Source: Lachnoanaerobaculum sp. ICM7 (GTDB taxonomy: Bacteria; Bacillota; Clostridia; Lachnospirales; Lachnospiraceae). Taken from it: DNA of 64,000 nucleotides. A program made the position numbers and the translations under genes. Under the pieces are notes generated by a model. That model saw only the letters and a list, made by a program, of their open reading frames with translations, was not told the origin of the DNA and searched no databases. The stretch lies in NCBI RefSeq assembly GCF_000287675.1, contig NZ_ALJL01000017.1:1-64000 (forward strand), given 5' to 3'. Positions 1 through 64,000 of this stretch are shown in pieces; position 1 is the first letter of the stretch; the number at the start of each line of letters is the position of its first letter.

Positions 1-560
<560 letters not shown>

Positions 561-637
561 AAGATAGGAAAAAATTTATAATAGCTCGGAATTTGGTAGG
601 CAGTTTTGAGGGTGCATTCCCTTTTATAAAAAAATAC
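561..637 (+). other. rRNA-tRNA spacer lacking a 5S gene
   Basis: This spacer lies between the 23S end and the tRNA promoter. It holds a weak hairpin (AGGG-TGCATT-CCCT, 609-622, then TTT) that might act as a poor terminator or an RNA-processing site. No stretch resembles 5S rRNA (about 117 nt, with the CCGAAC motif). Confidence 0.5.
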
Positions 638-666
638 TTGACAATTTATTCTTCACAGAGTAGAAT
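638..666 (+). promoter_or_regulatory. Sigma-A-type promoter of the tRNA array
   Basis: TTGACA (638-643) and TAGAAT (661-666) are separated by exactly 17 bases, and the first tRNA starts 12 bases downstream. This suggests that the tRNA cluster is transcribed at least partly independently of the rRNA operon. Confidence 0.75.
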
Positions 667-678
667 ATCACAGTATTC

Positions 679-750
679 GGCCCCATGGTCAAGCGGTTAA
701 GACATCGCCCTTTCACGGCGGTAACACGAGTTCAAATCTCGTTGGGGTCA
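679..750 (+). tRNA. tRNA-Glu (TTC)
   Basis: This is a 72-nt cloverleaf. The acceptor strands are GGCCCCA and TGGGGTC, the anticodon loop CTTTCAC carries TTC, and the T-arm has GTTCAAATC. The 3' CCA is not encoded. It is the first tRNA of the array. Confidence 0.95.
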
Positions 751-769
751 TTGGCGAAAGCCTTTATTG

Positions 770-843
770 GGAGCTTTAGCTCAGTTGGTTAGAGCAATCG
801 GCTCATAACCGATCGGTCCCGGGTTCGAGTCCCTGAAGCTCCA
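770..843 (+). tRNA. tRNA-Met (CAT)
   Basis: This is a 74-nt cloverleaf. The acceptor stem is GGAGCTT/AAGCTCC and the anticodon stem ATCGG/CCGAT holds loop CTCATAA (anticodon CAT at 804-806). The body looks like elongator tRNA-Met of Clostridia. A lysidine-modified tRNA-Ile2, which also has a CAT anticodon gene, cannot be excluded by eye. No CCA is encoded. Confidence 0.85.
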
Positions 844-844
844 C

Positions 845-866
845 TGCCCTTAGTTTTCTAAGGGCA
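845..866 (+). other. 9-bp perfect stem-loop between two tRNAs
   Basis: TGCCCTTAG and CTAAGGGCA pair perfectly across a TTTT loop, starting two bases after tRNA-Met. No T-tract follows, so it is not a canonical terminator. It may guide tRNA precursor processing. Confidence 0.6.
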
Positions 867-870
867 ATAT

Positions 871-943
871 TCCTTGATAGCTCAGTCGGTAGAGCATGCG
901 GCTGTTAACCGCAGTGTCGTAGGTTCAAGTCCTACTCAGGGAG
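871..943 (+). tRNA. tRNA-Asn (GTT)
   Basis: This is a 73-nt cloverleaf. The acceptor stem is TCCTTGA/TCAGGGA with a G discriminator, and the anticodon stem TGCGG/CCGCA holds loop CTGTTAA (GTT). The 3' CCA is not encoded. Confidence 0.95.
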
Positions 944-969
944 CTGAGATATTTATATCTTAATATTAT

Positions 970-1043
970 GGCCCGATGGCTCAGTTGGTTAGAGCGCCGC
1001 CCTGTCACGGCGGAGGTCGTCGGTTCGAGTCCGATTCGGGTCG
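970..1043 (+). tRNA. tRNA-Asp (GTC)
   Basis: This is a 74-nt cloverleaf. The acceptor stem is GGCCCGA/TCGGGTC with a G discriminator, as usual for Asp. Anticodon GTC lies in loop CTGTCAC between CCGCC and GGCGG. No CCA is encoded. Confidence 0.95.
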
Positions 1044-1050
1044 CTTTTAT

Positions 1051-1136
1051 GCCGCAGTGGCGGAACAGGCAGACGCCCGGGACTTAAAATCCCGTGGGTA
1101 GAAATACCCGTACCGGTTCGATTCCGGTCTGCGGCA
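1051..1136 (+). tRNA. tRNA-Leu (TAA)
   Basis: This is an 86-nt class II tRNA with a long variable arm (GGGTAGAAATACCC). The acceptor stem is GCCGCAG/CTGCGGC with an A discriminator, and the anticodon is TAA. It is the last tRNA of the array and is followed at once by a terminator. Confidence 0.95.
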
Positions 1137-1147
1137 GTTTGAAATTT

Positions 1148-1184
1148 AGCACAGTCCTTATAATAAAGGATTTGTGCTTTTTTT
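1148..1184 (+). terminator. Intrinsic terminator of the tRNA array
   Basis: AGCACA-G-TCCTT pairs with AAGGA-TT-TGTGCT around a short loop and is followed by seven T residues. Confidence 0.85.
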
Positions 1185-1217
1185 ATGTTTATTTTAATGG
1201 TTCTTTGTCAAATGTTG

Positions 1218-1248
1218 GGGTGGGTTGATTTTTAATCCACTCTTTTTT
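1218..1248 (+). terminator. Second, back-up terminator
   Basis: GGGTGGGTT pairs with AATCCACTC (9 bp including two G-T pairs) over a 7-nt loop and is followed by six T. It is in tandem with the terminator 34 bases upstream. Confidence 0.6.
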
Positions 1249-1291
1249 ATGATCTTATATAAAATGCTGTCAATAATGTGTCAAAGTAATG

Positions 1292-1308
1292 TATACTAAA
1301 ATAGTATA
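1292..1308. promoter_or_regulatory. Inverted repeat upstream of the adh promoter
   Basis: TATACT-AAAAT-AGTATA is a perfect 6-bp inverted repeat ending 29 bases before the adh -35 box. It could be an activator site, but the region is very AT-rich and chance is possible. Confidence 0.3.
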
Positions 1309-1336
1309 GAAATACAAAAATAATAATATAAATCTG

Positions 1337-1365
1337 TTGATTTTATTGTATACTTTTGATATAAT
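1337..1365 (+). promoter_or_regulatory. Promoter of adh and the GTPase gene
   Basis: TTGATT (1337-1342), 17-base spacer, TATAAT (1360-1365). Transcription from about 1372 would leave a leader of about 105 nt before the chosen adh start. Confidence 0.75.
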
Positions 1366-1477
1366 ATAGTTAATTCTTTAACAAGAATATGTCCACATAA
1401 ATGGAGTGGGAGATAGTTTAAACGGTATCATATCCCAAATACCTAAGGACAAAACAATTATACCAGGAGGAAATGAT

Positions 1478-2539
1478 ATGAAGGGTTATGCAATGCTGAA
1501 GATCGGTGAGTCAGGATGGATTGAGAAGGAGAGACCGAAATGCGGTCCTATGGATGCTATATGTAGACCGTTGGCACTCGCTATATGTACTTCAGACGTA
1601 CATACACTTTGGGAAGGTGCTATCGGTGAGCGTCACAACATGATATTGGGACATGAAGGTTGTGCAGAGGTTGTAGAAGTAGGTGAATTGGTAAAAGATT
1701 TTAAACCGGGTGACAGAGTTTTGGTACCTGCAATTACACCTGACTGGAATTCACTTGAGGCTCAGGCAGGATTTTCTATGCACTCAGGCGGAATGCTTGC
1801 AGGATGGAAGTTTTCAAACTTCAAAGACGGTGTATTCTCAGAGTATTTCCATGTAAACGATGCTGACGGAAACCTTGCTTTACTTCCGTCGAGTATAAAT
1901 ACTGTAGATGCATGTATGCTTTCAGATATGGTTCCTACAGGTTTTCATGGTGCAGAGCTTGCAGATGTTCAGTACGGTGATTCAGTTTTAGTAATCGGAA
2001 TCGGACCTGTAGGTCTTATGTCGGTTGCAGGCGCGGCTCTTCGTGGTGCTTCAAGAATTATCGGTGTAGGAACAAGAAAAGTTTGCCGTGATGCCGCTAA
2101 ATTCTACGGAGCAACAGAATTCATCGGATACAGAGAAGGACCTATCGATAAGCAGGTTCTTGATATGACCGGAGGTAAGGGAGTTGATAAGATTATCATT
2201 GCAGGCGGTACTGTAGATACATTCGCAGAGGCTGTTAAATGTCTTAAGCCGGGCGGAAGAATCGGAAATGTAAACTACCTTGGTGAAGGTGAGAGCATTG
2301 CTATTCCACGTGTAGAGTGGGGAGTAGGAATGGGACATAAACTTATCAATGGAGGTCTTATGCCGGGTGGTAGACTTCGTATGGAGAAGCTCGGTTCATT
2401 GGTAGCTGCAGGTAAGCTTGACCTTGCACCTCTTAGCAGCCATGTATTTAACGGATTCGATCATATCGAAGAAGCTTTGTTCTTGATGAGAGATAAGCCG
2501 GAAGATCTTATTAAGCCTGTAGTTAAGATAGAAGATTAA
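1478..2539 (+). CDS. adh: NADP-dependent secondary alcohol dehydrogenase (zinc MDR family)
   Basis: The 353-residue protein should interconvert secondary alcohols and ketones (for example isopropanol and acetone) with NADP(H) in the cytoplasm. It closely resembles the Thermoanaerobacter brockii enzyme as I remember it: it starts MKGYAML and contains GAIGERHNMILGHE and HSGGMLAGWKFSN. The catalytic zinc ligands C37, H59 and D150 and the neighbouring E60 are present. G198, T199, R200 and Y218 match the NADP-phosphate pocket (the brockii enzyme has Ser at 199). The Rossmann motif GIGPVG is at 174-179. I chose the ATG at 1478 because AGGAGG lies 7 bases before it and the product then starts like its relatives; an in-frame ATG at 1406 would add 24 unmatched residues. 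The next gene starts 4 bases after the stop. Confidence 0.93.
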   Translation: MKGYAMLKIGESGWIEKERPKCGPMDAICRPLALAICTSDVHTLWEGAIGERHNMILGHEGCAEVVEVGELVKDFKPGDRVLVPAITPDWNSLEAQAGFSMHSGGMLAGWKFSNFKDGVFSEYFHVNDADGNLALLPSSINTVDACMLSDMVPTGFHGAELADVQYGDSVLVIGIGPVGLMSVAGAALRGASRIIGVGTRKVCRDAAKFYGATEFIGYREGPIDKQVLDMTGGKGVDKIIIAGGTVDTFAEAVKCLKPGGRIGNVNYLGEGESIAIPRVEWGVGMGHKLINGGLMPGGRLRMEKLGSLVAAGKLDLAPLSSHVFNGFDHIEEALFLMRDKPEDLIKPVVKIED

Positions 2540-2543
2540 TCCC

Positions 2544-3482
2544 ATGGATATCTTGATTGTATCCGGTTTTTTAGGGGCCGGGAAAACTACATTTATAAAG
2601 GCTCTTTCAAAAAAGACCGGTAAGGAATTTGCCATTCTGGAAAATGAATACTCAGATCTTGGTGTAGACGGTGAAAGGCTTCAAGATTCGACTATAAATA
2701 TCTGGGAACTGACGGAGGGATGCATATGCTGTTCTACAAAACAGGATTTTGCACAGTCGGTTTTAACCATTGCAAATACTATTTCTCCTGACTATTTGGT
2801 TGTAGAGCCGACAGGTGTGGCTAAGCTTGGAAATATAATCAAGAATCTGCAAAGGATAGAATATGAAAAAATAAGACTCTTATCCCCGATATGTATATTG
2901 GATATAGAGGGGATAAGAAGCTACGGCAATGAATTTCCGGATATATTCAAAGATCAGATATGCAGTGCAGGTCAGGTAATACTTTCAAAGACTGAAAACC
3001 TTTCAGAGAGAGAAAGAGCTTCACTGATAAACGAGGTTAAAAGTATAGATCCGGAATCTGTTGTAACGGACAGACATTATTCGGAGTACCGGACGGAGTG
3101 GTGGGATGAGATTCTCTGCACTTATCCGGACGGAAGTAAAAAGATTGTACAAAAAACTGATGATACATCGGATATGCTTGATACATTTTCTTTATCTGAA
3201 GTAAAGGCATCAGGTATAGGAAGCTTTGTATGTTTTATGGAAAATATTATAAGGGGAGAATATGGTGATATTGTCAGGGCTAAGGGCAATATATCAACAG
3301 ATTCAGGAAACATCACTTTTGATGTGGCAGGCGGCAGATATGCACTTCTTTTAACAGAATCTTCTGAGGATTCAAAAGCTGTATTTATAGGAAACAGAAT
3401 CAGAAAACAAAAAATAAGAAAAGTATTATTTGAAAATTCTAAGAATGTAAAGATACTGCCGTTTGGGGCGTACAAAAGATAA
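2544..3482 (+). CDS. CobW/COG0523-type G3E GTPase, putative metal chaperone
   Basis: This 312-residue P-loop GTPase belongs to the CobW/YjiA group, whose members bind metal ions (often zinc) and pass them to client proteins. Visible motifs are Walker A GFLGAGKT (8-15), the family metal site CICC (C60, C62, C63), EPTG (88-91) and the base-recognition motif SKTE (148-151, standing for NKxD). The weakly conserved C-terminal part (from about 210) fits the CobW_C domain. It begins 4 bases after the zinc enzyme adh and shares its promoter, so delivering metal to that dehydrogenase is a reasonable inference, not a demonstrated role. Translation is probably coupled, since no clear ribosome site precedes the ATG. 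Confidence 0.85.
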   Translation: MDILIVSGFLGAGKTTFIKALSKKTGKEFAILENEYSDLGVDGERLQDSTINIWELTEGCICCSTKQDFAQSVLTIANTISPDYLVVEPTGVAKLGNIIKNLQRIEYEKIRLLSPICILDIEGIRSYGNEFPDIFKDQICSAGQVILSKTENLSERERASLINEVKSIDPESVVTDRHYSEYRTEWWDEILCTYPDGSKKIVQKTDDTSDMLDTFSLSEVKASGIGSFVCFMENIIRGEYGDIVRAKGNISTDSGNITFDVAGGRYALLLTESSEDSKAVFIGNRIRKQKIRKVLFENSKNVKILPFGAYKR

Positions 3483-3506
3483 AAGGGCTGATTATCGGCC
3501 CTTTTT
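3481..3506 (+). terminator. Terminator after the adh-GTPase operon
   Basis: AAAAGGGC pairs with GCCCTTTT over a 9-nt loop and ends in a T run. It overlaps the GTPase stop codon. With A residues on its other side it can also serve the convergent exporter gene. Confidence 0.85.
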
Positions 3507-3528
3507 GCTTTAATAAATTATATCCGAT

Positions 3529-4395
3529 TCAATTCTTAAGAATCTTAGGTAAAACTTCGGACAGTATAAATGAAAATATTACAATTGCTCCACCTATAAT
3601 TAGATTCGGAGTAAAAGACTCGTGTAAAAGTGTTATTCCCATAACAGCAGCCATCACACTTTCAAGAGAGAGCAATACTCCGCTTGTTGTGGCGGATACA
3701 TGTTTCATACCGTACAGTATTAAAAAGAAAGGTAAGGTTGTACAAAATACGGTAAGATATATTAACTGAAAGCTGTCTGAAAGATTTAAGGCAAAACTGT
3801 TATTTCCGATTAAAACTAATGACAGGATAGAAAGAACGGCTGTAGTGGAAACCTGCAATACATTCAATATTCCGGAATCATAAAGTTTTGAGTACTTAGA
3901 TGAAATAACAATATACAAAGCATAGTCAACAGCACAAAGTATGCAATATATATCACCGATATGAAAGCTTCCAAGATTATTACCTAAAATAAAGAATACG
4001 CCTATCATGCAGGTAACTGAAACAATTATATCGGATAATGAGGGTCTTTTTCTCATTATAACAAGGTATGCAAGGGGCAGGAGTATAATATATGATGCAA
4101 TAAGTAAAGATGAGCGTGAGGTTGTTGTATACTGTAAGCCGACTGTAAATGTAAAAAATTCTCCGAAAAGAAATATGCCCATTATTATACCGGCTTTTAA
4201 TATTTCAAAATTTATCTTCAATAGCTTTTTATTATAAATAAATACAAGTATTATTGCTGCAAAAGAAAATCTTAAAGACAATATCATATAAGGTGACACA
4301 TCTTCTAAAAGCTGTTTTACAAAAATATAGGCTGAAGCCCAGAAAAATGTAGCAGTAAATAATGCAAAAAAAGCCGGAATCTTTTCTCTATTCAT
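3529..4395 (-). CDS. EamA/DMT-family transporter
   Basis: This 288-residue integral membrane protein has about ten hydrophobic segments arranged as two repeats of five, the layout of the drug/metabolite transporter superfamily (two EamA domains). It starts MNREKIPAFFALFTATFFWAS; the phrase FFWASAYIFVKQ is typical of the first EamA helix. The substrate cannot be read from sequence; family members export amino acids, nucleotides or drugs. The ATG is preceded by GGGGGA on the minus strand. It is transcribed away from the Hcp-linked operon, with a 254-base intergenic region between, so shared regulation is possible but unproven. Confidence 0.85.
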   Translation of the reverse strand: MNREKIPAFFALFTATFFWASAYIFVKQLLEDVSPYMILSLRFSFAAIILVFIYNKKLLKINFEILKAGIIMGIFLFGEFFTFTVGLQYTTTSRSSLLIASYIILLPLAYLVIMRKRPSLSDIIVSVTCMIGVFFILGNNLGSFHIGDIYCILCAVDYALYIVISSKYSKLYDSGILNVLQVSTTAVLSILSLVLIGNNSFALNLSDSFQLIYLTVFCTTLPFFLILYGMKHVSATTSGVLLSLESVMAAVMGITLLHESFTPNLIIGGAIVIFSFILSEVLPKILKN

Positions 4396-4504
4396 TTTAT
4401 TCCCCCAAATAATAAAAAAATATTGATATAAGCTTTATTATAACGCATATTTGTTGTAAAATATATATTTCCTAAAACAACTTTTTAGACTGTCAAGTTG
4501 AATC

Positions 4505-4514
4505 TTGTATACAA
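4505..4514. promoter_or_regulatory. TTGTATACAA palindrome in a divergent intergenic region
   Basis: This 10-bp perfect palindrome resembles GntR-type half-site arrangements (GT-N2-AC). It lies between the DMT exporter and the solute-binding-protein gene, 26 bases upstream of the Fnr-like operator. It could belong to either promoter or be fortuitous. Confidence 0.25.
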
Positions 4515-4539
4515 TAAACAAAATAAATACTTGTTTGTT

Positions 4540-4553
4540 TTAACATCGGTTAC
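4540..4553 (+). promoter_or_regulatory. Crp/Fnr-type operator, site 1
   Basis: TTAAC-ATCG-GTTAC is a near-perfect palindrome (TAAC-N4-GTTA) of the Crp/Fnr/HcpR class. Its centre (4546.5) is 29.5 bases before the -10 box at 4576, which places it at about -41.5 from the predicted start. The hcp promoter has the same motif at exactly the same distance. The likely ligand is the Crp/Fnr-like protein encoded at 7572-8243. Confidence 0.75.
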
Positions 4554-4575
4554 AGATTTTTTGTTGTACTCAAAC

Positions 4576-4581
4576 TAGAAT
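4576..4581 (+). promoter_or_regulatory. -10 box of the SBP-GTPase-ATPase-regulator operon
   Basis: TAGAAT has no good -35 hexamer at the correct spacing (CAGATT), as expected for an activator-dependent class II promoter. The predicted start is near 4588, giving a leader of about 60 nt. Confidence 0.6.
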
Positions 4582-4649
4582 ATGATTTACCTATAGTATT
4601 AGCCGGGACATACTTATCCGGCTTTGTTTAATCAGTTAAAGGAGTTTAT

Positions 4650-5870
4650 ATGAATAAATACTTTGATATAAAAGATAAAGTATACGATGTTACAGAAAAG
4701 TACCCGGAGCTTATAGAAGTATTGGCAGGTGCAGGATTTGAGAATTTAAAGAATGATATGATGAGAAAATCAATGGGAAAACTTCTCAGTCTTGAAACCG
4801 CTTTAAAGAGTAAGAATATAAATGTTGAGGTATTTGAAAAGCAACTTGTAGAGGCCATTGAGAGAAAGACTGTAATGTCTGATAATAACGGTATTGTAAG
4901 AAATCAGGATGAAAATGCAAAGACCTCTATAAAGGGAATATTGCCATGTCCTGTAAGAATGCAGTTTATAGAAAAGTTTGAAAAGTTTGTGGAAAGTCAG
5001 GACTATGAAATCAACTACAATCTGAATGCCGCAAGTATGGGAATGGAAGTTATTGAAGAAGAAATAATGAATGCAAAGACGGAAGACGATTTGTCGGATG
5101 TATATATGTCGGCAGGATTTAATTTGTTTTTTGATAAGAAATTGATGGGCAAGTTTAGAGATAAGGGTGTTTTTGTAGACTATAGACAGGGAAAATTAAA
5201 TAAATCTCTAGATAACGGAATGATTTCCTTAAAGGATCCGAAAGGAGAATATTCTATAATAGGCGTTGTTCCTGCAATTTTTATTGTAAATAAGGATGTA
5301 CTGGGAGACAGAAGTTTACCTGTTTCATGGGAAGATTTATTTAAGCCTGAGTTTGAAAACTCAATAGCACTTCCTACTTCGGATTTGGATATGTTTAATG
5401 CAATTATGCTTGGAATATATTCAAATTATGGTAAGGAAGCCATAGAAGCACTTGGAAGAGGTCTTTTAAAGTCTATGCATCCGGCACAGATGGTAAAGAC
5501 CGGAGGAAGAAAAGATTTCAATGCACCTGCAGTAAGTATTATGCCTTATTTCTTCTCAAAGACCATAAAGGAAAATTCAAACCTTACAGTGGTTTGGCCA
5601 AAGGACGGAGCTATAATAAGTCCTGTATTCCTTTTGACAAGAAAGAAAAATTATGAAAACAGTAAGCCTTTAATAGATTTTCTGTTATCAAAAGAAGTGG
5701 CGGATATATTGGGTGCAGACGGTAAATTCCCACAGACAAACCCTGAATATGATAATAAACTTGCAGATGATCAAAACTTCCTTTGGGCAGGATGGGATTT
5801 TATTCATTCAAATGATATCGGAGAGATCCTTTCAAATACTGAAAAATGGTTTTACGGTCAGACAGAATAA
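4650..5870 (+). CDS. Cytoplasmic DUF1858-like domain fused to a type 2 solute-binding domain
   Basis: This 406-residue protein has two parts. Residues 1-72 look like a DUF1858/ScdA_N-type small helical domain (VYDVTEKYPELIEVLAGAGF), but the usual cysteine pair is absent: the place of CLGC is taken by ENLK. Residues about 93-400 resemble ABC-transporter periplasmic-binding proteins of the iron (AfuA/FutA) type, including PVSWEDLFKPEF and the late EVADILG segment. There is no signal peptide or lipobox, so the binding domain appears to work inside the cell. It is the first gene of an operon with a HypB-like GTPase, an ABC ATPase and a Crp/Fnr regulator. My inference is a metal- or cluster-handling role tied to Hcp. 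Domain identities are from pattern memory. Confidence 0.7.
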   Translation: MNKYFDIKDKVYDVTEKYPELIEVLAGAGFENLKNDMMRKSMGKLLSLETALKSKNINVEVFEKQLVEAIERKTVMSDNNGIVRNQDENAKTSIKGILPCPVRMQFIEKFEKFVESQDYEINYNLNAASMGMEVIEEEIMNAKTEDDLSDVYMSAGFNLFFDKKLMGKFRDKGVFVDYRQGKLNKSLDNGMISLKDPKGEYSIIGVVPAIFIVNKDVLGDRSLPVSWEDLFKPEFENSIALPTSDLDMFNAIMLGIYSNYGKEAIEALGRGLLKSMHPAQMVKTGGRKDFNAPAVSIMPYFFSKTIKENSNLTVVWPKDGAIISPVFLLTRKKNYENSKPLIDFLLSKEVADILGADGKFPQTNPEYDNKLADDQNFLWAGWDFIHSNDIGEILSNTEKWFYGQTE

Positions 5871-5884
5871 GGAGAGATTAATAT

Positions 5885-6583
5885 ATGAATTTAGTTATAT
5901 TTTCAGGCCCTCCTTCGTCGGGAAAGACCTCTGTTATTTTAAAAACTATTGAAGCAATGAAGGATAGAGGTATAAAGGCGGGAGTTGTAAAGTTTGACTG
6001 TTTATATACCGATGACGATATCATATATGAAAAGGCAAACATTCCTGTAAAGAAAGGACTTTCGGGAGGACTTTGTCCCGATCATTTCTTTGCATCAAAT
6101 ATCGAAGACGTTGTGAAATGGGGAAGAGAACAAGGTCTGGATCTGCTTATTACGGAGTCGGCAGGACTTTGTAATCGTTGTTCACCTTATATTACAGATA
6201 TAAAAGGTGTATGTGTAATAGACAATCTCTCAGGTATAAATACACCTAAAAAAATAGGACCTATGCTAAAGGCGGCGGATATCGTAGTCATAACAAAGGG
6301 CGATATAGTAAGTCAGGCGGAGAGAGAAGTATTCAGCGGTAGAGTAAGTGCGGTAAATCCGAGAGCCATGGTAATGAATGTAAACGGACTCAGCGGTCAG
6401 GGCGCATTCGAGTTGTCTACATTAATATATGACAATGAAGTAAATATTGAGTCGGTACAGGGAATGAAGCTCAGGTTTGCAATGCCTTCGGCAATGTGCT
6501 CGTATTGTCTGGGAGAAACCAGAATAGGAGAAGATTACCAATTAGGTAATACCAAGAAGATGCAATGGGAGGCAAATAAATGA
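5885..6583 (+). CDS. HypB/UreG-like G3E GTPase with CxxC motifs
   Basis: This 232-residue P-loop protein resembles the SIMIBI-class metallochaperone GTPases (HypB, UreG) that drive insertion of nickel or other cofactors. Walker A is GPPSSGKT (8-15); ESAG (91-94) occupies the position of the HypB/UreG ENVG motif; TKGD (137-140) replaces NKxD. Two cysteine pairs stand out: C96-N-R-C99 immediately after the ESAG switch, and C205-S-Y-C208 near the C-terminus. Both could bind metal or an Fe-S cluster and sit where nucleotide state could control them. The gene begins 14 bases after the solute-binding gene, with GGAGAG ahead of the ATG, and its stop overlaps the next start (ATGA). No hydrogenase or urease genes are nearby, so a different client, possibly Hcp, is inferred. 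Confidence 0.75.
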   Translation: MNLVIFSGPPSSGKTSVILKTIEAMKDRGIKAGVVKFDCLYTDDDIIYEKANIPVKKGLSGGLCPDHFFASNIEDVVKWGREQGLDLLITESAGLCNRCSPYITDIKGVCVIDNLSGINTPKKIGPMLKAADIVVITKGDIVSQAEREVFSGRVSAVNPRAMVMNVNGLSGQGAFELSTLIYDNEVNIESVQGMKLRFAMPSAMCSYCLGETRIGEDYQLGNTKKMQWEANK

Positions 6584-7614
6584 GTGAAATGAAATTAAAA
6601 GATTTACTGGAAAAATATCCTTTTGCTGCAGATTTCTTTGAGAGCGCAGGTTTTGATATCACTGAAAGTTTGGATGCAACTTTTTCTGAATTTTTGGATG
6701 GATTTACCGAAGAAGAACTTGAAGAAACAGCAATAAATAAGGTAGAATTAAAAATCCAGCTTGACACATTCATCAAGCAAATGCTACAATTCCTTGGTGA
6801 TAACAAAGAAAAAATAGAAAGTTTAACTATTTTTCCGGGACATAACAAAAGTGGAGAAAGAGAAAATTGTGAAAAATTTGACATTTTTTCTTCACAAATT
6901 GTGTCTATAGTTGGACCTACAGGATCCGGAAAGAGTAGATTGTTGGCTGACATAGAATGGGCAGCACAAAATGATACCCCTACCGGTAGAACCATATATA
7001 TAAATGGTAAAAAACCGGATCCGAAATGGCGTTATTCTACAAATAATAAATTGGTTGCACAGCTATCACAAAATATGAACTTTGTTATGGATCTTACTGC
7101 CCGTGAATTTATAACCATGCATGCGGAGAGCAGAATGGTCGAAGATATTGAGACCGTAGTTGAGAAGATCCTTTATGAAGCAAATAAACTTGCCGGAGAA
7201 AATTTTGCACCTGAAACGGCAGTAACAGCTCTGAGTGGAGGCCAGTCCAGAGCTTTGATGATTGCCGATACAGCGGTGCTAAGTTCTTCACCGATAGTTT
7301 TGATAGACGAGATTGAAAATGCCGGAATAGACAGAAAAAAGGCTTTAGACCTTTTAATATCCCAGGATAAAATAGTCCTTATGGCTACACATGATCCTCT
7401 TTTGGCATTGATGGCGGATAAGAGAATTGTTATCAAAAACGGTGGAATTGATAAGATAATTGAAACAACGGCAGAAGAAAAGGAAGTTTTGGTGCAACTG
7501 AACTATATTGACGGAATTATGCAAGAATCTAGAAAAAGACTGCGTGCGGGTATGACGCTTGAAGGAGATATATGTCAGGAAATTACACAGAGTCCCCACT
7601 CTTTAGGGGAATGA
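6580..7614 (+). CDS. DUF1858-like domain fused to an ABC-type ATPase, no permease
   Basis: In this 344-residue protein, residues 1-70 again resemble the DUF1858-type helical domain (LKDLLEKYPFAADFFESAGF) without its cysteines. Residues about 98-300 form an ABC ATPase: Walker A GPTGSGKS (112-119), Q-loop near Q161, signature LSGGQ (218-222), Walker B IVLIDE (239-244) and switch H271. All catalytic elements are intact. No membrane protein is encoded in the operon, so this is not an ordinary importer; soluble ABC ATPases such as SufC act in cluster assembly or other ATP-driven work. Its ATG overlaps the GTPase stop, and its 3' end overlaps the regulator gene by 43 bases, pointing to tight co-expression. 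Confidence 0.75.
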   Translation: MSEMKLKDLLEKYPFAADFFESAGFDITESLDATFSEFLDGFTEEELEETAINKVELKIQLDTFIKQMLQFLGDNKEKIESLTIFPGHNKSGERENCEKFDIFSSQIVSIVGPTGSGKSRLLADIEWAAQNDTPTGRTIYINGKKPDPKWRYSTNNKLVAQLSQNMNFVMDLTAREFITMHAESRMVEDIETVVEKILYEANKLAGENFAPETAVTALSGGQSRALMIADTAVLSSSPIVLIDEIENAGIDRKKALDLLISQDKIVLMATHDPLLALMADKRIVIKNGGIDKIIETTAEEKEVLVQLNYIDGIMQESRKRLRAGMTLEGDICQEITQSPHSLGE

Positions 7615-8243
7615 CTGAAGAGGAGATAGAGCTTTGCTTAAAAGAGGCAAGGGCCGATATCCTCGGTTTTAGAAAAGGTGAGATGATTTTCAATCAGGGA
7701 GACAAACCAAGATACATTACCATGTTGGTTGAGGGTAGTGTATCTGTAGGAAATGACTCCGTGAACGGAAAAAGAAGTATATTAGGTATGTTTTCAAACC
7801 CCGGAGAGCTTTTCGGAGAGGTTTTTTTGTTTTTAAATCATGATGAGTATGCAAATTATGCATGTGCAAGTTCACCAAGTAAGATTTTGGAGATACCGAA
7901 AGAGTATCTTACAAGACTTGGAGATAAGCCTTCAGCACTTCAAAATAAAATGCTCTCAAATCTGCTTACAATATTTGCGGAGAGGACATACTATTTAAAT
8001 AACAGATTACAGGTACTCTCATGCTCAACATTAAAGCAGAAGATTGCCAGATTTATATTGCAGAATATGAATGACAGAGACAGAGTTACTTTAAAGATGA
8101 GTAGAGAAGAGTTTGCGGACTTTTTAAATGCCGCAAGACCTTCACTCTCAAGAGAACTTATGAAAATGCAGGAAGACGGTTATATAAAGGTTGTGAGAAA
8201 AGACCTTATAGTAAAAAATCTGGAGGGACTGAAAAGTCTTTAA
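7572..8243 (+). CDS. Crp/Fnr-family transcription regulator
   Basis: This 223-residue regulator has an N-terminal cyclic-nucleotide-binding-like beta-barrel (about 10-125, FNQGDKPRYITMLVEGSVSV), a long dimer helix and a C-terminal Crp helix-turn-helix (about 178-205, FADFLNAARPSLSRELMKM). It lacks the N-terminal cysteine cluster of classical Fnr. HcpR-type family members control hcp in response to NO or nitrite and recognise GTAAC-like half-sites. The two operators at 4540 and 8260 make it the obvious controller of its own operon and of hcp. The start ATG has GGAGAT just upstream. The sensed signal is not readable from the sequence. Confidence 0.85.
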   Translation: MSGNYTESPLFRGMTEEEIELCLKEARADILGFRKGEMIFNQGDKPRYITMLVEGSVSVGNDSVNGKRSILGMFSNPGELFGEVFLFLNHDEYANYACASSPSKILEIPKEYLTRLGDKPSALQNKMLSNLLTIFAERTYYLNNRLQVLSCSTLKQKIARFILQNMNDRDRVTLKMSREEFADFLNAARPSLSRELMKMQEDGYIKVVRKDLIVKNLEGLKSL

Positions 8244-8259
8244 AAAAAAACATTGCTCA

Positions 8260-8273
8260 GTAACCAAAGTTAC
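8260..8273 (+). promoter_or_regulatory. Crp/Fnr-type operator, site 2 (hcp)
   Basis: GTAAC-CAAA-GTTAC is a perfect palindrome of the Crp/Fnr/HcpR class. Its centre (8266.5) lies 29.5 bases before the -10 box at 8296, the same geometry as site 1 upstream of the SBP operon, so RNA polymerase should be activated in class II manner. Confidence 0.82.
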
Positions 8274-8295
8274 AGTTTTTAGATTTTCTTTCTGT

Positions 8296-8301
8296 TATTA
8301 T
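8296..8301 (+). promoter_or_regulatory. -10 box of the hcp promoter
   Basis: TATTAT with no recognisable -35 hexamer at the right spacing. The predicted start near 8308 leaves a leader of about 90 nt before hcp. Confidence 0.6.
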
Positions 8302-8396
8302 ACACTCATGCACAAGATGCAAAAGAAAAATAAACTTAAATCTGTAGGACAGATTGCTCATAGACTGTAGAACAGTCATAGTAAGAGGAGGTAGAA

Positions 8397-10247
8397 ATGG
8401 AAAACAAAATGTTTTGTTATCAGTGTCAGGAGACAGCAGGTAACACAGGTTGTACACAGGTAGGTGTATGTGGTAAGAAGCCGGAAGTTGCAAATATGCA
8501 GGATTTACTTATATATGTAAGTAAGGGTATATCAGCAGTTACAACAAGACTTCGTGCAGAAGGAAAAGAAATAAGCAAGGAAATAAATCACCTTGTTACC
8601 TTAAACCTTTTCATCACAATTACAAATGCCAACTTTGACAATGATGCTATTATTGCAAGAATCAAGAAGACTCTTGATGCTAAGAAGGAACTTTTAAATG
8701 AACTCTCAAATAAGGATAATCTTCCTGAGGCGGCTCTTTGGGAGTCATATGATGAGAGTGAGTATCTTACAAAGGCTGCTACAGTAGGTGTGCTTGCAAC
8801 AGAAAACGAGGACATCAGAAGCCTTAGAGAGCTTATTATATACGGTCTTAAGGGACTTTCAGCATATTCAAAGCATGCAAATGCACTTTTACAGGATGAC
8901 GGTGAGGTAGATGCATTCTTACAGAGAGCATTGGCTGCAACACTTGATGACAGCTTGAGTGCGGATGATTTAGTAGCACTTACACTTGAGACAGGTAAGT
9001 ACGGTGTAAACGGAATGGCTTTACTTGATAAGGCAAACACAACAGCTTACGGCAACCCTGAGATTACAACAGTTGATATCGGTGTAGGAACAAACCCGGG
9101 TATCCTTGTTTCAGGACATGATTTAAGAGATCTTGAGATGCTCTTAAAGCAGACACAGGGAACAGGAGTAGATGTTTATACTCACTCAGAGATGCTTGCA
9201 GGTCAGTATTATCCTGAGCTTAAGAAGTATTCAAATCTTAAGGGTAACTACGGTAATGCATGGTGGAAGCAGAAAGAAGAGTTCGAGAGCTTTAACGGAC
9301 CGATCCTTATGACTACAAACTGTATCGTACCACCTAAGGCAAGTTATATTGACAGACTTTATACAACTGGTTCAGCAGGTTATCCGGGATGTAAGCACAT
9401 CGCAGGTGATATCGGTGAGGAGAAGGATTTCTCAGAGATCATAGAGCAGGCTAAGAAGTGTGCACCTCCAACAGAGATCGAGAGCGGAAATATCGTAGGC
9501 GGTTTTGCGCATGCACAGGTTCTTGCACTTGCAGATAAGGTAGTAGATGCTGTTAAATCAGGTGCTATTTCAAAGTTCGTTGTAATGGCAGGTTGTGACG
9601 GTCGTTCAAAGGCAAGAAACTACTACACAGATTTTGCAAAGGCTCTTCCAAAGGATGCCGTTATTCTTACAGCAGGATGTGCTAAGTACAAGTACAATAA
9701 GCTTGACCTTGGAGATATCGGTGGTATTCCAAGAGTTCTTGATGCAGGTCAGTGTAATGACTCTTACTCATTGGCAGTTATCGCACTTAAGCTTAAGGAA
9801 GTATTCGGACTTGATGATATCAATGATCTTCCGCTTGAGTTCAATATTGCATGGTATGAGCAGAAGGCTGTTATCGTTTTACTTGCACTTTTATACTTAG
9901 GTGTAAAGAATATTCACCTCGGACCTACACTTCCGGGATTCCTTTCACCAAATGTAGCTAAGGTATTGGTTGAGAACTTCGGTATTGCAGGTATCGGAAC
10001 AGTTGAGGATGATATCGAGCTTTTCTTCGGAAAGGTTGAGAAGGAAGTTGCTGACGGAAAGTACAGCCCTGATATGCTTATCGGTGAGGTACTCTCAGAG
10101 AACCCAGCTGCAGCAAGCGTTCTTATGGATATCGGTATGCACTGCCTCGGATGTCCTTCATCACAGATGGAGTCACTTGCAGAGGCTGCTATGGTACACG
10201 GTATCGATGTAAATGAACTTATCAGCAGATTAAATCAGTTAGGATAA
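8397..10247 (+). CDS. hcp: Hybrid cluster protein (hydroxylamine/NO reductase) with C-terminal redox domain
   Basis: This 616-residue Hcp family enzyme reduces NO or hydroxylamine and protects anaerobes from nitrosative stress. The N-terminal cluster motif is C7-x2-C10-x8-C19-x5-C25. Expected ligands of the hybrid Fe-S-O cluster are visible in GHDLRD (His), THSEML (Glu), TNCIVPP, MAGCDGR, TAGCAKY and AGQCND (four Cys) and in YEQKA (Glu). The core should end near residue 545. The remaining 70 residues form a DUF1858-like domain with C583-L-G-C586, like the separate Hcp-associated redox disulfide proteins of other bacteria, so this gene is a fusion. AGGAGG precedes the ATG. It has its own Fnr-like operator and promoter and is followed by a strong terminator. 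Confidence 0.95.
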
Positions 10248-10264
10248 TTTATATAGATAAAAAG

Positions 10265-10295
10265 ATAGCCCGGATTTAAAAGTCCGGGCTATTTT
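10265..10295. terminator. Bidirectional terminator between hcp and an AraC gene
   Basis: ATAGCCCGGA pairs with TCCGGGCTAT (10 bp) and has T residues on one side and A residues on the other. It serves both convergent genes. Confidence 0.9.
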
Positions 10296-11191
10296 CATAT
10301 TGTTTTTTTATCCATATTTTTTATAAATCTGTTAAACTCAATATCCGACATTTTATCATTTTCATACTTTAATTTTCTGTATGCTGAAGGTGTCAGACCG
10401 TATTTATGTTTGAAGGCCTTTGAAAAAACAGATAGGGAGTCATAGCCGCAAGAATATGCGACATTTTCTACAGACAGAGCGGAGTCATCAAGCATATGGC
10501 AGGCTCTGTTAAGTCTGCAATATGTCAGGTATTCAGATGGTGAATGTCCCATTGTATTTTTAAAAAGTGTAAAAAGATAATTTCTGCTTATACCTAAATG
10601 AGAGGAAACATCACTAACACCTATTTGATTGTAGAAATTATTCTGAATAAATTCTATGGCTCTTACAAGATAATTATTATTCCTAAGCTCTGTCGATTGA
10701 CTTAAAGATTCAGAATACATTGTATCGGGACATATAGTGCTTAAAAAATCATATAAAAGTGACTGTCTTTTTAATTCCTCTTTAAATCCGCTTGAATCTG
10801 TATCAAGTATCGCCTCGGTAATAGCTATTATTTTTTCTCTATCACCGGTTAAAACCGGGTTATCAGAACTTATACCGATACGGTTCATTATTTCTACGGC
10901 TTTATCGCCTTTAAATGCAATCCAAAGATAATGCCAAGGATCTTCAAAATCAGCCTGATAAAAAGTCATTGCGCTGGGCTCTATTAAAAAAGCTTGATTC
11001 TCACACAAATCATATTCTACATTTGAGCAAAAAAACTTTCCTTTACCGCTTAATATAAAATGAATTATATAGCAGGGTCTTATAGCCGGTCCGAATCTAT
11101 GCCCGGGACTACATTCCTCATGGCCCGCAAAATTTATAAAGCAATCAGAGAATGTCTGATCGTTAAACAGTTTAAAATTTATACCTTCCAT
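10295..11191 (-). CDS. AraC-family regulator, probably of the alpha-galactoside operon
   Basis: This 298-residue regulator has an N-terminal AraC-type cupin (about 1-130, with HFILSGKGKF) and a C-terminal pair of helix-turn-helix motifs (about 185-285, ending in SVFSKAFKHKYGLTPSAYRK). It faces a sugar ABC transporter and an alpha-galactosidase, the usual position of MsmR/RafR-type activators of melibiose or raffinose use. I chose the ATG at 11191 because GGAG lies 5 bases upstream; a further in-frame start at 11257 adds 22 residues that lie outside the cupin. Confidence 0.85.
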   Translation of the reverse strand: MEGINFKLFNDQTFSDCFINFAGHEECSPGHRFGPAIRPCYIIHFILSGKGKFFCSNVEYDLCENQAFLIEPSAMTFYQADFEDPWHYLWIAFKGDKAVEIMNRIGISSDNPVLTGDREKIIAITEAILDTDSSGFKEELKRQSLLYDFLSTICPDTMYSESLSQSTELRNNNYLVRAIEFIQNNFYNQIGVSDVSSHLGISRNYLFTLFKNTMGHSPSEYLTYCRLNRACHMLDDSALSVENVAYSCGYDSLSVFSKAFKHKYGLTPSAYRKLKYENDKMSDIEFNRFIKNMDKKTI

Positions 11192-11496
11192 AATTCTCCA
11201 TTTTAATATAAATACATATTTAAAATACATTAATGAGATATATTTTATTTTGTTCAAGTTTTAATTGCAATAATAAATCTGTGTAAGTGCATTCAACTTT
11301 ATAGTTAGTTTACAAAATAACAATCATTGAATATGGTATAAAAGTTAAAACCACGTATAAATGTAGTTTAAACGGATAATAATAAACAAAGAACTTGAAA
11401 TCAATTACAAATCGACAAATTTATATAACATTTTGAAATGCATGACAAAAATAATTATATTATTATAAGACCATGAAATTTAAGGGAGGACTTAAA
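11192..11496. other. Divergent intergenic region of the sugar operon
   Basis: This 305-base AT-rich control region lies between the AraC gene and the sugar-binding-protein gene. Apart from the promoter at 11433-11461, it contains the palindrome GTTTAAAC (11366-11373) and two TAGTTTA-like elements (within 11324-11332 and 11364-11370) that might be AraC half-sites. I see no convincing CcpA cre site and no RNA gene. Confidence 0.4.
11433..11461 (+). promoter_or_regulatory. Promoter of the sugar transporter operon
   Basis: TTGAAA (11433-11438), 17-base spacer, TATATT (11456-11461). The start codon follows about 29 bases after the predicted transcription start. Confidence 0.6.
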
Positions 11497-12807
11497 ATGA
11501 TTAAGAAAAAATTACTTGGTTTAGCATTATCATCAATGATGGTATTATCTTTGGCAGCTTGTGGCGGATCATCAGGTGGAGCTGATAAATCATCTGCAGC
11601 GGCAGACAGCTCACAAAATAGCGCTGACGGCGGAAAGATTACAGTTGCTATATGGGATAACGGACAGAAGCCGGGATTACAGGAAATCATAAATGATTTT
11701 ACTGCAGAAACAGGATATCAGGTAGATCTTCAGGTAATCTCATGGGACGCATATTGGACATTACTTGAGGCGGGTGCTTCAGGCGGAGATATGCCGGATG
11801 TATTCTGGATGCACTCAAATGAGTCACAAAAATATATGGAAAATGATATCCTTATGGATCTTACAGACAAAATCAAGGCAAGCGATAAGATTGAGATGGA
11901 TAAATTCCCTGAAGATGTTAAGGAGTTATACGTAAATGACGGTAAGACATATGCTATACCAAAGGATGTGGATACAATAGCACTTTGGTACAATAAGACT
12001 ATGTTTGATGAGGCAGGTCTTGCATATCCTGATGAAAACTGGACATGGGATGATTACTATGATGCGGCTGTAAAGCTCACAAAGCCTGACGGAAGCCAGT
12101 TCGGTACAGCTATGAATCCTTCAAACAACCAGGACGGATGGTACAATATAGTATATTCAATGGGTGGTAAGGTTATTTCAGATGATAAGAAAAAATCGGG
12201 AATGGATGACCCTAATACTATAAAGGCAATGGAGTTTGTTGATAAGCTCAGAAAAGATGCTATGCCTGATGCTACCGTAATGTCTGAGACAGGTACAGAT
12301 GTACTCTTACAGTCAGGTAAAATCGCTATGCTCCCACAGGGCTCATGGATGGTTGCTCCGTTTAAAGAGAATGAGTATCTTGTTGCAAACTGTGATGTAG
12401 CTGTACTTCCAAAGGATGCAACTACAGGTAAGAGAGTAAGTCTTTATAACGGTCTCGGATGGGCTGCAAATGCCGGTACAAAGAATCCTGAGGCTGCATG
12501 GAAGCTTATCGAGTGGTTCTCAACAAAGGATAATCAGGAGAAGCAGGCAAAGCTTGGTGTAACAATGGCGGCATATGAGGGTGTATCTGATTTGTGGAAA
12601 AACAATACAGATAAGTTTAACCTTGAGCCATATTTGACAATGTTAAATGACAGTGACCTTGTAATCAGACCACACTCAAGAGCGACAGTAGTTTGGGAAA
12701 ACAAGAACACAGCAAATCTTGTAGAGGCTTGGAGCAATAAGGTAAGTATAGATGAGGCATGTAAGAAGGCCGCATCTGATATGAATGAACTGTTGTCACA
12801 GGAATAA
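11497..12807 (+). CDS. Sugar ABC transporter solute-binding lipoprotein
   Basis: This 436-residue extracellular lipoprotein binds an oligosaccharide for the two permeases encoded next. The signal peptide runs MIKKKLLGLALSSMMVLS and ends in lipobox LAAC, and a Gly/Ser-rich linker follows. The body (about 40-430) is a type 1 extracellular binding protein (SBP_bac_1), with ITVAIWDNGQKPGLQEI and LYNGLGWAANAGTKNPEAAW typical of family CUT1. The start at 11497 has GGGAGG 7 bases upstream and gives a proper signal peptide. Operon context with an alpha-galactosidase suggests melibiose, raffinose or stachyose as substrate (inference). Confidence 0.9.
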   Translation: MIKKKLLGLALSSMMVLSLAACGGSSGGADKSSAAADSSQNSADGGKITVAIWDNGQKPGLQEIINDFTAETGYQVDLQVISWDAYWTLLEAGASGGDMPDVFWMHSNESQKYMENDILMDLTDKIKASDKIEMDKFPEDVKELYVNDGKTYAIPKDVDTIALWYNKTMFDEAGLAYPDENWTWDDYYDAAVKLTKPDGSQFGTAMNPSNNQDGWYNIVYSMGGKVISDDKKKSGMDDPNTIKAMEFVDKLRKDAMPDATVMSETGTDVLLQSGKIAMLPQGSWMVAPFKENEYLVANCDVAVLPKDATTGKRVSLYNGLGWAANAGTKNPEAAWKLIEWFSTKDNQEKQAKLGVTMAAYEGVSDLWKNNTDKFNLEPYLTMLNDSDLVIRPHSRATVVWENKNTANLVEAWSNKVSIDEACKKAASDMNELLSQE

Positions 12808-12823
12808 TTGATGCATTTACCCG

Positions 12824-12850
12824 GAGCCGCTACATTTGTAGCGGCTCTTT
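12824..12850 (+). terminator. Intra-operon stem-loop after the binding-protein gene
   Basis: GAGCCGCTACA pairs with TGTAGCGGCTC and only three T residues follow. In this position such hairpins usually stabilise the upstream mRNA and partly stop transcription, so the binding protein is made in excess over the permeases. Confidence 0.75.
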
Positions 12851-12866
12851 GTAATAAGGAGAATAT

Positions 12867-13757
12867 ATGAATAAAAGTAGGATGACACCAAGACAAAAGA
12901 GTGAGCTAAGATGGGGATGGGCTTTTATGTTTCCGACAGTCTTAGGACTATTGGTACTCAATATTTACCCTACATTTAGAACGATATATCAAAGCTTTTT
13001 CAAAACAGGAGATTTTGGAAAAGGAAATAAATTTGTAGGATTCGGAAATTATATAAAACTTTTTCAAGGAACTGAGATATGGCAGGCAATTATAAATACC
13101 TTCAAATATGCTATAGTTGAAGTGCCTTTTTCAATAGCGATAGCTTTGGTACTGGCAGTATTCTTAAACGGAAAAATAAAGGGAAGAGGTATTTATCGTA
13201 CCGTTTTCTTCCTTCCGATGGTTGCTGCACCTGCTGCAGTGGCAATGGTATGGAGATGGCTTTACAATTCCGAGTTCGGTCTTATAAATAATATTTTCCA
13301 TTTGAAAGTAAACTGGATATCAGACCCTAATCTGGCTGTATATTCTATTGCTATAATAGGTATATGGTCGATAATCGGTTATAATATGATACTTTTTATT
13401 TCCGGATTGCAGGAAATACCAAGTGACTACTACGAGGCATCAAGCCTTGACGGTGCAAGCGGGATACATCAGTTTTTTAATATTACAATACCTTTACTTT
13501 CACCTACTATATTCTTTGTAAGTATTACCAGAGTAATAGGCGGATTTATGGTGTTTGATCTTATATACATGGTAATGGACAGAGATAACCCTGCACTGCC
13601 AAAGACTCGGTCTTTAGTATTCTTATTCTATCAGTATGCTTTCAGAAATCAGGATAAGGGAATGGGAGCTGCAGTTGTGGTAATTTTATTGTTAATTATC
13701 ATTATTATCACCGCATTACAGATGTTGGCACAGAAAAAATGGGTTCATTATAATTAG
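12867..13757 (+). CDS. Sugar ABC transporter permease, MalF/UgpA type
   Basis: This 296-residue membrane protein has six hydrophobic segments and the ABC-permease EAA loop YEASSLDGASGIHQFFNITIPLL (about 189-211), which docks the ATPase. It is the first of two CUT1 permeases. AAGGAG precedes the ATG. No ATP-binding subunit is encoded in this operon, so a shared MsmK/MalK-like ATPase elsewhere must energise the transporter, as is common in Firmicutes. Confidence 0.92.
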   Translation: MNKSRMTPRQKSELRWGWAFMFPTVLGLLVLNIYPTFRTIYQSFFKTGDFGKGNKFVGFGNYIKLFQGTEIWQAIINTFKYAIVEVPFSIAIALVLAVFLNGKIKGRGIYRTVFFLPMVAAPAAVAMVWRWLYNSEFGLINNIFHLKVNWISDPNLAVYSIAIIGIWSIIGYNMILFISGLQEIPSDYYEASSLDGASGIHQFFNITIPLLSPTIFFVSITRVIGGFMVFDLIYMVMDRDNPALPKTRSLVFLFYQYAFRNQDKGMGAAVVVILLLIIIIITALQMLAQKKWVHYN

Positions 13758-13765
13758 GAGGAGAT

Positions 13766-14578
13766 ATGAAATTAAATAAACTTTTAATTCATGTGATACT
13801 TATCATGGTATCCATAACTATGATTGTACCCTTTGCATGGATGGCACTTACAGCTTTTAAAACGGTAACAGAGTCTACATCTGTGAATCCGTTTACTATA
13901 TTTCCTGCAAAATGGATAACTTCAAATTTCACTGAAGTCATCAACAATATGGACTTTATGAAATTATATCTGAACACATTATTGCTTATAGTCGGAAGAG
14001 TATTTTTTGCGGTGATGACATCCACCATAGCAGGTTATGCATTGGCAAGACTTGATTTTCCGGGAAAAACTGTGTGCTTCGGACTGGTACTTTTCCAAAT
14101 GATGGTTCCAAGTCAGATATTTATTATTCCTCAGTACCTTATGGTAAGTAAGCTTGGAATGCTTGATACAATATTTGCCCTTATATTCCCGGGACTTGTA
14201 TCGGCTTTTGGAACATTCCTTCTGAGACAGACATTTATGTCACTTCCAAGAGATCTGGAAGAGGCTGCAAGAATAGACGGATGCAATATCGGACAGACAT
14301 TTTTGCTTATTATGATGCCGCTTGTGCGTTCGGGAATGATTGCACTGGGTATCTTCACTGCTGTTTTTGCTTACAAGGATCTTATGTGGCCAATGATTGT
14401 AAATAAGAATGTAATGCCGCTTTCCGCTGCACTTGCCAAAATGCAGGGACAGTATACAAACAACTATCCACAGCTGATGGCAGCATCACTACTTGCCTGT
14501 ATACCTATGATTATTCTATATCTGATATTCCAAAAGCAGTTTGTAGAAGGTATAGCGACATCAGGCGGAAAATTATAA
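13766..14578 (+). CDS. Sugar ABC transporter permease, MalG type
   Basis: This 270-residue membrane protein has six hydrophobic segments and EAA motif EEAARIDGCNIGQTFLLIMMP (about 165-185). It pairs with the MalF-type permease 8 bases upstream and has AGGAGGAG before its ATG. It forms the second half of the trans-membrane channel for the sugar captured by the lipoprotein at 11497. Confidence 0.92.
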   Translation: MKLNKLLIHVILIMVSITMIVPFAWMALTAFKTVTESTSVNPFTIFPAKWITSNFTEVINNMDFMKLYLNTLLLIVGRVFFAVMTSTIAGYALARLDFPGKTVCFGLVLFQMMVPSQIFIIPQYLMVSKLGMLDTIFALIFPGLVSAFGTFLLRQTFMSLPRDLEEAARIDGCNIGQTFLLIMMPLVRSGMIALGIFTAVFAYKDLMWPMIVNKNVMPLSAALAKMQGQYTNNYPQLMAASLLACIPMIILYLIFQKQFVEGIATSGGKL

Positions 14579-14594
14579 AACAAATGAGGTTTTT

Positions 14595-16775
14595 ATGTCT
14601 ATTAAATTAAACGGTAATTTAATTACTCTTTCTACAAAGAATACATCATATCAAATGAAATTTGATGATTTAGGTTATCTCTTCCATACATGGTATGGTG
14701 AAAGAATAGAAGACAGTGACGATATGTCCTATAGAATCAGCAGTATAGACAGAGGTTTTAGCGGAAATCCGTATGAGACAATGGATAGAAGCTATTCTTT
14801 GGATGTATATCCACAGGAATATCCTACTTTTGGAAACGGGGATTACAGAGTTGACTGCATTCAGGTAATAAATCCTGACGGTACAAATGTAGTGGAATTA
14901 AAATATGACTCATGTGAAATCAAAAAGGGAAAATATGATTTGCCGGGACTTCCTGCATTTTTTTGGAATGAGGAAGAGGGTGAGAGTCTTAAAGTAAACC
15001 TTATAGATAAGGTAAGCGGAGTAAGAGTAGAGCTTTTATACGGTGTACTGGAAAAATATGATATTATTACAAGAGCTGTCAGAATAGTAAATACATCCGC
15101 AAATGAACTTAAAATAGAAAAGGCACTTTCAGCATGTATAGATATGGTGGACGGTGATTTTGATCTTATACATTTCCATGGAAAGCATGCTATGGAAAGA
15201 GAGTTTGAGAGAAGTCCTCTGTTACACGGAAAGATGGTACTTGAAAGCAAGAGAGGTACCTCAAGCCATCAGCAAAATCCTTTTGCAATCCTTGCAAAAA
15301 AGGATGCTACAGAAACTTTTGGTGAATGTGTGGGTGTTGCATTTGTATATAGCGGTTCATTTATAATCGAAGCTGAAATAGATCAGGTAAATCAGACAAG
15401 GCTTGTCGTAGGTCTTCATCCTGAGCAGTTTGAATATATATTGAATGCAGGTGAAGAACTTGTACTTCCTGAGGTTGCATTTACATATTCAAATGCAGGC
15501 TTTGAGAAAATGACACATTCATTCCATGATGCCGTAAGACAAAATCTTCAGCAGGGAGAATTTGTACATAAGCACAGACCGATACTTATAAATAACTGGG
15601 AAGCTACATATTTTGACTTTAATGCAGACAAGATCTTCGATATCGCATCAAAGGCAAAGAGCCTTGGAATAGAGCTTTTGGTTATGGATGACGGATGGTT
15701 CGGAGAAAGATATGATGATCTTAGAGGGCTCGGTGACTGGTATGTAAACGAGGAGAAACTCGGTTCATCATTAAAGGAATTGGTTGATCGTATCAATGCA
15801 ATAGATATGAAATTCGGTATCTGGTTTGAGCCTGAGATGATAAATGAGGATTCAAGACTTTACAGAGAGCATCCTGATTTTATGATTAGAGTGCCAAACA
15901 GAAAGGGTGTAAAGGCAAGAAGCCAGTATGTACTTGATTTTACCAGGAAAGATGTCAGAGAATATATTAAAGATATGATGGTGAAAATACTTGACAATGC
16001 AAATATCGAGTATATCAAATGGGATATGAACAGAAGCTTGTCTGCGGTATATTCTGCTAATCTTTCCGCAAAGAGTATGGGAGAGTTCCATTACAGATAT
16101 GTTCTCGGCCTTTATGACTTACTTGGTGAACTTACAAAGAAGTATCCGAATATTATGTTTGAGGGCTGTTCAGGCGGCGGCGGAAGATATGATCTCGGTA
16201 TGCTTTACTACTATCCTCAAATCTGGTTAAGTGATGATACCGACGCTGTTGAAAGATTGAAAATACAGTATGGAAGTTCATTTGCATACCCTATCGGAAG
16301 TGCAGGTGCACATGTATCCGCATCACCTAATCATCAAACTACAAGGAAAACACCTTTTGAAACAAGAGCTACCGTAGCCATGGGAGGCACTTTCGGATAT
16401 GAGCTTGATTTAAACAAGGTATCTGAAAAAGAGCAGGAGCAGGTGAAGTCTCAGGTTAAGGATTATCTGAAATATGATGAGCTTATACATGAAGGCGATT
16501 ACTACAGAATTACAAGTCCATACGATAAATCAAGAGTGACTGCTTGGCAGGTTCTTTCAAAGGATAAATCATTCGGTCTTTTAAGTGCGGTGGTACAGGC
16601 TGTAGAGGCGAATGAATCAAATATTTATATTTATCCGAGAGGCCTTGAAGACAATGCTTATTATGAGATAGCAGGTGAAAAGAGGCGAGGAAAAGTTTGG
16701 ATGAAGGGTGGAGTTTTAATTCCAAGAATTAAAGAAGAGTACGAGTCATTCAGATTTGAAATAAAAAGAGTATAG
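14595..16775 (+). CDS. Alpha-galactosidase, GH36
   Basis: This 726-residue cytoplasmic glycosidase removes terminal alpha-1,6-galactose from melibiose, raffinose or stachyose. It has the GH36 layout: an N-terminal beta-sandwich (about 1-325), a TIM barrel (about 330-660) and a C-terminal beta domain. The nucleophile is expected at D477 in IKWDMNRS, and the acid/base at D548 in LSDDTDA. GSAGAHVSASPNHQTTR is another family hallmark. There is no signal peptide, consistent with uptake of intact oligosaccharide by the transporter encoded upstream. GAGG precedes the ATG, and a terminator follows. Confidence 0.95.
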   Translation: MSIKLNGNLITLSTKNTSYQMKFDDLGYLFHTWYGERIEDSDDMSYRISSIDRGFSGNPYETMDRSYSLDVYPQEYPTFGNGDYRVDCIQVINPDGTNVVELKYDSCEIKKGKYDLPGLPAFFWNEEEGESLKVNLIDKVSGVRVELLYGVLEKYDIITRAVRIVNTSANELKIEKALSACIDMVDGDFDLIHFHGKHAMEREFERSPLLHGKMVLESKRGTSSHQQNPFAILAKKDATETFGECVGVAFVYSGSFIIEAEIDQVNQTRLVVGLHPEQFEYILNAGEELVLPEVAFTYSNAGFEKMTHSFHDAVRQNLQQGEFVHKHRPILINNWEATYFDFNADKIFDIASKAKSLGIELLVMDDGWFGERYDDLRGLGDWYVNEEKLGSSLKELVDRINAIDMKFGIWFEPEMINEDSRLYREHPDFMIRVPNRKGVKARSQYVLDFTRKDVREYIKDMMVKILDNANIEYIKWDMNRSLSAVYSANLSAKSMGEFHYRYVLGLYDLLGELTKKYPNIMFEGCSGGGGRYDLGMLYYYPQIWLSDDTDAVERLKIQYGSSFAYPIGSAGAHVSASPNHQTTRKTPFETRATVAMGGTFGYELDLNKVSEKEQEQVKSQVKDYLKYDELIHEGDYYRITSPYDKSRVTAWQVLSKDKSFGLLSAVVQAVEANESNIYIYPRGLEDNAYYEIAGEKRRGKVWMKGGVLIPRIKEEYESFRFEIKRV

Positions 16776-16781
16776 TAATGA

Positions 16782-16816
16782 AAAAAACAGTAAGCAAAAT
16801 CGGCTTACTGTTTTTT
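16782..16816. terminator. Bidirectional terminator after the alpha-galactosidase
   Basis: The stem AAAAAACAGTAAGC / GCTTACTGTTTTTT closes over a 7-nt loop. It serves both the + strand sugar operon and the convergent siderophore operon. Confidence 0.9.
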
Positions 16817-16820
16817 AGTA

Positions 16821-17474
16821 TTAAACTTTAAGTTTTTCACTTAGCCATATGCACAGATTACTATATCTGCTTTCAAGATTTTCGTGATGTCCGTAATTGT
16901 CAAATACAGAGGTAACATCCATAATCTTTTCTTTAATTATACTGTGTAAATCTGCAGCAATCTTTGGAGCATTTTCTAAAATATTATTATGTTTATCTCC
17001 CTCATTTTTTCCGTTCAGCAAATAAACGGAAGCTTTTTTATTTTTAAAATCTGTATCTTTACAGTATTTTATAAAATCCGGATACCAGAATGAACCGCAA
17101 AGTGAAAACACTATAGCCGGAATATCAATAGTTGAAAGAGAATATACTGCTGCCAGCCCGCCAAGAGAATATCCGCCATAGACAATTCTTTCATAATCTA
17201 TATTGTATTCAGACAAAACTTCAGGCAAAAAAGTTTCAAAAATCAGTTTGTGATATTTATCTGCACTTCCGCCGAAATCGGGTATACCGGGTCTTATATT
17301 TTTGGCAGGCTTAGGTGTAAAAGCGTCCAATCTGTTTACGGCTTTCAGTCCGATAATTATTGCCTTATCTTTTAAAGCATTTAAGCGAAATATTTCACCG
17401 TCATTTAAAAGTATAAGCGGATAACTCTTCGTTTTATCATAATTTTTTGGCAAGTTTATTTCAGCCTTAAACAT
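16821..17474 (-). CDS. Alpha/beta-hydrolase esterase, siderophore-hydrolase type
   Basis: This 217-residue alpha/beta hydrolase has nucleophile motif GGYSLGG (S103) and a C-terminal YGHHE segment (H196/H197) fitting the catalytic histidine. It resembles the Fes/IroE/COG2819 esterase group. No signal peptide is present. It is the last gene of a ferric-siderophore transporter operon and begins directly after the binding-protein stop codon. The most likely role is cytoplasmic hydrolysis of an imported ester-type siderophore (enterobactin-like trilactone) to release iron. The substrate is inferred from context, not from the sequence. Confidence 0.72.
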   Translation of the reverse strand: MFKAEINLPKNYDKTKSYPLILLNDGEIFRLNALKDKAIIIGLKAVNRLDAFTPKPAKNIRPGIPDFGGSADKYHKLIFETFLPEVLSEYNIDYERIVYGGYSLGGLAAVYSLSTIDIPAIVFSLCGSFWYPDFIKYCKDTDFKNKKASVYLLNGKNEGDKHNNILENAPKIAADLHSIIKEKIMDVTSVFDNYGHHENLESRYSNLCIWLSEKLKV

Positions 17475-17475
17475 T

Positions 17476-18531
17476 TTATTTATTCAGGAAGGTATTTATA
17501 TCTTCCAGTGCTTTAACAGAAGATGCACCGTAGTCCATAAACTCATCATATGAAATAGTCATGATTTTGTCATTTGCTATAGCAGGTACATCACTTAAAA
17601 CAGTATTATTTTTCATAAGTTCCACAGCATTTGTATCCATCTCTTTATTTCTGTCGCTTGTGACATAGATGATTACTTCAGGTGCCATTGTGACAAGATT
17701 TTCAAGTGTCAAGTCGGAAGTTCCTGTTGCAACATTTGTGTATCCCAATGTATTAAGTATACTTTCCTGTAGTGCAGACTTGTAAGCACCGAAGGTTGAG
17801 TCATTGTATGCACACATGATGAGGGCATTTTTTAATTCACCTGAGTTTTTGTCTGAAGATGCCACAGCGTTGATCTTTTTTTCAAGTTCGTCAGCATATG
17901 CATTTGCTTTTTCCTGCACATTGAAGATTATTCCTATATTTCTTATATCTTCAATAACATTTTCAAGGCTCTGCTTCATATTGGAAACAGAAGCTTTTTG
18001 AGTGTATACAGGTATAGAGTTTTCATTCCAGGAGTCAATTGTTCCCAAAGACTTATCTGAAAACATCATATTTCTTCCTATTATAATATCAGGGTTATTG
18101 GATAAAACAACCTCTTTTGATACACTCTTTTTATCACCGATATGAGGGATTGCGGCAATTGCATCAGCATAATCACCTGTAACTTCATTATCCGGATTTA
18201 ACATACCTACAATTTTATCCTGTAATCCTAGGTCAATAAGTATTTCTGTAGATGAGAGATTATTGGTTATTATTCGCTCAGGAGATTTTTCAAATACCTG
18301 AGTGATTTCTTTACCGTCAGCATCATAAGTTGTAATGCTGACAGGATAAACAGTTTCAGAAGACTTCTTTTCATCCGCGGTTGAACTTTCAGATACGGAA
18401 GTGCTCTCCGCTACAGCTGAGCTTGTTTCGGCTACGGTACTGCTTGCAGAATTATTGTTTGAGGCTGTTGCACATCCTACAAGTGCAAGAGAAATACATG
18501 TGCTTAGAGCTATATTAAATATTTTTTTCAT
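17476..18531 (-). CDS. Ferric-siderophore ABC transporter binding lipoprotein
   Basis: This 351-residue lipoprotein has signal peptide MKKIFNIALSTCISLALVGC (lipid-modified Cys), then a Ser/Ala/Glu-rich linker (about 21-60), then a type 3 periplasmic-binding domain (Peripla_BP_2/FepB-like) with SPERIITNNLSSTEILIDLGL. It should capture the iron complex at the cell surface. The start at 18531 is preferred over the ATG at 18546 because AAAGGA lies before it and the signal peptide then has the normal length. It lies between the ATPase and esterase genes of the same operon. Confidence 0.88.
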   Translation of the reverse strand: MKKIFNIALSTCISLALVGCATASNNNSASSTVAETSSAVAESTSVSESSTADEKKSSETVYPVSITTYDADGKEITQVFEKSPERIITNNLSSTEILIDLGLQDKIVGMLNPDNEVTGDYADAIAAIPHIGDKKSVSKEVVLSNNPDIIIGRNMMFSDKSLGTIDSWNENSIPVYTQKASVSNMKQSLENVIEDIRNIGIIFNVQEKANAYADELEKKINAVASSDKNSGELKNALIMCAYNDSTFGAYKSALQESILNTLGYTNVATGTSDLTLENLVTMAPEVIIYVTSDRNKEMDTNAVELMKNNTVLSDVPAIANDKIMTISYDEFMDYGASSVKALEDINTFLNK

Positions 18532-18547
18532 TTTAATTCCTTTCATA

Positions 18548-19303
18548 TTAAATATATTCTATCAAGGCTTGATTGTCATCAGCCCATGATATTTTACAAT
18601 CGATATCATATACATCTTTCATAGATTCTTTGGTTATAGTTGATTTCGGATTTCCTTCGTACTTTATCTCACCTCCCTTCATAAGATATATGTAATCTGA
18701 ATATTTACATGCAAGCTGTATATCATGGAGTACGGCAAGCACATTTATATTCAAATCTTTTATAATTTGCAAAATTTCGATTTTATATTTTATGTCAAGA
18801 TGGTTTGTAGGTTCGTCAAGAAGTAAGAGACTCGGTTTTTGTGCAATGGCACGTGCAAGTGCTACACGTTGCTTTTCACCACCTGATAAGGAGAGGTAGG
18901 AGCGCTCGGATTTATCAAGCATGCCCACCTTTCTCAATGCATCCTTTACAATATCATAATCAATCTGTTTTTCAGTCTGCATAAATCCTATATGAGGTGT
19001 TCTGCCAAGCATTACCATATCTTCTACATTGCAATCAAAATTTATTTCATTGAACTGTGCAACGACAGCCATTTCTTTTGCTGAATCTTTCAAACGTATA
19101 TCTTCCATATTTTTATTGTTTAATAAAATTTCACCAAAGGAAGGTTTTAAAATTCTGTATATGGTTTTTAGAAGAGTTGTTTTACCGCATCCGTTCGGTC
19201 CGAGTATTGAATAGAATTTATTTCCTTTAACATCTATAGAGACATTATGCAATATTGTTTTATCCTTTATGGAGTATGATATATTATTACAAATTAAATT
19301 CAT
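18548..19303 (-). CDS. Ferric-siderophore ABC transporter ATPase, FepC/FhuC type
   Basis: This 251-residue cytoplasmic ATPase has Walker A GPNGCGKT (about 34-41), signature LSGGEKQRVALARA, Walker B LLLLDEPTNHLD and switch-loop VLHDIQLA, all intact. It powers import through the FecCD-type permease whose stop overlaps its start (TAATG). Family comparison points to Fe3+-siderophore, heme or cobalamin uptake. The neighbouring esterase favours a siderophore. Confidence 0.93.
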   Translation of the reverse strand: MNLICNNISYSIKDKTILHNVSIDVKGNKFYSILGPNGCGKTTLLKTIYRILKPSFGEILLNNKNMEDIRLKDSAKEMAVVAQFNEINFDCNVEDMVMLGRTPHIGFMQTEKQIDYDIVKDALRKVGMLDKSERSYLSLSGGEKQRVALARAIAQKPSLLLLDEPTNHLDIKYKIEILQIIKDLNINVLAVLHDIQLACKYSDYIYLMKGGEIKYEGNPKSTITKESMKDVYDIDCKISWADDNQALIEYI

Positions 19304-20361
19304 TATCTTTGCCCCTTTCTCTGATTTTGTATAACAATATAAATAAAGAAAGGACCGCCTACTAAAGATGTAAATATTCCTATAGGCAACTCGGCTTTAT
19401 CGATAAGACATCTTGCAAGTATATCCGACCAAAGTATAAAAAGACTACCGAGAATTGCTGAAAGCGGTATGATTTTTTTATGGTCGGTACCTACAAGAAT
19501 CCTTGATATATGAGGTGTTATCAAACCTACAAAACCTATTATTCCGCATTTTGAGACTAAAATTCCTGTTATCATAGATATAAAAATCATATATATAAAC
19601 CTGTATCTATGTAAATTTATTCCCAAAGTGACAGCAACCTCATCACCCATAAGCATCGTATTTAAAACTCTGTACTGTGTTATAAAGAATATAAAGGATG
19701 CGGGAATAATAAATAAAGGCAGGTCTATATCTTTCCATGAAGCACTTGCAAGCGAACCCATAGTCCAGAATTTTATTGTCATCATGCTGTCTGAATTGGC
19801 ACCTATTGAAATTATAAAGTTGGAAAATGCGCTAAATAGAGCATTTACAACGGCACCTGAAAGTATAAGACTTGTTGTAGTAATCTTTTTACCGAGAGAT
19901 GCTATAAAAAGTACTATTCCGGTTGAAATGACGGAGCCGAAAAATGCACCGGTTCCGGTCAAAGATTTTAAACCGAGTATAATAAACAAAGTGGCTCCAA
20001 ACGTAGCACCGGCGGAAATTCCAAGTATATACGGCTCTGAAATGGGATTATTGACGGTGGTTTGCATTATTGTTCCGCAAAGTGCCAATCCTGCTCCTAC
20101 AAAAAGCCCCATTATTACTCTGGGAACCCTCATATTCAACACAATGGCAACTGTAGATTTTGAGAAAGCACTTATACTCTCACTACTTGATATACTGTTC
20201 GAAATTATATTAAAAGTATCTTTTAAGCCTATTCTTACCGCACCAAGTGAAATTCCTGCGAGCATAGAGAACAGGAGAAATATACACAGCACCATAAGCA
20301 GCAGTATAAACTTAAAGTCTTTTTTACTCTTTGACATAAATATATTTATAAAACCTTTCAT
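19303..20361 (-). CDS. Ferric-siderophore ABC transporter permease, FecCD type
   Basis: This 352-residue membrane protein has about ten hydrophobic helices. The conserved FecCD segments include RVPRVIMGLFVGAGLALCG, NPISEPYILGISAGATFGA and GFVGLITPHISRILVG (the ATPase-coupling loop). It is the first gene of a four-gene operon (permease, ATPase, binding protein, esterase). The annotated ATG has no good ribosome site; a second ATG at 20337 (MSKSKKDFKF) is an alternative. Confidence 0.92.
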   Translation of the reverse strand: MKGFINIFMSKSKKDFKFILLLMVLCIFLLFSMLAGISLGAVRIGLKDTFNIISNSISSSESISAFSKSTVAIVLNMRVPRVIMGLFVGAGLALCGTIMQTTVNNPISEPYILGISAGATFGATLFIILGLKSLTGTGAFFGSVISTGIVLFIASLGKKITTTSLILSGAVVNALFSAFSNFIISIGANSDSMMTIKFWTMGSLASASWKDIDLPLFIIPASFIFFITQYRVLNTMLMGDEVAVTLGINLHRYRFIYMIFISMITGILVSKCGIIGFVGLITPHISRILVGTDHKKIIPLSAILGSLFILWSDILARCLIDKAELPIGIFTSLVGGPFFIYIVIQNQRKGQR

Positions 20362-20369
20362 ATTATATA

Positions 20370-20385
20370 GTTAGTGATACCTAAC
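20370..20385. promoter_or_regulatory. GTTAG-N6-CTAAC inverted repeat, putative iron operator
   Basis: This 5-bp perfect inverted repeat resembles DtxR/IdeR-type boxes (TTAGG-like arms). It lies 9 bases before the permease start and just downstream of a minus-strand -10 box (TATAAT, 20397-20392), where bound repressor would block transcription. It could alternatively bind the divergent AraC protein. Confidence 0.5.
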
Positions 20386-20479
20386 AATGATATTATAATT
20401 GATATTTTTAAAATTTGAATATAGAATAATATAAAGATATGGACTATTATTAAAAATATAGTCCATAAAAGGAGGGCTT

Positions 20480-21277
20480 GTGAAGGAAAAAGAGTTTTTA
20501 TTGGATTGTCAAAGAGAATACAGCAGCAGAAAGTATCTGATTACAGGAGTTTCTCTACAGGAAAAAAACAAGGGAGAGCATATTTCTTATGATACTACTC
20601 ACAGTGCTTTCATATATACATTGGAAGGCGGAGCGGATATTAATTTTAATGATAAAAGTTTTACAGCTACGCCTGACGTAGTTATTCACGGTGCAAAAAA
20701 CAGAAAAATAACTTTTGATGTAATTACAGATGAGCCTTTTATACATTTAAATATATATTACGATCCGGAAGTTCCATGGCATGGTTATAGTGATATTATG
20801 AACTCGGTATATAAAATATCCGGTTTTGGTCAGGATATTTCAAAAGAATTGTTGTCTAAATTAAAAGCAAGTGTAGAGAGAGCAAGTTTTGACGATCAGG
20901 TGCACAACAGTATTATTGCACAACAACTTATTCTAAGTTCATTCGGCTATTCTATGATAAATCGGGAAATATTACAGATAGAAAATGCCGTGGAATTTAT
21001 GGAAAAATCCTATAATAAAAATTTGATGCTTGAAGATCTGGCCGATATTGCAGGTATGAACAAGGCTCATTTTTCGTATACATTTAATAAGATTTATCAT
21101 ATAAGACCTATAGATTATCTTATAAGATTACGCCTCAGAAAGGCTGTAAATCTACTGTTGTCGGGGGTATCCGTTACTGAAACGGCTATAAATGTGGGGT
21201 ATCGTGACCCGCTTTATTTCAGTAGACTTTATAAAAAATATTTTGGTATATCACCAAGCCAAACATTAAGAAAATAA
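20480..21277 (+). CDS. AraC-family regulator divergent from the siderophore operon
   Basis: This 265-residue regulator has an N-terminal cupin-like sensor region (about 1-150) and a C-terminal AraC double helix-turn-helix (about 165-262, ending YFSRLYKKYFGISPSQTLRK). The start is GTG at 20480 with GGAGGG close upstream; no nearer ATG fits. Divergent orientation next to a siderophore transporter suggests a substrate-induced activator, as known for some AraC regulators of xenosiderophore uptake. The ligand is not identifiable. Confidence 0.82.
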   Translation: MKEKEFLLDCQREYSSRKYLITGVSLQEKNKGEHISYDTTHSAFIYTLEGGADINFNDKSFTATPDVVIHGAKNRKITFDVITDEPFIHLNIYYDPEVPWHGYSDIMNSVYKISGFGQDISKELLSKLKASVERASFDDQVHNSIIAQQLILSSFGYSMINREILQIENAVEFMEKSYNKNLMLEDLADIAGMNKAHFSYTFNKIYHIRPIDYLIRLRLRKAVNLLLSGVSVTETAINVGYRDPLYFSRLYKKYFGISPSQTLRK

Positions 21278-21582
21278 TGCAAAATGTTGCTTATTATCGA
21301 ATACATAAATAAAAAGAAGTTTATTTATTCCAAAAAATATGCTATAATGTCGACAATACATTGTTGAAAAATGTGAATAAGATTACGGGATATTTTCTTT
21401 AAGGAAGATATATCTAAAAATTTTTTTGGTAAAAATAACATTTATATCTTAAGTTCAAAAATCTGAAATTAAATGTTATAAAGCCGAAGGAAATTTACAA
21501 ACAATCATATATGCCGCGATTTTAAAAAGAAAAATCAGCAACGTATTTAATGGCATATAAATACATCGTGGAGGGAATTTTG
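21278..21582 (+). other. Upstream region and long structured leader of the molybdenum hydroxylase gene
   Basis: After about 62 AT-rich bases comes a promoter at 21340-21348, and transcription from about 21355 would leave a 5' leader of roughly 228 nt. The leader holds a 10-bp perfect stem (ATAACATTTA 21435-21444 with TAAATGTTAT 21470-21479). A second element has the 8-bp stem TATATGCC/GGCATATA (21508-21515, 21552-21559) enclosing hairpin GATTTT/AAAATC. A further pairing, GTATTT (21543-21548) with AAATAC (21559-21564), would make a pseudoknot just before the ribosome site (GTGGAGGG, 21569-21576). I match it to no riboswitch class I know. Confidence 0.5.
21340..21348 (+). promoter_or_regulatory. 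Extended -10 promoter of the molybdenum hydroxylase gene
   Basis: TGC-TATAAT is an extended -10 element (TGnTATAAT). The corresponding -35 position reads TTTATT, which is weak, as often seen with extended -10 promoters. Confidence 0.65.
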
Positions 21583-24162
21583 ATGTACAGTTTTACAGTT
21601 AACGGTAAATTGGTTGAAACTGAAAAAGAAGTGTCACTTTTAAGATTTTTACGTGACGATTTAAAGCTCAAATCTATAAAAGACGGATGTAGTCAGGGAG
21701 CTTGCGGTACTTGTACTATTATAATTGACGGAAAAGCTACCAGAGCCTGTGTTATGACTACAAAAAGAGCACAGGGAATGAACATTGTTTCAGTTGAGGG
21801 ATTAAGTGACTTTGAAAAAGAGGCATTTGTATATGCATTCGGATCAAAAGGTGCTGTACAGTGCGGATTCTGTATTCCGGGTATGGTAATGTCAGGTAAA
21901 GCTCTTATTGACAGAAATCCTAATCCTACAGAAGACGAAATTAAAGAGGCGATAAAGGGAAATATCTGCAGATGTACAGGATATAAGAAGATTATTGAGG
22001 GTATCGACCTTGCCGCTCAGATACTTAGAGGCGATAAGAAGATTGATGAAGAGCTTGAAAAGGGTGATGACTTCGGTGTAGGATCAAATGCCTTCAGAAT
22101 TGATGTAAGAGATAAGGTTCTCGGTATCGGTGAGTATGTTGATGATGTGGAACTTGAAAATATGCTCCACGTATCGGCAGTAAGAACAAAGTATCCAAGA
22201 GCAAGAATACTTGATATAGATGTTTCAGAGGCTTTAGCGCTTGAAGGTGTGGTTGCAATATATACTTCCGAGGATGTACCGAATAATAAGGTTGGACACA
22301 TCCAGCAGGATTGGGACGTTATGATTCCAAAGGGTGAAGTTACCAGATTTGTTGGCGACGCATTGTGTCTTGTTGTGGCGGAGAGTGAAGAAATATTAAA
22401 GAAGGCTAAGACTCTGGTTAAAGTGGAATATGAGGTACTTGAGCCTGTAAGAAATATAGATGAGGCTAAGGCGGAGAATGCACCTAAGATTCATCCAAAC
22501 GGTAATCTTTGTCAGTCAAGACATGTTAAAAGAGGTGATGCAAAGGAAGCGATTGCAAATTCAAAGTATACAATTACAGAGACATTTGATACACCTTTCA
22601 CAGAGCATGCATTCCTTGAGCCTGAGTGTGCAATCGCTCTTCCATATAAGGACGGTGTAAAGATCTACTCTACAGACCAAAGTGTATTCGATACAAGAAA
22701 AGAGATTGCTATAATGTTCGGCTGGGATCCTGAAAGGATAGTTGTTGAGAACAAGCTTGTAGGTGGCGGATTCGGTGGTAAAGAAGACGTTTCGGTTCAG
22801 CATATAGCGGCACTTTGTGCATATAAGCTTGGAAGAACCGTAAAGGCTAAGTTTAGCAGAGACGAGTCACTTGCATTCCATCCGAAGCGTCATGCTATGC
22901 ATGGTACATTTACTCTGGGATGTGATGAAAACGGTATATTTACAGGACTTGACTGTGATATCTATTTTGATACAGGAGCATATGCATCTCTTTGCGGACC
23001 TGTACTTGAGCGTGCATGTACTCATGCTGTAGGACCTTATTGCTATCAGAATCATGACATTAGAGGATATGGATACTATACAAACAATCCTCCTGCAGGT
23101 GCGTTCAGAGGATTCGGAGTGTGCCAGAGTGAGTTTGCACTTGAGTCCATTATAGATTTGCTTGCAGAAAAGGTTGGAATATCACCTTGGGAAATCAGAT
23201 ACAGAAATGCTATCGAACCGGGTAAGGTATTGCCTAACGGACAGATAGCAGACTGTTCAACAGCTCTTAAAGAGACTTTGGAAGCTGTAAAAGATGCTTA
23301 TGAAGCAAACTATCCTAATGTAGGTTTGGCATGTGCTATGAAGAATGCCGGCGTAGGTGTAGGACTTCCTGATACAGGACGTGCAAAACTTGTTGTTAAT
23401 GACGGTGTTATAGAGATATACTGTGGTGCTTCAGATATCGGTCAGGGTTGTGCAACAATATTTATACAGATGGCGGCGGAAACTTTGAACTTGCCTAAGT
23501 CTAAGTTTAAAAATATGGGATGTAACTCTGAACTTGACCCTGACTCAGGTACTACTTCAGGATCAAGACAGACTCTTATAAGCGGTGAGGCTATAAGAAG
23601 GGTTTCACTTGAACTTAAAAAGGATCTGGATGCTGCAGGCGGAGATTTAAATAAGCTTAACGGCAAGGACTACTATGCAGAATACTTTGAGCCTACAGAT
23701 AAGCTTGGAGCAGACGTACCGTTCCCTAAATCTCACGTTGCATACGGATTTGCAACACATCTTGTTGTACTTGATGATGACGGTAAGGTTAAGAAGGTTT
23801 ATGCGGCTCATGACTCAGGAAAGGTTGTAAACCCTATTTCCATCCAGGGTCAGATAGAGGGTGGAGTGCTTATGTCACTCGGATATGCACTTACTGAGGA
23901 CTTTAAGTTACAGGATTGTGTACCTAAGTCAAAATTTGGTACACTTGGTCTTATGAGAGCTACAGATATACCTGAGATTGAGGCGATATATGTTGAGAAG
24001 GAAGAACTTCTTGGAGTGGCATACGGTTCAAAGGGTATCGGTGAGATTGCAACAATTCCTACCGCACCTGCAGTACAGAATGCGTACTATAAGAGAGACG
24101 GCAAATTAAGACCGAAATTACCGATGGATGACACATATTATACAAATAAAAAGAAAAAATAA
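21583..24162 (+). CDS. Xanthine dehydrogenase-family molybdenum hydroxylase (fused FeS and Mo domains)
   Basis: This 859-residue enzyme fuses the [2Fe-2S] subunit and the molybdopterin subunit of the xanthine oxidase family. Cluster ligands are C36, C41, C44, C56 and C94, C97, C129, C131. The Mo domain (from about 165) has GGGFGGKEDVS, the AFRGFG loop, and GIGEIATIP with the expected catalytic Glu. No FAD domain is present. Size and layout fit the selenium-dependent xanthine dehydrogenase-type hydroxylases of anaerobic Firmicutes, so purine or N-heterocycle oxidation is likely. The start at 21583 has GGAGGG 7 bases before it; an upstream ATG at 21550 falls within the leader structure. No cofactor-synthesis or selenium genes lie nearby. 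Confidence 0.87.
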   Translation: MYSFTVNGKLVETEKEVSLLRFLRDDLKLKSIKDGCSQGACGTCTIIIDGKATRACVMTTKRAQGMNIVSVEGLSDFEKEAFVYAFGSKGAVQCGFCIPGMVMSGKALIDRNPNPTEDEIKEAIKGNICRCTGYKKIIEGIDLAAQILRGDKKIDEELEKGDDFGVGSNAFRIDVRDKVLGIGEYVDDVELENMLHVSAVRTKYPRARILDIDVSEALALEGVVAIYTSEDVPNNKVGHIQQDWDVMIPKGEVTRFVGDALCLVVAESEEILKKAKTLVKVEYEVLEPVRNIDEAKAENAPKIHPNGNLCQSRHVKRGDAKEAIANSKYTITETFDTPFTEHAFLEPECAIALPYKDGVKIYSTDQSVFDTRKEIAIMFGWDPERIVVENKLVGGGFGGKEDVSVQHIAALCAYKLGRTVKAKFSRDESLAFHPKRHAMHGTFTLGCDENGIFTGLDCDIYFDTGAYASLCGPVLERACTHAVGPYCYQNHDIRGYGYYTNNPPAGAFRGFGVCQSEFALESIIDLLAEKVGISPWEIRYRNAIEPGKVLPNGQIADCSTALKETLEAVKDAYEANYPNVGLACAMKNAGVGVGLPDTGRAKLVVNDGVIEIYCGASDIGQGCATIFIQMAAETLNLPKSKFKNMGCNSELDPDSGTTSGSRQTLISGEAIRRVSLELKKDLDAAGGDLNKLNGKDYYAEYFEPTDKLGADVPFPKSHVAYGFATHLVVLDDDGKVKKVYAAHDSGKVVNPISIQGQIEGGVLMSLGYALTEDFKLQDCVPKSKFGTLGLMRATDIPEIEAIYVEKEELLGVAYGSKGIGEIATIPTAPAVQNAYYKRDGKLRPKLPMDDTYYTNKKKK

Positions 24163-24177
24163 TAAAGAATAATTTTT

Positions 24178-24208
24178 GTTGGGATTCGATATGGATCCCA
24201 ACTTTTTT
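24178..24208 (+). terminator. Terminator after the molybdenum hydroxylase gene
   Basis: GTTGGGAT pairs with ATCCCAAC over a 9-nt loop and six T residues follow. Confidence 0.9.
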
Positions 24209-24231
24209 GTTTAAAAAATAATAAACAGGTG

Positions 24232-24260
24232 TTGAAAAATGCTTTCGAATATACTATAAT
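24232..24260 (+). promoter_or_regulatory. Promoter of the MMPL-surface protein operon
   Basis: TTGAAA (24232-24237), 17-base spacer, TATAAT (24255-24260). Confidence 0.75.
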
Positions 24261-24321
24261 ACCAGAATAATAGTCACATGTCTAAAAATATACATAAGTA
24301 TAAAGAATAGGAGAGAGAAAG

Positions 24322-26658
24322 ATGTTTGAAAAGATTGCTTCATTTATAGTGAATAAGAGAAAAGCTTTTCTTGTATTTTTTATTCTTGCCGCAGTATTCG
24401 GAGTGTTCAGTTCATCATGGGTGAAGGTCAGTGATAAATTATCAGATTATTTACCGGAGTCCTCCGAGACAAAGCAGGGGCTTGATATTATGGATGAGAG
24501 CTTTACGACTTTCGGAACGGCAAAAGTAATGATTTATAATGTTGATTATGACAGAGCCCTTGAAGTATCAAAAGAAATTGAGGATATCAAGGGAGTTTCA
24601 AGAGTGGACTTTTATGATAAATCTGATAAGGATTATGAAAATAAGGATATAGAAGATTATTATAAAAATTTTTCCGCTCTGTATACAATAAGCTTTGACG
24701 ATGTTGAAAGCTCAAAATTAGTTCAGGATGCAATAGTCAAGGTAAGGGATTTGGTTTCACCCTATGACAATGTTGTATATACAACCATTGATAAGGATGA
24801 TGCCAAAGATTTGAACAAGGATATGAAGGTTATATTTGTCCTTGTAATAATCATAATAATTGCAGTATTATTGTTCACTTCACAAACATATATGGAAATA
24901 TTGATTTTCATGCTTACATTCGGAATAGCGATAGTACTGAATATAGGTACAAATTTTATATTCGGAAGAATCTCGTTTGTAACAAAGGCTGTAGGTGTGG
25001 TATTGCAGTTGGCGCTCGCGATTGACTATGCAATAATACTTTTCCACAGATTTATGGAGGAAAGAAGATATTATAAGCCGAAGCATGCTCTTATAAAAGC
25101 ACTTGCAAAGGCTATACCTGAGATATCATCAAGCTCTCTTACCACTATGGCCGGTATGGTGGCACTTATGACAATGCAGTTTCAGATAGGTATGGACCTT
25201 GGAAGAGTTTTACTTAAGTCAATTATATTCAGTATGCTGGCAGTATTTGCATTTATGCCTGCACTTATAATGATGTTTGAAAAACAGATTGAAAAATCAA
25301 TGCATAAAAATTTCGTACCGAATATAGAAGTATTTGGAAGCGGAATTTTAAAGTTAAAAAGAATTATACTTCCTTTGTTTATAGTTATTACAGTCGGTGG
25401 AGTTATACTTTCAAGTAAAACCGGATATATATTTGATGTAAATTCCATAGAGTCTGATAAGAAGACGGAATATCTTGAGGCGAAGGAAAAGATAGAGGAG
25501 CAGTTTGGAAGAAGCAATATAATGGCGATAGTTATTCCGAAAGAGGACTATTTGCGAGAGGCCGCACTGCTTAAAGAAGTTTCAAATATTCAGGGAGTAA
25601 AGAGTGTTACAGGACTTGCAAATATTGAAGTAGGTAATAACGGCGAATATGTACTTACAGACAGTTTGAATCCAAGGGAACTGGCTGAGGTTGCAGATGT
25701 GGATGTGGATCTTGTAAAGGCGGCATACAGATTCTATGCATTAAAGAATGAGCAGTATGGTGCATTTATGAATAGTATTGACAGCTATAAAATACCTATA
25801 ATAAATATGGTGGACTTTTTATATGACCAAATTGAAGAAGGAGGTCTTGATATAGATGAGGATACTATCAGCGATATAGTAGATATACATAAGAGTATAA
25901 CAGATGCAAGAAAACAGCTGGAAAGTGAGAAGTATTCAAGAATTTTACTTATATGGGATAAGCCTCTTGAAGGTGAAGATACCTTTACCAATATTGATAA
26001 TGTGCAAGAAATAGCAAAGAAATATTATGATGAAGCATATGTGGTCGGTGACAGCTCAAGTGACTATGATATCAGCAAATCATTTGGAGGTGACAATTTA
26101 AGAATCAGTATTGTAACAGCACTTTTGGTTGGTGTTATATTACTTTTTACATTCCAAAATGCAGCATTGCCTTTTATATTGGTACTTACCATACAGGGAA
26201 GTATCTGGATAAACTTCAGTTTGCCGTATCTGACGGGTGAGAATATGTTCTTCTTAAGTTATTTGATAGTAAGTTCAATACAGATGGGAGCGACAATTGA
26301 TTATGCAATTGTTATCACAAGCAGATATCTTGCTCTAAGAGAAGAGATTTCAGACAGAAAGAAAGTGATTTCAAGAACTTTAAATGAGGCCTTCCCTACA
26401 ATAGTTACATCGGGAAGTATTATGGCGGCTTCAGGATTTGTAATAGGAAATATCACATCAAATCCGACCATTGCATCTCTTGGAAAAACTCTTGGAAAGG
26501 GAGTTGTTATTTCGATGATAATGGTAATGGTGGTGTTGCCTGTATTGCTTTATACTTTTGATTTCATTATTGACAAGACATCGTTTTCAAGAAAAATAAA
26601 TGAGGAGGAGAATAAGAGAGAAGATGAAGAAGAAAATATCATTATTACTGAGTCTTAG
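24322..26658 (+). CDS. MMPL/RND-family exporter
   Basis: This 778-residue membrane protein is built as two repeats, each with one N-terminal helix, a large extracellular loop (about 35-165 and 370-585) and five further helices. The conserved helix-4 signatures ALAIDYAIILFHRFMEE and GATIDYAIVITSRYLA carry the Asp-Tyr pairs thought to relay protons in MMPL transporters. Family members move lipids, fatty acids or hydrophobic compounds out of the membrane. AGGAGAG precedes the ATG. Its 3' end overlaps the next gene by 35 bases, so the partner is probably the large surface protein encoded there. The substrate is unknown. Confidence 0.88.
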   Translation: MFEKIASFIVNKRKAFLVFFILAAVFGVFSSSWVKVSDKLSDYLPESSETKQGLDIMDESFTTFGTAKVMIYNVDYDRALEVSKEIEDIKGVSRVDFYDKSDKDYENKDIEDYYKNFSALYTISFDDVESSKLVQDAIVKVRDLVSPYDNVVYTTIDKDDAKDLNKDMKVIFVLVIIIIIAVLLFTSQTYMEILIFMLTFGIAIVLNIGTNFIFGRISFVTKAVGVVLQLALAIDYAIILFHRFMEERRYYKPKHALIKALAKAIPEISSSSLTTMAGMVALMTMQFQIGMDLGRVLLKSIIFSMLAVFAFMPALIMMFEKQIEKSMHKNFVPNIEVFGSGILKLKRIILPLFIVITVGGVILSSKTGYIFDVNSIESDKKTEYLEAKEKIEEQFGRSNIMAIVIPKEDYLREAALLKEVSNIQGVKSVTGLANIEVGNNGEYVLTDSLNPRELAEVADVDVDLVKAAYRFYALKNEQYGAFMNSIDSYKIPIINMVDFLYDQIEEGGLDIDEDTISDIVDIHKSITDARKQLESEKYSRILLIWDKPLEGEDTFTNIDNVQEIAKKYYDEAYVVGDSSSDYDISKSFGGDNLRISIVTALLVGVILLFTFQNAALPFILVLTIQGSIWINFSLPYLTGENMFFLSYLIVSSIQMGATIDYAIVITSRYLALREEISDRKKVISRTLNEAFPTIVTSGSIMAASGFVIGNITSNPTIASLGKTLGKGVVISMIMVMVVLPVLLYTFDFIIDKTSFSRKINEEENKREDEEENIIITES

Positions 26659-29611
26659 TTTAATATTCGGAAATGTTTTACCGGTATATGCGACTGTAAA
26701 TGTCGATATTAACTCTGTGCAAAATACACAGGATGTTATAAATATAAGCAGTGCCGATGAACTCATAAGTCTTTCAAAAGGTTCTACTGTTGAGAATTTT
26801 ACATTAAATAAGACCTATGTTTTAACAAATGACATTGATTTGTCCGATAAGGATTTTAAGCCTGTTTCAATATTCTCCGGAACTCTTGACGGCAGCGGAT
26901 ATACAATAAAGGGACTTAATGTAAGTGAAAAAAGTACAGGTGCAGGTCTTATAAGTGTACTCGGGACAAAGGGAAGCGTTAAGAACCTTCATGTGGAAGG
27001 AAATATAAGTCCTGAGGGTGGAAAGACACTTGTAGGAGGAGTCGTAGGAACAAATAAAGGTGTTATAGAGAATGTAAGCTTTGCCGGATATGTAACAGCT
27101 TATAAAAGAGTAGGCGGTATAGCAGGTGTAAATGATGAAAGCGGATTTATAATCAACTCAAAAAATCATGCCGTGGTAGACGGAACAAAAATAGTCGGAG
27201 GTATCTGCGGATATAATAAGGGAAGTATTGTAGGTTCACAAAATCTTGGAAGAATTGCAGGTGATAATGAGAGTGTACTTCCTGATGATGATAAAATGAA
27301 AAGTGTACCAAGTATTAACGCTTTGAATACCGTTACGGATGATGTAAAGCAGGAGATGATAGGCGGAATTGCAGGAGTATCAAGCGGAATTATAAGAGAT
27401 TGTACCAACAGTGAAAAGGTAGGATATTCTCATATAGGATATAAAGTCGGAGGTATAGTCGGTTTACAGACAGGAGCTTTAAATAATTGTATAAATGAAG
27501 CCTCAGTTTACGGCAGGAAGGATATAGGAGGTATAGCCGGATTATTAAAGCCTTATATAGAGATTTCATATGAAGGGGATACTATAGACAGTCTTGAAAG
27601 ACAGACTGAAACTCTCTCAAAGTTATTGGATGCTTTTGAGGCCGAGGTGGATAAAAATGCAACTATATTGGAGAATAATGTAGACGGCATTGATTCCAAA
27701 AAAAATGAGCTTGAAGAGAGTATAAATGAAAGAAAAAAATTCCACAGTGAAGAAGCTGATAAATTTGATGCCGGATTGAAAGAAAAAAATGACGATATAA
27801 AGGGTATAACCGGTAATATAAATTCCGATATTTCAGATATAGGAGATAATGTTGGAGATTTAAGGCATGGAGAAAGCTATAAGGATATCATAAATGACAG
27901 AAATACCAAACTGCAAAATCTTATTGCAGGCATAAAAAATATCAATGAGATATCAAAAAGAATGAAAAGTGATATTGAAGATAAAAAAGAAAGTGCCGAC
28001 AATATTGCAGATGATTTTCAGGCAATTACTCATGAAATTGACGATTTGTATTCAAAATCAAATGAGCTGCTTGACTATCTGGATGATGAGAAAAGTGATT
28101 TAAGACAGAATCTTGATAATTCCTATGACACTGTAAGCGGGAAAAAGGATGAGCTTGAAGCTGAGATAAATAAAGCCAGGCAGGACTTAAGAAGCAGCAG
28201 ACAGGATATAAAGGGGAGTGTTGACGGAGTAAAGAATGAAATTGACAATATAAGAGGCACTATTCAAAATGGAGGAGACAGGCTAAAAGAAAAAATTGAT
28301 GACGGAAAAATTTATTTTGACGTATCTGTGAATCCACCTAAGGAATATGCATACGGTAGACTGGAAAACTCCGTAAACAGAGCAATTATAAACGGTGACA
28401 TAAATACTGCAGGAATTGTAGGTAGAGTCGGCATAGATCCGGAGGATGGCATTATTACGGAAACAGATATTAAAGATAATGTCGATAAAAGAGGAGAGAC
28501 ATCTCTTAATTTTTCAAATAATGTATATGCTCTGATACAGTCAAATACAAATGAAGGCGAAATAAATGTAAAAAATGACTATGCAGGAGGTATAGTGGCA
28601 AAAGCCGACTATGGGGCAGTAATTTCAAACAAAAACTTTGCTGATGTCAGTTCACAAAACGGATCTTATATAGGAGGAATTGCCGGTTACAGTAAGAACC
28701 TTATTAAAGATTCTTATATGCTTGGGGATGTAAAAGGAAGCGATTATATAGGAGGAATTGCCGGAATTGCAAAAGATTTGACAGGAAATACCGCAATGAG
28801 TACTGTAGTAAGTACCAACTCCGGAAGATTTGGAAGTATTGCCGGAGATGTTTTAAAAGACGCCTATGTAAATTCAAACAGATATGTTGATGAAGGCGTA
28901 GGAGCGATAAATGATATGACTTTAAATTCCGAAGCAGGTATTGTCTCATATGAGGAACTTTTGCAGGATAATAATACTCCTGAAGGATTTAAAACTTTAA
29001 GAGTAAATTACTTTGTGGGAGATGACATTATAAAGACAATAAATGTAGCTTATAATTCGTATGTCAGCGGTGCCGATATTCCGAAGGCTCCGGAGGTTGA
29101 GGGGTATAATACATACTGGGAGAATAAGGAATTAAATAATATAAAGAGGAATATAAACATATATTTGGTTGAAGAAAGATGGAATAAAAATATCTCTGCA
29201 AATACAAATATTAACGGTAAACCGGTTTTACTTGCAAGTGCATTATTCTATGAAGGGACAAGTATTCAAGTGGAAGAGACCCGCGTACCTGAGACGGATA
29301 AAGATGTGATTAAGGCATATAAATACAGCATAATACCTGAAGGAAAATATATTAATGAGGGTATTGAGCTTAGAGTTTTAAATGAGGACGGTAAGGCAAA
29401 TGCTGTAGGAATAAAGACTGAAAACGGTATTATAATATCAGATACAGTCAAAGTCGGATCTTATCTGAGCTTTAAAGTAGACAGTCCACAAGGAGAAATT
29501 GTTCTGATTAGGACTGAGAGCATAAATAAATATATTATTATACTTTCTTTCATAGCGGCGACTGCCGTAATAATTTCAGGATATCTTTATTATAAGAAGA
29601 AAAGGAAATAA
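26624..29611 (+). CDS. Large surface protein: GLUG repeats, long coiled coil, C-terminal membrane anchor
   Basis: This 995-residue exported protein starts MKKKISLLLSLSLIFGNVLP (signal peptide, ending near VYA). Residues about 75-320 and 580-770 contain GLUG-like repeats (VGGIAGVN, VGGICGYNKG, IGGIAGVSSG, IGGIAGYSKN), the type that builds a beta-helix. Between them, about 325-575, lies a highly charged coiled coil. The C-terminus has a transmembrane helix (IIILSFIAATAVIISGYLYY) and KKKRK, so it is anchored in the cell membrane. It overlaps the MMPL exporter gene, suggesting the two form a unit at the cell surface. I know no named family with exactly this architecture. The start at 26624 gives a standard signal peptide; an ATG at 26600 would add an Arg-rich tail. 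Confidence 0.8.
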   Translation: MKKKISLLLSLSLIFGNVLPVYATVNVDINSVQNTQDVINISSADELISLSKGSTVENFTLNKTYVLTNDIDLSDKDFKPVSIFSGTLDGSGYTIKGLNVSEKSTGAGLISVLGTKGSVKNLHVEGNISPEGGKTLVGGVVGTNKGVIENVSFAGYVTAYKRVGGIAGVNDESGFIINSKNHAVVDGTKIVGGICGYNKGSIVGSQNLGRIAGDNESVLPDDDKMKSVPSINALNTVTDDVKQEMIGGIAGVSSGIIRDCTNSEKVGYSHIGYKVGGIVGLQTGALNNCINEASVYGRKDIGGIAGLLKPYIEISYEGDTIDSLERQTETLSKLLDAFEAEVDKNATILENNVDGIDSKKNELEESINERKKFHSEEADKFDAGLKEKNDDIKGITGNINSDISDIGDNVGDLRHGESYKDIINDRNTKLQNLIAGIKNINEISKRMKSDIEDKKESADNIADDFQAITHEIDDLYSKSNELLDYLDDEKSDLRQNLDNSYDTVSGKKDELEAEINKARQDLRSSRQDIKGSVDGVKNEIDNIRGTIQNGGDRLKEKIDDGKIYFDVSVNPPKEYAYGRLENSVNRAIINGDINTAGIVGRVGIDPEDGIITETDIKDNVDKRGETSLNFSNNVYALIQSNTNEGEINVKNDYAGGIVAKADYGAVISNKNFADVSSQNGSYIGGIAGYSKNLIKDSYMLGDVKGSDYIGGIAGIAKDLTGNTAMSTVVSTNSGRFGSIAGDVLKDAYVNSNRYVDEGVGAINDMTLNSEAGIVSYEELLQDNNTPEGFKTLRVNYFVGDDIIKTINVAYNSYVSGADIPKAPEVEGYNTYWENKELNNIKRNINIYLVEERWNKNISANTNINGKPVLLASALFYEGTSIQVEETRVPETDKDVIKAYKYSIIPEGKYINEGIELRVLNEDGKANAVGIKTENGIIISDTVKVGSYLSFKVDSPQGEIVLIRTESINKYIIILSFIAATAVIISGYLYYKKKRK

Positions 29612-29624
29612 ATGCTTTAAATAC

Positions 29625-29659
29625 AAATGAGCTGTACAAAGTTTTGTACAGCTCATTTT
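29625..29659 (+). terminator. Long hairpin terminator after the surface protein
   Basis: A 16-bp perfect stem (29625-29640 with 29643-29658), with core ATGAGCTGTACAAA and a two-base loop. The T-tract is only four bases, so termination may be partial. Confidence 0.75.
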
Positions 29660-29674
29660 GATAAATCACCTGTA

Positions 29675-29704
29675 TTGAAAAAGACTGTGAAGTTTTAGTA
29701 TAAT
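29675..29704 (+). promoter_or_regulatory. Promoter of the SGNH hydrolase operon
   Basis: TTGAAA (29675-29680), 18-base spacer, TATAAT (29699-29704); the gene starts 32 bases further on. Confidence 0.65.
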
Positions 29705-29735
29705 AGAAGAAAACTATGATAACGGATGGGGAAAA

Positions 29736-30386
29736 ATGAAAAAAAGAGTTGTTATTTTTGGAGATTCAAATACATGGGGGTATGATGCTGCAACCGGAGG
29801 TAGATTTAATGAAGAAATCAGATGGCCTATGGTAGCTGCTAATCTCCTTGGGAGTGAATATAGAATACTGGAAGAGGGGCTTTGTGGAAGAACCACCTGT
29901 CTTGACGATCCGTTTAATGAGGGGCTTTCAGGACTTACATATCTTTTGCCATGTTTACAGACTCATTCACCTATTGATATGCTGGTTATAATGCTTGGAA
30001 CAAATGACTGCAAGCAAAGATTTTCTTTGACTGCCGCAAATATTGCACTTGGAATGAGAAGACTTGTAAAGAAGGCTCTTGAGGCGGAAGTTTGGAGGGA
30101 TAAGCCGAATATACTTGTAATAGCGCCGGGACCTATATTAAAGGAGTGTGAGCTTTCAGATGTAGGTAAAAATATGGGTATATGCTCTGATAAGTCTTAT
30201 GAAATCGCAAAAGAATATGAACTTATAGCAAAGGAACTTGGAGTGGGATTTTTTGATTCGGCTTCATGTGTTACTATGAATGATATTGACTTTATGCATT
30301 TAACAGCAGACTCACATAATGTGCTTGCAAAGAAGGTAAGCGAGATTATAAAAAATACTTTGGAAAGTAAAGAAATGAAGGCATAG
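29736..30386 (+). CDS. SGNH/GDSL-family esterase
   Basis: This 216-residue hydrolase has the four SGNH blocks: FGDSNTWG (catalytic S11), the Gly block around ILEEGLCGRT, IMLGTNDCK (Asn), and D185-x-x-H188 in DFMHLT. It resembles the short arylesterase/acyltransferase group (like the Mycobacterium smegmatis acyltransferase). There is no signal peptide, so it acts in the cytoplasm, perhaps removing acetyl groups from imported molecules. It is followed one base later by a LysR gene. Confidence 0.88.
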   Translation: MKKRVVIFGDSNTWGYDAATGGRFNEEIRWPMVAANLLGSEYRILEEGLCGRTTCLDDPFNEGLSGLTYLLPCLQTHSPIDMLVIMLGTNDCKQRFSLTAANIALGMRRLVKKALEAEVWRDKPNILVIAPGPILKECELSDVGKNMGICSDKSYEIAKEYELIAKELGVGFFDSASCVTMNDIDFMHLTADSHNVLAKKVSEIIKNTLESKEMKA

Positions 30387-30387
30387 T

Positions 30388-31299
30388 ATGACTTTAACTC
30401 AATTAAAATATGCTATAGAAGTGGCAAATGCCGGATCTATAAATAAGGCCGCCGGAAATCTTTTTATTACACAGCCAAGTCTCTCATCAGCTATTGCAGA
30501 GCTTGAATCGGAAATAGGAATAAAACTGTTTTCAAGAAATAACAGGGGTATTTTTCTCACACCTGAGGGCAGTGAATTTGTAGGATATGCAAGACAGGTT
30601 GTTGAGCAGTTTGATTTGATAGAGGCTAAATATATTTCAAGTCCCAAGCTTAAAAAGAAATTCAGTGTATCAATGCAGCATTATACATTTGCAGTCAGTG
30701 CCTTTGTAAATCTGGTAAAGCAATTCGGTATGGATGAATATGAATTTGCAGTACATGAGACAAAGACATTTGATGTTATTAATGATGTAAAGACATTTAA
30801 AAGTGAGATTGGAATACTTTATTTGAATGATTTTAATAAAAATATTCTTACCAAACTTTTTACTGAATCAAATCTTGTCTTTACTCCTCTGATGGAGTGC
30901 AGTATTTATGTTTATTTGTACAGAAATCATCCTTTGGCAAATAAAAGTAAGATAAAAATGGAAGAACTTATGGATTATCCATGTCTTTCTTTTGAACAGG
31001 GAGATTATAATTCGTTTTATTTTGCGGAAGAGGTACTTTCAACTTATGAATACCATAAGCTGATAAAGGCTAATGACAGGGCGACTTTACTTAATCTTAT
31101 GGTAGGATTAAACGGATATACACTTTGCTCAGGTATAATATGTGAAGAATTAAATGGTGACGAGTACATGGCTATAAAGCTGGATTCTGATGAAAAAATG
31201 ACTATAGGCTATATTATGAGAAAAGATATAGCAATCAGTGAGCTTGGAAAAAAGTACTTGGAAGAGGTATCAAAGTTTAATGATAAGATATTGGAATAG
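30388..31299 (+). CDS. LysR-family transcription regulator
   Basis: This 303-residue regulator has an N-terminal winged helix-turn-helix (TQLKYAIEVANAGSINKAAG, then FITQPSLSSAIAELE, residues 3-60) and a C-terminal LysR effector domain (about 90-295). It is tightly packed between the SGNH esterase and proC. LysR genes usually face their targets, so co-directional placement gives no clue to its regulon. Its effector is unknown. Confidence 0.9.
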   Translation: MTLTQLKYAIEVANAGSINKAAGNLFITQPSLSSAIAELESEIGIKLFSRNNRGIFLTPEGSEFVGYARQVVEQFDLIEAKYISSPKLKKKFSVSMQHYTFAVSAFVNLVKQFGMDEYEFAVHETKTFDVINDVKTFKSEIGILYLNDFNKNILTKLFTESNLVFTPLMECSIYVYLYRNHPLANKSKIKMEELMDYPCLSFEQGDYNSFYFAEEVLSTYEYHKLIKANDRATLLNLMVGLNGYTLCSGIICEELNGDEYMAIKLDSDEKMTIGYIMRKDIAISELGKKYLEEVSKFNDKILE

Positions 31300-31307
31300 G
31301 AGATAGA

Positions 31308-32093
31308 ATGAAATTAGGTGTAATAGGTTTTGGAAATATGGGATCGGCCATTGCAAAAGGATTTGTTTCGAAAAAGGCAATTGATATAAAAGATATAGGT
31401 GTTTTTGATACATATGATAAAACAAGAGAAATGGCAAAGGCTGACGGATTTAATGTATACAATGATGAGACGGATCTGGTGAAAAATTCCGATACCATAC
31501 TTGTAGCGGTAAAGCCGGTGCATGCAAAAGCCCTTTTTGAAAAGACAGCTGCAGAGCTTAATGATAAACTTATTATATCAATAGTGGCAGGTCTTGAGAG
31601 TGAGACCATAAAGTCATGGATAGGAAGTGATAAAAGAGTATTAAGAATAATGCCGAATACTCCTGCTATAGTCGGTGAGGGTGTATTTGCTCTTGACGGC
31701 GACAGCAATGCATATGATGAAGAAAAGAAAACTCTTGACGGCATGTTTTCGGCGATAGGTCTTGTGGAATGGGTGGAAGAGAGACTTTTCCCGGTCGTTA
31801 CAGGACTTTCAGGGGGAGGTCCCGCATATGTCGCAATATTTATAGAGGCATTGGCTGATGCAGGTGTACTTCATGGATTAAAAAGAGATGTGGCAATAAA
31901 GATGGCCGCAAAAACAGTACTTGGAAGTGCGGCACAATTACTTGAGACCGGTATACATCCGGCGGTACTAAAGGATATGGTTTGCTCACCTGCAGGTACT
32001 ACTATAGAAGGTGTGAAAGCACTTGAGGATTACAGTTTTAGAGCAGGAGTGATAGAAGCAATTACTGCAGCCACATTAAAATCGAAGAAATAA
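31308..32093 (+). CDS. proC: Pyrroline-5-carboxylate reductase
   Basis: This 261-residue enzyme catalyses the last step of proline synthesis, reducing 1-pyrroline-5-carboxylate with NAD(P)H. The Rossmann motif GFGNMGSAIAKG (5-16) and the C-terminal dimer motif SGGGPAYVAIFIEALADAG, with CSPAGTTIEGVKALE, are hallmarks of ProC. GGAG precedes the ATG by 5 bases. The gene ends at a terminator. No proA or proB gene is nearby. Confidence 0.95.
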   Translation: MKLGVIGFGNMGSAIAKGFVSKKAIDIKDIGVFDTYDKTREMAKADGFNVYNDETDLVKNSDTILVAVKPVHAKALFEKTAAELNDKLIISIVAGLESETIKSWIGSDKRVLRIMPNTPAIVGEGVFALDGDSNAYDEEKKTLDGMFSAIGLVEWVEERLFPVVTGLSGGGPAYVAIFIEALADAGVLHGLKRDVAIKMAAKTVLGSAAQLLETGIHPAVLKDMVCSPAGTTIEGVKALEDYSFRAGVIEAITAATLKSKK

Positions 32094-32127
32094 AAAAAGC
32101 CGGCTGCGAAATGCAGCCTGACTTTTT
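32094..32127 (+). terminator. Terminator after proC
   Basis: GGCTGC/GCAGCC with flanking AAAAAG/CTTTTT arms forms an interrupted stem ending in T residues. It can also stop the convergent lipoprotein transcript. Confidence 0.8.
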
Positions 32128-32146
32128 GACTTAAGTTATTCTTATA

Positions 32147-32533
32147 TTAGTTACCCTTTGTAGCAGCTTCTGCAGCAGATGAAGCAATATTTGCAGCATC
32201 ATTTGCAAGGCTTGAAGCCATCTCGTTTGCAGCGTCATTAATGCTTGAAACATCAACACCTGCAGACTCTAAAGCTGAAGCAGCCTCTGACAAACCTGAC
32301 TCTAAAGCTGAAGAAGCCTCGTTGTTTGCAGACTCGATAGCTGAAGAAGCATCAGCCTTACCTGCCTCAACACCTGAAGAAGCCTCTGAAGCTGCTGATT
32401 CCATAGCTGAAGAAGCTTCTGAAGCAGCTGACTCTACAGCAGAAGAAGCATCAGCCTTTTGTGAGTTTGAACCACAAGCAGTGAAAGCAAGCATAGCTAT
32501 TGCAGCGATTGAAAATAATTTTAATTTTAACAT
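32147..32533 (-). CDS. Small lipoprotein made of nine 11-residue Ala/Ser repeats
   Basis: The 128-residue precursor has a lipoprotein signal peptide (MLKLKLFSIAAIAMLAFTAC). After a nine-residue spacer the rest is exactly nine consecutive 11-residue units of the form SSAxESAxxEA, with no insertion or deletion (9 x 11 = 99 residues). Hydrophobic positions recur on one face, so a hendecad coiled coil or LEA-like surface helix is expected. Its role is unknown; Lpp-like spacing or membrane protection are guesses. GGGAGG precedes the ATG. Confidence 0.75.
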   Translation of the reverse strand: MLKLKLFSIAAIAMLAFTACGSNSQKADASSAVESAASEASSAMESAASEASSGVEAGKADASSAIESANNEASSALESGLSEAASALESAGVDVSSINDAANEMASSLANDAANIASSAAEAATKGN

Positions 32534-32556
32534 TTTAAATACCTCCCATAAATAGA

Positions 32557-32572
32557 CTGAGCAGTCAGTCTT
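32557..32572. promoter_or_regulatory. GACTGA-N4-TCAGTC inverted repeat, TetR-type operator candidate
   Basis: This perfect 6-bp inverted repeat lies in the 5' leader of the lipoprotein gene, 24 bases before its start. The GACTGACTG-like composition is common in operators of TetR-family repressors. It might equally form a small mRNA hairpin. Confidence 0.45.
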
Positions 32573-32589
32573 AAGTTTAACAAGAAACG

Positions 32590-32618
32590 ATTTTATACCT
32601 ATTTATCAAAAATGTCAA
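32590..32618 (-). promoter_or_regulatory. Promoter of the repeat lipoprotein
   Basis: On the minus strand: TTGACA (32618-32613), 17-base spacer, TAAAAT (32595-32590). The predicted start is just upstream of the inverted repeat at 32557-32572. Confidence 0.65.
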
Positions 32619-32776
32619 ATTAAATAGCATTTTATATCCCAAAAAAAGAAAAATAGTTTCGAAAGATTGAATTAAAATTCTTGAATAAAACTTTTACGGC
32701 TTATTATGCCGGTACGTGTAGTAATAAAGAAAAGATATGGCATGGAATAAAATCCGTGTTTTCGGATAGGAGAATA

Positions 32777-33928
32777 ATGATCAAATTTGAGACAATAGAT
32801 GAGAATACAAAAAATCTGGAAGAAATAAAACAACTTTACTTTGATGCCTTTCCTTTTGAGGAGAGAATACCTTTTTATATCATGGTATTGGTCGGTAATG
32901 ACAGAGGTGTGGAGTTTTTGTCAATTTATGATGATGACAAATGGCTCGGATTTATACATACATTGGTGGGAGATGAACTTTCATATATTTTCTATTTTGC
33001 TATTGAGAATTCATTGAGGCAGAGCGGATACGGAAGTAAAATACTGCGTGAGTATAAGAAGATACATCCGAGACTTTCGCTGGCGATAGAACCGGTTGAA
33101 GAAGAAAGCGATAATTTTAAACAGAGAAAGAAAAGACTTGATTTTTACAGAAAAAACGGTTTTGAGGCTCTTGATACAAGAGTTGTGGAAATGGGAGTTG
33201 AATTTGAACTTATGGGTGCAAAGGGTATGGAAATAAAGGAGAGTGATTACAGAAAACTTGTAAAAAAATTCTTTGATTCATTTGAGCAAAAAAAGGTGCT
33301 GTCGGTAAAAGAAATGAGAGATGCAGACAGCTATACTATTGCAAATTTTGTAGACAGTAAGGAACTGATGTACAGGGCAGGAGAGGCAATATTCTATGTC
33401 GGAGACTGGAATATAGGTGATAAAGTACTTGTAGTTGCCGGAAGTGGAAATAATGCAGGTGACGGATATGTGGTTGCCGATTTGTTAAATACGGAAGAAA
33501 TAGATGTGGAGATACTTTTGATAAAGGATAAGTTTTCAGAGGACGGACAGTATTATTTTAATATCTGTAAACAAAACGGAATAAAGTACAATATTTTAGA
33601 TGAAAGCATGGATTATGCCGCTTTGCTTGATAAATTTAATTCATATGATTATATTCTGGATTGTATATATGGCACAGGTTTTAGCGGAGATGTAAAAGAA
33701 CCGGTATACTCTCTTATAAAGGCTGTAAATGATTCAAATGTAAGTGTGGTAAGTGCGGACATAAATTCGGGAATGAACGGCGATACCGGTGAGGCGGATA
33801 TATGTGTGAATTCAGATATTACGGTAAGTATAGGCTTCTTGAAAAAAGGTCTTATTACAAAAGAGGCTTCAAAACATATAGGTGAACTTGTAAATATGGA
33901 TATAGGTATAGTAATAGAAGATAAATAA
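32777..33928 (+). CDS. GNAT acetyltransferase fused to YjeF_N (NAD(P)HX epimerase) domain
   Basis: This 383-residue protein has an N-terminal GNAT-like domain (about 1-155, with acetyl-CoA loop RQSGYGSKIL) and a C-terminal YjeF_N domain (about 175-383). The latter has SGNNAGDGYVVADLL, DCIYGTGF and SADINSGMNGDTG, which form the active site of NAD(P)H-hydrate epimerase (NnrE). Epimerases usually come fused to, or next to, the NnrD dehydratase, and neither is seen here. The start at 32777 has AGGAG 5 bases upstream; an in-frame TTG at 32681 lacks support. What the GNAT half modifies is unknown. Confidence 0.8.
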   Translation: MIKFETIDENTKNLEEIKQLYFDAFPFEERIPFYIMVLVGNDRGVEFLSIYDDDKWLGFIHTLVGDELSYIFYFAIENSLRQSGYGSKILREYKKIHPRLSLAIEPVEEESDNFKQRKKRLDFYRKNGFEALDTRVVEMGVEFELMGAKGMEIKESDYRKLVKKFFDSFEQKKVLSVKEMRDADSYTIANFVDSKELMYRAGEAIFYVGDWNIGDKVLVVAGSGNNAGDGYVVADLLNTEEIDVEILLIKDKFSEDGQYYFNICKQNGIKYNILDESMDYAALLDKFNSYDYILDCIYGTGFSGDVKEPVYSLIKAVNDSNVSVVSADINSGMNGDTGEADICVNSDITVSIGFLKKGLITKEASKHIGELVNMDIGIVIEDK

Positions 33929-33937
33929 TGCAAAATA

Positions 33938-33966
33938 TTGCAAATGATTTCCATATTATGTATACT
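33938..33966 (+). promoter_or_regulatory. Promoter of the ftsK/spoIIIE gene
   Basis: TTGCAA (33938-33943), 17-base spacer, TATACT (33961-33966); the GTG start lies 34 bases downstream. Confidence 0.65.
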
Positions 33967-33999
33967 TAAGAGTAGACTTTATGGAAGTGGAGAATTGAA

Positions 34000-36900
34000 G
34001 TGGCAAGTCGAAAACAAACAACAAAAAAAACAGGTAAAACAAGTAGTCGCAGCAGGGCTAAGAAAAAGATAGATAATAATGAGCAGCTGGATTTCCTTAA
34101 TTCGGAAATTCTTATGATTGCCTTGGTTTGTGTATCATTGGTACTTTTTTTAAGTCATTTCGGACTTATGGGAGTAGTTGGAAAATATCTTAGAGTATTC
34201 CAGCTTGGAGTATTCGGAATACTGGGATTTGCAGTGCCTATGTTTGTATTTGTCGGTGGAGCATTTTTACTGTCAAATATCGGATCAAGTCTTGCAAAAA
34301 TTAAATTTGCGGGTGTTTTGATGGCTGTGCTTGCTGTTGATGCACTTATATCACTTTTTGGAATTCCAAATCTTAAGGAATTCGGGCTTGTGAGATTTTA
34401 CACTGAAGGATGGTATGGAGGATTTATCGGCGGAGGATTAGGGCTTCTTATATCATCCGTACTTGGAAAAATCGGTGCTATTATCTTCTTTATTGCCGTA
34501 TTTATAATATCAATTGTAATATTAACCGGAAAATCATTTGTTTCCATAATAAAAACCGGGGGACAGATGACCATATCAAGAGCTAAGACAGATATGGCAA
34601 GGGTAATTGAGCAAAGAAAACAAAGAAGAGAACAGCAGGCTGTTGAAGAATTCGAATATGAAGAAGATCCTGAGTATGAGGAGGAGTTTGAAGAACTTGA
34701 CCTTGAAAATAAAAGTGAAGGGTATATTGAAGAACTTTTAGGATATAATTACCGTCCGAATAGGGGAAATATTAATCTCGGTGCCATAGATTTTTCAAAG
34801 AAGAAAAAGAAGCATGTAGTGGATCTTCCAACTGCAAATGCAGAAATGCATGAGCCTATAGGCGGGATTTTTGATGCTAAAAATGATGAAAACTTTGAAA
34901 AAAAAGCTTCGGATGTAGGTGCTTCAAACGACATTGCAATTAACAGTAAATACGAGGCAAGTTATGAGCCGAAAAAATCCAATACACAGTCGTCAATCAT
35001 TGTAAATAAAAGACCGGATACCTTCTATGGAAATATAAACAGAGGAAAAGAAGAGTCAAAGTTTGAAAATGATATTGATGAAGAGACATTGAGAAGAGCC
35101 AATGAGATACTGGCAAGAAAAGATGAGATAGATATCTATGAGCAGCCGATGTCCACTATCAGAATCACAGATGACGATACACATGAAGACTTCAGATATA
35201 TTGATGATGCAAACAGTTTAACCGGTAGAGACGGAAAAACAAAAAACTCTGAAAGCAGTATTGAGTTTATAAAAGCTTATGACGATATATATGATGAGCC
35301 TATAAGCGGATTACACAGTGATAATTCTTATAATAATGCTTACACATATAACAGGGTGGAGCAAAATGAGCCTGTAAATAATGAATATGTAAAAAAAGAA
35401 GAGATTCACACAGAGAATAGGAATGAAAATACTCTGGTAAGTAATGACGGTGAGAGAACTTTGGTAACTGCAGGTGGAAAAGTTATAGTTTCAGACACCT
35501 CGGCATTGCAAAAGAAGATGGAGGAGCAAAGAGCAAACTCGCCACAGGGTAAGATAAGAAATGAAATTGCCAAGAAAGTTCAAAGACCTTATACATATCC
35601 GGGTACATTTTTGTTAAATAAGAATACTGAAGCGGGAGAGGCAATATCAGACAGTGAATATAGAAATACTGCAATTACATTGCAGGAGACATTGGCAAGC
35701 TTTGATGTAAATGTAACGGTGGAAGATATAAGTGTAGGGCCTTCTGTAACACTTTATGAGTTAAAGCCTGAGCAGGGTGTAAAGGTATCTAAAGTACTCT
35801 CACTTGCAAATGATATTAAACTCGCTTTGGCGGCAAGTGATATAAGAATTGAGGCACCTATACCGGGTAAATCCGCCATAGGTATAGAAGTACCGAATAA
35901 GAAAAAACAGACGGTATTCTTAAGAGATCTTTTTGAGAGCAGAGCTTTTAAAAACGGAAATGAAAGTATCGGTTTTGCGGTAGGTAAGGATATTTCCGGT
36001 AAAGTAATAGTTTCAGATATTGCAAAGATGCCTCATGTACTTATTGCAGGTGCTACAGGTTCAGGTAAATCGGTATGTATCAATACTTTGATAATGAGTA
36101 TTATATACAAGTATTCACCTGAAGATGTAAAACTTATCATGGTGGATCCGAAGGTTGTAGAGCTTTCAGTATACAACGGAATACCTCATCTTTTGATACC
36201 TGTAGTAACAGAGCCTAAGAAGGCGGCTTCGGCACTTAACTGGGCTGTGGCTGAAATGGGTGAAAGATATAAGAAGTTTGCGGCTACAGGTGTAAGAGAT
36301 CTTACAGCATATAATAAGAGAATAGAAGATGCGAGAAGAAGAGGCAATATTGAAGGCTTACCTGAGAAATTGCCGAAGATAGTTATAATTATAGACGAAT
36401 TGGCAGATCTTATGATGGTTGCAAACAATGAGGTTGAAGATGCAATAGTAAGACTTGCACAGCTTGCCAGAGCATGTGGAATTCACCTTGTTATAGCTAC
36501 ACAAAGACCTAGTGTAAATGTCATCACAGGTATAATAAAGGCAAATATACCTTCAAGAATTGCATTTGCGGTATCTTCAGGTACGGATTCCAGAACGATA
36601 CTTGACAGCAACGGTGCTGAGAAGCTTCTTGGAAAGGGTGATATGCTGTTTGCACCATATGGATCGGCAACACCTATGAGAGTACAAGGTGCGTTTGTAT
36701 CTGATGAAGAGGTGTCTGCAGTAGTTGATTTCTTAAAAAATCAGGGAATGCAGGTAAAATATGATGAGAATACAATCAAACAGATAGAAGAAACACAGAA
36801 TGCGGCAAGTGCCGGAAATGATATTTCTGAAAGAGATGAGCTGTTTGAGGCCGCAGGAAGATATATAATAGAAAAGGATAAATCTTCTATAGGTAATCTT

Positions 36901-37041
36901 CAAAGAAACTTTAAAATAGGCTTTAACAGAGCCGCAAGAATTATGGATCAGCTTGCAAGTGCGGGGGTTGTAGGTGGTGAAGCCGGAACAAAGAAAAGAG
37001 AAATATTGATGAATATGGACGAGTTCTTGGATATTTTATAA
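34000..37041 (+). CDS. FtsK/SpoIIIE-type DNA translocase
   Basis: This 1013-residue protein pumps chromosomal DNA through the division septum. It has a Lys/Arg-rich N-terminus, about four transmembrane helices (about 38-180), a long acidic variable linker (about 215-510), a RecA-like motor with Walker A GATGSGKS (about 685) and Walker B VIIIDELADLMM, and a C-terminal gamma winged helix (about 945-1010) that reads polarity sequences. The start is GTG at 34000 with GGAG 7 bases before; the ATG at 33981 hits a stop after five codons. FtsK and SpoIIIE cannot be told apart by sequence alone here. Confidence 0.93.
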   Translation: MASRKQTTKKTGKTSSRSRAKKKIDNNEQLDFLNSEILMIALVCVSLVLFLSHFGLMGVVGKYLRVFQLGVFGILGFAVPMFVFVGGAFLLSNIGSSLAKIKFAGVLMAVLAVDALISLFGIPNLKEFGLVRFYTEGWYGGFIGGGLGLLISSVLGKIGAIIFFIAVFIISIVILTGKSFVSIIKTGGQMTISRAKTDMARVIEQRKQRREQQAVEEFEYEEDPEYEEEFEELDLENKSEGYIEELLGYNYRPNRGNINLGAIDFSKKKKKHVVDLPTANAEMHEPIGGIFDAKNDENFEKKASDVGASNDIAINSKYEASYEPKKSNTQSSIIVNKRPDTFYGNINRGKEESKFENDIDEETLRRANEILARKDEIDIYEQPMSTIRITDDDTHEDFRYIDDANSLTGRDGKTKNSESSIEFIKAYDDIYDEPISGLHSDNSYNNAYTYNRVEQNEPVNNEYVKKEEIHTENRNENTLVSNDGERTLVTAGGKVIVSDTSALQKKMEEQRANSPQGKIRNEIAKKVQRPYTYPGTFLLNKNTEAGEAISDSEYRNTAITLQETLASFDVNVTVEDISVGPSVTLYELKPEQGVKVSKVLSLANDIKLALAASDIRIEAPIPGKSAIGIEVPNKKKQTVFLRDLFESRAFKNGNESIGFAVGKDISGKVIVSDIAKMPHVLIAGATGSGKSVCINTLIMSIIYKYSPEDVKLIMVDPKVVELSVYNGIPHLLIPVVTEPKKAASALNWAVAEMGERYKKFAATGVRDLTAYNKRIEDARRRGNIEGLPEKLPKIVIIIDELADLMMVANNEVEDAIVRLAQLARACGIHLVIATQRPSVNVITGIIKANIPSRIAFAVSSGTDSRTILDSNGAEKLLGKGDMLFAPYGSATPMRVQGAFVSDEEVSAVVDFLKNQGMQVKYDENTIKQIEETQNAASAGNDISERDELFEAAGRYIIEKDKSSIGNLQRNFKIGFNRAARIMDQLASAGVVGGEAGTKKREILMNMDEFLDIL

Positions 37042-37071
37042 ATATCCGGGAACTTATCTTTAGGAGGATAT

Positions 37072-38742
37072 ATGCGTAGCGATATCGAGATTGCAAGAAG
37101 TATAGAAATGAAAAATATTGCCGAAGTGGCAAAAGAATACGGGATAGATGCTGATGACTTGGAAATGTACGGTAAGTATAAGGCAAAGCTTAGTGAGGAT
37201 TTTTTAAAAGCTCATGAAGATAAAAAAAGAGGTAAGCTTGTACTTGTAACGGCAATAAATCCTACTCCTGCGGGAGAGGGTAAGACTACAACTCTTGTGG
37301 GTCTTGGACAGGCATTTAAAGAGATGGGAAAGAGTGCGGTAATAGCGCTTAGAGAGCCTTCTCTGGGACCATGTTTCGGTGTAAAGGGTGGAGCTGCCGG
37401 AGGCGGATATGCACAGGTAGTGCCTATGGATGAGTTAAATCTTCACTTCACGGGAGATTTTCATGCTATAACCTCTGCAAATAATCTTTTGGCTGCTATG
37501 TTAGACAATCATATTCAGCAGGGAAATACACTTGGAATAGATACAGGGGCAATCATTCATAAAAGATGTATAGATATGAATGACAGAGTGCTGAGAAATA
37601 TAGTTGTAGGCCTTGGGAATAAGACTGACGGAGTTGTCAGAGAAGATCATTTTGTAATCTCGGTGGCTTCAGAGATAATGGCAATACTATGTTTGTCAAA
37701 GGATATGAATGATTTGAAGGAAAGACTTTCAAATATTATAGTGGCATATAATTTTAAAGGGGAGCCGGTATTTGCCAAAGATTTAAAAGCTGTCGGAGCT
37801 ATGGCAGCACTTTTAAAAGATGCAATAAAGCCGAATATTGTACAGACTTTGAATCATTCACTTGCACTTGTTCACGGTGGTCCTTTTGCAAATATAGCAC
37901 ATGGATGCAATTCAATAAGAGCTACAAAGATTGCAATGGGAATGGCTGATATAGCGCTTACAGAGGCAGGATTCGGAGCGGACCTCGGAGCGGAGAAGTT
38001 CTTTGATATAAAATGTAGAAAGGCAGATCTTGCCCCTGATTGTGTGGTAATAGTAGCGACAGTAAGAGCTCTTAAATATAATGGCGGAGTGGCCAAGGAA
38101 GATTTATCAAATGAAAATCTTGATGCCCTAAAAAAAGGTATAGTAAATCTTGAAAAGCATATTGAAAATATCAAACTTTTCGGAGTACCTGTAGTGGTTA
38201 CTCTAAATAATTTTGTCAGTGATACAGAGGCGGAAGTTGGCTTTATCAGAGAGTTTTGTGAAAGCAGAAATTGTGAGTTTGCAGTTTCAAAGGTATGGGA
38301 AGAAGGAGGAAAGGGCGGCATAGAGTTGGCCGAAAAGATTCTTTACACACTTGAAAACAAAAAGAGCCATTTCACTTTGCTTTATCCTGATGATATGAGT
38401 CTTGAAGATAAGCTTCATACTATTGCAACGAAAATATACGGAGCAAAGAATGTAGTGTATTCACCTGCGGCAAAGAAGGCTATTGACAGGGCAAAAGCAC
38501 TTGGATTTGATAAATTTCCTATATGTGTGGCAAAGAATCAGTATTCACTTTCAGACGATCCGAAAAAACTTGGAAGACCTGAGGACTTTGAGATAAATGT
38601 AAGGGAAGTATATGTAAATGCGGGAGCAGGTTTTGTAGTTGCAATAACAGGAAGTATTATGACCATGCCGGGACTTCCAAAGGTCCCTGCTGCAGAAGCG
38701 GTAGATGTAGATGATAACGGAGATATAGTAGGATTGTTCTAA
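37072..38742 (+). CDS. fhs: Formate-tetrahydrofolate ligase
   Basis: This 556-residue enzyme joins formate to tetrahydrofolate with ATP, supplying 10-formyl-THF for purines and formyl-Met-tRNA, or taking part in Wood-Ljungdahl-type C1 metabolism. The ATP loop [12 protein letters not shown] (residues about 63-74) and the segments [18 protein letters not shown] and [11 protein letters not shown] are diagnostic. AGGAGG precedes the ATG. It fits with fmt and the pur genes in this window, which use formyl-folate chemistry. Confidence 0.97.
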
Positions 38743-38779
38743 AAGACCTTAAAGTAAACATCTGTAAAAGGGAGAAAAG

Positions 38780-40267
38780 ATGAAACTGATTGAAAACGCC
38801 AAGGGACTTGATATAGAGATAATATCGGGAGAATTACAGGATGATTTTTCTGATTTGGTATTTAATACAAAGAAAATAGTGAAGGACTGTATCTTTGTAT
38901 GTATAAAAGGTGCAAGATTTGATACTCATGATGTGATTGATGAGATAGTAAAGCAAGGTGCAAAGGCGATAGTGGTAGAAAGAGATATAAAAAGAGATGA
39001 TGTTTGTGTTATAAAGGTAGCAGATACCAGAGTGGCACTTGCAAGACTTTCAGCCGCATTTTTCTCACATCCTGCACAAAAAATGAAAATAATAGGTATT
39101 ACCGGTACAAAGGGAAAGACAACTTCATCTCATATGTTAAAGAACCTTCTTGAGCAAAATGCCAAGGTAGGACTTATCGGTACAAACGGAATTACCATAG
39201 GAAATATACACAGACCTACATTAAATACTACACCTGAGTCATATGAGCTGCATAAAACTTTTAAAGAGTGTCTTGACGCAGGCTGTGAATATGTTGTGAT
39301 GGAAGTTTCTTCACAGGCGGTAAAGATGAAAAGAACAGAAGGTATCCGCTTTGACACCGGAATATTTACAAATATTTCACATGATCATATAGGGCCTGAC
39401 GAACATAAAGATTTTGATGAGTATTTGATGTATAAATCACTTTTCTTTACACAATGTGATAAAACAATTGTAAATATAGAAGACGAACATTCCGATTTTG
39501 TCTTAAAGCAGTCTACATCAGTAGAAAAGTATACATTTGGAAAAGGCGGAGATTTTGAAGCAAAAAATATTGAATATATATCAAATAAGGATTTCTTAGG
39601 TACAAAGATAGATATATGTTGTTCAAATACCGTCAGAGAAAAATATAATGTGGCTGAAACCGTCTCAGATATTTATATAGGAATTCCGGGAGAATTTAAT
39701 GTATATAATGCATTGGCGGCGCTTGCTGCGGCTGTTATTTCAGGAGTAAAAGCTGATGATTTAAAGACGGCACTAAAGAATACAAGGGTGAACGGTAGAA
39801 TGGAAGTAGCATATACTTCACATGAATTCAATGTGGTAATTGATTATGCACATAATGCAATCAGTACCGAAAGTCTTATACATACTCTGAGACATTATAA
39901 TCCGAAGAGACTTGTAATAGTATTCGGTTCAGGTGGTAACAGATCAAAGGACAGAAGATATTCAATGGGAGAAATCTGTGGAAAACTGGCTGATTTTTCA
40001 ATAGTGACTGCTGATAATTCCAGATATGAAAAAACAGAGGACATAATCGCAGATATAATATCAAAACTAAAGCCTACAGGTGGTGATTATATTACAATTC
40101 CTGACAGAAGAGAGGCTATTTATTATTCTATAGAAAATGCAAAGCAGGGTGATCTCATAGCTATAATCGGAAAAGGACATGAGGACTATCAGGAAATAAA
40201 CGGAGTCAGAACTCACTTCTTAGACAGAGAAGTGGTGGATGAGTGCTTGGAGAAGATAAAAAGATGA
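38780..40267 (+). CDS. murE: UDP-MurNAc-tripeptide synthetase, MurE
   Basis: This 495-residue Mur ligase adds the third amino acid of the peptidoglycan stem peptide. Visible are the ATP loop GITGTKGKTTSS (about 108-119), the Mur domains in normal order, and the substrate-selecting motif as D412-N-S-R415. DNPR normally marks meso-diaminopimelate enzymes, and the P-to-S change keeps the key Asp, Asn and Arg, so diaminopimelate is still the likely substrate. GGGAG precedes the ATG. The stop overlaps the murF start. Confidence 0.93.
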   Translation: MKLIENAKGLDIEIISGELQDDFSDLVFNTKKIVKDCIFVCIKGARFDTHDVIDEIVKQGAKAIVVERDIKRDDVCVIKVADTRVALARLSAAFFSHPAQKMKIIGITGTKGKTTSSHMLKNLLEQNAKVGLIGTNGITIGNIHRPTLNTTPESYELHKTFKECLDAGCEYVVMEVSSQAVKMKRTEGIRFDTGIFTNISHDHIGPDEHKDFDEYLMYKSLFFTQCDKTIVNIEDEHSDFVLKQSTSVEKYTFGKGGDFEAKNIEYISNKDFLGTKIDICCSNTVREKYNVAETVSDIYIGIPGEFNVYNALAALAAAVISGVKADDLKTALKNTRVNGRMEVAYTSHEFNVVIDYAHNAISTESLIHTLRHYNPKRLVIVFGSGGNRSKDRRYSMGEICGKLADFSIVTADNSRYEKTEDIIADIISKLKPTGGDYITIPDRREAIYYSIENAKQGDLIAIIGKGHEDYQEINGVRTHFLDREVVDECLEKIKR

Positions 40268-41643
40268 ATGATACAACAATAAAGGAGCTTGCATTTGCCA
40301 CAGGCGGAGAAATCATCTCGGGAAATGAGAATGCCGTATTTTCAAATATAGTTATTGACTCAAGGCAGGCTGATAAAGACAGTCTTTTCGTTCCGCTGGT
40401 CGGAGAAAAAAATGATGCTCATAAATTTTTGGGGTCTGTATATGATATGGGCTGCAGAGTGGCGATAAGTTCAAGAAAAGATATTTTTCTTAAAGATGAT
40501 TTCAATATAGTACTTGTAAATGATACTACCGAAGCACTTCAAAAGCTTGGAAAGTATATCAGAAGTAAGTTGACATTGCCTTTGGTCGGAGTTACAGGAA
40601 GCGTAGGTAAGACTACAACAAGAGAAATGGTGGCACTTGCTCTTTCGGATTTGAAAGTTTTTAAGACACCTAATAATTTCAACTCGCAAGTGGGTGTACC
40701 GATTACTTTAAGCAGAATAAATGACGAAGAAATTGGCGTAATAGAACTTGGTATGAGCCAGTTCGGAGAGATGGAAAGAATTGCAAAAATAGTAAACTGT
40801 GACTGCGCTCTGGTCACCAATATAGGTACGGCACATATTGAAAATTTGCATACAAGAGAAAATATAAGAGCCGAGAAGTTCCATATAATGGACGGTATGA
40901 AAGAGGGCAGCGTAGTGTTTTTAAATGCCGATAATGATTTGCTTTTTGATCCGCCTAAAGAAAAGGGTATAGTATATAAATATTTCAGCGCAAAGGGAAA
41001 TACTTCATGTGATTACTATGCAACCGATATAGTATTTAATAATGCAATGCCTGAGTTCACAGCTCATATAGGAGGAAAGAAGGTAAGAGTTCATTTGAAT
41101 GTTTTCGGTGAACATCAGATTTCAAATGCTTTGGTGGCAATTGCAGTAGCTGATCATTACAATCTTTCGGTAGAATCTGCGGCAAAACATTTAGAGGAAT
41201 TTAGGGGATTTTCTCACAGACAGGAATTAATAAAATTAAAAGATTTTACAATTATAGATGATACATACAATGCCTCACCGGATTCTATGAAGGCTTCTAT
41301 TTCAATACTTAAAGATTTTGATGCCGAAAGAAAAATTGCAATATTGGCTGATATGAAGGAACTGGGGACTGATGAGAAAATACTTCACAAAGAAATCGGG
41401 GATTTTATCAATGAGAATGTGAAACTCGATGCTGTATTTACTGTGGGAGAATTGGCAAAGGAAATTATAAAAGATATCAATAAAGATATATATACAAAGA
41501 GCTTTGAAGATAATGAGAGTTTGGAGAAATTTATGTCCGGATATCTCAAGGCGGGAGATGTATGTTTGCTTAAGGGATCAAACAGTATGAGACTTTTTGA
41601 TGTTGTAGATAAAATAAAAAATTATGAAAAATTTATTCGCTGA
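40264..41643 (+). CDS. murF: UDP-MurNAc-tripeptide:D-Ala-D-Ala ligase, MurF
   Basis: This 459-residue ligase completes the UDP-MurNAc-pentapeptide. It carries the ATP loop GVTGSVGKTTTREM, the ligand segment NNFNSQVGVPITL and the C-terminal IDDTYNASPDSM motif, all typical of MurF. The ATG at 40264 overlaps the murE stop (ATGA), the expected coupled arrangement; a GTG at 40243 would add seven residues. Its end overlaps priA by 20 bases. Confidence 0.95.
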   Translation: MNDTTIKELAFATGGEIISGNENAVFSNIVIDSRQADKDSLFVPLVGEKNDAHKFLGSVYDMGCRVAISSRKDIFLKDDFNIVLVNDTTEALQKLGKYIRSKLTLPLVGVTGSVGKTTTREMVALALSDLKVFKTPNNFNSQVGVPITLSRINDEEIGVIELGMSQFGEMERIAKIVNCDCALVTNIGTAHIENLHTRENIRAEKFHIMDGMKEGSVVFLNADNDLLFDPPKEKGIVYKYFSAKGNTSCDYYATDIVFNNAMPEFTAHIGGKKVRVHLNVFGEHQISNALVAIAVADHYNLSVESAAKHLEEFRGFSHRQELIKLKDFTIIDDTYNASPDSMKASISILKDFDAERKIAILADMKELGTDEKILHKEIGDFINENVKLDAVFTVGELAKEIIKDINKDIYTKSFEDNESLEKFMSGYLKAGDVCLLKGSNSMRLFDVVDKIKNYEKFIR

Positions 41644-43855
41644 TATAATAATAGCAAATACAAATGTGGACAGACCATTTACATATATTATCCCTGAAAA
41701 ACTGAGGGATAGTATAATTCCGGGCTGTCCTGTTTTGATTGAATTCGGAAAAACAATAAAAAAAGGCTATGTAATAGATATAAGGGAAAGTACAAATGTA
41801 GAACTTTCAAAATTAAAGTCCATACTTTCAATACCTGAAAGAGAACTTAGTGCCGATGAAAACCTCTTAAGTCTTGCCATATGGATAAAGCACAGATATG
41901 GCGTAAGCTTTGATAAGGCAATAGCAACGGTGATGCCTGTAAAGTCGGAGGCGGAGGAAAGAGTAAGCAATGAGATTTTCCTAAATATTGATGCAGATGC
42001 TCTTGATAAAAAAACAGAAGAACTTATAAAGTCAAGAAAAACAGCACAGGCAAGAGTTTTAAAAGAACTGAAAACAAAAACAAGCCTTCCACAAAGCTTT
42101 ATAAATAAAGAGCTCAAAGTAAATTCCACTACATTAAAGAAAATGGCGGAGGAAGGCTATATTGTAATAGGTTCAAAGAAAAGAAATGTAAATCCACTCT
42201 TGCCCATACTTCGTTCTCTGGGAATAGAGGACTTTAATGATGTAATAAAACCTAAAGAGTATACTTTAAATGCCGAGCAGGAAAATGCTGTAAATACTTT
42301 TAAGTGCGACTTTGAAATTTGCAGCAGGAATACCTATCTTTTACATGGTATTACCGGAAGCGGAAAAACCTTGGTTTTTATAAATATGATAAAGTATGTG
42401 ATATCAAAGGGATATAAGGCAATAGTGCTTATACCGGAGATTTCATTGACATATCAGACAGTGCTTAGGATGGCGGAGCATTTTGGTGACAGAGTTGCAA
42501 TCATAAATTCAAAGCTCTCCAAGAATGAAAAATTTTATCAATTTGAAAGAATAAAAAATGATGATGCGGATGTAATAATAGGACCCAGGTCGGCAATATT
42601 TGCGCCGGTAAAAAATCTTGGGCTTATAGTAATAGATGAGGAGCATGATTCAGCCTATAAAAATGAAAATGTACCTACATTTAATGTAAGAGATGTGGCA
42701 GAAAAACTTTCGGAAATTACCGACGCATCCTTGGTTTTGGCGTCTGCAACTCCGACACCCGAGACATATAACAGGGCAATGGAAAAAGAGATTAAACTTT
42801 TGGAATTAAAAACGAGAGCTAAAAATACCTCTTTGCCGAAGGTAAGTATAGTTGATATGAGGGATGAGCTAAAGCGAGGAAACAGGAGTATTTTCAGCGA
42901 TAAGTTAAGAACGCTTATAGAGGACAGATTAAAAAAGCATGAGCAGATTATGCTGTTTATGAACAGAAGAGGTTATTCAAGCTTTGTATCATGCAGATCT
43001 TGCGGTGAAGCTATAAAATGTAAGCACTGTGATGTTACCATGACATTACATAATAACAACAAACTTGTATGTCATTACTGCGGATATTCAATAGACCTGC
43101 CAAAAACCTGTCCAAGCTGCGGTTCAAAGTATATTGCAAATTTCGGTACCGGAACACAGAAGCTTGAAGCGATGACAAGGGCGGAATTCCCGAATGCAAA
43201 GGTACTCAGAATGGATACCGACAGCGTTTCAAAAAAGAACAGCGCCAATGATATGATAAGAGATTTTGCAAACGGTGATGCGGATATTTTGATAGGCACT
43301 CAGATGATAGTAAAAGGTCATGACTTTTCAAATGTAACCTTGGTCGGAATAATGGCCGCGGATACCTCGCTTTATGTAAGCAATTATACAAGTGCACAAA
43401 GGACATTTGAACTTTTGACACAGGCTGCAGGCAGAGCGGGAAGAGCAAAGGACGGAGAGGCCGTTATACAGACGTACAAGCCTGAAAACTATGCAATTGT
43501 GGCGGCAGCGGCACAGGATTATAAAAGATATTTTGACAATGAGATAGCTTACAGAAGTCTTGGAGGATACCCGCCTGCCTGTCATATGCTTACGGTAATG
43601 TTTAGCAGTATCAAGGAAGACGAGTTAAATAGATGTGCAAGTGAGACTGTAAAAGTTATAAAGTCGGAAGCCGCATTTAAAAAATCAATGATAATAGGAC
43701 CTACCAAACCAAGTGTAAGCAAGGTCAAGGACTATTACAGAAAACTGGTGTACATAAAAAATGCTAATTATGATATACTTTTAAATATACAAAAAAAGAT
43801 AGAAGAAAATATTGGCACATACAGAAATGTAGGTGCGATATATGACTTTAATTGA
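41624..43855 (+). CDS. priA: Primosomal helicase PriA
   Basis: This 743-residue helicase restarts stalled replication forks. It has an N-terminal 3'-DNA-binding domain, Walker A GITGSGKT (about 240), the DEEH box (IDEEHDSAY) and two zinc-binding cysteine clusters around residues 456-500 (CRSCGEAIKCKHC, then CHYCGYSI and CPSCG). Its start lies inside the 3' end of murF, so translation is likely coupled. Confidence 0.96.
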   Translation: MKNLFADIIIANTNVDRPFTYIIPEKLRDSIIPGCPVLIEFGKTIKKGYVIDIRESTNVELSKLKSILSIPERELSADENLLSLAIWIKHRYGVSFDKAIATVMPVKSEAEERVSNEIFLNIDADALDKKTEELIKSRKTAQARVLKELKTKTSLPQSFINKELKVNSTTLKKMAEEGYIVIGSKKRNVNPLLPILRSLGIEDFNDVIKPKEYTLNAEQENAVNTFKCDFEICSRNTYLLHGITGSGKTLVFINMIKYVISKGYKAIVLIPEISLTYQTVLRMAEHFGDRVAIINSKLSKNEKFYQFERIKNDDADVIIGPRSAIFAPVKNLGLIVIDEEHDSAYKNENVPTFNVRDVAEKLSEITDASLVLASATPTPETYNRAMEKEIKLLELKTRAKNTSLPKVSIVDMRDELKRGNRSIFSDKLRTLIEDRLKKHEQIMLFMNRRGYSSFVSCRSCGEAIKCKHCDVTMTLHNNNKLVCHYCGYSIDLPKTCPSCGSKYIANFGTGTQKLEAMTRAEFPNAKVLRMDTDSVSKKNSANDMIRDFANGDADILIGTQMIVKGHDFSNVTLVGIMAADTSLYVSNYTSAQRTFELLTQAAGRAGRAKDGEAVIQTYKPENYAIVAAAAQDYKRYFDNEIAYRSLGGYPPACHMLTVMFSSIKEDELNRCASETVKVIKSEAAFKKSMIIGPTKPSVSKVKDYYRKLVYIKNANYDILLNIQKKIEENIGTYRNVGAIYDFN

Positions 43856-43866
43856 GGAGATAAATA

Positions 43867-44367
43867 ATGGCTATAAGAGCAATACGAGTAATGGGCGACA
43901 GCGTTTTAAACAAAAAATGTAAAGAAGTAAAGGAAGTAAGTGACAGAACAAAAGTTTTGATAGAAGATATGATAGATACTATGAGAGAGGCCAACGGTGT
44001 AGGACTTGCAGCACCTCAGATAGGAGTGTTAAAGCGTATAGTTGTAATAGAGACTGAGCCGGAAAATGTACATGTACTTATAAATCCTGTTATAATTGAA
44101 CAGGACGGTGAGCAGATAGGATATGAGGGTTGTCTTAGCGTACCGGGAAAGAGCGGAGTGGTTAAGAGGCCGAACCATGTTGTGGTAAAAGCATTCGATA
44201 TAGATATGAATGAATATACTCTTGAAGGAGAGGGACTACTTGCAAGAGCTATATGCCATGAATGCGGACATCTTGAGGGTGAGCTATATGTGGATCTTGT
44301 AGAAGGAGAACTTATAGACAATGAAGAGCTTGAGAGCATGTATGAGGATGAGGAAGACGAAGAATGA
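43867..44367 (+). CDS. def: Peptide deformylase
   Basis: This 166-residue metalloenzyme removes the formyl group from new proteins. The three motifs are GVGLAAPQIG, EGCLSVPG (metal-ligand Cys) and HECGH (metal-ligand His pair plus catalytic Glu). The position of the usual Asp in HExDH is Gly here, a small departure in a non-ligand residue. The acidic C-terminal tail is longer than the core needs. It overlaps fmt by 4 bases, the classic def-fmt pairing. Confidence 0.95.
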   Translation: MAIRAIRVMGDSVLNKKCKEVKEVSDRTKVLIEDMIDTMREANGVGLAAPQIGVLKRIVVIETEPENVHVLINPVIIEQDGEQIGYEGCLSVPGKSGVVKRPNHVVVKAFDIDMNEYTLEGEGLLARAICHECGHLEGELYVDLVEGELIDNEELESMYEDEEDEE

Positions 44368-45305
44368 AAATAGTTTTTATGGGAACACCGGACTTTTCTG
44401 TTGAGCCGCTTAAAGAACTTGTAAAAGCAGGCCATGATGTCAGTCTTGTGCTCACAAGAGAAGATAAGAAAAGAAACAGAGGAGAGCTAAGCCCTACACC
44501 TGTAAAGGAATTGGCATTAAGCCTTAATATACCGGTGCTTACACCTTCAAAGATGAAGGACGAAGCACTGATTGAGAGACTTAAGTCTGAAAATGCCGAC
44601 TTTTTTGTGGTGGTGGCGTATGGAAAGATTTTACCGAAGGTTATTCTTGATATACCGAAATTCGGATGTATAAATATTCACGCCTCACTCTTGCCTGAAT
44701 ATAGAGGTGCCGCTCCTATACAGTGGTCAATTGTAGACGGAAAAGAAAAAACAGGTATTACAACCATGTTGATGGATGAAGGACTTGATACAGGTGATAT
44801 TTTAAAACAGTATGAGATAGAGATAGACAAAAAAGAGACCGGAGGTTCGCTGTTTGACAAACTGGCGGTACTGGGCGGTGAGGCGATAGTGGATACTATA
44901 GCAAATTTTGAGAGCATTGTGCCTACACCTCAGGGAGAGGCGACTACCGAATATGCAAAAATGATTTCAAAGAGCATGGGTGAGATAGACTTTAATAAAC
45001 CTGCCGTTGAAATAGAGCGATTGATAAGAGGAATGAATCCATGGCCAAGTGCATATACAAGGTATCAGGGCAAGGTTCTTAAGATATGGGAAGCTGATGT
45101 GGCAGAGAATATATCGGAATTACCAAATATAAACTTAAGTGAAAATTACGGCAAAATATATAGCTTTAACAGCAGGATTTTTATAATATGTAATCAAAGT
45201 ATCCTGGAAGTTTTATCTTTGCAGCTTGAAGGTAAGAAAAGAATGTCCGCAAAGGACTTCCTGATGGGAAGAGAAATAGAACAGGGATATAAAGTGGGAA
45301 TATAA
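44364..45305 (+). CDS. fmt: Methionyl-tRNA formyltransferase
   Basis: This 313-residue enzyme formylates initiator Met-tRNA using 10-formyl-THF. The N-terminal formyltransferase fold shows FMGTPDFSV and the catalytic INIHASLLPEYRGAAPIQWSI region, and the C-terminal OB-like domain follows from about 205. Its start overlaps the def stop (ATGA). Confidence 0.97.
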   Translation: MKIVFMGTPDFSVEPLKELVKAGHDVSLVLTREDKKRNRGELSPTPVKELALSLNIPVLTPSKMKDEALIERLKSENADFFVVVAYGKILPKVILDIPKFGCINIHASLLPEYRGAAPIQWSIVDGKEKTGITTMLMDEGLDTGDILKQYEIEIDKKETGGSLFDKLAVLGGEAIVDTIANFESIVPTPQGEATTEYAKMISKSMGEIDFNKPAVEIERLIRGMNPWPSAYTRYQGKVLKIWEADVAENISELPNINLSENYGKIYSFNSRIFIICNQSILEVLSLQLEGKKRMSAKDFLMGREIEQGYKVGI

Positions 45306-45341
45306 GCCGGGATAAAAGACCTGATATAAGAGGAGGAGCTT

Positions 45342-46049
45342 ATGTATTATGGATTTGATATAACCTATATTTTTGTTATTATAGGAATGCTTATAACATT
45401 GATTGCCTCATGGAGAATGAAGGCGACATTTGCAAAATATGAAAGAGTGGCATCACAGTCAAGACTTACCGGAAGAGAGGTTGCCGAGAGGATCTTAAGA
45501 GCAAACGGAATATATGATGTTTCCGTAAGACCTGTTTCAGGCAGGCTCACAGATCACTATGATCCGAGAGATAAGACTGTAAGTTTAAGCGAAGCGATTT
45601 ACGGATCGACATCCGTAGCGGCAATTGCAGTTGCGGCACATGAGTGCGGACATGCAATACAGGATAATGTCGGATATGTACCTTTAAACTTAAGAAGTGC
45701 ATTTGTTCCGGTGGCAAACTTTGGAAGCAGACTTTCATGGCCTCTTATATTTGTAGGATTTTTACTTGGCTATGGAAATATATCAAATATACTTATTCAA
45801 ATAGGTATAGCGATGTTCTTACTTGCGGTAATCTTCCAAATTATTACGCTTCCTGTAGAGTTTGATGCTTCAAGGAGAGCTTTGATAGAGCTTGAAAACA
45901 ACGAAATTTTGCTTGATAAGGAAGATAAGAGTGCAAGAAAGGTACTTTTTGCGGCGGCTATGACATATGTGGCTGCAGCGGCTGCAGGAGTCTTGCAAAT
46001 GCTTAGACTTATGCTTTTATTCAGCGGTAGAAGCAGAAGAAGGAATTGA
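45342..46049 (+). CDS. yugP: YugP-type zinc metallopeptidase (membrane)
   Basis: This 235-residue membrane protein belongs to the Zn_peptidase_2 family: an N-terminal helix (about 5-20), HECGH at about 101-105 (zinc-binding HExxH) and two or three further hydrophobic helices. Its substrate is unknown. The gene commonly lies in the def-fmt-rsmB cluster in Firmicutes, as here. AGGAGGAG precedes the ATG. Confidence 0.88.
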   Translation: MYYGFDITYIFVIIGMLITLIASWRMKATFAKYERVASQSRLTGREVAERILRANGIYDVSVRPVSGRLTDHYDPRDKTVSLSEAIYGSTSVAAIAVAAHECGHAIQDNVGYVPLNLRSAFVPVANFGSRLSWPLIFVGFLLGYGNISNILIQIGIAMFLLAVIFQIITLPVEFDASRRALIELENNEILLDKEDKSARKVLFAAAMTYVAAAAAGVLQMLRLMLLFSGRSRRRN

Positions 46050-46051
46050 TA

Positions 46052-47386
46052 ATGGAAAAAACAAATATAAGGGCTTTGGTTTTGGAAGCTCTGTTATTGA
46101 TAGATGTTGAAAAAGAGTACAGCCATAAGGTAATTGATATGGCTCTTGAAAAATATTCATATTTATCAAAGGCTGACAGAGGCTTTTTTTCAAAAGTGGT
46201 CCATGGAGTGGTTGAGTACAGACTGCAGCTGGATGATATTATAAAAAAATATAATAGCGGAAAGCGTGTAAAACCTGTAATCAGAGAGATACTCAGAATG
46301 TCTGTATATCAAATGCTTTATATGGACAGAGTTCCTGACAGAGCCGTAATAAATGAGGCTGTGAATCTTGTCAAGATTAAAAGACTGCAGGGACTTACAG
46401 GCTTTGTAAACGGAATTCTCAGAAAAATAAGCAGTGAAAAAGAAGAACTGAAATTTGATGATTTAAGTATCAGGTACTCAATGCCTGAACTCATTTTAAA
46501 TATAATAAGAGATAATACCGGTAAGTATTTCAACGAAACTTTGGAATACTTTCTTAAGAACGGGCCTTTGTCGGTAAGAGTAAATACTTCAAAATCAAGT
46601 GTTGAAGATGTAATAAAAGAGTTGGAAGCTAAGAACATCAAAGTCAAAAGATCGGGGCTTAATTCGGATATACTGTATATTACAGGATTTGACAGAGTGG
46701 ATGATATTGAGGTTATAAAATCCGGGAAATGTTATATCACAGATACATCATCATCTATGATATCAAAGGTACTTGGAGTAAGAGATATTAAAAAATGTGT
46801 GGATGTATGTGCCGCACCGGGAGGAAAGTCATTTCTTCTGGCAGATAAGCTTGATAAAAGCTTAAAGATATATTCCTGTGATGTAAGTGAAAATAAGGTT
46901 GAATTGATAAGAGAAAATGCAAAAGTACAGGGATTTTCAAATATAATTCCTACAGTTGCGGATGCAAGAATCTTTGATGAGAGATTTAGTGATGCCGATT
47001 TGATTTTGGCTGATTTACCATGTAGCGGAATTGGCATTATAGGGAAAAAGCCGGATATAAAGTATAGACTTGAAGAAGAAGGATTAAAGTCACTTGCAAA
47101 CTTACAAAAAGAGATACTTGATAATGTGTCCAAGTATGTAAAGAAAAACGGCGAGTTAATATTTTCCACATGTACATTAAACAAAGCGGAAAATGAAGAC
47201 AATATGCTTTTGTTTCTAAAAAACCACAAAGATTTTAAAGCCGTTGATTTGACTGAGAGAATGGACAAAGAAACAATAAAAATGCTTGAAGAGGACGAAC
47301 TGAAAAACGGGTATATGAAACTGATACCGGGAAGAGACAACTGTGACGGATTTTTTATCGCAGTATTTAGGAGAGATAATGACTGA
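46052..47386 (+). CDS. rsmB: 16S rRNA (cytosine-967-C5)-methyltransferase
   Basis: This 444-residue enzyme has an N-terminal NusB-like domain (about 1-135) and a C-terminal SAM-dependent methyltransferase with VCAAPGGKS (SAM binding), DLPCSG and FSTCTL (the two active-site cysteines). The ATG at 46052 has AAGGA upstream; the TTG at 46046 is less likely. Its 3' end overlaps rlmN by 8 bases. Confidence 0.95.
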   Translation: MEKTNIRALVLEALLLIDVEKEYSHKVIDMALEKYSYLSKADRGFFSKVVHGVVEYRLQLDDIIKKYNSGKRVKPVIREILRMSVYQMLYMDRVPDRAVINEAVNLVKIKRLQGLTGFVNGILRKISSEKEELKFDDLSIRYSMPELILNIIRDNTGKYFNETLEYFLKNGPLSVRVNTSKSSVEDVIKELEAKNIKVKRSGLNSDILYITGFDRVDDIEVIKSGKCYITDTSSSMISKVLGVRDIKKCVDVCAAPGGKSFLLADKLDKSLKIYSCDVSENKVELIRENAKVQGFSNIIPTVADARIFDERFSDADLILADLPCSGIGIIGKKPDIKYRLEEEGLKSLANLQKEILDNVSKYVKKNGELIFSTCTLNKAENEDNMLLFLKNHKDFKAVDLTERMDKETIKMLEEDELKNGYMKLIPGRDNCDGFFIAVFRRDND

Positions 47387-48419
47387 TATTAAGTCAATGG
47401 ATTTAGATGAATTAAAGACATTTGTAAAGGAGATGAATGAGCCTGAGTTTAGGGCAAAGCAATTATTCGAGTGGATGCATAAATCACTTATATCATCCTT
47501 TGATGAATGTACAAATCTTTCAAAAGCATTCAGAGAAAAGCTTAAGGAAAGTACAAGCCTGACAAGTCTTAAGGCTGTAGAGATATTTAAGTCAAAGCTT
47601 GACGGTACACAGAAATATCTTTTTGCACTTGAGGATGGAAATATCATAGAGAGTGTAAGAATGAAATACGAGCATGGAAACTCGGTTTGTATATCATCGC
47701 AAGTGGGATGCAGAATGGGCTGTAAGTTCTGTGCCTCCACTCTGGACGGACTTGTAAGAAATCTTTCAGCTTCGGAAATGCTTGATCAGATATACAGCAT
47801 ACAAAAACTTCTCGGAGAGAGAATATCAAATATTGTTGTGATGGGTTCCGGAGAGCCTATGGATAATTATGACAATATAGTAAAATTTGTAAAAATTATA
47901 AGCAGTGATATGGGCCTGAATATCAGCCAAAGAAACATTACCGTATCAACTTGTGGTATAGTACCTAAAATAAGGGCTTTGGCAGATGAGGGACTGAGTA
48001 TCACTTTGGCGCTTTCCTTACATGCACCTAATGATGAAATAAGGAAGACAATAATGCCTGTGGCAAACAAATATGCTCTAAAGGATGTTATTTCAGCCTG
48101 TGATTATTATTTTAAAAAGACCGGAAGAAGAGTATCATATGAGTATTCACTTGTGGCAGGTGTAAATGATAATATAAAAGAGGCTATGAATCTTGTAAAA
48201 CTTGTGAACGGAAGAAATATTCATATAAACTTGATTCCGGTAAATCCTATAAAGGAGAGAGACTTTAAACAGTCGGACAAGCTTAAGATAAAGGCTTTTA
48301 AGGATTTCCTGGAGAAACATAAGGTAAATGCAACAGTTAGAAGAGAGATGGGTAGAGATATAGACGGTGCCTGTGGACAATTAAGAAGGAGATTTATTCA
48401 ATCAGAAACGAATTCTTAA
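47379..48419 (+). CDS. rlmN: Dual 23S rRNA/tRNA A2503/A37 methyltransferase, radical SAM
   Basis: This 346-residue radical-SAM enzyme methylates A2503 of 23S rRNA and A37 of some tRNAs. The cluster motif is CRMGCKFC, VVMGSGEPMDN follows, and the C-terminal GACGQLRR holds the essential second cysteine. The start at 47379 has AGGAGAG 5 bases ahead and lies within the rsmB end; the farther in-frame start at 47343 lacks a ribosome site. Confidence 0.95.
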   Translation: MTDIKSMDLDELKTFVKEMNEPEFRAKQLFEWMHKSLISSFDECTNLSKAFREKLKESTSLTSLKAVEIFKSKLDGTQKYLFALEDGNIIESVRMKYEHGNSVCISSQVGCRMGCKFCASTLDGLVRNLSASEMLDQIYSIQKLLGERISNIVVMGSGEPMDNYDNIVKFVKIISSDMGLNISQRNITVSTCGIVPKIRALADEGLSITLALSLHAPNDEIRKTIMPVANKYALKDVISACDYYFKKTGRRVSYEYSLVAGVNDNIKEAMNLVKLVNGRNIHINLIPVNPIKERDFKQSDKLKIKAFKDFLEKHKVNATVRREMGRDIDGACGQLRRRFIQSETNS

Positions 48420-48435
48420 AAATTGGAGGTGTAAT

Positions 48436-49164
48436 ATGTATTCGGTTGCTTTGACCGATGTAGGCAGAAAAAGACTTGTAAATCAGGATACGGTATATAT
48501 AAGTGATACGCCGGTGGGAGTATTGCCGAATTTATATATTGTGGCTGACGGAATGGGAGGAGAAAAGGCAGGAGACTATGCGTCAAAGTCTTTGATAGGC
48601 TATATGCTTACATATATTGAACATACAATAAAAATGCCTGTAACGGCAATACAAGGAGCCATAGAATACGCAAATGCGAATCTGTTTGCGGAGGGAAGCA
48701 AAAATCCGAATCTTTCCGGAATGGGAACAACCGTTGTGGCGGCAAGCATTATAGATAATACTTTGCATGTGTTCAATGTAGGCGATTCCAGATGTTATGT
48801 ACTTGATGAGAACAGTATTTCACAGATAACAAAGGATCATTCCCTTGTGGAAATGCTTGTTTCAAAAGGTGAAATAACAAGAGAAAGTGCTGAATATAAA
48901 GAGAATAAGAGTAAGATAACAAGAGCTGTCGGTGCTGAAGAAAGGGTACTGATAGACAGCTTTGAGGTGGATCTTGTCGGTAATGAATATGTATTATTGT
49001 GTTCGGACGGACTTACAAATATGGTGGATGACAGGAAGATTTTCAATATAATATCTTCAAGTGCCGGTGTAAAGTCAAGTGCAAAAAGACTAGTAGAGGA
49101 GGCAAATCTATCAGGCGGAAGTGACAATATATCAATTTTGCTTATAGATATAAATGAGGGGTAG
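48436..49164 (+). CDS. prpC: PP2C-type protein phosphatase
   Basis: This 242-residue serine/threonine phosphatase removes phosphates placed by the neighbouring PASTA kinase. The metal-binding motifs VNQDTVY, VADGMGGEKAG, VGDSRCYVL, CSDGLTN and GGSDNISIL are all present. GGAGGT precedes the ATG. It lies 4 bases before prkC, the standard Firmicute kinase-phosphatase pair controlling cell-wall and growth functions. Confidence 0.95.
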   Translation: MYSVALTDVGRKRLVNQDTVYISDTPVGVLPNLYIVADGMGGEKAGDYASKSLIGYMLTYIEHTIKMPVTAIQGAIEYANANLFAEGSKNPNLSGMGTTVVAASIIDNTLHVFNVGDSRCYVLDENSISQITKDHSLVEMLVSKGEITRESAEYKENKSKITRAVGAEERVLIDSFEVDLVGNEYVLLCSDGLTNMVDDRKIFNIISSSAGVKSSAKRLVEEANLSGGSDNISILLIDINEG

Positions 49165-49168
49165 TATT

Positions 49169-51274
49169 ATGAATCTTGAATCAGTTGTTTTGCAAGGAAG
49201 ATATGAAATTATAGAAAAAATAGGCTCGGGAGGCATGTCAAATGTATTCAGAGCCAAGGATTTAAAGCTTGGCAGAGCTGTAGCAATAAAGGTCTTAAAA
49301 GAAGAATTTTGCTCTGATGCGGAGTTCGTAGAAAGATTTAAAAGAGAAGCTCAGGCGGCGGCAGGACTTTTGGGAGAGAATATTGTTAATATCTACGATG
49401 TGGTAGATGAGGGCAAGTATCATTTTATAGTTATGGAGCTTGTAGACGGTATCACTCTAAAAGAATATATAAAAATAAAGGGCAAGCTTGATATTACAGA
49501 GGGTGTAAGCATTGCAATACAGGTGGCAAAAGCCCTTAAGCCGGCCCATGCACAGCATATAGTGCATAGAGATATAAAGCCTCAAAATATACTTATAACG
49601 GATGAAAGCAAAATAAAGGTTGCGGATTTCGGTATAGCAAGAGCGGTATCGGAGCAGACATTAAATGCGAATGCTATAGGTTCAGTGCACTATATTTCGC
49701 CGGAACAGGCCAGAGGCGGAAGATGTGATGCAAGGAGTGATATTTACTCTCTTGGTATCACAATGTATGAGATGTTTACAGGAAGAGTCCCTTTTACAGG
49801 AGATTCCACTGTTTCAATAGCACTTGCACATCTTGAGCAGGCTATAACACCTCCGCATATATATAATAATCAAATATCCGCAAATCTGGAAAGAGTTATA
49901 TTAAAGTGTACAAAGAAGGATCCGGCAAACAGATATCAAAATATCACTGAAGTTTTGGATGATTTGGAAAATGTACTGTTAAATCCGGATGAGCCGTATG
50001 CACTTACAGGAGCTACAAAGGTAATAAAGTCTGAGGATACTGCGGTTTTAAATCAGGTAGAGCCTATAGATGATATGGAAGATGAAGAATATGACAATGA
50101 CGAAGTTGATAATGATGACGATGATTATGATGAGGAAGATGAAAAGATGGACAGAATCATGTCCATTGTCGGAGTCATTGTAGCTGTAATCATAGTTATA
50201 CTTTTAGTATTCTTTGTCGGAAGATTTACCGGAGTATTCGGAGGCAAAAAGAGTGATACTTCTCAAAGTACGCTTGACTCCACGCAGACTGTAATGCCGG
50301 ATGTAGTCGGACTTTCAGAGAAGATGGCGGATAAGAAGCTTTCAGACAACAATCTTCAGATGCAGGTAAAGTCAAGTGAATATTCGGATACTGTAGAAAA
50401 GGGAAATGTTATTTCACAGGATCCTAAGGCCGATGAGGTGGTTTCAAAGTATTCAAAGGTAAGTGTTGTAATAAGTCTCGGTTCCGATACGGTTGATATA
50501 ACAAAACTTGGTATTGCAGGAAAGACTAAGGAGGCGGCAGAGGCTCTGCTAAAGGAAAACGGTTTTTCAGTAGAATCAAAAGAGGAAAATTCCGATACTA
50601 TTGAAAAGGGAAAGGTAATATCCTACAGTCCGACAAAGCCTAAAAACGGTGACAGAATTACTCTTATAGTCAGTAGCGGTAAGAAGGTGACAAAGGTTAT
50701 TGTGCCTAATATTATAAATATGAGTGAAGCGGATGCAAAAGCTCTACTTGAGAGCAACGGACTTGTACTTGGAAAAAAAGCTGAACAAAACAGTCAGAGT
50801 ATAGCGGCAGGAATTATAGCCGGACAGTCGATAGCGGCAGGTTCAAGTGTGGACAGCGGTACAAGTATCGACTATGCTGTAAGTACAGGTGTGGCGGAGT
50901 CAAGCGAATCACAGAGTGAGAGCTCCGAACAGGCACAGACTACCAAGGCCACGGTTGCGCCTGCAACCACGGCTGCAAGCTACAGATATGTGGCATCAAT
51001 AGATACGAACTACTCCTTACAGGATGTTATAGGACCAAGTTCGGGATTTACAAGTGTAAAGGTTATGATAAGGCTTAAGCAGACTGTAAACGGAAGTGAT
51101 GTATATTCTACATTGATGGAAGCAAGAACCGTTACAGGTGACACCATACTTCCGGTAAGATTTCGAACCATTGTCGGAGCCAACGGTGTAGACCAGGGAC
51201 AGGTGGAGATTGTAAATGTAGACAGTGGCGAAGTAATGAAATCATATACAGTGGAGTTCTTTAGAGTTGAGTAA
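49169..51274 (+). CDS. prkC: PASTA-domain serine/threonine kinase
   Basis: This 701-residue membrane kinase senses muropeptides or lipid II. It has an N-terminal kinase (about 12-270, GSGGMSNVF, HRDIKPQN, DFGIA), a strikingly acidic juxtamembrane stretch (about 295-325, nearly all Asp/Glu), one transmembrane helix (about 330-355) and three PASTA repeats (about 370-575). A Ser/Thr-rich segment and an extra C-terminal beta-rich domain (about 605-701) follow. The ATG at 49169 has GGGG upstream; an in-frame ATG at 49154 lies in the prpC end. Confidence 0.94.
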   Translation: MNLESVVLQGRYEIIEKIGSGGMSNVFRAKDLKLGRAVAIKVLKEEFCSDAEFVERFKREAQAAAGLLGENIVNIYDVVDEGKYHFIVMELVDGITLKEYIKIKGKLDITEGVSIAIQVAKALKPAHAQHIVHRDIKPQNILITDESKIKVADFGIARAVSEQTLNANAIGSVHYISPEQARGGRCDARSDIYSLGITMYEMFTGRVPFTGDSTVSIALAHLEQAITPPHIYNNQISANLERVILKCTKKDPANRYQNITEVLDDLENVLLNPDEPYALTGATKVIKSEDTAVLNQVEPIDDMEDEEYDNDEVDNDDDDYDEEDEKMDRIMSIVGVIVAVIIVILLVFFVGRFTGVFGGKKSDTSQSTLDSTQTVMPDVVGLSEKMADKKLSDNNLQMQVKSSEYSDTVEKGNVISQDPKADEVVSKYSKVSVVISLGSDTVDITKLGIAGKTKEAAEALLKENGFSVESKEENSDTIEKGKVISYSPTKPKNGDRITLIVSSGKKVTKVIVPNIINMSEADAKALLESNGLVLGKKAEQNSQSIAAGIIAGQSIAAGSSVDSGTSIDYAVSTGVAESSESQSESSEQAQTTKATVAPATTAASYRYVASIDTNYSLQDVIGPSSGFTSVKVMIRLKQTVNGSDVYSTLMEARTVTGDTILPVRFRTIVGANGVDQGQVEIVNVDSGEVMKSYTVEFFRVE

Positions 51275-51281
51275 AGAAGAT

Positions 51282-52184
51282 ATGAGCAAAATTTATTTTG
51301 CAAAGATAATAAAGGGTATAGCAGGTTTTTATTATTGTATAATCCTTGATGAGGGAGAAAGAAAAGGTCAGATTTTTGAGTGCAAGGCAAAGGGCATTTT
51401 CAGAAAATTAGGTGTAAAGCCGCTTGTGGGTGACAATGTAGACTTTGAAATCACGGATACAAAAGATTTTGAAGGGAATATTGTAAATATACATAAAAGA
51501 AAAAATGCCCTGATAAGACCTGCAGTAGCCAACATAGATAAAGTAGTACTTGTTTTGGCGGTGGAATCACCGTCGCCGGCATTTTATTATTTGGATAAGT
51601 ATTTGATAAATATGTCAAATGCCGGAATAAAGGTGGAGATATGCTGGAACAAGACGGATCTTAATATGGATAAGGCCTTAGAATATGCAAAAATATATAC
51701 TGATGCGGGGTTTAAAAATATTATAGCTTCAACCTTTGAAGAAAGCGGACTTGAAGATTTAAAAGAGGCTCTTAAAGGTGAGGTAAGTGTACTTGCCGGT
51801 GCTTCAGGAGTCGGAAAGTCCTCTATAACAAATATACTTGCACCGAAAGCAAATATGGATACAAATACTGTCAGCAGAAAAATAGAAAGAGGAAGGCATA
51901 CTACCAGACATTCCGAGCTGTTTATGATTGACAGTGATACCTTTGTATTTGATACTCCGGGGTTTACAAGTGTGGAATCACCTACATTTGATAAGGAGGA
52001 GCTGAGGTTTCATTTCCATGAGTTTGAAGAGTATGAAGGGAAATGCAGATTCGCAGGTTGTATGCATATAAATGAGCCGGATTGTGCCGTAAAGCAGGCC
52101 TTGGCAGAAAAACTTATCGGTGAATCAAGGTATCAAAGTTATAAAAAAATGTATGAAGAGCTTTCTGAAAGGAGAAAGTATTGA
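51282..52184 (+). CDS. rsgA: Ribosome small-subunit GTPase RsgA
   Basis: This 300-residue circularly permuted GTPase works in 30S maturation. It has an N-terminal OB fold (about 1-70), NKTD-like NKTDLNMD preceding Walker A GASGVGKSS (about 173-181), DTPGFTS, and a zinc-binding C-terminus CRFAGCMHINEPDC. The ATG at 51282 is taken; a TTG at 51267, overlapping prkC, has no ribosome site. Its end overlaps rpe. Confidence 0.95.
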   Translation: MSKIYFAKIIKGIAGFYYCIILDEGERKGQIFECKAKGIFRKLGVKPLVGDNVDFEITDTKDFEGNIVNIHKRKNALIRPAVANIDKVVLVLAVESPSPAFYYLDKYLINMSNAGIKVEICWNKTDLNMDKALEYAKIYTDAGFKNIIASTFEESGLEDLKEALKGEVSVLAGASGVGKSSITNILAPKANMDTNTVSRKIERGRHTTRHSELFMIDSDTFVFDTPGFTSVESPTFDKEELRFHFHEFEEYEGKCRFAGCMHINEPDCAVKQALAEKLIGESRYQSYKKMYEELSERRKY

Positions 52185-52840
52185 AAAAGAATATTGCACC
52201 ATCACTACTTGCAGCCGATTTCTTTGATTTATCATCACAGATGAAGCTTTTAAAAGAAGGAAATATAGAAGTATTACATCTGGATGTAATGGACGGAATG
52301 TTTGTACCGAGTATTTCATTTGGAATGCCTGTTATAAGTTCGTTAAGAAAATCTGTGGATTTTTTCTTTGATGTACATATGATGGTAGAAAATCCGGAGA
52401 GATATATTGAAGATTTTTACAATAGCGGAGCCGACGGTATAACTATACATTTTGAGGCTTGCAAGCATATAGACAGATGTATTTCACAAATAAAGTCATT
52501 GGGACTTAGAAGCGGTATATCCATAAATCCTGCAACTCCCGTTTCACTCTTGGAAAATATCGTTTCCGAAGTTGATATGGTTCTTATAATGAGTGTTAAT
52601 CCGGGCTTTGGAGGTCAAAAGTTTATTCCATACAGTTTGGATAAGATAAAAGAGTTATCCAAGATGAGGGAAAAGAAAAATCAGAAACTGTTGATACAGG
52701 TGGACGGCGGAGTAGGTGTAGATAATATAAAAGCTCTTTCAGATGCCGGAGTTGATGAGTTTGTGGCAGGTTCTTCAGTATTTAAAGGTGATATTTTAAA
52801 GAATATAAAAGCTTTAAATGATGCACTGGGAGAGGTATAG
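52181..52840 (+). CDS. rpe: Ribulose-phosphate 3-epimerase
   Basis: This 219-residue TIM-barrel enzyme interconverts ribulose-5-phosphate and xylulose-5-phosphate. Motifs are HLDVMDGMFVP, FDVHMMVENP, MSVNPGFGGQKF and QVDGGVG, holding the metal ligands and catalytic Asp residues. The start is TTG (52181) with AAAGGAG 6 bases before it, overlapping the rsgA stop. Confidence 0.95.
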   Translation: MKKNIAPSLLAADFFDLSSQMKLLKEGNIEVLHLDVMDGMFVPSISFGMPVISSLRKSVDFFFDVHMMVENPERYIEDFYNSGADGITIHFEACKHIDRCISQIKSLGLRSGISINPATPVSLLENIVSEVDMVLIMSVNPGFGGQKFIPYSLDKIKELSKMREKKNQKLLIQVDGGVGVDNIKALSDAGVDEFVAGSSVFKGDILKNIKALNDALGEV

Positions 52841-52849
52841 ATATTGTAA

Positions 52850-53500
52850 ATGAATGCAATAATTGTTACCGGTGGAGAGATAGATATATCATTATTGGAA
52901 AACTATATAGCCGAAAATAAAGAAGATATTATTATCAGTGTGGATGCGGCAATTACAAAGCTTGAAAAAATAAATGTAATCCCCCATATAATGGTCGGAG
53001 ATTTTGATACACTCTCTGATGGGGAGAAGCTGAAAAAATATGAAAATCTGAATGTTGAGATAGTAAAACATGATCCTATAAAGGATTTTTCAGACAGTGA
53101 ACTTGCTGTTGACAGGGCTGTAAAAGACGATATAAAAAACATTGCAGTTTTTGGGGCTCTAGGAAAGAGATTTGATCACGCTTTTGCCAATATTTTGATA
53201 CTCCAAAAGTATAAAAAAATTGGAGTGGATATAACCATATATGATAAATATAATAAAATATATGTCAAATCAAATCATTTCATTCTGGAAAGAGAGAAAC
53301 TTTTGGGAAAATACATAAGCTTTTTTTCACTTGAAGGAAAAAACTTTATGGAGAAACTGGAGGGAGTTAAGTATCCTATTGAAAATAAAATAATTGATAA
53401 TATAGCCACACCAAGTCTTTATATAAGCAATGAAATAAAAGATGATAAGCTGGAAGCCGCTTTTAGCGGAGATTTGTTGGTGGTTGAGAGCAGAGATTAG
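52850..53500 (+). CDS. thiN: Thiamine diphosphokinase
   Basis: This 216-residue kinase converts thiamine to thiamine diphosphate. It shows the YloS/ThiN-type catalytic segments VDAAITKLEKINVIPHIMVGDFDT and DFSDSELAVDRAV, with ALGKRFDHAFANI binding nucleotide. It is the last gene of the long housekeeping run, with a terminator after it. No strong ribosome site precedes the ATG. Confidence 0.9.
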   Translation: MNAIIVTGGEIDISLLENYIAENKEDIIISVDAAITKLEKINVIPHIMVGDFDTLSDGEKLKKYENLNVEIVKHDPIKDFSDSELAVDRAVKDDIKNIAVFGALGKRFDHAFANILILQKYKKIGVDITIYDKYNKIYVKSNHFILEREKLLGKYISFFSLEGKNFMEKLEGVKYPIENKIIDNIATPSLYISNEIKDDKLEAAFSGDLLVVESRD

Positions 53501-53505
53501 ATAAT

Positions 53506-53540
53506 AAAAAACAGATTTTCATTTTGAGAATCTGTTTTTT
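53506..53540 (+). terminator. Terminator after thiN
   Basis: AAAAAACAGATT pairs with AATCTGTTTTTT over a loop of about 11 bases. It ends the priA-to-thiN gene run. Confidence 0.9.
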
Positions 53541-53626
53541 GTATTGCTGATTTATTTAAATAATTAATGTAAATCATTATTAATAAAAAATTCATTTACA
53601 AATATTAAAAATTTGTTTATTCTTAT

Positions 53627-53650
53627 AGTGTATTAAAGAGACAGTACAAT
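53627..53650 (+). promoter_or_regulatory. Possible GntR/YtrA-type operator before the GntR-ABC operon
   Basis: AGTGTA and TACAAT lie 12 bases apart (GTGTA-N12-TACAA), an imperfect match to operators of YtrA-like regulators, which resemble AGTGTA-Nx-TACACT. It sits 18 bases before the GntR start, where binding would repress the operon. Confidence 0.4.
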
Positions 53651-53667
53651 AAACGGAAGGGGAGTAT

Positions 53668-54039
53668 ATGGAATGGAAGGTGAAATCTGACAGAGCCGTG
53701 TATTTGCAGATTATTGATTATATCAGAATGCAAATATTTTCAGGTGAGATAGGGTCCGGAGATAAGCTTTTAAGCGTAAGAGAACTCTCAAATGTATTGA
53801 ATGTAAACCCCAATACTGTCCAAAGGGCGTATGCGGAGCTTGAGAGATCGGGACTTGTAGATACTATAAGAAATACAGGTCGTGAAGTTACAACTAATTT
53901 AGAAATAATTAAGCAAAGTAAAGAGGAACTGGCAAGAGAATATACAGCGGAATATTTTTTAAATATGGTCAATATGGGCTTTTCAAAAGAGGAAATACTT
54001 AAGAATATACAGAAGATGGAGGAAGATAAAAATGCTTGA
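53668..54039 (+). CDS. GntR-family regulator, YtrA type
   Basis: This 123-residue regulator has an N-terminal GntR winged helix-turn-helix (ELSNVLNVNPNTVQRAYAELE, about 38-58) and only a short C-terminal helical tail (about 75-123), the mark of the YtrA subfamily. Such proteins typically repress a co-transcribed ABC transporter until cell-envelope stress occurs. GGGGAG lies before the ATG. The gene overlaps the ATPase start. Confidence 0.9.
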   Translation: MEWKVKSDRAVYLQIIDYIRMQIFSGEIGSGDKLLSVRELSNVLNVNPNTVQRAYAELERSGLVDTIRNTGREVTTNLEIIKQSKEELAREYTAEYFLNMVNMGFSKEEILKNIQKMEEDKNA

Positions 54040-54733
54040 TTTACTTAGTTTAAAGGCTGTCAGTAAAAAATATGGAATTAAACAGGCACTGAATAATATA
54101 AACCTTAATATACCGACCGGAAAAATTGTAGGGCTGTTCAGTCCGAAGGGTGGAGGCAGAACTACCTTAATGAAGATAATTACAGGCGTATTAAATCAGA
54201 CTGAGGGTGTAGTGAGTATTGACGGAGTTGAACCGAATGAAATAACAAAATCATATGTTGCATATCTTCCGGATAAAATTTTTCTTGATGAAAGTATGAC
54301 TATAAAAGATACAATATCTATGCATGCCGATTTTTATGAGGATTTCTCCAAAGACAGAGCCTATGAAATGTTTAATGATTTAAAGATTCCGGATAAATAC
54401 AAGATAAAAGATTTGTCAAAAGAAAACAGAAGAAAGTTGCAAGCTATACTTGTTATGAGTAGGAATGCAAAGCTCTACGTTTTGGACGAACCTTTCATTA
54501 ATGTAGACGCTGATGCAAGGGATTATATATTGAAAATAATTTTAAGCAACTATAATAGGAATGCTACTGTTTTGATATCTACAATTCTTACTCCGGAGGT
54601 GGAAAGGATAATTGATGAAGTCGTATTTATAAAAGACGGAGAAATCATATTATATGATACGGCGGAAAAGATAAGAAATGAAAAAGGCTGTTCTATAGAC
54701 GAATATTTCAGGGAGGTATTTAATGTCTCGTAA
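54032..54733 (+). CDS. ABC transporter ATPase with degenerate catalytic motifs
   Basis: This 233-residue ATPase is partner of the GntR regulator and of the permease after it. The fold is clearly ABC, but key residues differ from the norm. Walker A reads SPKGGGRTT, with R43 in place of the phosphate-binding Lys. The signature is LSKEN (128-132) rather than LSGGQ. The switch His is replaced (STIL, I185). Walker B (VLDEP, D152-E153) is kept. Weak or absent ATP hydrolysis is likely, so it may act as a sensor or a regulatory subunit. Family membership with YtrB-like transporters rests on context and on the remaining sequence. Confidence 0.82.
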   Translation: MLDLLSLKAVSKKYGIKQALNNINLNIPTGKIVGLFSPKGGGRTTLMKIITGVLNQTEGVVSIDGVEPNEITKSYVAYLPDKIFLDESMTIKDTISMHADFYEDFSKDRAYEMFNDLKIPDKYKIKDLSKENRRKLQAILVMSRNAKLYVLDEPFINVDADARDYILKIILSNYNRNATVLISTILTPEVERIIDEVVFIKDGEIILYDTAEKIRNEKGCSIDEYFREVFNVS

Positions 54734-55562
54734 ATTGATAAAATATGAATTTAAGCAAATGAAATCTGCACTTTTACTCACAGCAATAGTGTTTGCGATT
54801 ATTACTGGAATAGTTTTCTGTACAGGAATACTTCCGATGTTGGTTTTCGGAATTAATGAGTCGGAGGGAGGTATATTATCGATTTTTCTGGCAAGTATAT
54901 CTGTTCTTTTATACGAAGTTATACTGATTGTTACAGCAATAGGTATGAATATATATATAGGAGTCAGGTTTTATAAAACCATGTATTCAGGTATAGGATA
55001 TTTTACAAATACATTGCCTTTAAAGAAACATGAGATTATTTTGAGCAAGATAATACCTGCAGCAATAGCACAAACAATTGTAAATCTGATGATTATCGTA
55101 TCGGGAGTTATTATATTCTGCGGTTTTATGTTTGCAACAGACAGATTTGGAGATTTGATGCTTTATATAGCAAGGTTTAAAGGCGGAATACTGGGTAATT
55201 TTACAATGTTAAACGGTATGGGAATTGTACTTGGAATAGTCTTTGGCTGTTTGTTTGCAATTATACAAATAGTTTCCAATACATTGCTTTTATTTTTAGC
55301 AGTTTCAATCGGACAGCTGTTTAATTCATATAAAATCTTAATGAGTGTAATAATATTTATAGTAATGAACGTAGGATTAAATGCTGTTGACGGAATAATA
55401 AATATGGTGACAGGAGCGTTAGTACACGGTATTTTTATGCATAGTCCGGGTGTATATAGTATCATTACAATGATTTTAATTGGTACAAAGAATATAATAA
55501 TAGCTGTAATTGCCTATGCAATAAGCTATCGCATACTCAGAGATAAACTGAATTTGGAATAA
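54723..55562 (+). CDS. ABC-2-type membrane protein of the GntR operon
   Basis: This 279-residue protein has about six hydrophobic segments and no recognisable EAA loop, like ABC-2 permeases found with YtrA/YtrB-like proteins. It follows the ATPase with an 11-base overlap (ATG inside its 3' end, GGGAGG upstream). The substrate is unknown; peptide antibiotics are a typical guess for this operon type. Confidence 0.75.
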   Translation: MSRKLIKYEFKQMKSALLLTAIVFAIITGIVFCTGILPMLVFGINESEGGILSIFLASISVLLYEVILIVTAIGMNIYIGVRFYKTMYSGIGYFTNTLPLKKHEIILSKIIPAAIAQTIVNLMIIVSGVIIFCGFMFATDRFGDLMLYIARFKGGILGNFTMLNGMGIVLGIVFGCLFAIIQIVSNTLLLFLAVSIGQLFNSYKILMSVIIFIVMNVGLNAVDGIINMVTGALVHGIFMHSPGVYSIITMILIGTKNIIIAVIAYAISYRILRDKLNLE

Positions 55563-55603
55563 TAATTAAAATAAAAAAGAGTAAAATATATTCAAATAAT
55601 ATA

Positions 55604-55657
55604 AGTGGTATGATTAAAACTATTCAAAGTGGATATTTTAATCATACCACTATTTTT
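55604..55657 (+). terminator. 16-bp terminator hairpin after the GntR-ABC operon
   Basis: AGTGGTATGATTAAAA (55604-55619) pairs perfectly with 55636-55651 over a 16-nt loop, and ATTTTT follows. It ends 38 bases before the ECF gene. Confidence 0.85.
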
Positions 55658-55695
55658 ATATACTGATATCAGCCAAAAATGATGGAGGAAAGATC

Positions 55696-56292
55696 ATGGA
55701 AAGAACAAAAAACAGTACGGTTTTTAAACTTGTAGCAACAGCACTTATGGCTGCATTAAGTTATGTGAGTTTCACATATTTAAAGATACCGATTCCTACA
55801 ATATCAGGTGATATGACGGCCTTGCATATCGGAAACGCCTTTGTTGTTATTGCGGCGATATTGCTTGGAGGAGTATATGGCGGTATAGCGGGAAGCCTTG
55901 GAATGACCATAGCCGATATTTTAGATCCGGTATATATAACTTCTGCACCTAAGACATTTATATTAAAGCTTTGTATCGGACTTATTGCAGGCTTTGTGGC
56001 ACATAAAATTGCTCATATTACAGAAAATCATGATACAAAATATATTATGAAGTGGACTGCAATATCTTCAATCTGTGGATTGGGATTTAATGTTATATTC
56101 GATCCTATAGTGGGATATTTGTATAAGGTATATATTTTGGGAGTTCAGGCGGATGCTGCAAAGATTATGGCTACATGGGCGGCAGGTACAACTCTTATAA
56201 ATGCAATAGTAAGTACCGTATTGATAGTAATACTTTATGCTGCACTCAGACCTGTGCTTATTAAGTCGGGATTGTTCCTTAAAATAAAATAG
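55696..56292 (+). CDS. ECF transporter substrate-capture (S) component
   Basis: This 198-residue membrane protein has about six hydrophobic helices and the N-terminal ECF S-component pattern (VATALMAALSYV, used to dock the T subunit). GDMTALHIGNAFVVIAAILLGGVYGGIAGSLG is characteristic of the group that includes riboflavin-like and other vitamin S components (PF07155-type). The vitamin cannot be named from sequence, and no riboswitch precedes the gene. EcfA/A'/T must be encoded elsewhere. Confidence 0.85.
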   Translation: MERTKNSTVFKLVATALMAALSYVSFTYLKIPIPTISGDMTALHIGNAFVVIAAILLGGVYGGIAGSLGMTIADILDPVYITSAPKTFILKLCIGLIAGFVAHKIAHITENHDTKYIMKWTAISSICGLGFNVIFDPIVGYLYKVYILGVQADAAKIMATWAAGTTLINAIVSTVLIVILYAALRPVLIKSGLFLKIK

Positions 56293-56305
56293 CATACTCC
56301 GTTTA

Positions 56306-56353
56306 GAGGATATTTCTATTCGCTCTCAAGTGAATAGAGATATCCTTTTTTTT
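56306..56353 (+). terminator. Terminator after the ECF gene
   Basis: AGGATAT-T-TCTATTC pairs with GAATAGA-G-ATATCCT and eight T follow. Confidence 0.9.
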
Positions 56354-56361
56354 CTAATATA

Positions 56362-56390
56362 TTGCCACATCCTTTATAGTGGTATATAAT
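56362..56390 (+). promoter_or_regulatory. Promoter of purC
   Basis: TTGCCA (56362-56367), 17-base spacer, TATAAT (56385-56390). The leader of about 75 nt (56397-56470) shows no recognised purine or PRPP riboswitch. Confidence 0.8.
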
Positions 56391-56470
56391 ACAACCGTGG
56401 TATCTGCCCGCTTTGTTTTATCGGTGGACAGAGGGATATTGTAGATTTTGAAAGCAAATGGAGGTGTACA

Positions 56471-57178
56471 ATGGAGAAGTTGGAGCAACTGTATGAAGGA
56501 AAAGCCAAGAAAGTATTTAAGACCGCTGACCCTGATGTGCTCATAGTTTCTTATAAGGATGATGCCACAGCATTTAACGGAGAGAAAAAAGGAACAATAG
56601 TAGGAAAAGGTGCGATTAATAATCGTATGACAAATCATTTGTTTAAACTTTTAGAAAAAAAGGGAGTTCCTACTCATTATATCGAAGAGCTTAACGACAG
56701 AGAGACGGCTGTAAAAGCTGTAAAGATAGTACCGCTTGAGGTAATAGTGAGAAACTACTCTGCAGGAAGCTTTGCCAAAAAGCTCGGTATGGAAGAGGGA
56801 ATCAAGTTAAAAACTCCTACTTTGGAATTTTCCTATAAAGATGATAATCTTGGAGATCCTTTTATAAACGGTTATTATGCATTGGCACTTGATCTTGCAA
56901 CTCAGGATGAGATTGACAAGATTGCCTCATACGCTTTCAAAGTAAATGAAACACTGATTGATTATTTTGACGGACTTGGAATAGACCTGATAGATTTTAA
57001 AATAGAATTCGGCAGATATAAGGGAGATATAATTCTTGCTGATGAGATATCACCGGATACCTGCAGATTATGGGATAAACAAACCCATGAAAAACTGGAT
57101 AAGGACAGATTCAGAAGAGATTTGGGCGGAGTGGAAGATGCCTACGCCGAAGTATTTAAAAGACTTGGTATACAATAG
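56471..57178 (+). CDS. purC: Phosphoribosylaminoimidazole-succinocarboxamide synthase
   Basis: This 235-residue enzyme joins CAIR and aspartate in purine synthesis. The start [12 protein letters not shown], the [12 protein letters not shown] segment and LIDFKIEFG and [12 protein letters not shown] are standard for PurC. GGAGGT precedes the ATG, and purB follows 9 bases after the stop. Confidence 0.97.
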
Positions 57179-57187
57179 GAGGAAGGC

Positions 57188-58618
57188 TTGAAAGATAGAT
57201 ATATTAGTCCGCTTTCAGAAAGATATGCAAGTGCAAAGATGCAGTATATTTTTTCACAGGACAAGAAGTTTAAGACCTGGAGAAAACTGTGGATTGCTCT
57301 TGCAGAGACGGAAAAAGAGCTCGGCCTGAATATTACTGATGAGCAAATAGAAGAATTAAAGAAATTTCAAGATGATATAAATTTTGATGTGGCAAAGGAA
57401 AGAGAAAAAGAGGTAAGGCATGATGTAATGAGCCATGTCTATGCTTACGGAGTACAATGTCCAAAAGCAAAAGGTATTATTCATCTTGGAGCAACCAGCT
57501 GTTATGTAGGTGATAACACGGATATTATCATAATGAAGGAAGCACTTGAGCTGGTAAAAGAAAAGCTTGTAAATGTGATAAATGAGCTTTCAAAGTTTGC
57601 GCGTGAATATAAGGATCTGCCTACTTTGGCATTTACTCATTTCCAACCGGCACAGCCTACCACAGTAGGAAAGAGAGCTACACTTTGGATAAATGAGCTT
57701 TTACTCGATTATGAGGATGTAAATTATACTCTTGAGAATTTAAAGCTTTTGGGATGCAAGGGTACTACAGGCACTCAAGCATCTTTTGTGGAGCTTTTTG
57801 ACGGAGATGATGAGAAGATAAATAAAATAGATCCTATGATTGCAAATAAGATGGGATTTAAAGAATGTTATCCTGTTTCAGGACAAACATATTCCAGAAA
57901 AGTGGATATCAAGGTATTAAATGTGCTTGCAGGTATTGCGGCTTCGGCACATAAGTTCTCAAATGATATCAGACTTTTGCAACATTTAAAAGAGATTGAA
58001 GAGCCTTTTGAAAAGTCACAGATAGGCTCATCAGCTATGGCGTATAAGAGAAATCCGATGCGAAGCGAGAGAATTGCATCTTTGGCAAACTATGTAATGA
58101 GTGATGTTATGAATCCTATGATGGTGGCATCCACTCAGTGGTTTGAAAGGACACTTGACGATTCCGCAAATAAGAGACTTTCAATACCTGAAGGCTTTTT
58201 GAGCATAGACGGTATACTTGATTTATATTTAAATGTAGTGGACGGATTGGTGGTATATCCAAAAGTTATAGAAAAACATTTGATGTCAGAATTGCCTTTT
58301 ATGGCTACAGAGAATATAATGATGGATGCAGTGAAAGCCGGTGGAGACAGACAGGAGCTGCATGAAAGAATCAGAGAGCTTTCAATGATTGCCGGAAGAA
58401 ATGTAAAGGAACTTGGTGAAGAAAACAATCTGCTAGATTTGATTGCAAAAGATCCTATGTTCAATCTTTCAAAGGAAGAATTGAAAGAGTCCATGAAACC
58501 TGAAAAATATATCGGAAGAAGCAGCGTTCAGGTGGAAGATTTTATAAAAAGAATTATCAAGCCTATCTTGGATGAAAATAAAGATATTCTGGGATTAAAG
58601 GCTGATATAAATGTGTAA
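57188..58618 (+). CDS. purB: Adenylosuccinate lyase
   Basis: This 476-residue lyase acts twice in purine synthesis, splitting SAICAR and adenylosuccinate. It has the superfamily loop GSSAMAYKRNPMRSE and histidine-rich THFQPAQPTT. The start is TTG (57188), directly after a long AGGAGGAAGG ribosome site. Confidence 0.96.
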   Translation: MKDRYISPLSERYASAKMQYIFSQDKKFKTWRKLWIALAETEKELGLNITDEQIEELKKFQDDINFDVAKEREKEVRHDVMSHVYAYGVQCPKAKGIIHLGATSCYVGDNTDIIIMKEALELVKEKLVNVINELSKFAREYKDLPTLAFTHFQPAQPTTVGKRATLWINELLLDYEDVNYTLENLKLLGCKGTTGTQASFVELFDGDDEKINKIDPMIANKMGFKECYPVSGQTYSRKVDIKVLNVLAGIAASAHKFSNDIRLLQHLKEIEEPFEKSQIGSSAMAYKRNPMRSERIASLANYVMSDVMNPMMVASTQWFERTLDDSANKRLSIPEGFLSIDGILDLYLNVVDGLVVYPKVIEKHLMSELPFMATENIMMDAVKAGGDRQELHERIRELSMIAGRNVKELGEENNLLDLIAKDPMFNLSKEELKESMKPEKYIGRSSVQVEDFIKRIIKPILDENKDILGLKADINV

Positions 58619-58628
58619 GGAGAATTAA

Positions 58629-59906
58629 ATGGTAAGAGCTATTGTAGGCGCCAATTGGGGCGACGAAGGTAAGGGCAAAATCACAGATATGCTTGCGGCG
58701 AAGGCGGATATTATTATTCGTTTTCAGGGTGGCAGCAATGCAGGTCATACAATTATAAACAATTACGGTAAATTTGCTTTGCATCTGTTGCCGTCAGGAG
58801 TATTTTATGATCATACAACAAGCATTATAGGAAACGGTGTTGCACTTAATATTCCATATCTTGTTAAAGAGATAAATGAGCTGGTTGAAAAAGGTGTGCC
58901 GAGACCTAAGATTTTGGTTTCAGACAGAGCACAACTTCTGATGCCATATCATATTTTACAGGATACCTATGAGGAGGCAAGACTTGCCGGAAAGGCATAT
59001 GGCTCTACCAAGTCCGGAATAGCTCCTTTTTATTCAGATAAGTTTGCAAAAATCGGAATACAGGTAAGTGAGCTTTTTGACGACGAAATATTGGAAGAAA
59101 AGGTTGAAAAAATCTGTACATTAAAAAATGTTATGTTCAAGCACCTTTACAATATGCCTGAGCTTGATAAAACAGAACTTATGAATACACTTCATGAGTA
59201 CAGAGATATGGTTAAACCTTTTGTATGTGATGTGAGTGCATATCTTTACAAGGCTATAAAAGAAGGAAAGAATATTCTCCTTGAGGGTCAGCTGGGCTCA
59301 CTAAAGGATCCTGACCACGGAATCTATCCTATGGTTACATCATCTTCCACATTAGCTGCATACGGTGCTATAGGAGCAGGTATTGCTCCATATGAGATAA
59401 AGGAAATTACAACAGTGGTTAAGGCCTACTCATCAGCGGTAGGTGCGGGAGAATTCGTCAGTGAAATAGAGGATGAGGCTGCTGCAGATGAACTTAGAAG
59501 AAGAGGTGGAGACGGTGGTGAGTTCGGTGCTACCACAGGAAGACCCAGAAGAATGGGATGGTTTGATGCTGTAGCATCCAGATACGGTGTAAGAATTCAG
59601 GGTACTACAGAGGTCGCACTTACAGTACTTGATGTACTGGGATATCTAAAAGAGATACCTGTATGTGTAGGCTATGATATAAATGGTGAGATAACCAAGG
59701 ACTTCCCTACAACAAATAAATTAAAGATTGCAAAACCTGTATATGAATATCTTCCGGGATGGAATTGTGATATCAGAGGTATAAAGAAGTATGAGGAATT
59801 GCCTGAGAATTGTAGGAAGTATATTGAGTTTATAGAAAAAGAACTTGAAGTACCTGTAAAGTTGGTAAGCAATGGACCGGGTAGAGATGATATTATCTAT
59901 AGATAG
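58629..59906 (+). CDS. purA: Adenylosuccinate synthetase
   Basis: This 425-residue GTP-dependent enzyme turns IMP and aspartate into adenylosuccinate. It shows NWGDEGKGKITD at the N-terminus, GSNAGHTI, and TTGRPRRMGWFDAV near the C-terminus. AAGGAG precedes the ATG. With purB upstream it completes IMP-to-AMP conversion. Confidence 0.97.
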   Translation: MVRAIVGANWGDEGKGKITDMLAAKADIIIRFQGGSNAGHTIINNYGKFALHLLPSGVFYDHTTSIIGNGVALNIPYLVKEINELVEKGVPRPKILVSDRAQLLMPYHILQDTYEEARLAGKAYGSTKSGIAPFYSDKFAKIGIQVSELFDDEILEEKVEKICTLKNVMFKHLYNMPELDKTELMNTLHEYRDMVKPFVCDVSAYLYKAIKEGKNILLEGQLGSLKDPDHGIYPMVTSSSTLAAYGAIGAGIAPYEIKEITTVVKAYSSAVGAGEFVSEIEDEAAADELRRRGGDGGEFGATTGRPRRMGWFDAVASRYGVRIQGTTEVALTVLDVLGYLKEIPVCVGYDINGEITKDFPTTNKLKIAKPVYEYLPGWNCDIRGIKKYEELPENCRKYIEFIEKELEVPVKLVSNGPGRDDIIYR

Positions 59907-59917
59907 GACTTTTGCCT

Positions 59918-59949
59918 TGCCCCATATTAGTTTAAACTGATATGGGGCA
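59918..59949 (+). other. Perfect hairpin between purA and pheS without T-tract
   Basis: TGCCCCATAT pairs with ATATGGGGCA, and the loop itself contains the palindrome AGTTTAAACT. No T run follows, so it is not a clear terminator. It may stabilise or process the mRNA. Confidence 0.65.
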
Positions 59950-59976
59950 TGACTATTCATTAAATAAGGAGAAAAA

Positions 59977-60996
59977 ATGCTGGACATAATAGAGAAACTT
60001 CAAAAAGAAGCTTTAGAAAAGATAAACAGTGCAGAAAATAAAGAAAGATTAAATGAGCTTAAGGTGGCATATCTTGGTAAAAAGGGAGAGCTTACCGCAC
60101 TTCTTAAAAATATGAAGAATGTAGCTCCGGAAGAGAGAGCGGAATTCGGTAAGGTAGTAAATGAAGCAAGAGAAGCTATTGAAAATACATTAAATAATGT
60201 CGGAAGTGAGCTTGCAAAGCTTGCACTTGAGGCCAGATTAAAGGCAGAGACCATAGATGTTACACTGCCTGCAAACAAGAGAGAGTTCGGTCACAGCCAT
60301 CCAAATATTATTGCATTACATGAGGTTGAAAAAATCTTTACAAGCATGGGATATGAGGTTGTGGAAGGACCTGAGATAGAGTTTGACGAATATAACTTTA
60401 CAAAATTGAATATCCCTGAGGATCACCCGGCAAAGGATGAACAGGATACATTCTATATTACAAAGGATATAGTGCTTCGTACACAGACATCACCTGTACA
60501 GGCAAGAACAATGGAAACAGGAAAGCTTCCTATAAAGATGATAAGCCCGGGAAGAGTTTATCGTTCAGATGAAGTGGATGCTACTCATTCACCTACTTTT
60601 AACCAGATAGAAGGACTTATTGTAGATAAGGATATTACATTTGCCGATCTTAAGGGAACACTTGAAGTATTCGCTAAAAAGCTTTTCGGTGAAGAAACAA
60701 AGGTTAAGTTCAGACCTCACCACTTCCCATTCACAGAGCCAAGTGCCGAGATGGATGTGACATGTTTTAAATGTCATGGAAGCGGATGCAGATTCTGTAA
60801 AGGCAGCGGTTGGATAGAGATCCTCGGTTGCGGAATGGTACATCCTCATGTATTTGATATGTGTGGTGTAGATAAGAATGAATATAACGGTTTTGCATTC
60901 GGTATAGGACTTGAGAGAATAGCTCTATTGAAGTATGAAATCGATGATATGAGACTTTTATACGAGAATGATATCAGATTCTTAAAGCAATTCTAA
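59977..60996 (+). CDS. pheS: Phenylalanyl-tRNA synthetase alpha chain
   Basis: This 339-residue subunit holds the class II catalytic core of PheRS. It has an N-terminal coiled coil (about 1-85), motif 2 around ISPGRVYRSDEVDATHSPTF, and motif 3 GFAFGIGLERIALLKY. It contains a Cys-rich insertion, CFKCHGSGCRFCKGSGW (about 265-281), seen in many clostridial PheS proteins. AAGGAG lies upstream. No T-box precedes it. Confidence 0.97.
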   Translation: MLDIIEKLQKEALEKINSAENKERLNELKVAYLGKKGELTALLKNMKNVAPEERAEFGKVVNEAREAIENTLNNVGSELAKLALEARLKAETIDVTLPANKREFGHSHPNIIALHEVEKIFTSMGYEVVEGPEIEFDEYNFTKLNIPEDHPAKDEQDTFYITKDIVLRTQTSPVQARTMETGKLPIKMISPGRVYRSDEVDATHSPTFNQIEGLIVDKDITFADLKGTLEVFAKKLFGEETKVKFRPHHFPFTEPSAEMDVTCFKCHGSGCRFCKGSGWIEILGCGMVHPHVFDMCGVDKNEYNGFAFGIGLERIALLKYEIDDMRLLYENDIRFLKQF

Positions 60997-61045
60997 TAAA
61001 GCTTTTACATGAGATTATATTTACAGTAAATAACAGAGGTGAAGA

Positions 61046-63466
61046 ATGGATACAGCATTATCATGGATAAAGGCCTATGTGCCTGACTTGGATGTGACTC
61101 CAAGTGAATATACAGATGCAATGACTCTTACCGGAACAAAGGTAGAGGGTTATAAAGAACTGGATAAAAATCTTGAAAAAATAGTAGTCGGTGAGATACT
61201 TTCAATAGAAAAACATCCTGATGCCGACAAGCTTATTATTTGTCAGGTTGATGTCGGAAATGAAAAAATACAGATAGTTACAGGAGCACCTAATGTTTCG
61301 GTTGGTGATAAGGTGCCTGTAGTTTTGGACGGCGGAAAAGTTGCAGGCGGACATGACGGAAGTCCGTTGCCTGAAAACGGTATCAAAATAAAGAAGGGTA
61401 AGCTTCGTGGAGTTGAGTCATTCGGTATGATGTGCTCTATTGACGAGCTTGGTCAAGATAAGAACTATTTCCCCGATGCACCTGAAAACGGAATATATAT
61501 CTTGCCAAAGGATGCGAAAGTCGGTAGCGATGCTATAGAACTTTTGGGACTTAGAGATACCGTATTTGAGTATGAAATTACATCAAACAGAGTGGACTGC
61601 TATGGAGTAATAGGAATTGCAAGAGAGGCTGCGGCTACATTCAAGAAAAAATTTGTTATGCCGCAGGTAAAAACAACAGGAAATAATGAGAATGTAAATG
61701 ATTATTTATCTGTGGAAGTAAAGGATGAGACTCTTTGCAAGAGATATGTTGCAAGAGTTGTTAAAAATATAAAGCTTGCACCTTCACCGGCTTGGATGCA
61801 GGAGAGACTTCGTGCAGTGGGAATCAGACCGATAAATAATATAGTCGATATTACAAACTATGTTATGGCGGAGTACGGTCAGCCTATGCATGCCTTTGAT
61901 TACAATCTTATTGAAGGACAAAAAATAGTTGTAGACAGAGCAAAGGACGGAGATGAGTTTGAAACTCTTGACGGAATTGTGAGAAAGCTTGACAGCAATA
62001 TTTTAATGATAAATGATGCCAAAAAAGCTGTAGCTATTGCCGGAATCATGGGTGGTGAGAACTCAAAGATTACAGATGATGTAAGTACAATGATATTTGA
62101 ATGTGCTACTTTTGACGGTACAAATATCAGACTTTCATCAAAGAGAATAGGACTTCGTACAGATTCATCAGGAAAGTTTGAAAAGGGCCTTGATCCTAAT
62201 AATGCTTATGATGCTATGATGAGAGCATGTTCCTTGGTGGAAGAACTTGGGGCAGGAGAAGTGGTAGGCGGAACAATTGATGTTTATCCTGTAAAGGCGG
62301 TAGAGTCAAGAGTAGCTTTTGAACCTGAAAGAATCAATAAATTACTTGGAACTGCCATATCAAAGGAAGATATGCTTGAAATCTTTGATAGAATTGAGTT
62401 AAAATACGATAAAGAGACTAACGAGATTGTTGCTCCTACATTTAGACAGGATATTCACTTTATGGCAGACCTTGCTGAGGAAGTTGCAAGATTTTTCGGA
62501 TACGATAAGATACCTACAACATTGCCGAAATCAAGTGCTACTATAGGCGGTATCAGCATGAAGCTTGAGATAGAAGAACTTGCAAGAGAAGTGGCAAAGT
62601 TCCTGGGATTCTCAGAAGCAATGAACTATTCATTTGAGAGCGCAAAGGTTTTCGACAAGCTTGGATTATCAAAGGATAGCCATTACAGAAAAGCAATAGA
62701 AATCACAAATCCTTTAGGTGAGGATTTCAGAATGATGAGAACTCAGGCTGTAAACGGTATACTTAATTCCCTTTCAACAAATTACAACAGAAGAAATAAG
62801 GATGTGCATCTATTTGAACTTGCAAATATCTATATTCCAAAGGAGCTTCCTTTAAAGGAATTGCCTGACGAGAGAATGCAGTTTGTACTTGGGTTCTACG
62901 GTAAGGAAAACTTCTTTGATATGAAGGGTGTGGTAGAGGAATTCTTATATACAATAGGAATTGTCGGCAAGCTTCACTATGATCCAAGTTGTAAGGAAGA
63001 GTTCTTACACCCCGGAAGAAAGGCTGATATAGTACTTGACGGTGTTCGTCTCGGATATTTGGGTGAAGTGCATCCGATTGTGTGTGATAACTATAAGCTG
63101 GGTGAGAAGACCTATATTGCGGTGCTTGATTTGCCGAATGTAATTCCTTTTGTAAACTTTGATATCAAATATACAGGAATAGCAAAATACCCTGCGATTT
63201 CAAGGGATATTTCTTTAGTAGTTCCAAGAAATATTCTTGTAGGTGAAATAGAAGATATTATTTCAGAAAACGGCGGAAGCAATCTTGAATCCTTTAATTT
63301 GTTTGATATTTACGAGGGTGATCAGATAGAGGCAGGATTTAAGTCGGTGGCTTATTCACTTACATTCAGAAACAAAGAAAGAACTCTTCTTGATACTGAT
63401 GTAAATGAAGTAATGGATAAGATATTAAAGAAGCTTGAGGAAAAGAATATCAAAATCAGATCCTAG
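61046..63466 (+). CDS. pheT: Phenylalanyl-tRNA synthetase beta chain
   Basis: This 806-residue beta subunit has an N-terminal tRNA-binding OB fold (about 40-150), B3/B4 editing domain (about 215-395), B5 domain (about 400-475), a catalytic-like core and a C-terminal anticodon-binding (FDX-ACB) domain ending near residue 806. Order, length and pairing with pheS are normal. Confidence 0.97.
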   Translation: MDTALSWIKAYVPDLDVTPSEYTDAMTLTGTKVEGYKELDKNLEKIVVGEILSIEKHPDADKLIICQVDVGNEKIQIVTGAPNVSVGDKVPVVLDGGKVAGGHDGSPLPENGIKIKKGKLRGVESFGMMCSIDELGQDKNYFPDAPENGIYILPKDAKVGSDAIELLGLRDTVFEYEITSNRVDCYGVIGIAREAAATFKKKFVMPQVKTTGNNENVNDYLSVEVKDETLCKRYVARVVKNIKLAPSPAWMQERLRAVGIRPINNIVDITNYVMAEYGQPMHAFDYNLIEGQKIVVDRAKDGDEFETLDGIVRKLDSNILMINDAKKAVAIAGIMGGENSKITDDVSTMIFECATFDGTNIRLSSKRIGLRTDSSGKFEKGLDPNNAYDAMMRACSLVEELGAGEVVGGTIDVYPVKAVESRVAFEPERINKLLGTAISKEDMLEIFDRIELKYDKETNEIVAPTFRQDIHFMADLAEEVARFFGYDKIPTTLPKSSATIGGISMKLEIEELAREVAKFLGFSEAMNYSFESAKVFDKLGLSKDSHYRKAIEITNPLGEDFRMMRTQAVNGILNSLSTNYNRRNKDVHLFELANIYIPKELPLKELPDERMQFVLGFYGKENFFDMKGVVEEFLYTIGIVGKLHYDPSCKEEFLHPGRKADIVLDGVRLGYLGEVHPIVCDNYKLGEKTYIAVLDLPNVIPFVNFDIKYTGIAKYPAISRDISLVVPRNILVGEIEDIISENGGSNLESFNLFDIYEGDQIEAGFKSVAYSLTFRNKERTLLDTDVNEVMDKILKKLEEKNIKIRS

Positions 63467-63527
63467 TTTAAATTAAGCTGTGGGATAATCTTTGATAGAT
63501 ATGTGCTTTGTTTTAGAAAAGTGAGAG

Positions 63528-64000
63528 ATGGATATGGTTAGAAGTAGAGGAAGGAAAAAGAAAAGTAAAGCTTTCATCAGGTACTTTTGTCTTTTTGTGT
63601 TTTCAGTTATATTGCTTACTTCTGCGCTAATCGGAGATGACACCAGAGCTTATGGAGAAGGAAGAGAGGCTATCTTTAAAAATCCTATAAATCCGGATTA
63701 TGAAAGCAATGATAACGGAGTCAAGACATCATTCAGACTTAGAGTACTTAATAATCTGAGTGGAGAAACCGAATATGGTTCCAATGCTATGTCTTTGATT
63801 TCCGTAAGCGAAAATGACAATAGAAGAAGCACTATGAAAAATTTTGCCGATATACTTGATATGGATATTTACAGTAATCTTTGCCTTAGTGCAAATATAG
63901 AAAACAGTTCCGATGTGGAAAGAGATATAAGTTTTGATATAAAACTGCCTTCTAAAACAGAGGGCAGTGTGTCTGAGCTTAGACTTATAAACTCAAGTCT
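63528..64000 (+). CDS. Secreted or membrane-anchored protein (start only, runs off the window)
   Basis: An open frame from ATG 63528 (or the ATG at 63534) continues to the last base. It opens with a Lys/Arg-rich stretch, then one hydrophobic segment (FIRYFCLFVFSVILLTSALI) followed by DDTRAYG, a good candidate for a signal peptide with cleavage near this point. The remaining visible part is polar, with Asn/Ser-rich, beta-prone sequence as in Gram-positive surface proteins. GAGAG lies just upstream. No family is recognisable from 157 residues. Confidence 0.7.
   Translation, partial: MDMVRSRGRKKKSKAFIRYFCLFVFSVILLTSALIGDDTRAYGEGREAIFKNPINPDYESNDNGVKTSFRLRVLNNLSGETEYGSNAMSLISVSENDNRRSTMKNFADILDMDIYSNLCLSANIENSSDVERDISFDIKLPSKTEGSVSELRLINSS

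Follow-up and report, generated by a model that had tools for sequence, protein, structure and literature searches.

A conserved trio of a binding protein without an export signal, a HypB/UreG-like GTPase and a permease-less ABC ATPase that appears to be co-controlled with Hcp in many anaerobes

What could a binding protein, a HypB/UreG-like GTPase and an ABC ATPase that is soluble do together when they are encoded in tandem with a Crp/Fnr regulator and with Hcp, and no permease is encoded among them? This question is raised by a locus in the 64,000-nucleotide stretch of Lachnoanaerobaculum sp. ICM7 DNA analyzed here (contig NZ_ALJL01000017.1, positions 1 to 64,000; hereafter, the window). An earlier note on this DNA described five tandem genes, all of which we find on the plus strand in the order given, and took them for a system that matures or repairs the cluster of Hcp or for a metal buffer. 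The genes and the two accompanying operators, which the note does not mention (nor does it mention the DUF1858 domains), are:

4540..4553, plus strand: HcpR2-type operator TTAACATCGGTTAC, which departs from GTAACnnnnGTTAC at one position, 96 nt upstream of the start codon of the first gene
4650..5870, plus strand: SBP-like (binding-protein-like) protein, 406 aa, with DUF1858 (about residues 7-61) and an SBP_bac_6 domain (146-388)
5885..6583, plus strand: HypB/UreG-like G3E GTPase, 232 aa, cobW/HypB/UreG domain (2e-12)
6580..7614, plus strand: soluble ABC ATPase, 344 aa, ABC_tran (1.9e-14), complete nucleotide-binding motifs and an N-terminal DUF1858-like extension
7572..8243, plus strand: Crp/Fnr regulator whose recognition helix (ARPSLSREL) carries the R-P signature of HcpR2
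8260..8273, plus strand: HcpR2 operator GTAACCAAAGTTAC, perfect, 123 nt upstream of the hcp start codon
8397..10247, plus strand: Hcp (hybrid cluster protein/hydroxylamine reductase family), 616 aa, with a C-terminal DUF1858/TIGR03980 domain

The SBP and GTPase genes are separated by 14 bp, the GTPase gene overlaps the ABC gene by 4 bp, the latter overlaps the Crp gene by 43 bp, and 153 bp lie between the Crp gene and hcp. The last protein is identified as Hcp by a score of 860.2 bits against a curated cut-off of 367 (NF003658), and no permease is encoded between the five genes. A CobW GTPase and an alcohol dehydrogenase (1406-3482) were also considered as parts of the module and left out because neither had a match at the 97 fetched loci.

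The order SBP-like protein, GTPase, ABC ATPase, all on one strand, is kept in each of the 90 Hcp-type loci where the complete trio is seen, across several phyla, so that the arrangement cannot be ascribed to chance. Altogether, 93 Hcp-type loci were fetched; the three showing fewer genes (L052, L075 and L112) miss one or two, two of these loci being at a contig end. The mechanical gene caller, which missed the GTPase of L154, at first left the GTPase ORF uncalled in 8 of the 97 loci, and tblastn shows the gene in all of these 8 except L052. The mean column identity across phyla is 78% for the GTPase, 64% for the ABC ATPase and 54% for the SBP-like protein. The viral contigs searched yielded no confirmed relative of the ABC protein (three stretches matched the pattern, none was confirmed), PHROGs gave nothing for the SBP-like protein and the GTPase, and our literature searches found no description of the trio.

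The proline of the R-P pair in the window's regulator presumably falls at CRP position 181, and R-P is present in 14 of the 21 Crp/Fnr sequences encoded near modules. HcpR2 is defined by a proline at this position and recognizes the operator consensus GTAACnnnnGTTAC, according to a published account (PMC1274295). Both the regulator signature and the operator before hcp are the same in the window as in the HcpR2-hcp regulon, and the neighboring Crp is an ordinary HcpR2. The published regulon includes hcp, frdX, nitrite/nitrate reductase, hemerythrin-like and other genes, and the accessible portion of that account does not mention the trio (PMC1274295). Among the relatives, sites with at most one mismatch within 200 bp upstream were counted before 25 of 33 hcp genes (shuffled expectation 0.2), 39 of 83 SBP genes (0.6) and 21 of 1395 other genes (7.6). 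Counted by module, 39 of 82 are preceded by an operator within 200 bp and 43 are not, and for 13 of the 39 operator-preceded modules hcp is absent from the fetched DNA. The genome from which the window comes shows no enrichment of the site pattern (25 matches versus 39 for the reversed control), and the case for the operators is made by conservation among the relatives only; perfect palindromes occur there in five places, three inside called ORFs and two between genes, one upstream of hcp and the other of a gene that, by eye, resembles mannonate dehydratase. Given that operators precede hcp, the module and the modules of relatives, we assign the module to the nitrosative-stress regulon, and the SBP-like protein, GTPase and ABC ATPase appear, to judge from their upstream sequences, to be co-controlled with Hcp in many anaerobes.

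The distribution of the genes also links the module to hcp. A tblastn search at E≤1e-3 produced 561 relatives of the ABC protein, a loose set that may include other ABC ATPases and is not a count of modules; hcp was detected in 71 of the 80 carrier genomes examined, which represent the best 80 of these 561 and are biased to the closest relatives. In a sample of 146 genomes of the order, 65 have an hcp over the cut-off and 18 the ABC protein; hcp is present in all 18 of the latter versus 47 of the 128 others. In the phylum sample, hcp is so common (212 of 299) that its presence in 9 of 9, or in 19 of 20 genomes with the GTPase, carries little weight, and we do not rely on this co-occurrence. 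The gene adjoins the module in 34 of the 93 fetched loci and lies within 10 kb of it in 15 of 22 Hcp-type genomes from two samples that were not chosen for hcp. Neighborhood, co-occurrence and the shared operator thus bear out the link to hcp that the earlier note had drawn, along with its expectation of co-occurrence in other genomes.

The same observations favor a machine whose sole task would be to load or rebuild the Fe-S-O hybrid cluster of Hcp, as does the occurrence of DUF1858 on both Hcp and the SBP-like protein in the window's genus. However, hcp was not found at E≤1e-60 in nine of those best 80 carrier genomes, including the complete chromosome of Leptotrichia hongkongensis, so the module is not strictly an Hcp accessory. 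Furthermore, most hcp genomes in the order and phylum samples lack the module; E. coli, used as a control, has hcp, and we know of no such trio there; and, where the fetched Hcp-type loci encode Hcp, the DUF1858 tail was seen in the window's genus only. A role confined to the cluster of Hcp is, accordingly, unlikely, and the earlier interpretation as a whole is only partly supported. The trio probably handles metal for the cofactor of Hcp or for others, and we tentatively favor, at somewhat less than even confidence, a cytosolic, NTP-driven metal relay that builds or repairs metal cofactors under nitric oxide, with Hcp as the commonest candidate client.

In the GTPase, the metal-type sites C64-P-D-H67, C96-x2-C99 and C205-x2-C208 are invariant, and the motifs of G3E GTPases (SIMIBI), GPPSSGKT, ESAG and TKGD, the last of which takes the place of NKxD in G4, are invariant or nearly so in 39 aligned members. 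The seven best structure matches of the predicted model (mean pLDDT 79.5) are solved HypB and UreG structures, in agreement with the earlier assignment to the HypB/UreG kind, and the invariant Cys-Pro lines up with that of UreG; the C-terminal CxxC falls in a low-confidence region of the model. With the HypA/HypB and UreE/UreG nickel insertion systems, the GTPase shares the P-loop, a metal-type Cys-Pro-x-His, the G3 Glu and the TKGD of G4, and its closest folds are those of HypB and UreG. It differs from both in scoring below their cut-offs (48.4 versus 121.2 bits for HypB, TIGR00073; 30.7 versus 204.2 bits for UreG, TIGR00101), in the additional C-terminal CxxC, and in having an ABC ATPase and an SBP-like protein as partners. 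The CxCC motif of the COG0523 metallochaperones (PMC9164220) is absent from its sequence. Judged by the conservation of its sites, the protein may be a candidate G3E metallochaperone. In the GTPase tree, the Hcp-type sequences fall on one side of a branch (support 89/72, with long-branch warnings).

These features bear on the other proposal in the earlier note, a metal buffer, which we take here as an intracellular buffer or store in which the SBP-like protein would sequester iron from nitrosylated clusters and the NTPases would control loading and release, with no named client. Membership in the regulon, the ferric-binding-protein-like fold of the SBP-like protein and persistence of the module in genomes without hcp are all compatible with a buffer, but two separate NTPases with complete motifs would be costly for passive buffering, and HypB and UreG act by hand-over to a partner (PMC9164220); we regard this proposal as quite improbable.

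The SBP-like protein itself has the build of an intracellular protein, as the earlier note had suspected. In the window, it matches SBP_bac_6 (9.8e-76) and, at its N-terminus, DUF1858 (8.6e-17), which is present at this position in all 48 aligned members; none of 85 SBPs shows a hydrophobic export signal within the first 45 residues (by hydropathy, none reaches 2.0 over 15 residues). The predicted model (mean pLDDT 89.8) resembles ferric-binding proteins (FbpA, FutA), AfuA and P5PA, with which the protein shares the fold family and SBP_bac_6; unlike these, it has no export signal or permease and carries an N-terminal DUF1858. The nearest folds include binders of sugar phosphates and pyridoxal phosphate and, going by the model, the ligand could be a non-metal. 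The trio might then be a sensor or control module, with the SBP-like protein sensing a cytosolic metabolite (a sugar phosphate, a cofactor or a product of nitrogen oxides) and the NTPases relaying the signal, which would fit the regulator gene that adjoins the module in some loci. Against this, the Crp is an ordinary HcpR2, which in published genomes also occurs with hcp alone (PMC1274295), and the GTPase keeps its metal-type Cys/His sites without exception, so we give such a role little credence. A remnant or split ABC importer with its permease encoded elsewhere, although suggested by the SBP and ATPase domains, by paralogous modules often found near importers and by EamA-family genes called in 9 of the 97 loci, is hardly credible, given that neither an exported binding protein (signal peptide or lipobox; 85 of 85 SBPs lack a signal) nor, in the window's unit, a permease is encoded, that DUF1858 is present in 48 of 48 SBPs, that TM-rich proteins, mostly of differing families, occur in 18 of 85 units, and that conservation is stronger in the GTPase than in the parts that resemble a transporter.

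The ABC ATPase is intact and has no membrane partner, as originally described: its Walker A and LSGGQ motifs, the Walker B motif including the Glu, and the THD switch do not vary among 39 aligned members, as expected of the ABC ATPase superfamily, and no permease is part of the widely recurring Hcp-type unit. In using a soluble ABC ATPase that has no membrane partner, the module resembles SufBCD, where SufC serves in Fe-S assembly (PMC9164220), and a role as a motor for metal or cluster work is possible. The module differs, however, in that its partners are the SBP-like protein and the GTPase rather than SufB/SufD-like proteins, no gene for which is found in the window's unit or, as a rule, among the recurrent neighbors; moreover, many transporter ATPase models outscore SufC, and no SufC model is among the 25 best matches listed for the ABC ATPase. 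A SufB-like cluster, identified by eye, lies near the module in a few Lacrimispora-type loci. In the window, the SBP-like protein begins and Hcp ends with DUF1858, and the ABC protein opens with a related domain that is weak. Only 3 of 39 ABC proteins match DUF1858 directly at E≤0.01; the latter link relies on the comparison of ABC and SBP N-terminal profiles (E 7.7e-6, probability 84). The Hcp tail, compared as a single sequence with the SBP and ABC N-terminal profiles, gave probabilities of 0.7 and 1.4 with no convincing alignment, and its DUF1858 link thus comes from Pfam DUF1858 and TIGR03980. This tail also has a weak, below-cut-off match to ScdA_N (0.021); the RIC/ScdA/YtfE iron-centre repair proteins share the nitrosative-stress context with the module but have a hemerythrin-like di-iron domain that the module lacks.

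For the metal relay that we favor, we infer the following course of events, including the metal, iron as its identity, the order of hand-over, the role of the ABC motor and the clients. The binding-protein-like subunit would capture an intracellular metal ion or a small metal chelate, for example, iron freed from clusters destroyed by nitric oxide; the GTPase would receive it at the Cys-Pro-Asp-His and CxxC sites, passing it on upon GTP hydrolysis; and the ABC ATPase might act as a SufC-like motor on the complex, docking via the DUF1858-type domains. The clients would be metal cofactors to be built or rebuilt under nitric oxide, Hcp being the commonest candidate, not the sole one. If so, this would be a widespread intracellular metal-to-cofactor route in strict anaerobes, joining G3E and ABC NTPases in one system, and a testable answer to the question of how anaerobes preserve Hcp and further iron enzymes, or regain them, under nitric-oxide attack. 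Mechanism aside, its constant gene order in several phyla, its 78% conserved GTPase and its place in a known stress regulon make the trio a clear experimental target.

Paralogous modules suggest a broader possibility. Their neighbors include FecCD/FecB-type importers, nitrogenase-like genes and DUF364 genes of heavy-metal chelation, and none of the 18 loci is near hcp. A permease that regularly adjoins the module in relatives, which the earlier note would have taken as evidence against itself, is not seen for the Hcp-type module, but the paralogous types B and C are often near importer genes. Conceivably, although we hold this with more doubt than conviction, all these modules represent a new class of metal-delivery machine in which a binding protein inside the cell, a G3E GTPase and an ABC ATPase lacking a permease would share one cycle of capture, GTP-gated transfer and ATP-driven insertion, with the Hcp-type members serving cofactors under nitric oxide and the sister types processing metal chelates delivered by neighboring importers, including those for nitrogenase-like enzymes. 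Directly 3' of the ABC gene, many loci encode a small zinc-ribbon protein, present in 30 of 93, that recalls HypA by its MH[DE] start; neither it nor HypA was found in the window's genome by these searches, another difference from HypA/HypB. As many as 22 of 24 members match HypA at E≤0.01 (best 2.7e-5), the three members with bits shown scoring 17.7-21.7 against a Pfam cut-off of 28.9. We considered the protein as a HypA-like partner and rejected it as such; equally weak HypA matches to other proteins are frequent, and the small protein thus only resembles HypA. Profile comparison with HypA (probability 72.7, E 4e-6; 11 of the 24 HypA loci used) shows a likeness that resides mainly in the zinc ribbon.

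The five tandem genes of the window, assigned in the earlier note to a binding-protein-like subunit (SBP), a HypB/UreG-like GTPase, a soluble ABC ATPase, a Crp/Fnr regulator and the hybrid cluster protein Hcp, were confirmed as members of these families by Pfam and NCBIfam:

4650-5870, + strand, SBP-like gene
5885-6583, + strand, GTPase gene
6580-7614, + strand, ABC ATPase gene
7572-8243, + strand, Crp/Fnr gene
8397-10247, + strand, hcp

Additionally, these searches identified two domains missing from the earlier list, namely, DUF1858 at the N-terminus of the SBP and DUF1858/TIGR03980 (“hybrid cluster protein-associated redox disulfide domain”) at the C-terminal end of Hcp; profile comparison indicates that the N-termini of the SBP and the ABC protein are related. 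The ABC protein shares 97% identity with its counterparts in Lachnoanaerobaculum sp. OBRC5-5 and L. gingivalis. At 1406-3482, a gene for a zinc-type alcohol dehydrogenase is followed by one for a second G3E (CobW-like) GTPase, and neither had a counterpart among the matches listed for the 97 fetched module loci; an EamA-family transporter gene (3529-4395, - strand) is divergent from the module.

We classified the modules by GTPase identity to the window protein: Hcp type (at least 70%), type B (61-64%), type C (51-54%), and more divergent forms beyond. The 93 fetched Hcp-type loci comprise 13 from the order sample and the best 80 of 561 tblastn matches to the ABC protein among genome contigs (E<=1e-3, loose enough that other ABC ATPases may be counted), a set biased to the closest relatives. 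All three module genes are visible in 90 of the 93, invariably in the order SBP, GTPase, ABC on one strand (90/90). The carriers span Bacillota, Spirochaetota, Bacteroidota and Fusobacteriota, along with candidate phyla such as Aminicenantota, Cloacimonadota and Fermentibacterota. The GTPase is the most conserved, with a mean column identity of 78%; the ABC protein reaches 64% and the SBP 54%. The GTPase motifs C64-P-D-H67, C96-x2-C99 and C205-x2-C208 are kept in all 39 aligned members. In Parvimonas micra (locus L086), whose genome has no detected hcp, the SBP gene was called as two shorter ORFs and is possibly decayed.

The trio proteins are, judging by their sequences, intracellular. A signal-like hydrophobic stretch is absent from the first 45 residues of all 85 SBPs (hydropathy maximum 1.74), all 48 aligned SBPs carry DUF1858, and no transmembrane stretch was predicted in 89 GTPases or 91 ABC proteins. 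In 18 of 85 loci, the putative transcription unit also encodes transmembrane-rich proteins, which belong mostly to different families. EamA-type genes recur (called at 9 of the 97 loci fetched, in some cases immediately after the ABC gene), as do ABC exporters upstream in some Tissierellia-type loci.

In the order sample (146 genomes; ABC protein scored at E<=1e-25, hcp over cut-off), hcp was present in all 18 genomes with the ABC protein, four of which have divergent module types, versus 47 of the 128 others. Co-occurrence in the phylum sample says little because hcp is present in 212 of its 299 genomes. In 15 of 22 Hcp-type genomes (8/14 in the order sample, 7/8 in the phylum sample), the module and hcp are no more than 10 kb apart. 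Of the 80 genomes behind the best relatives, hcp was detected in 71 (E<=1e-60), and in 70 of them it scores over the cut-off. The nine carriers lacking it are Leptotrichia hongkongensis (complete chromosome), another Leptotrichia, Parvimonas micra, three Aminicenantes and three other MAGs; absence is weak evidence in some of these because they are MAGs, which does not apply to the Leptotrichia case.

The recognition helix of the window Crp/Fnr protein reads ARPSLSREL, which we take, by alignment to CRP numbering, to be the helix at CRP position 181. Rodionov et al. 2005 (PMC1274295) define HcpR2, the Crp/Fnr-family regulator of hcp, by two features: Pro replacing Glu at that position, and the motif GTAACnnnnGTTAC. 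Such sites precede the window hcp by 123 nt (GTAACCAAAGTTAC) and the SBP gene by 96 nt (TTAACATCGGTTAC). When the fetched loci were scanned, allowing up to one mismatch within the 200 bp before each gene, the operator was found before 39 of 83 SBP genes and 25 of 33 hcp genes (0.6 and 0.2 expected from shuffles), and before 21 of 1395 other genes (7.6 expected), several of which are divergent from the module or hcp and share the same site. Where the fetched DNA includes hcp, 26 of 30 modules have the site; where it does not, 13 of 52 do. The site is kept in four of the nine carriers without detected hcp (L069, L077, L084, L107). The R-P pair is carried by 14 of 21 Crp/Fnr proteins near modules, 13 of these loci having the site before the SBP gene (the exception is L079); L093 and L115, with P-E in the helix, have no such site. 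Across the window genome as a whole, the operator pattern is not enriched. In C. difficile, according to PMC12915319, direct action of HcpR, by a predicted site, is limited to frdX-hcp.

The SBP model (mean pLDDT 89.8, pTM 0.76) matches P5PA, AfuA, ferric-binding proteins and FutA, and the first structural matches of the GTPase model (79.5, 0.82) are HypB and UreG. In the profile alignment, GTPase C64-P65 matches the UreG Cys-Pro; C96/C99 lie in the loop that carries the HypB Cys, although not in the exact column. Metal ligands in M. jannaschii HypB are Cys95, His96 and Cys127 (PMC7055735). An 80-residue zinc-ribbon protein was called in 30 of the 93 Hcp-type loci, mostly directly after the ABC gene; the window's genome yielded no match to it. 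Close to the beginning of this small protein an invariant His precedes Asp or Glu, then Gly and Cys; one Cys of the CxxC...CxxC ribbon is missing in single members. Its start recalls the MHE of HypA (11/11 sequences read), through which HypA binds nickel (PMC7055735), a resemblance that need not reflect homology.

From the parts, their arrangement, the operators and the co-occurrence with hcp, we infer a relay, active under nitrosative stress as the regulon indicates, in which the SBP-like protein would capture a metal or metal chelate inside the cell, the GTPase would receive the metal and gate its transfer, the ABC ATPase would drive conformational work, and the DUF1858 domains may keep these components in one complex. 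For most carriers the likeliest client is Hcp; the genomes without hcp would require other clients. A literature search, mostly of papers outside subscription, found no description of the trio.

No hcp was found in the fetched DNA of the 18 sister-type loci examined (L039-L042, L148-L161). Neighbours of these paralogous modules are as follows:

L148: FecCD permease and Peripla_BP_2 binding protein
L149 and L042: Peripla_BP_2
L039, 14858-17367: a pair of nitrogenase component-1 type proteins (PF00148); the locus also holds a type B module and importer genes of FecBCD-like kind
L156: DUF364/DUF4213, “putative heavy-metal chelation”
L152: radical SAM protein, near a type C module
L041: Fe-S domain protein
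L159: binding-protein-dependent permeases
L157: peptide/nickel-type binding protein

These neighbours suggest metal as the common theme. In type C, the SBP-like gene follows the ABC gene wherever the two were seen adjoining (L148, L158-L161).

Several further genes were noted by eye. In the window's genome, a one-mismatch HcpR2-like site lies ~75 bp before a cupin-like gene, with a hemerythrin-like ORF further down the same strand (L139, contig C21 near 125353), and a perfect site, its 14 bases identical to the hcp operator, lies ~34 bp upstream of a mannonate dehydratase-like gene (L142, contig C24 near 107353). In L107 (near 6779-8026), from an Aminicenantes MAG in which hcp was not detected, a perfect HcpR2-type site separates the module from a divergent radical SAM enzyme-like gene, a kind also seen in L152. 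Three Peptostreptococcus loci (L063, L067, L098) encode a flavodiiron protein beside the module, and five modules have Rrf2-type regulators nearby. Small cupin-like genes recur near the module or hcp (L062, L111, L100, L101, L120, L167), directly before the SBP gene in the last four.
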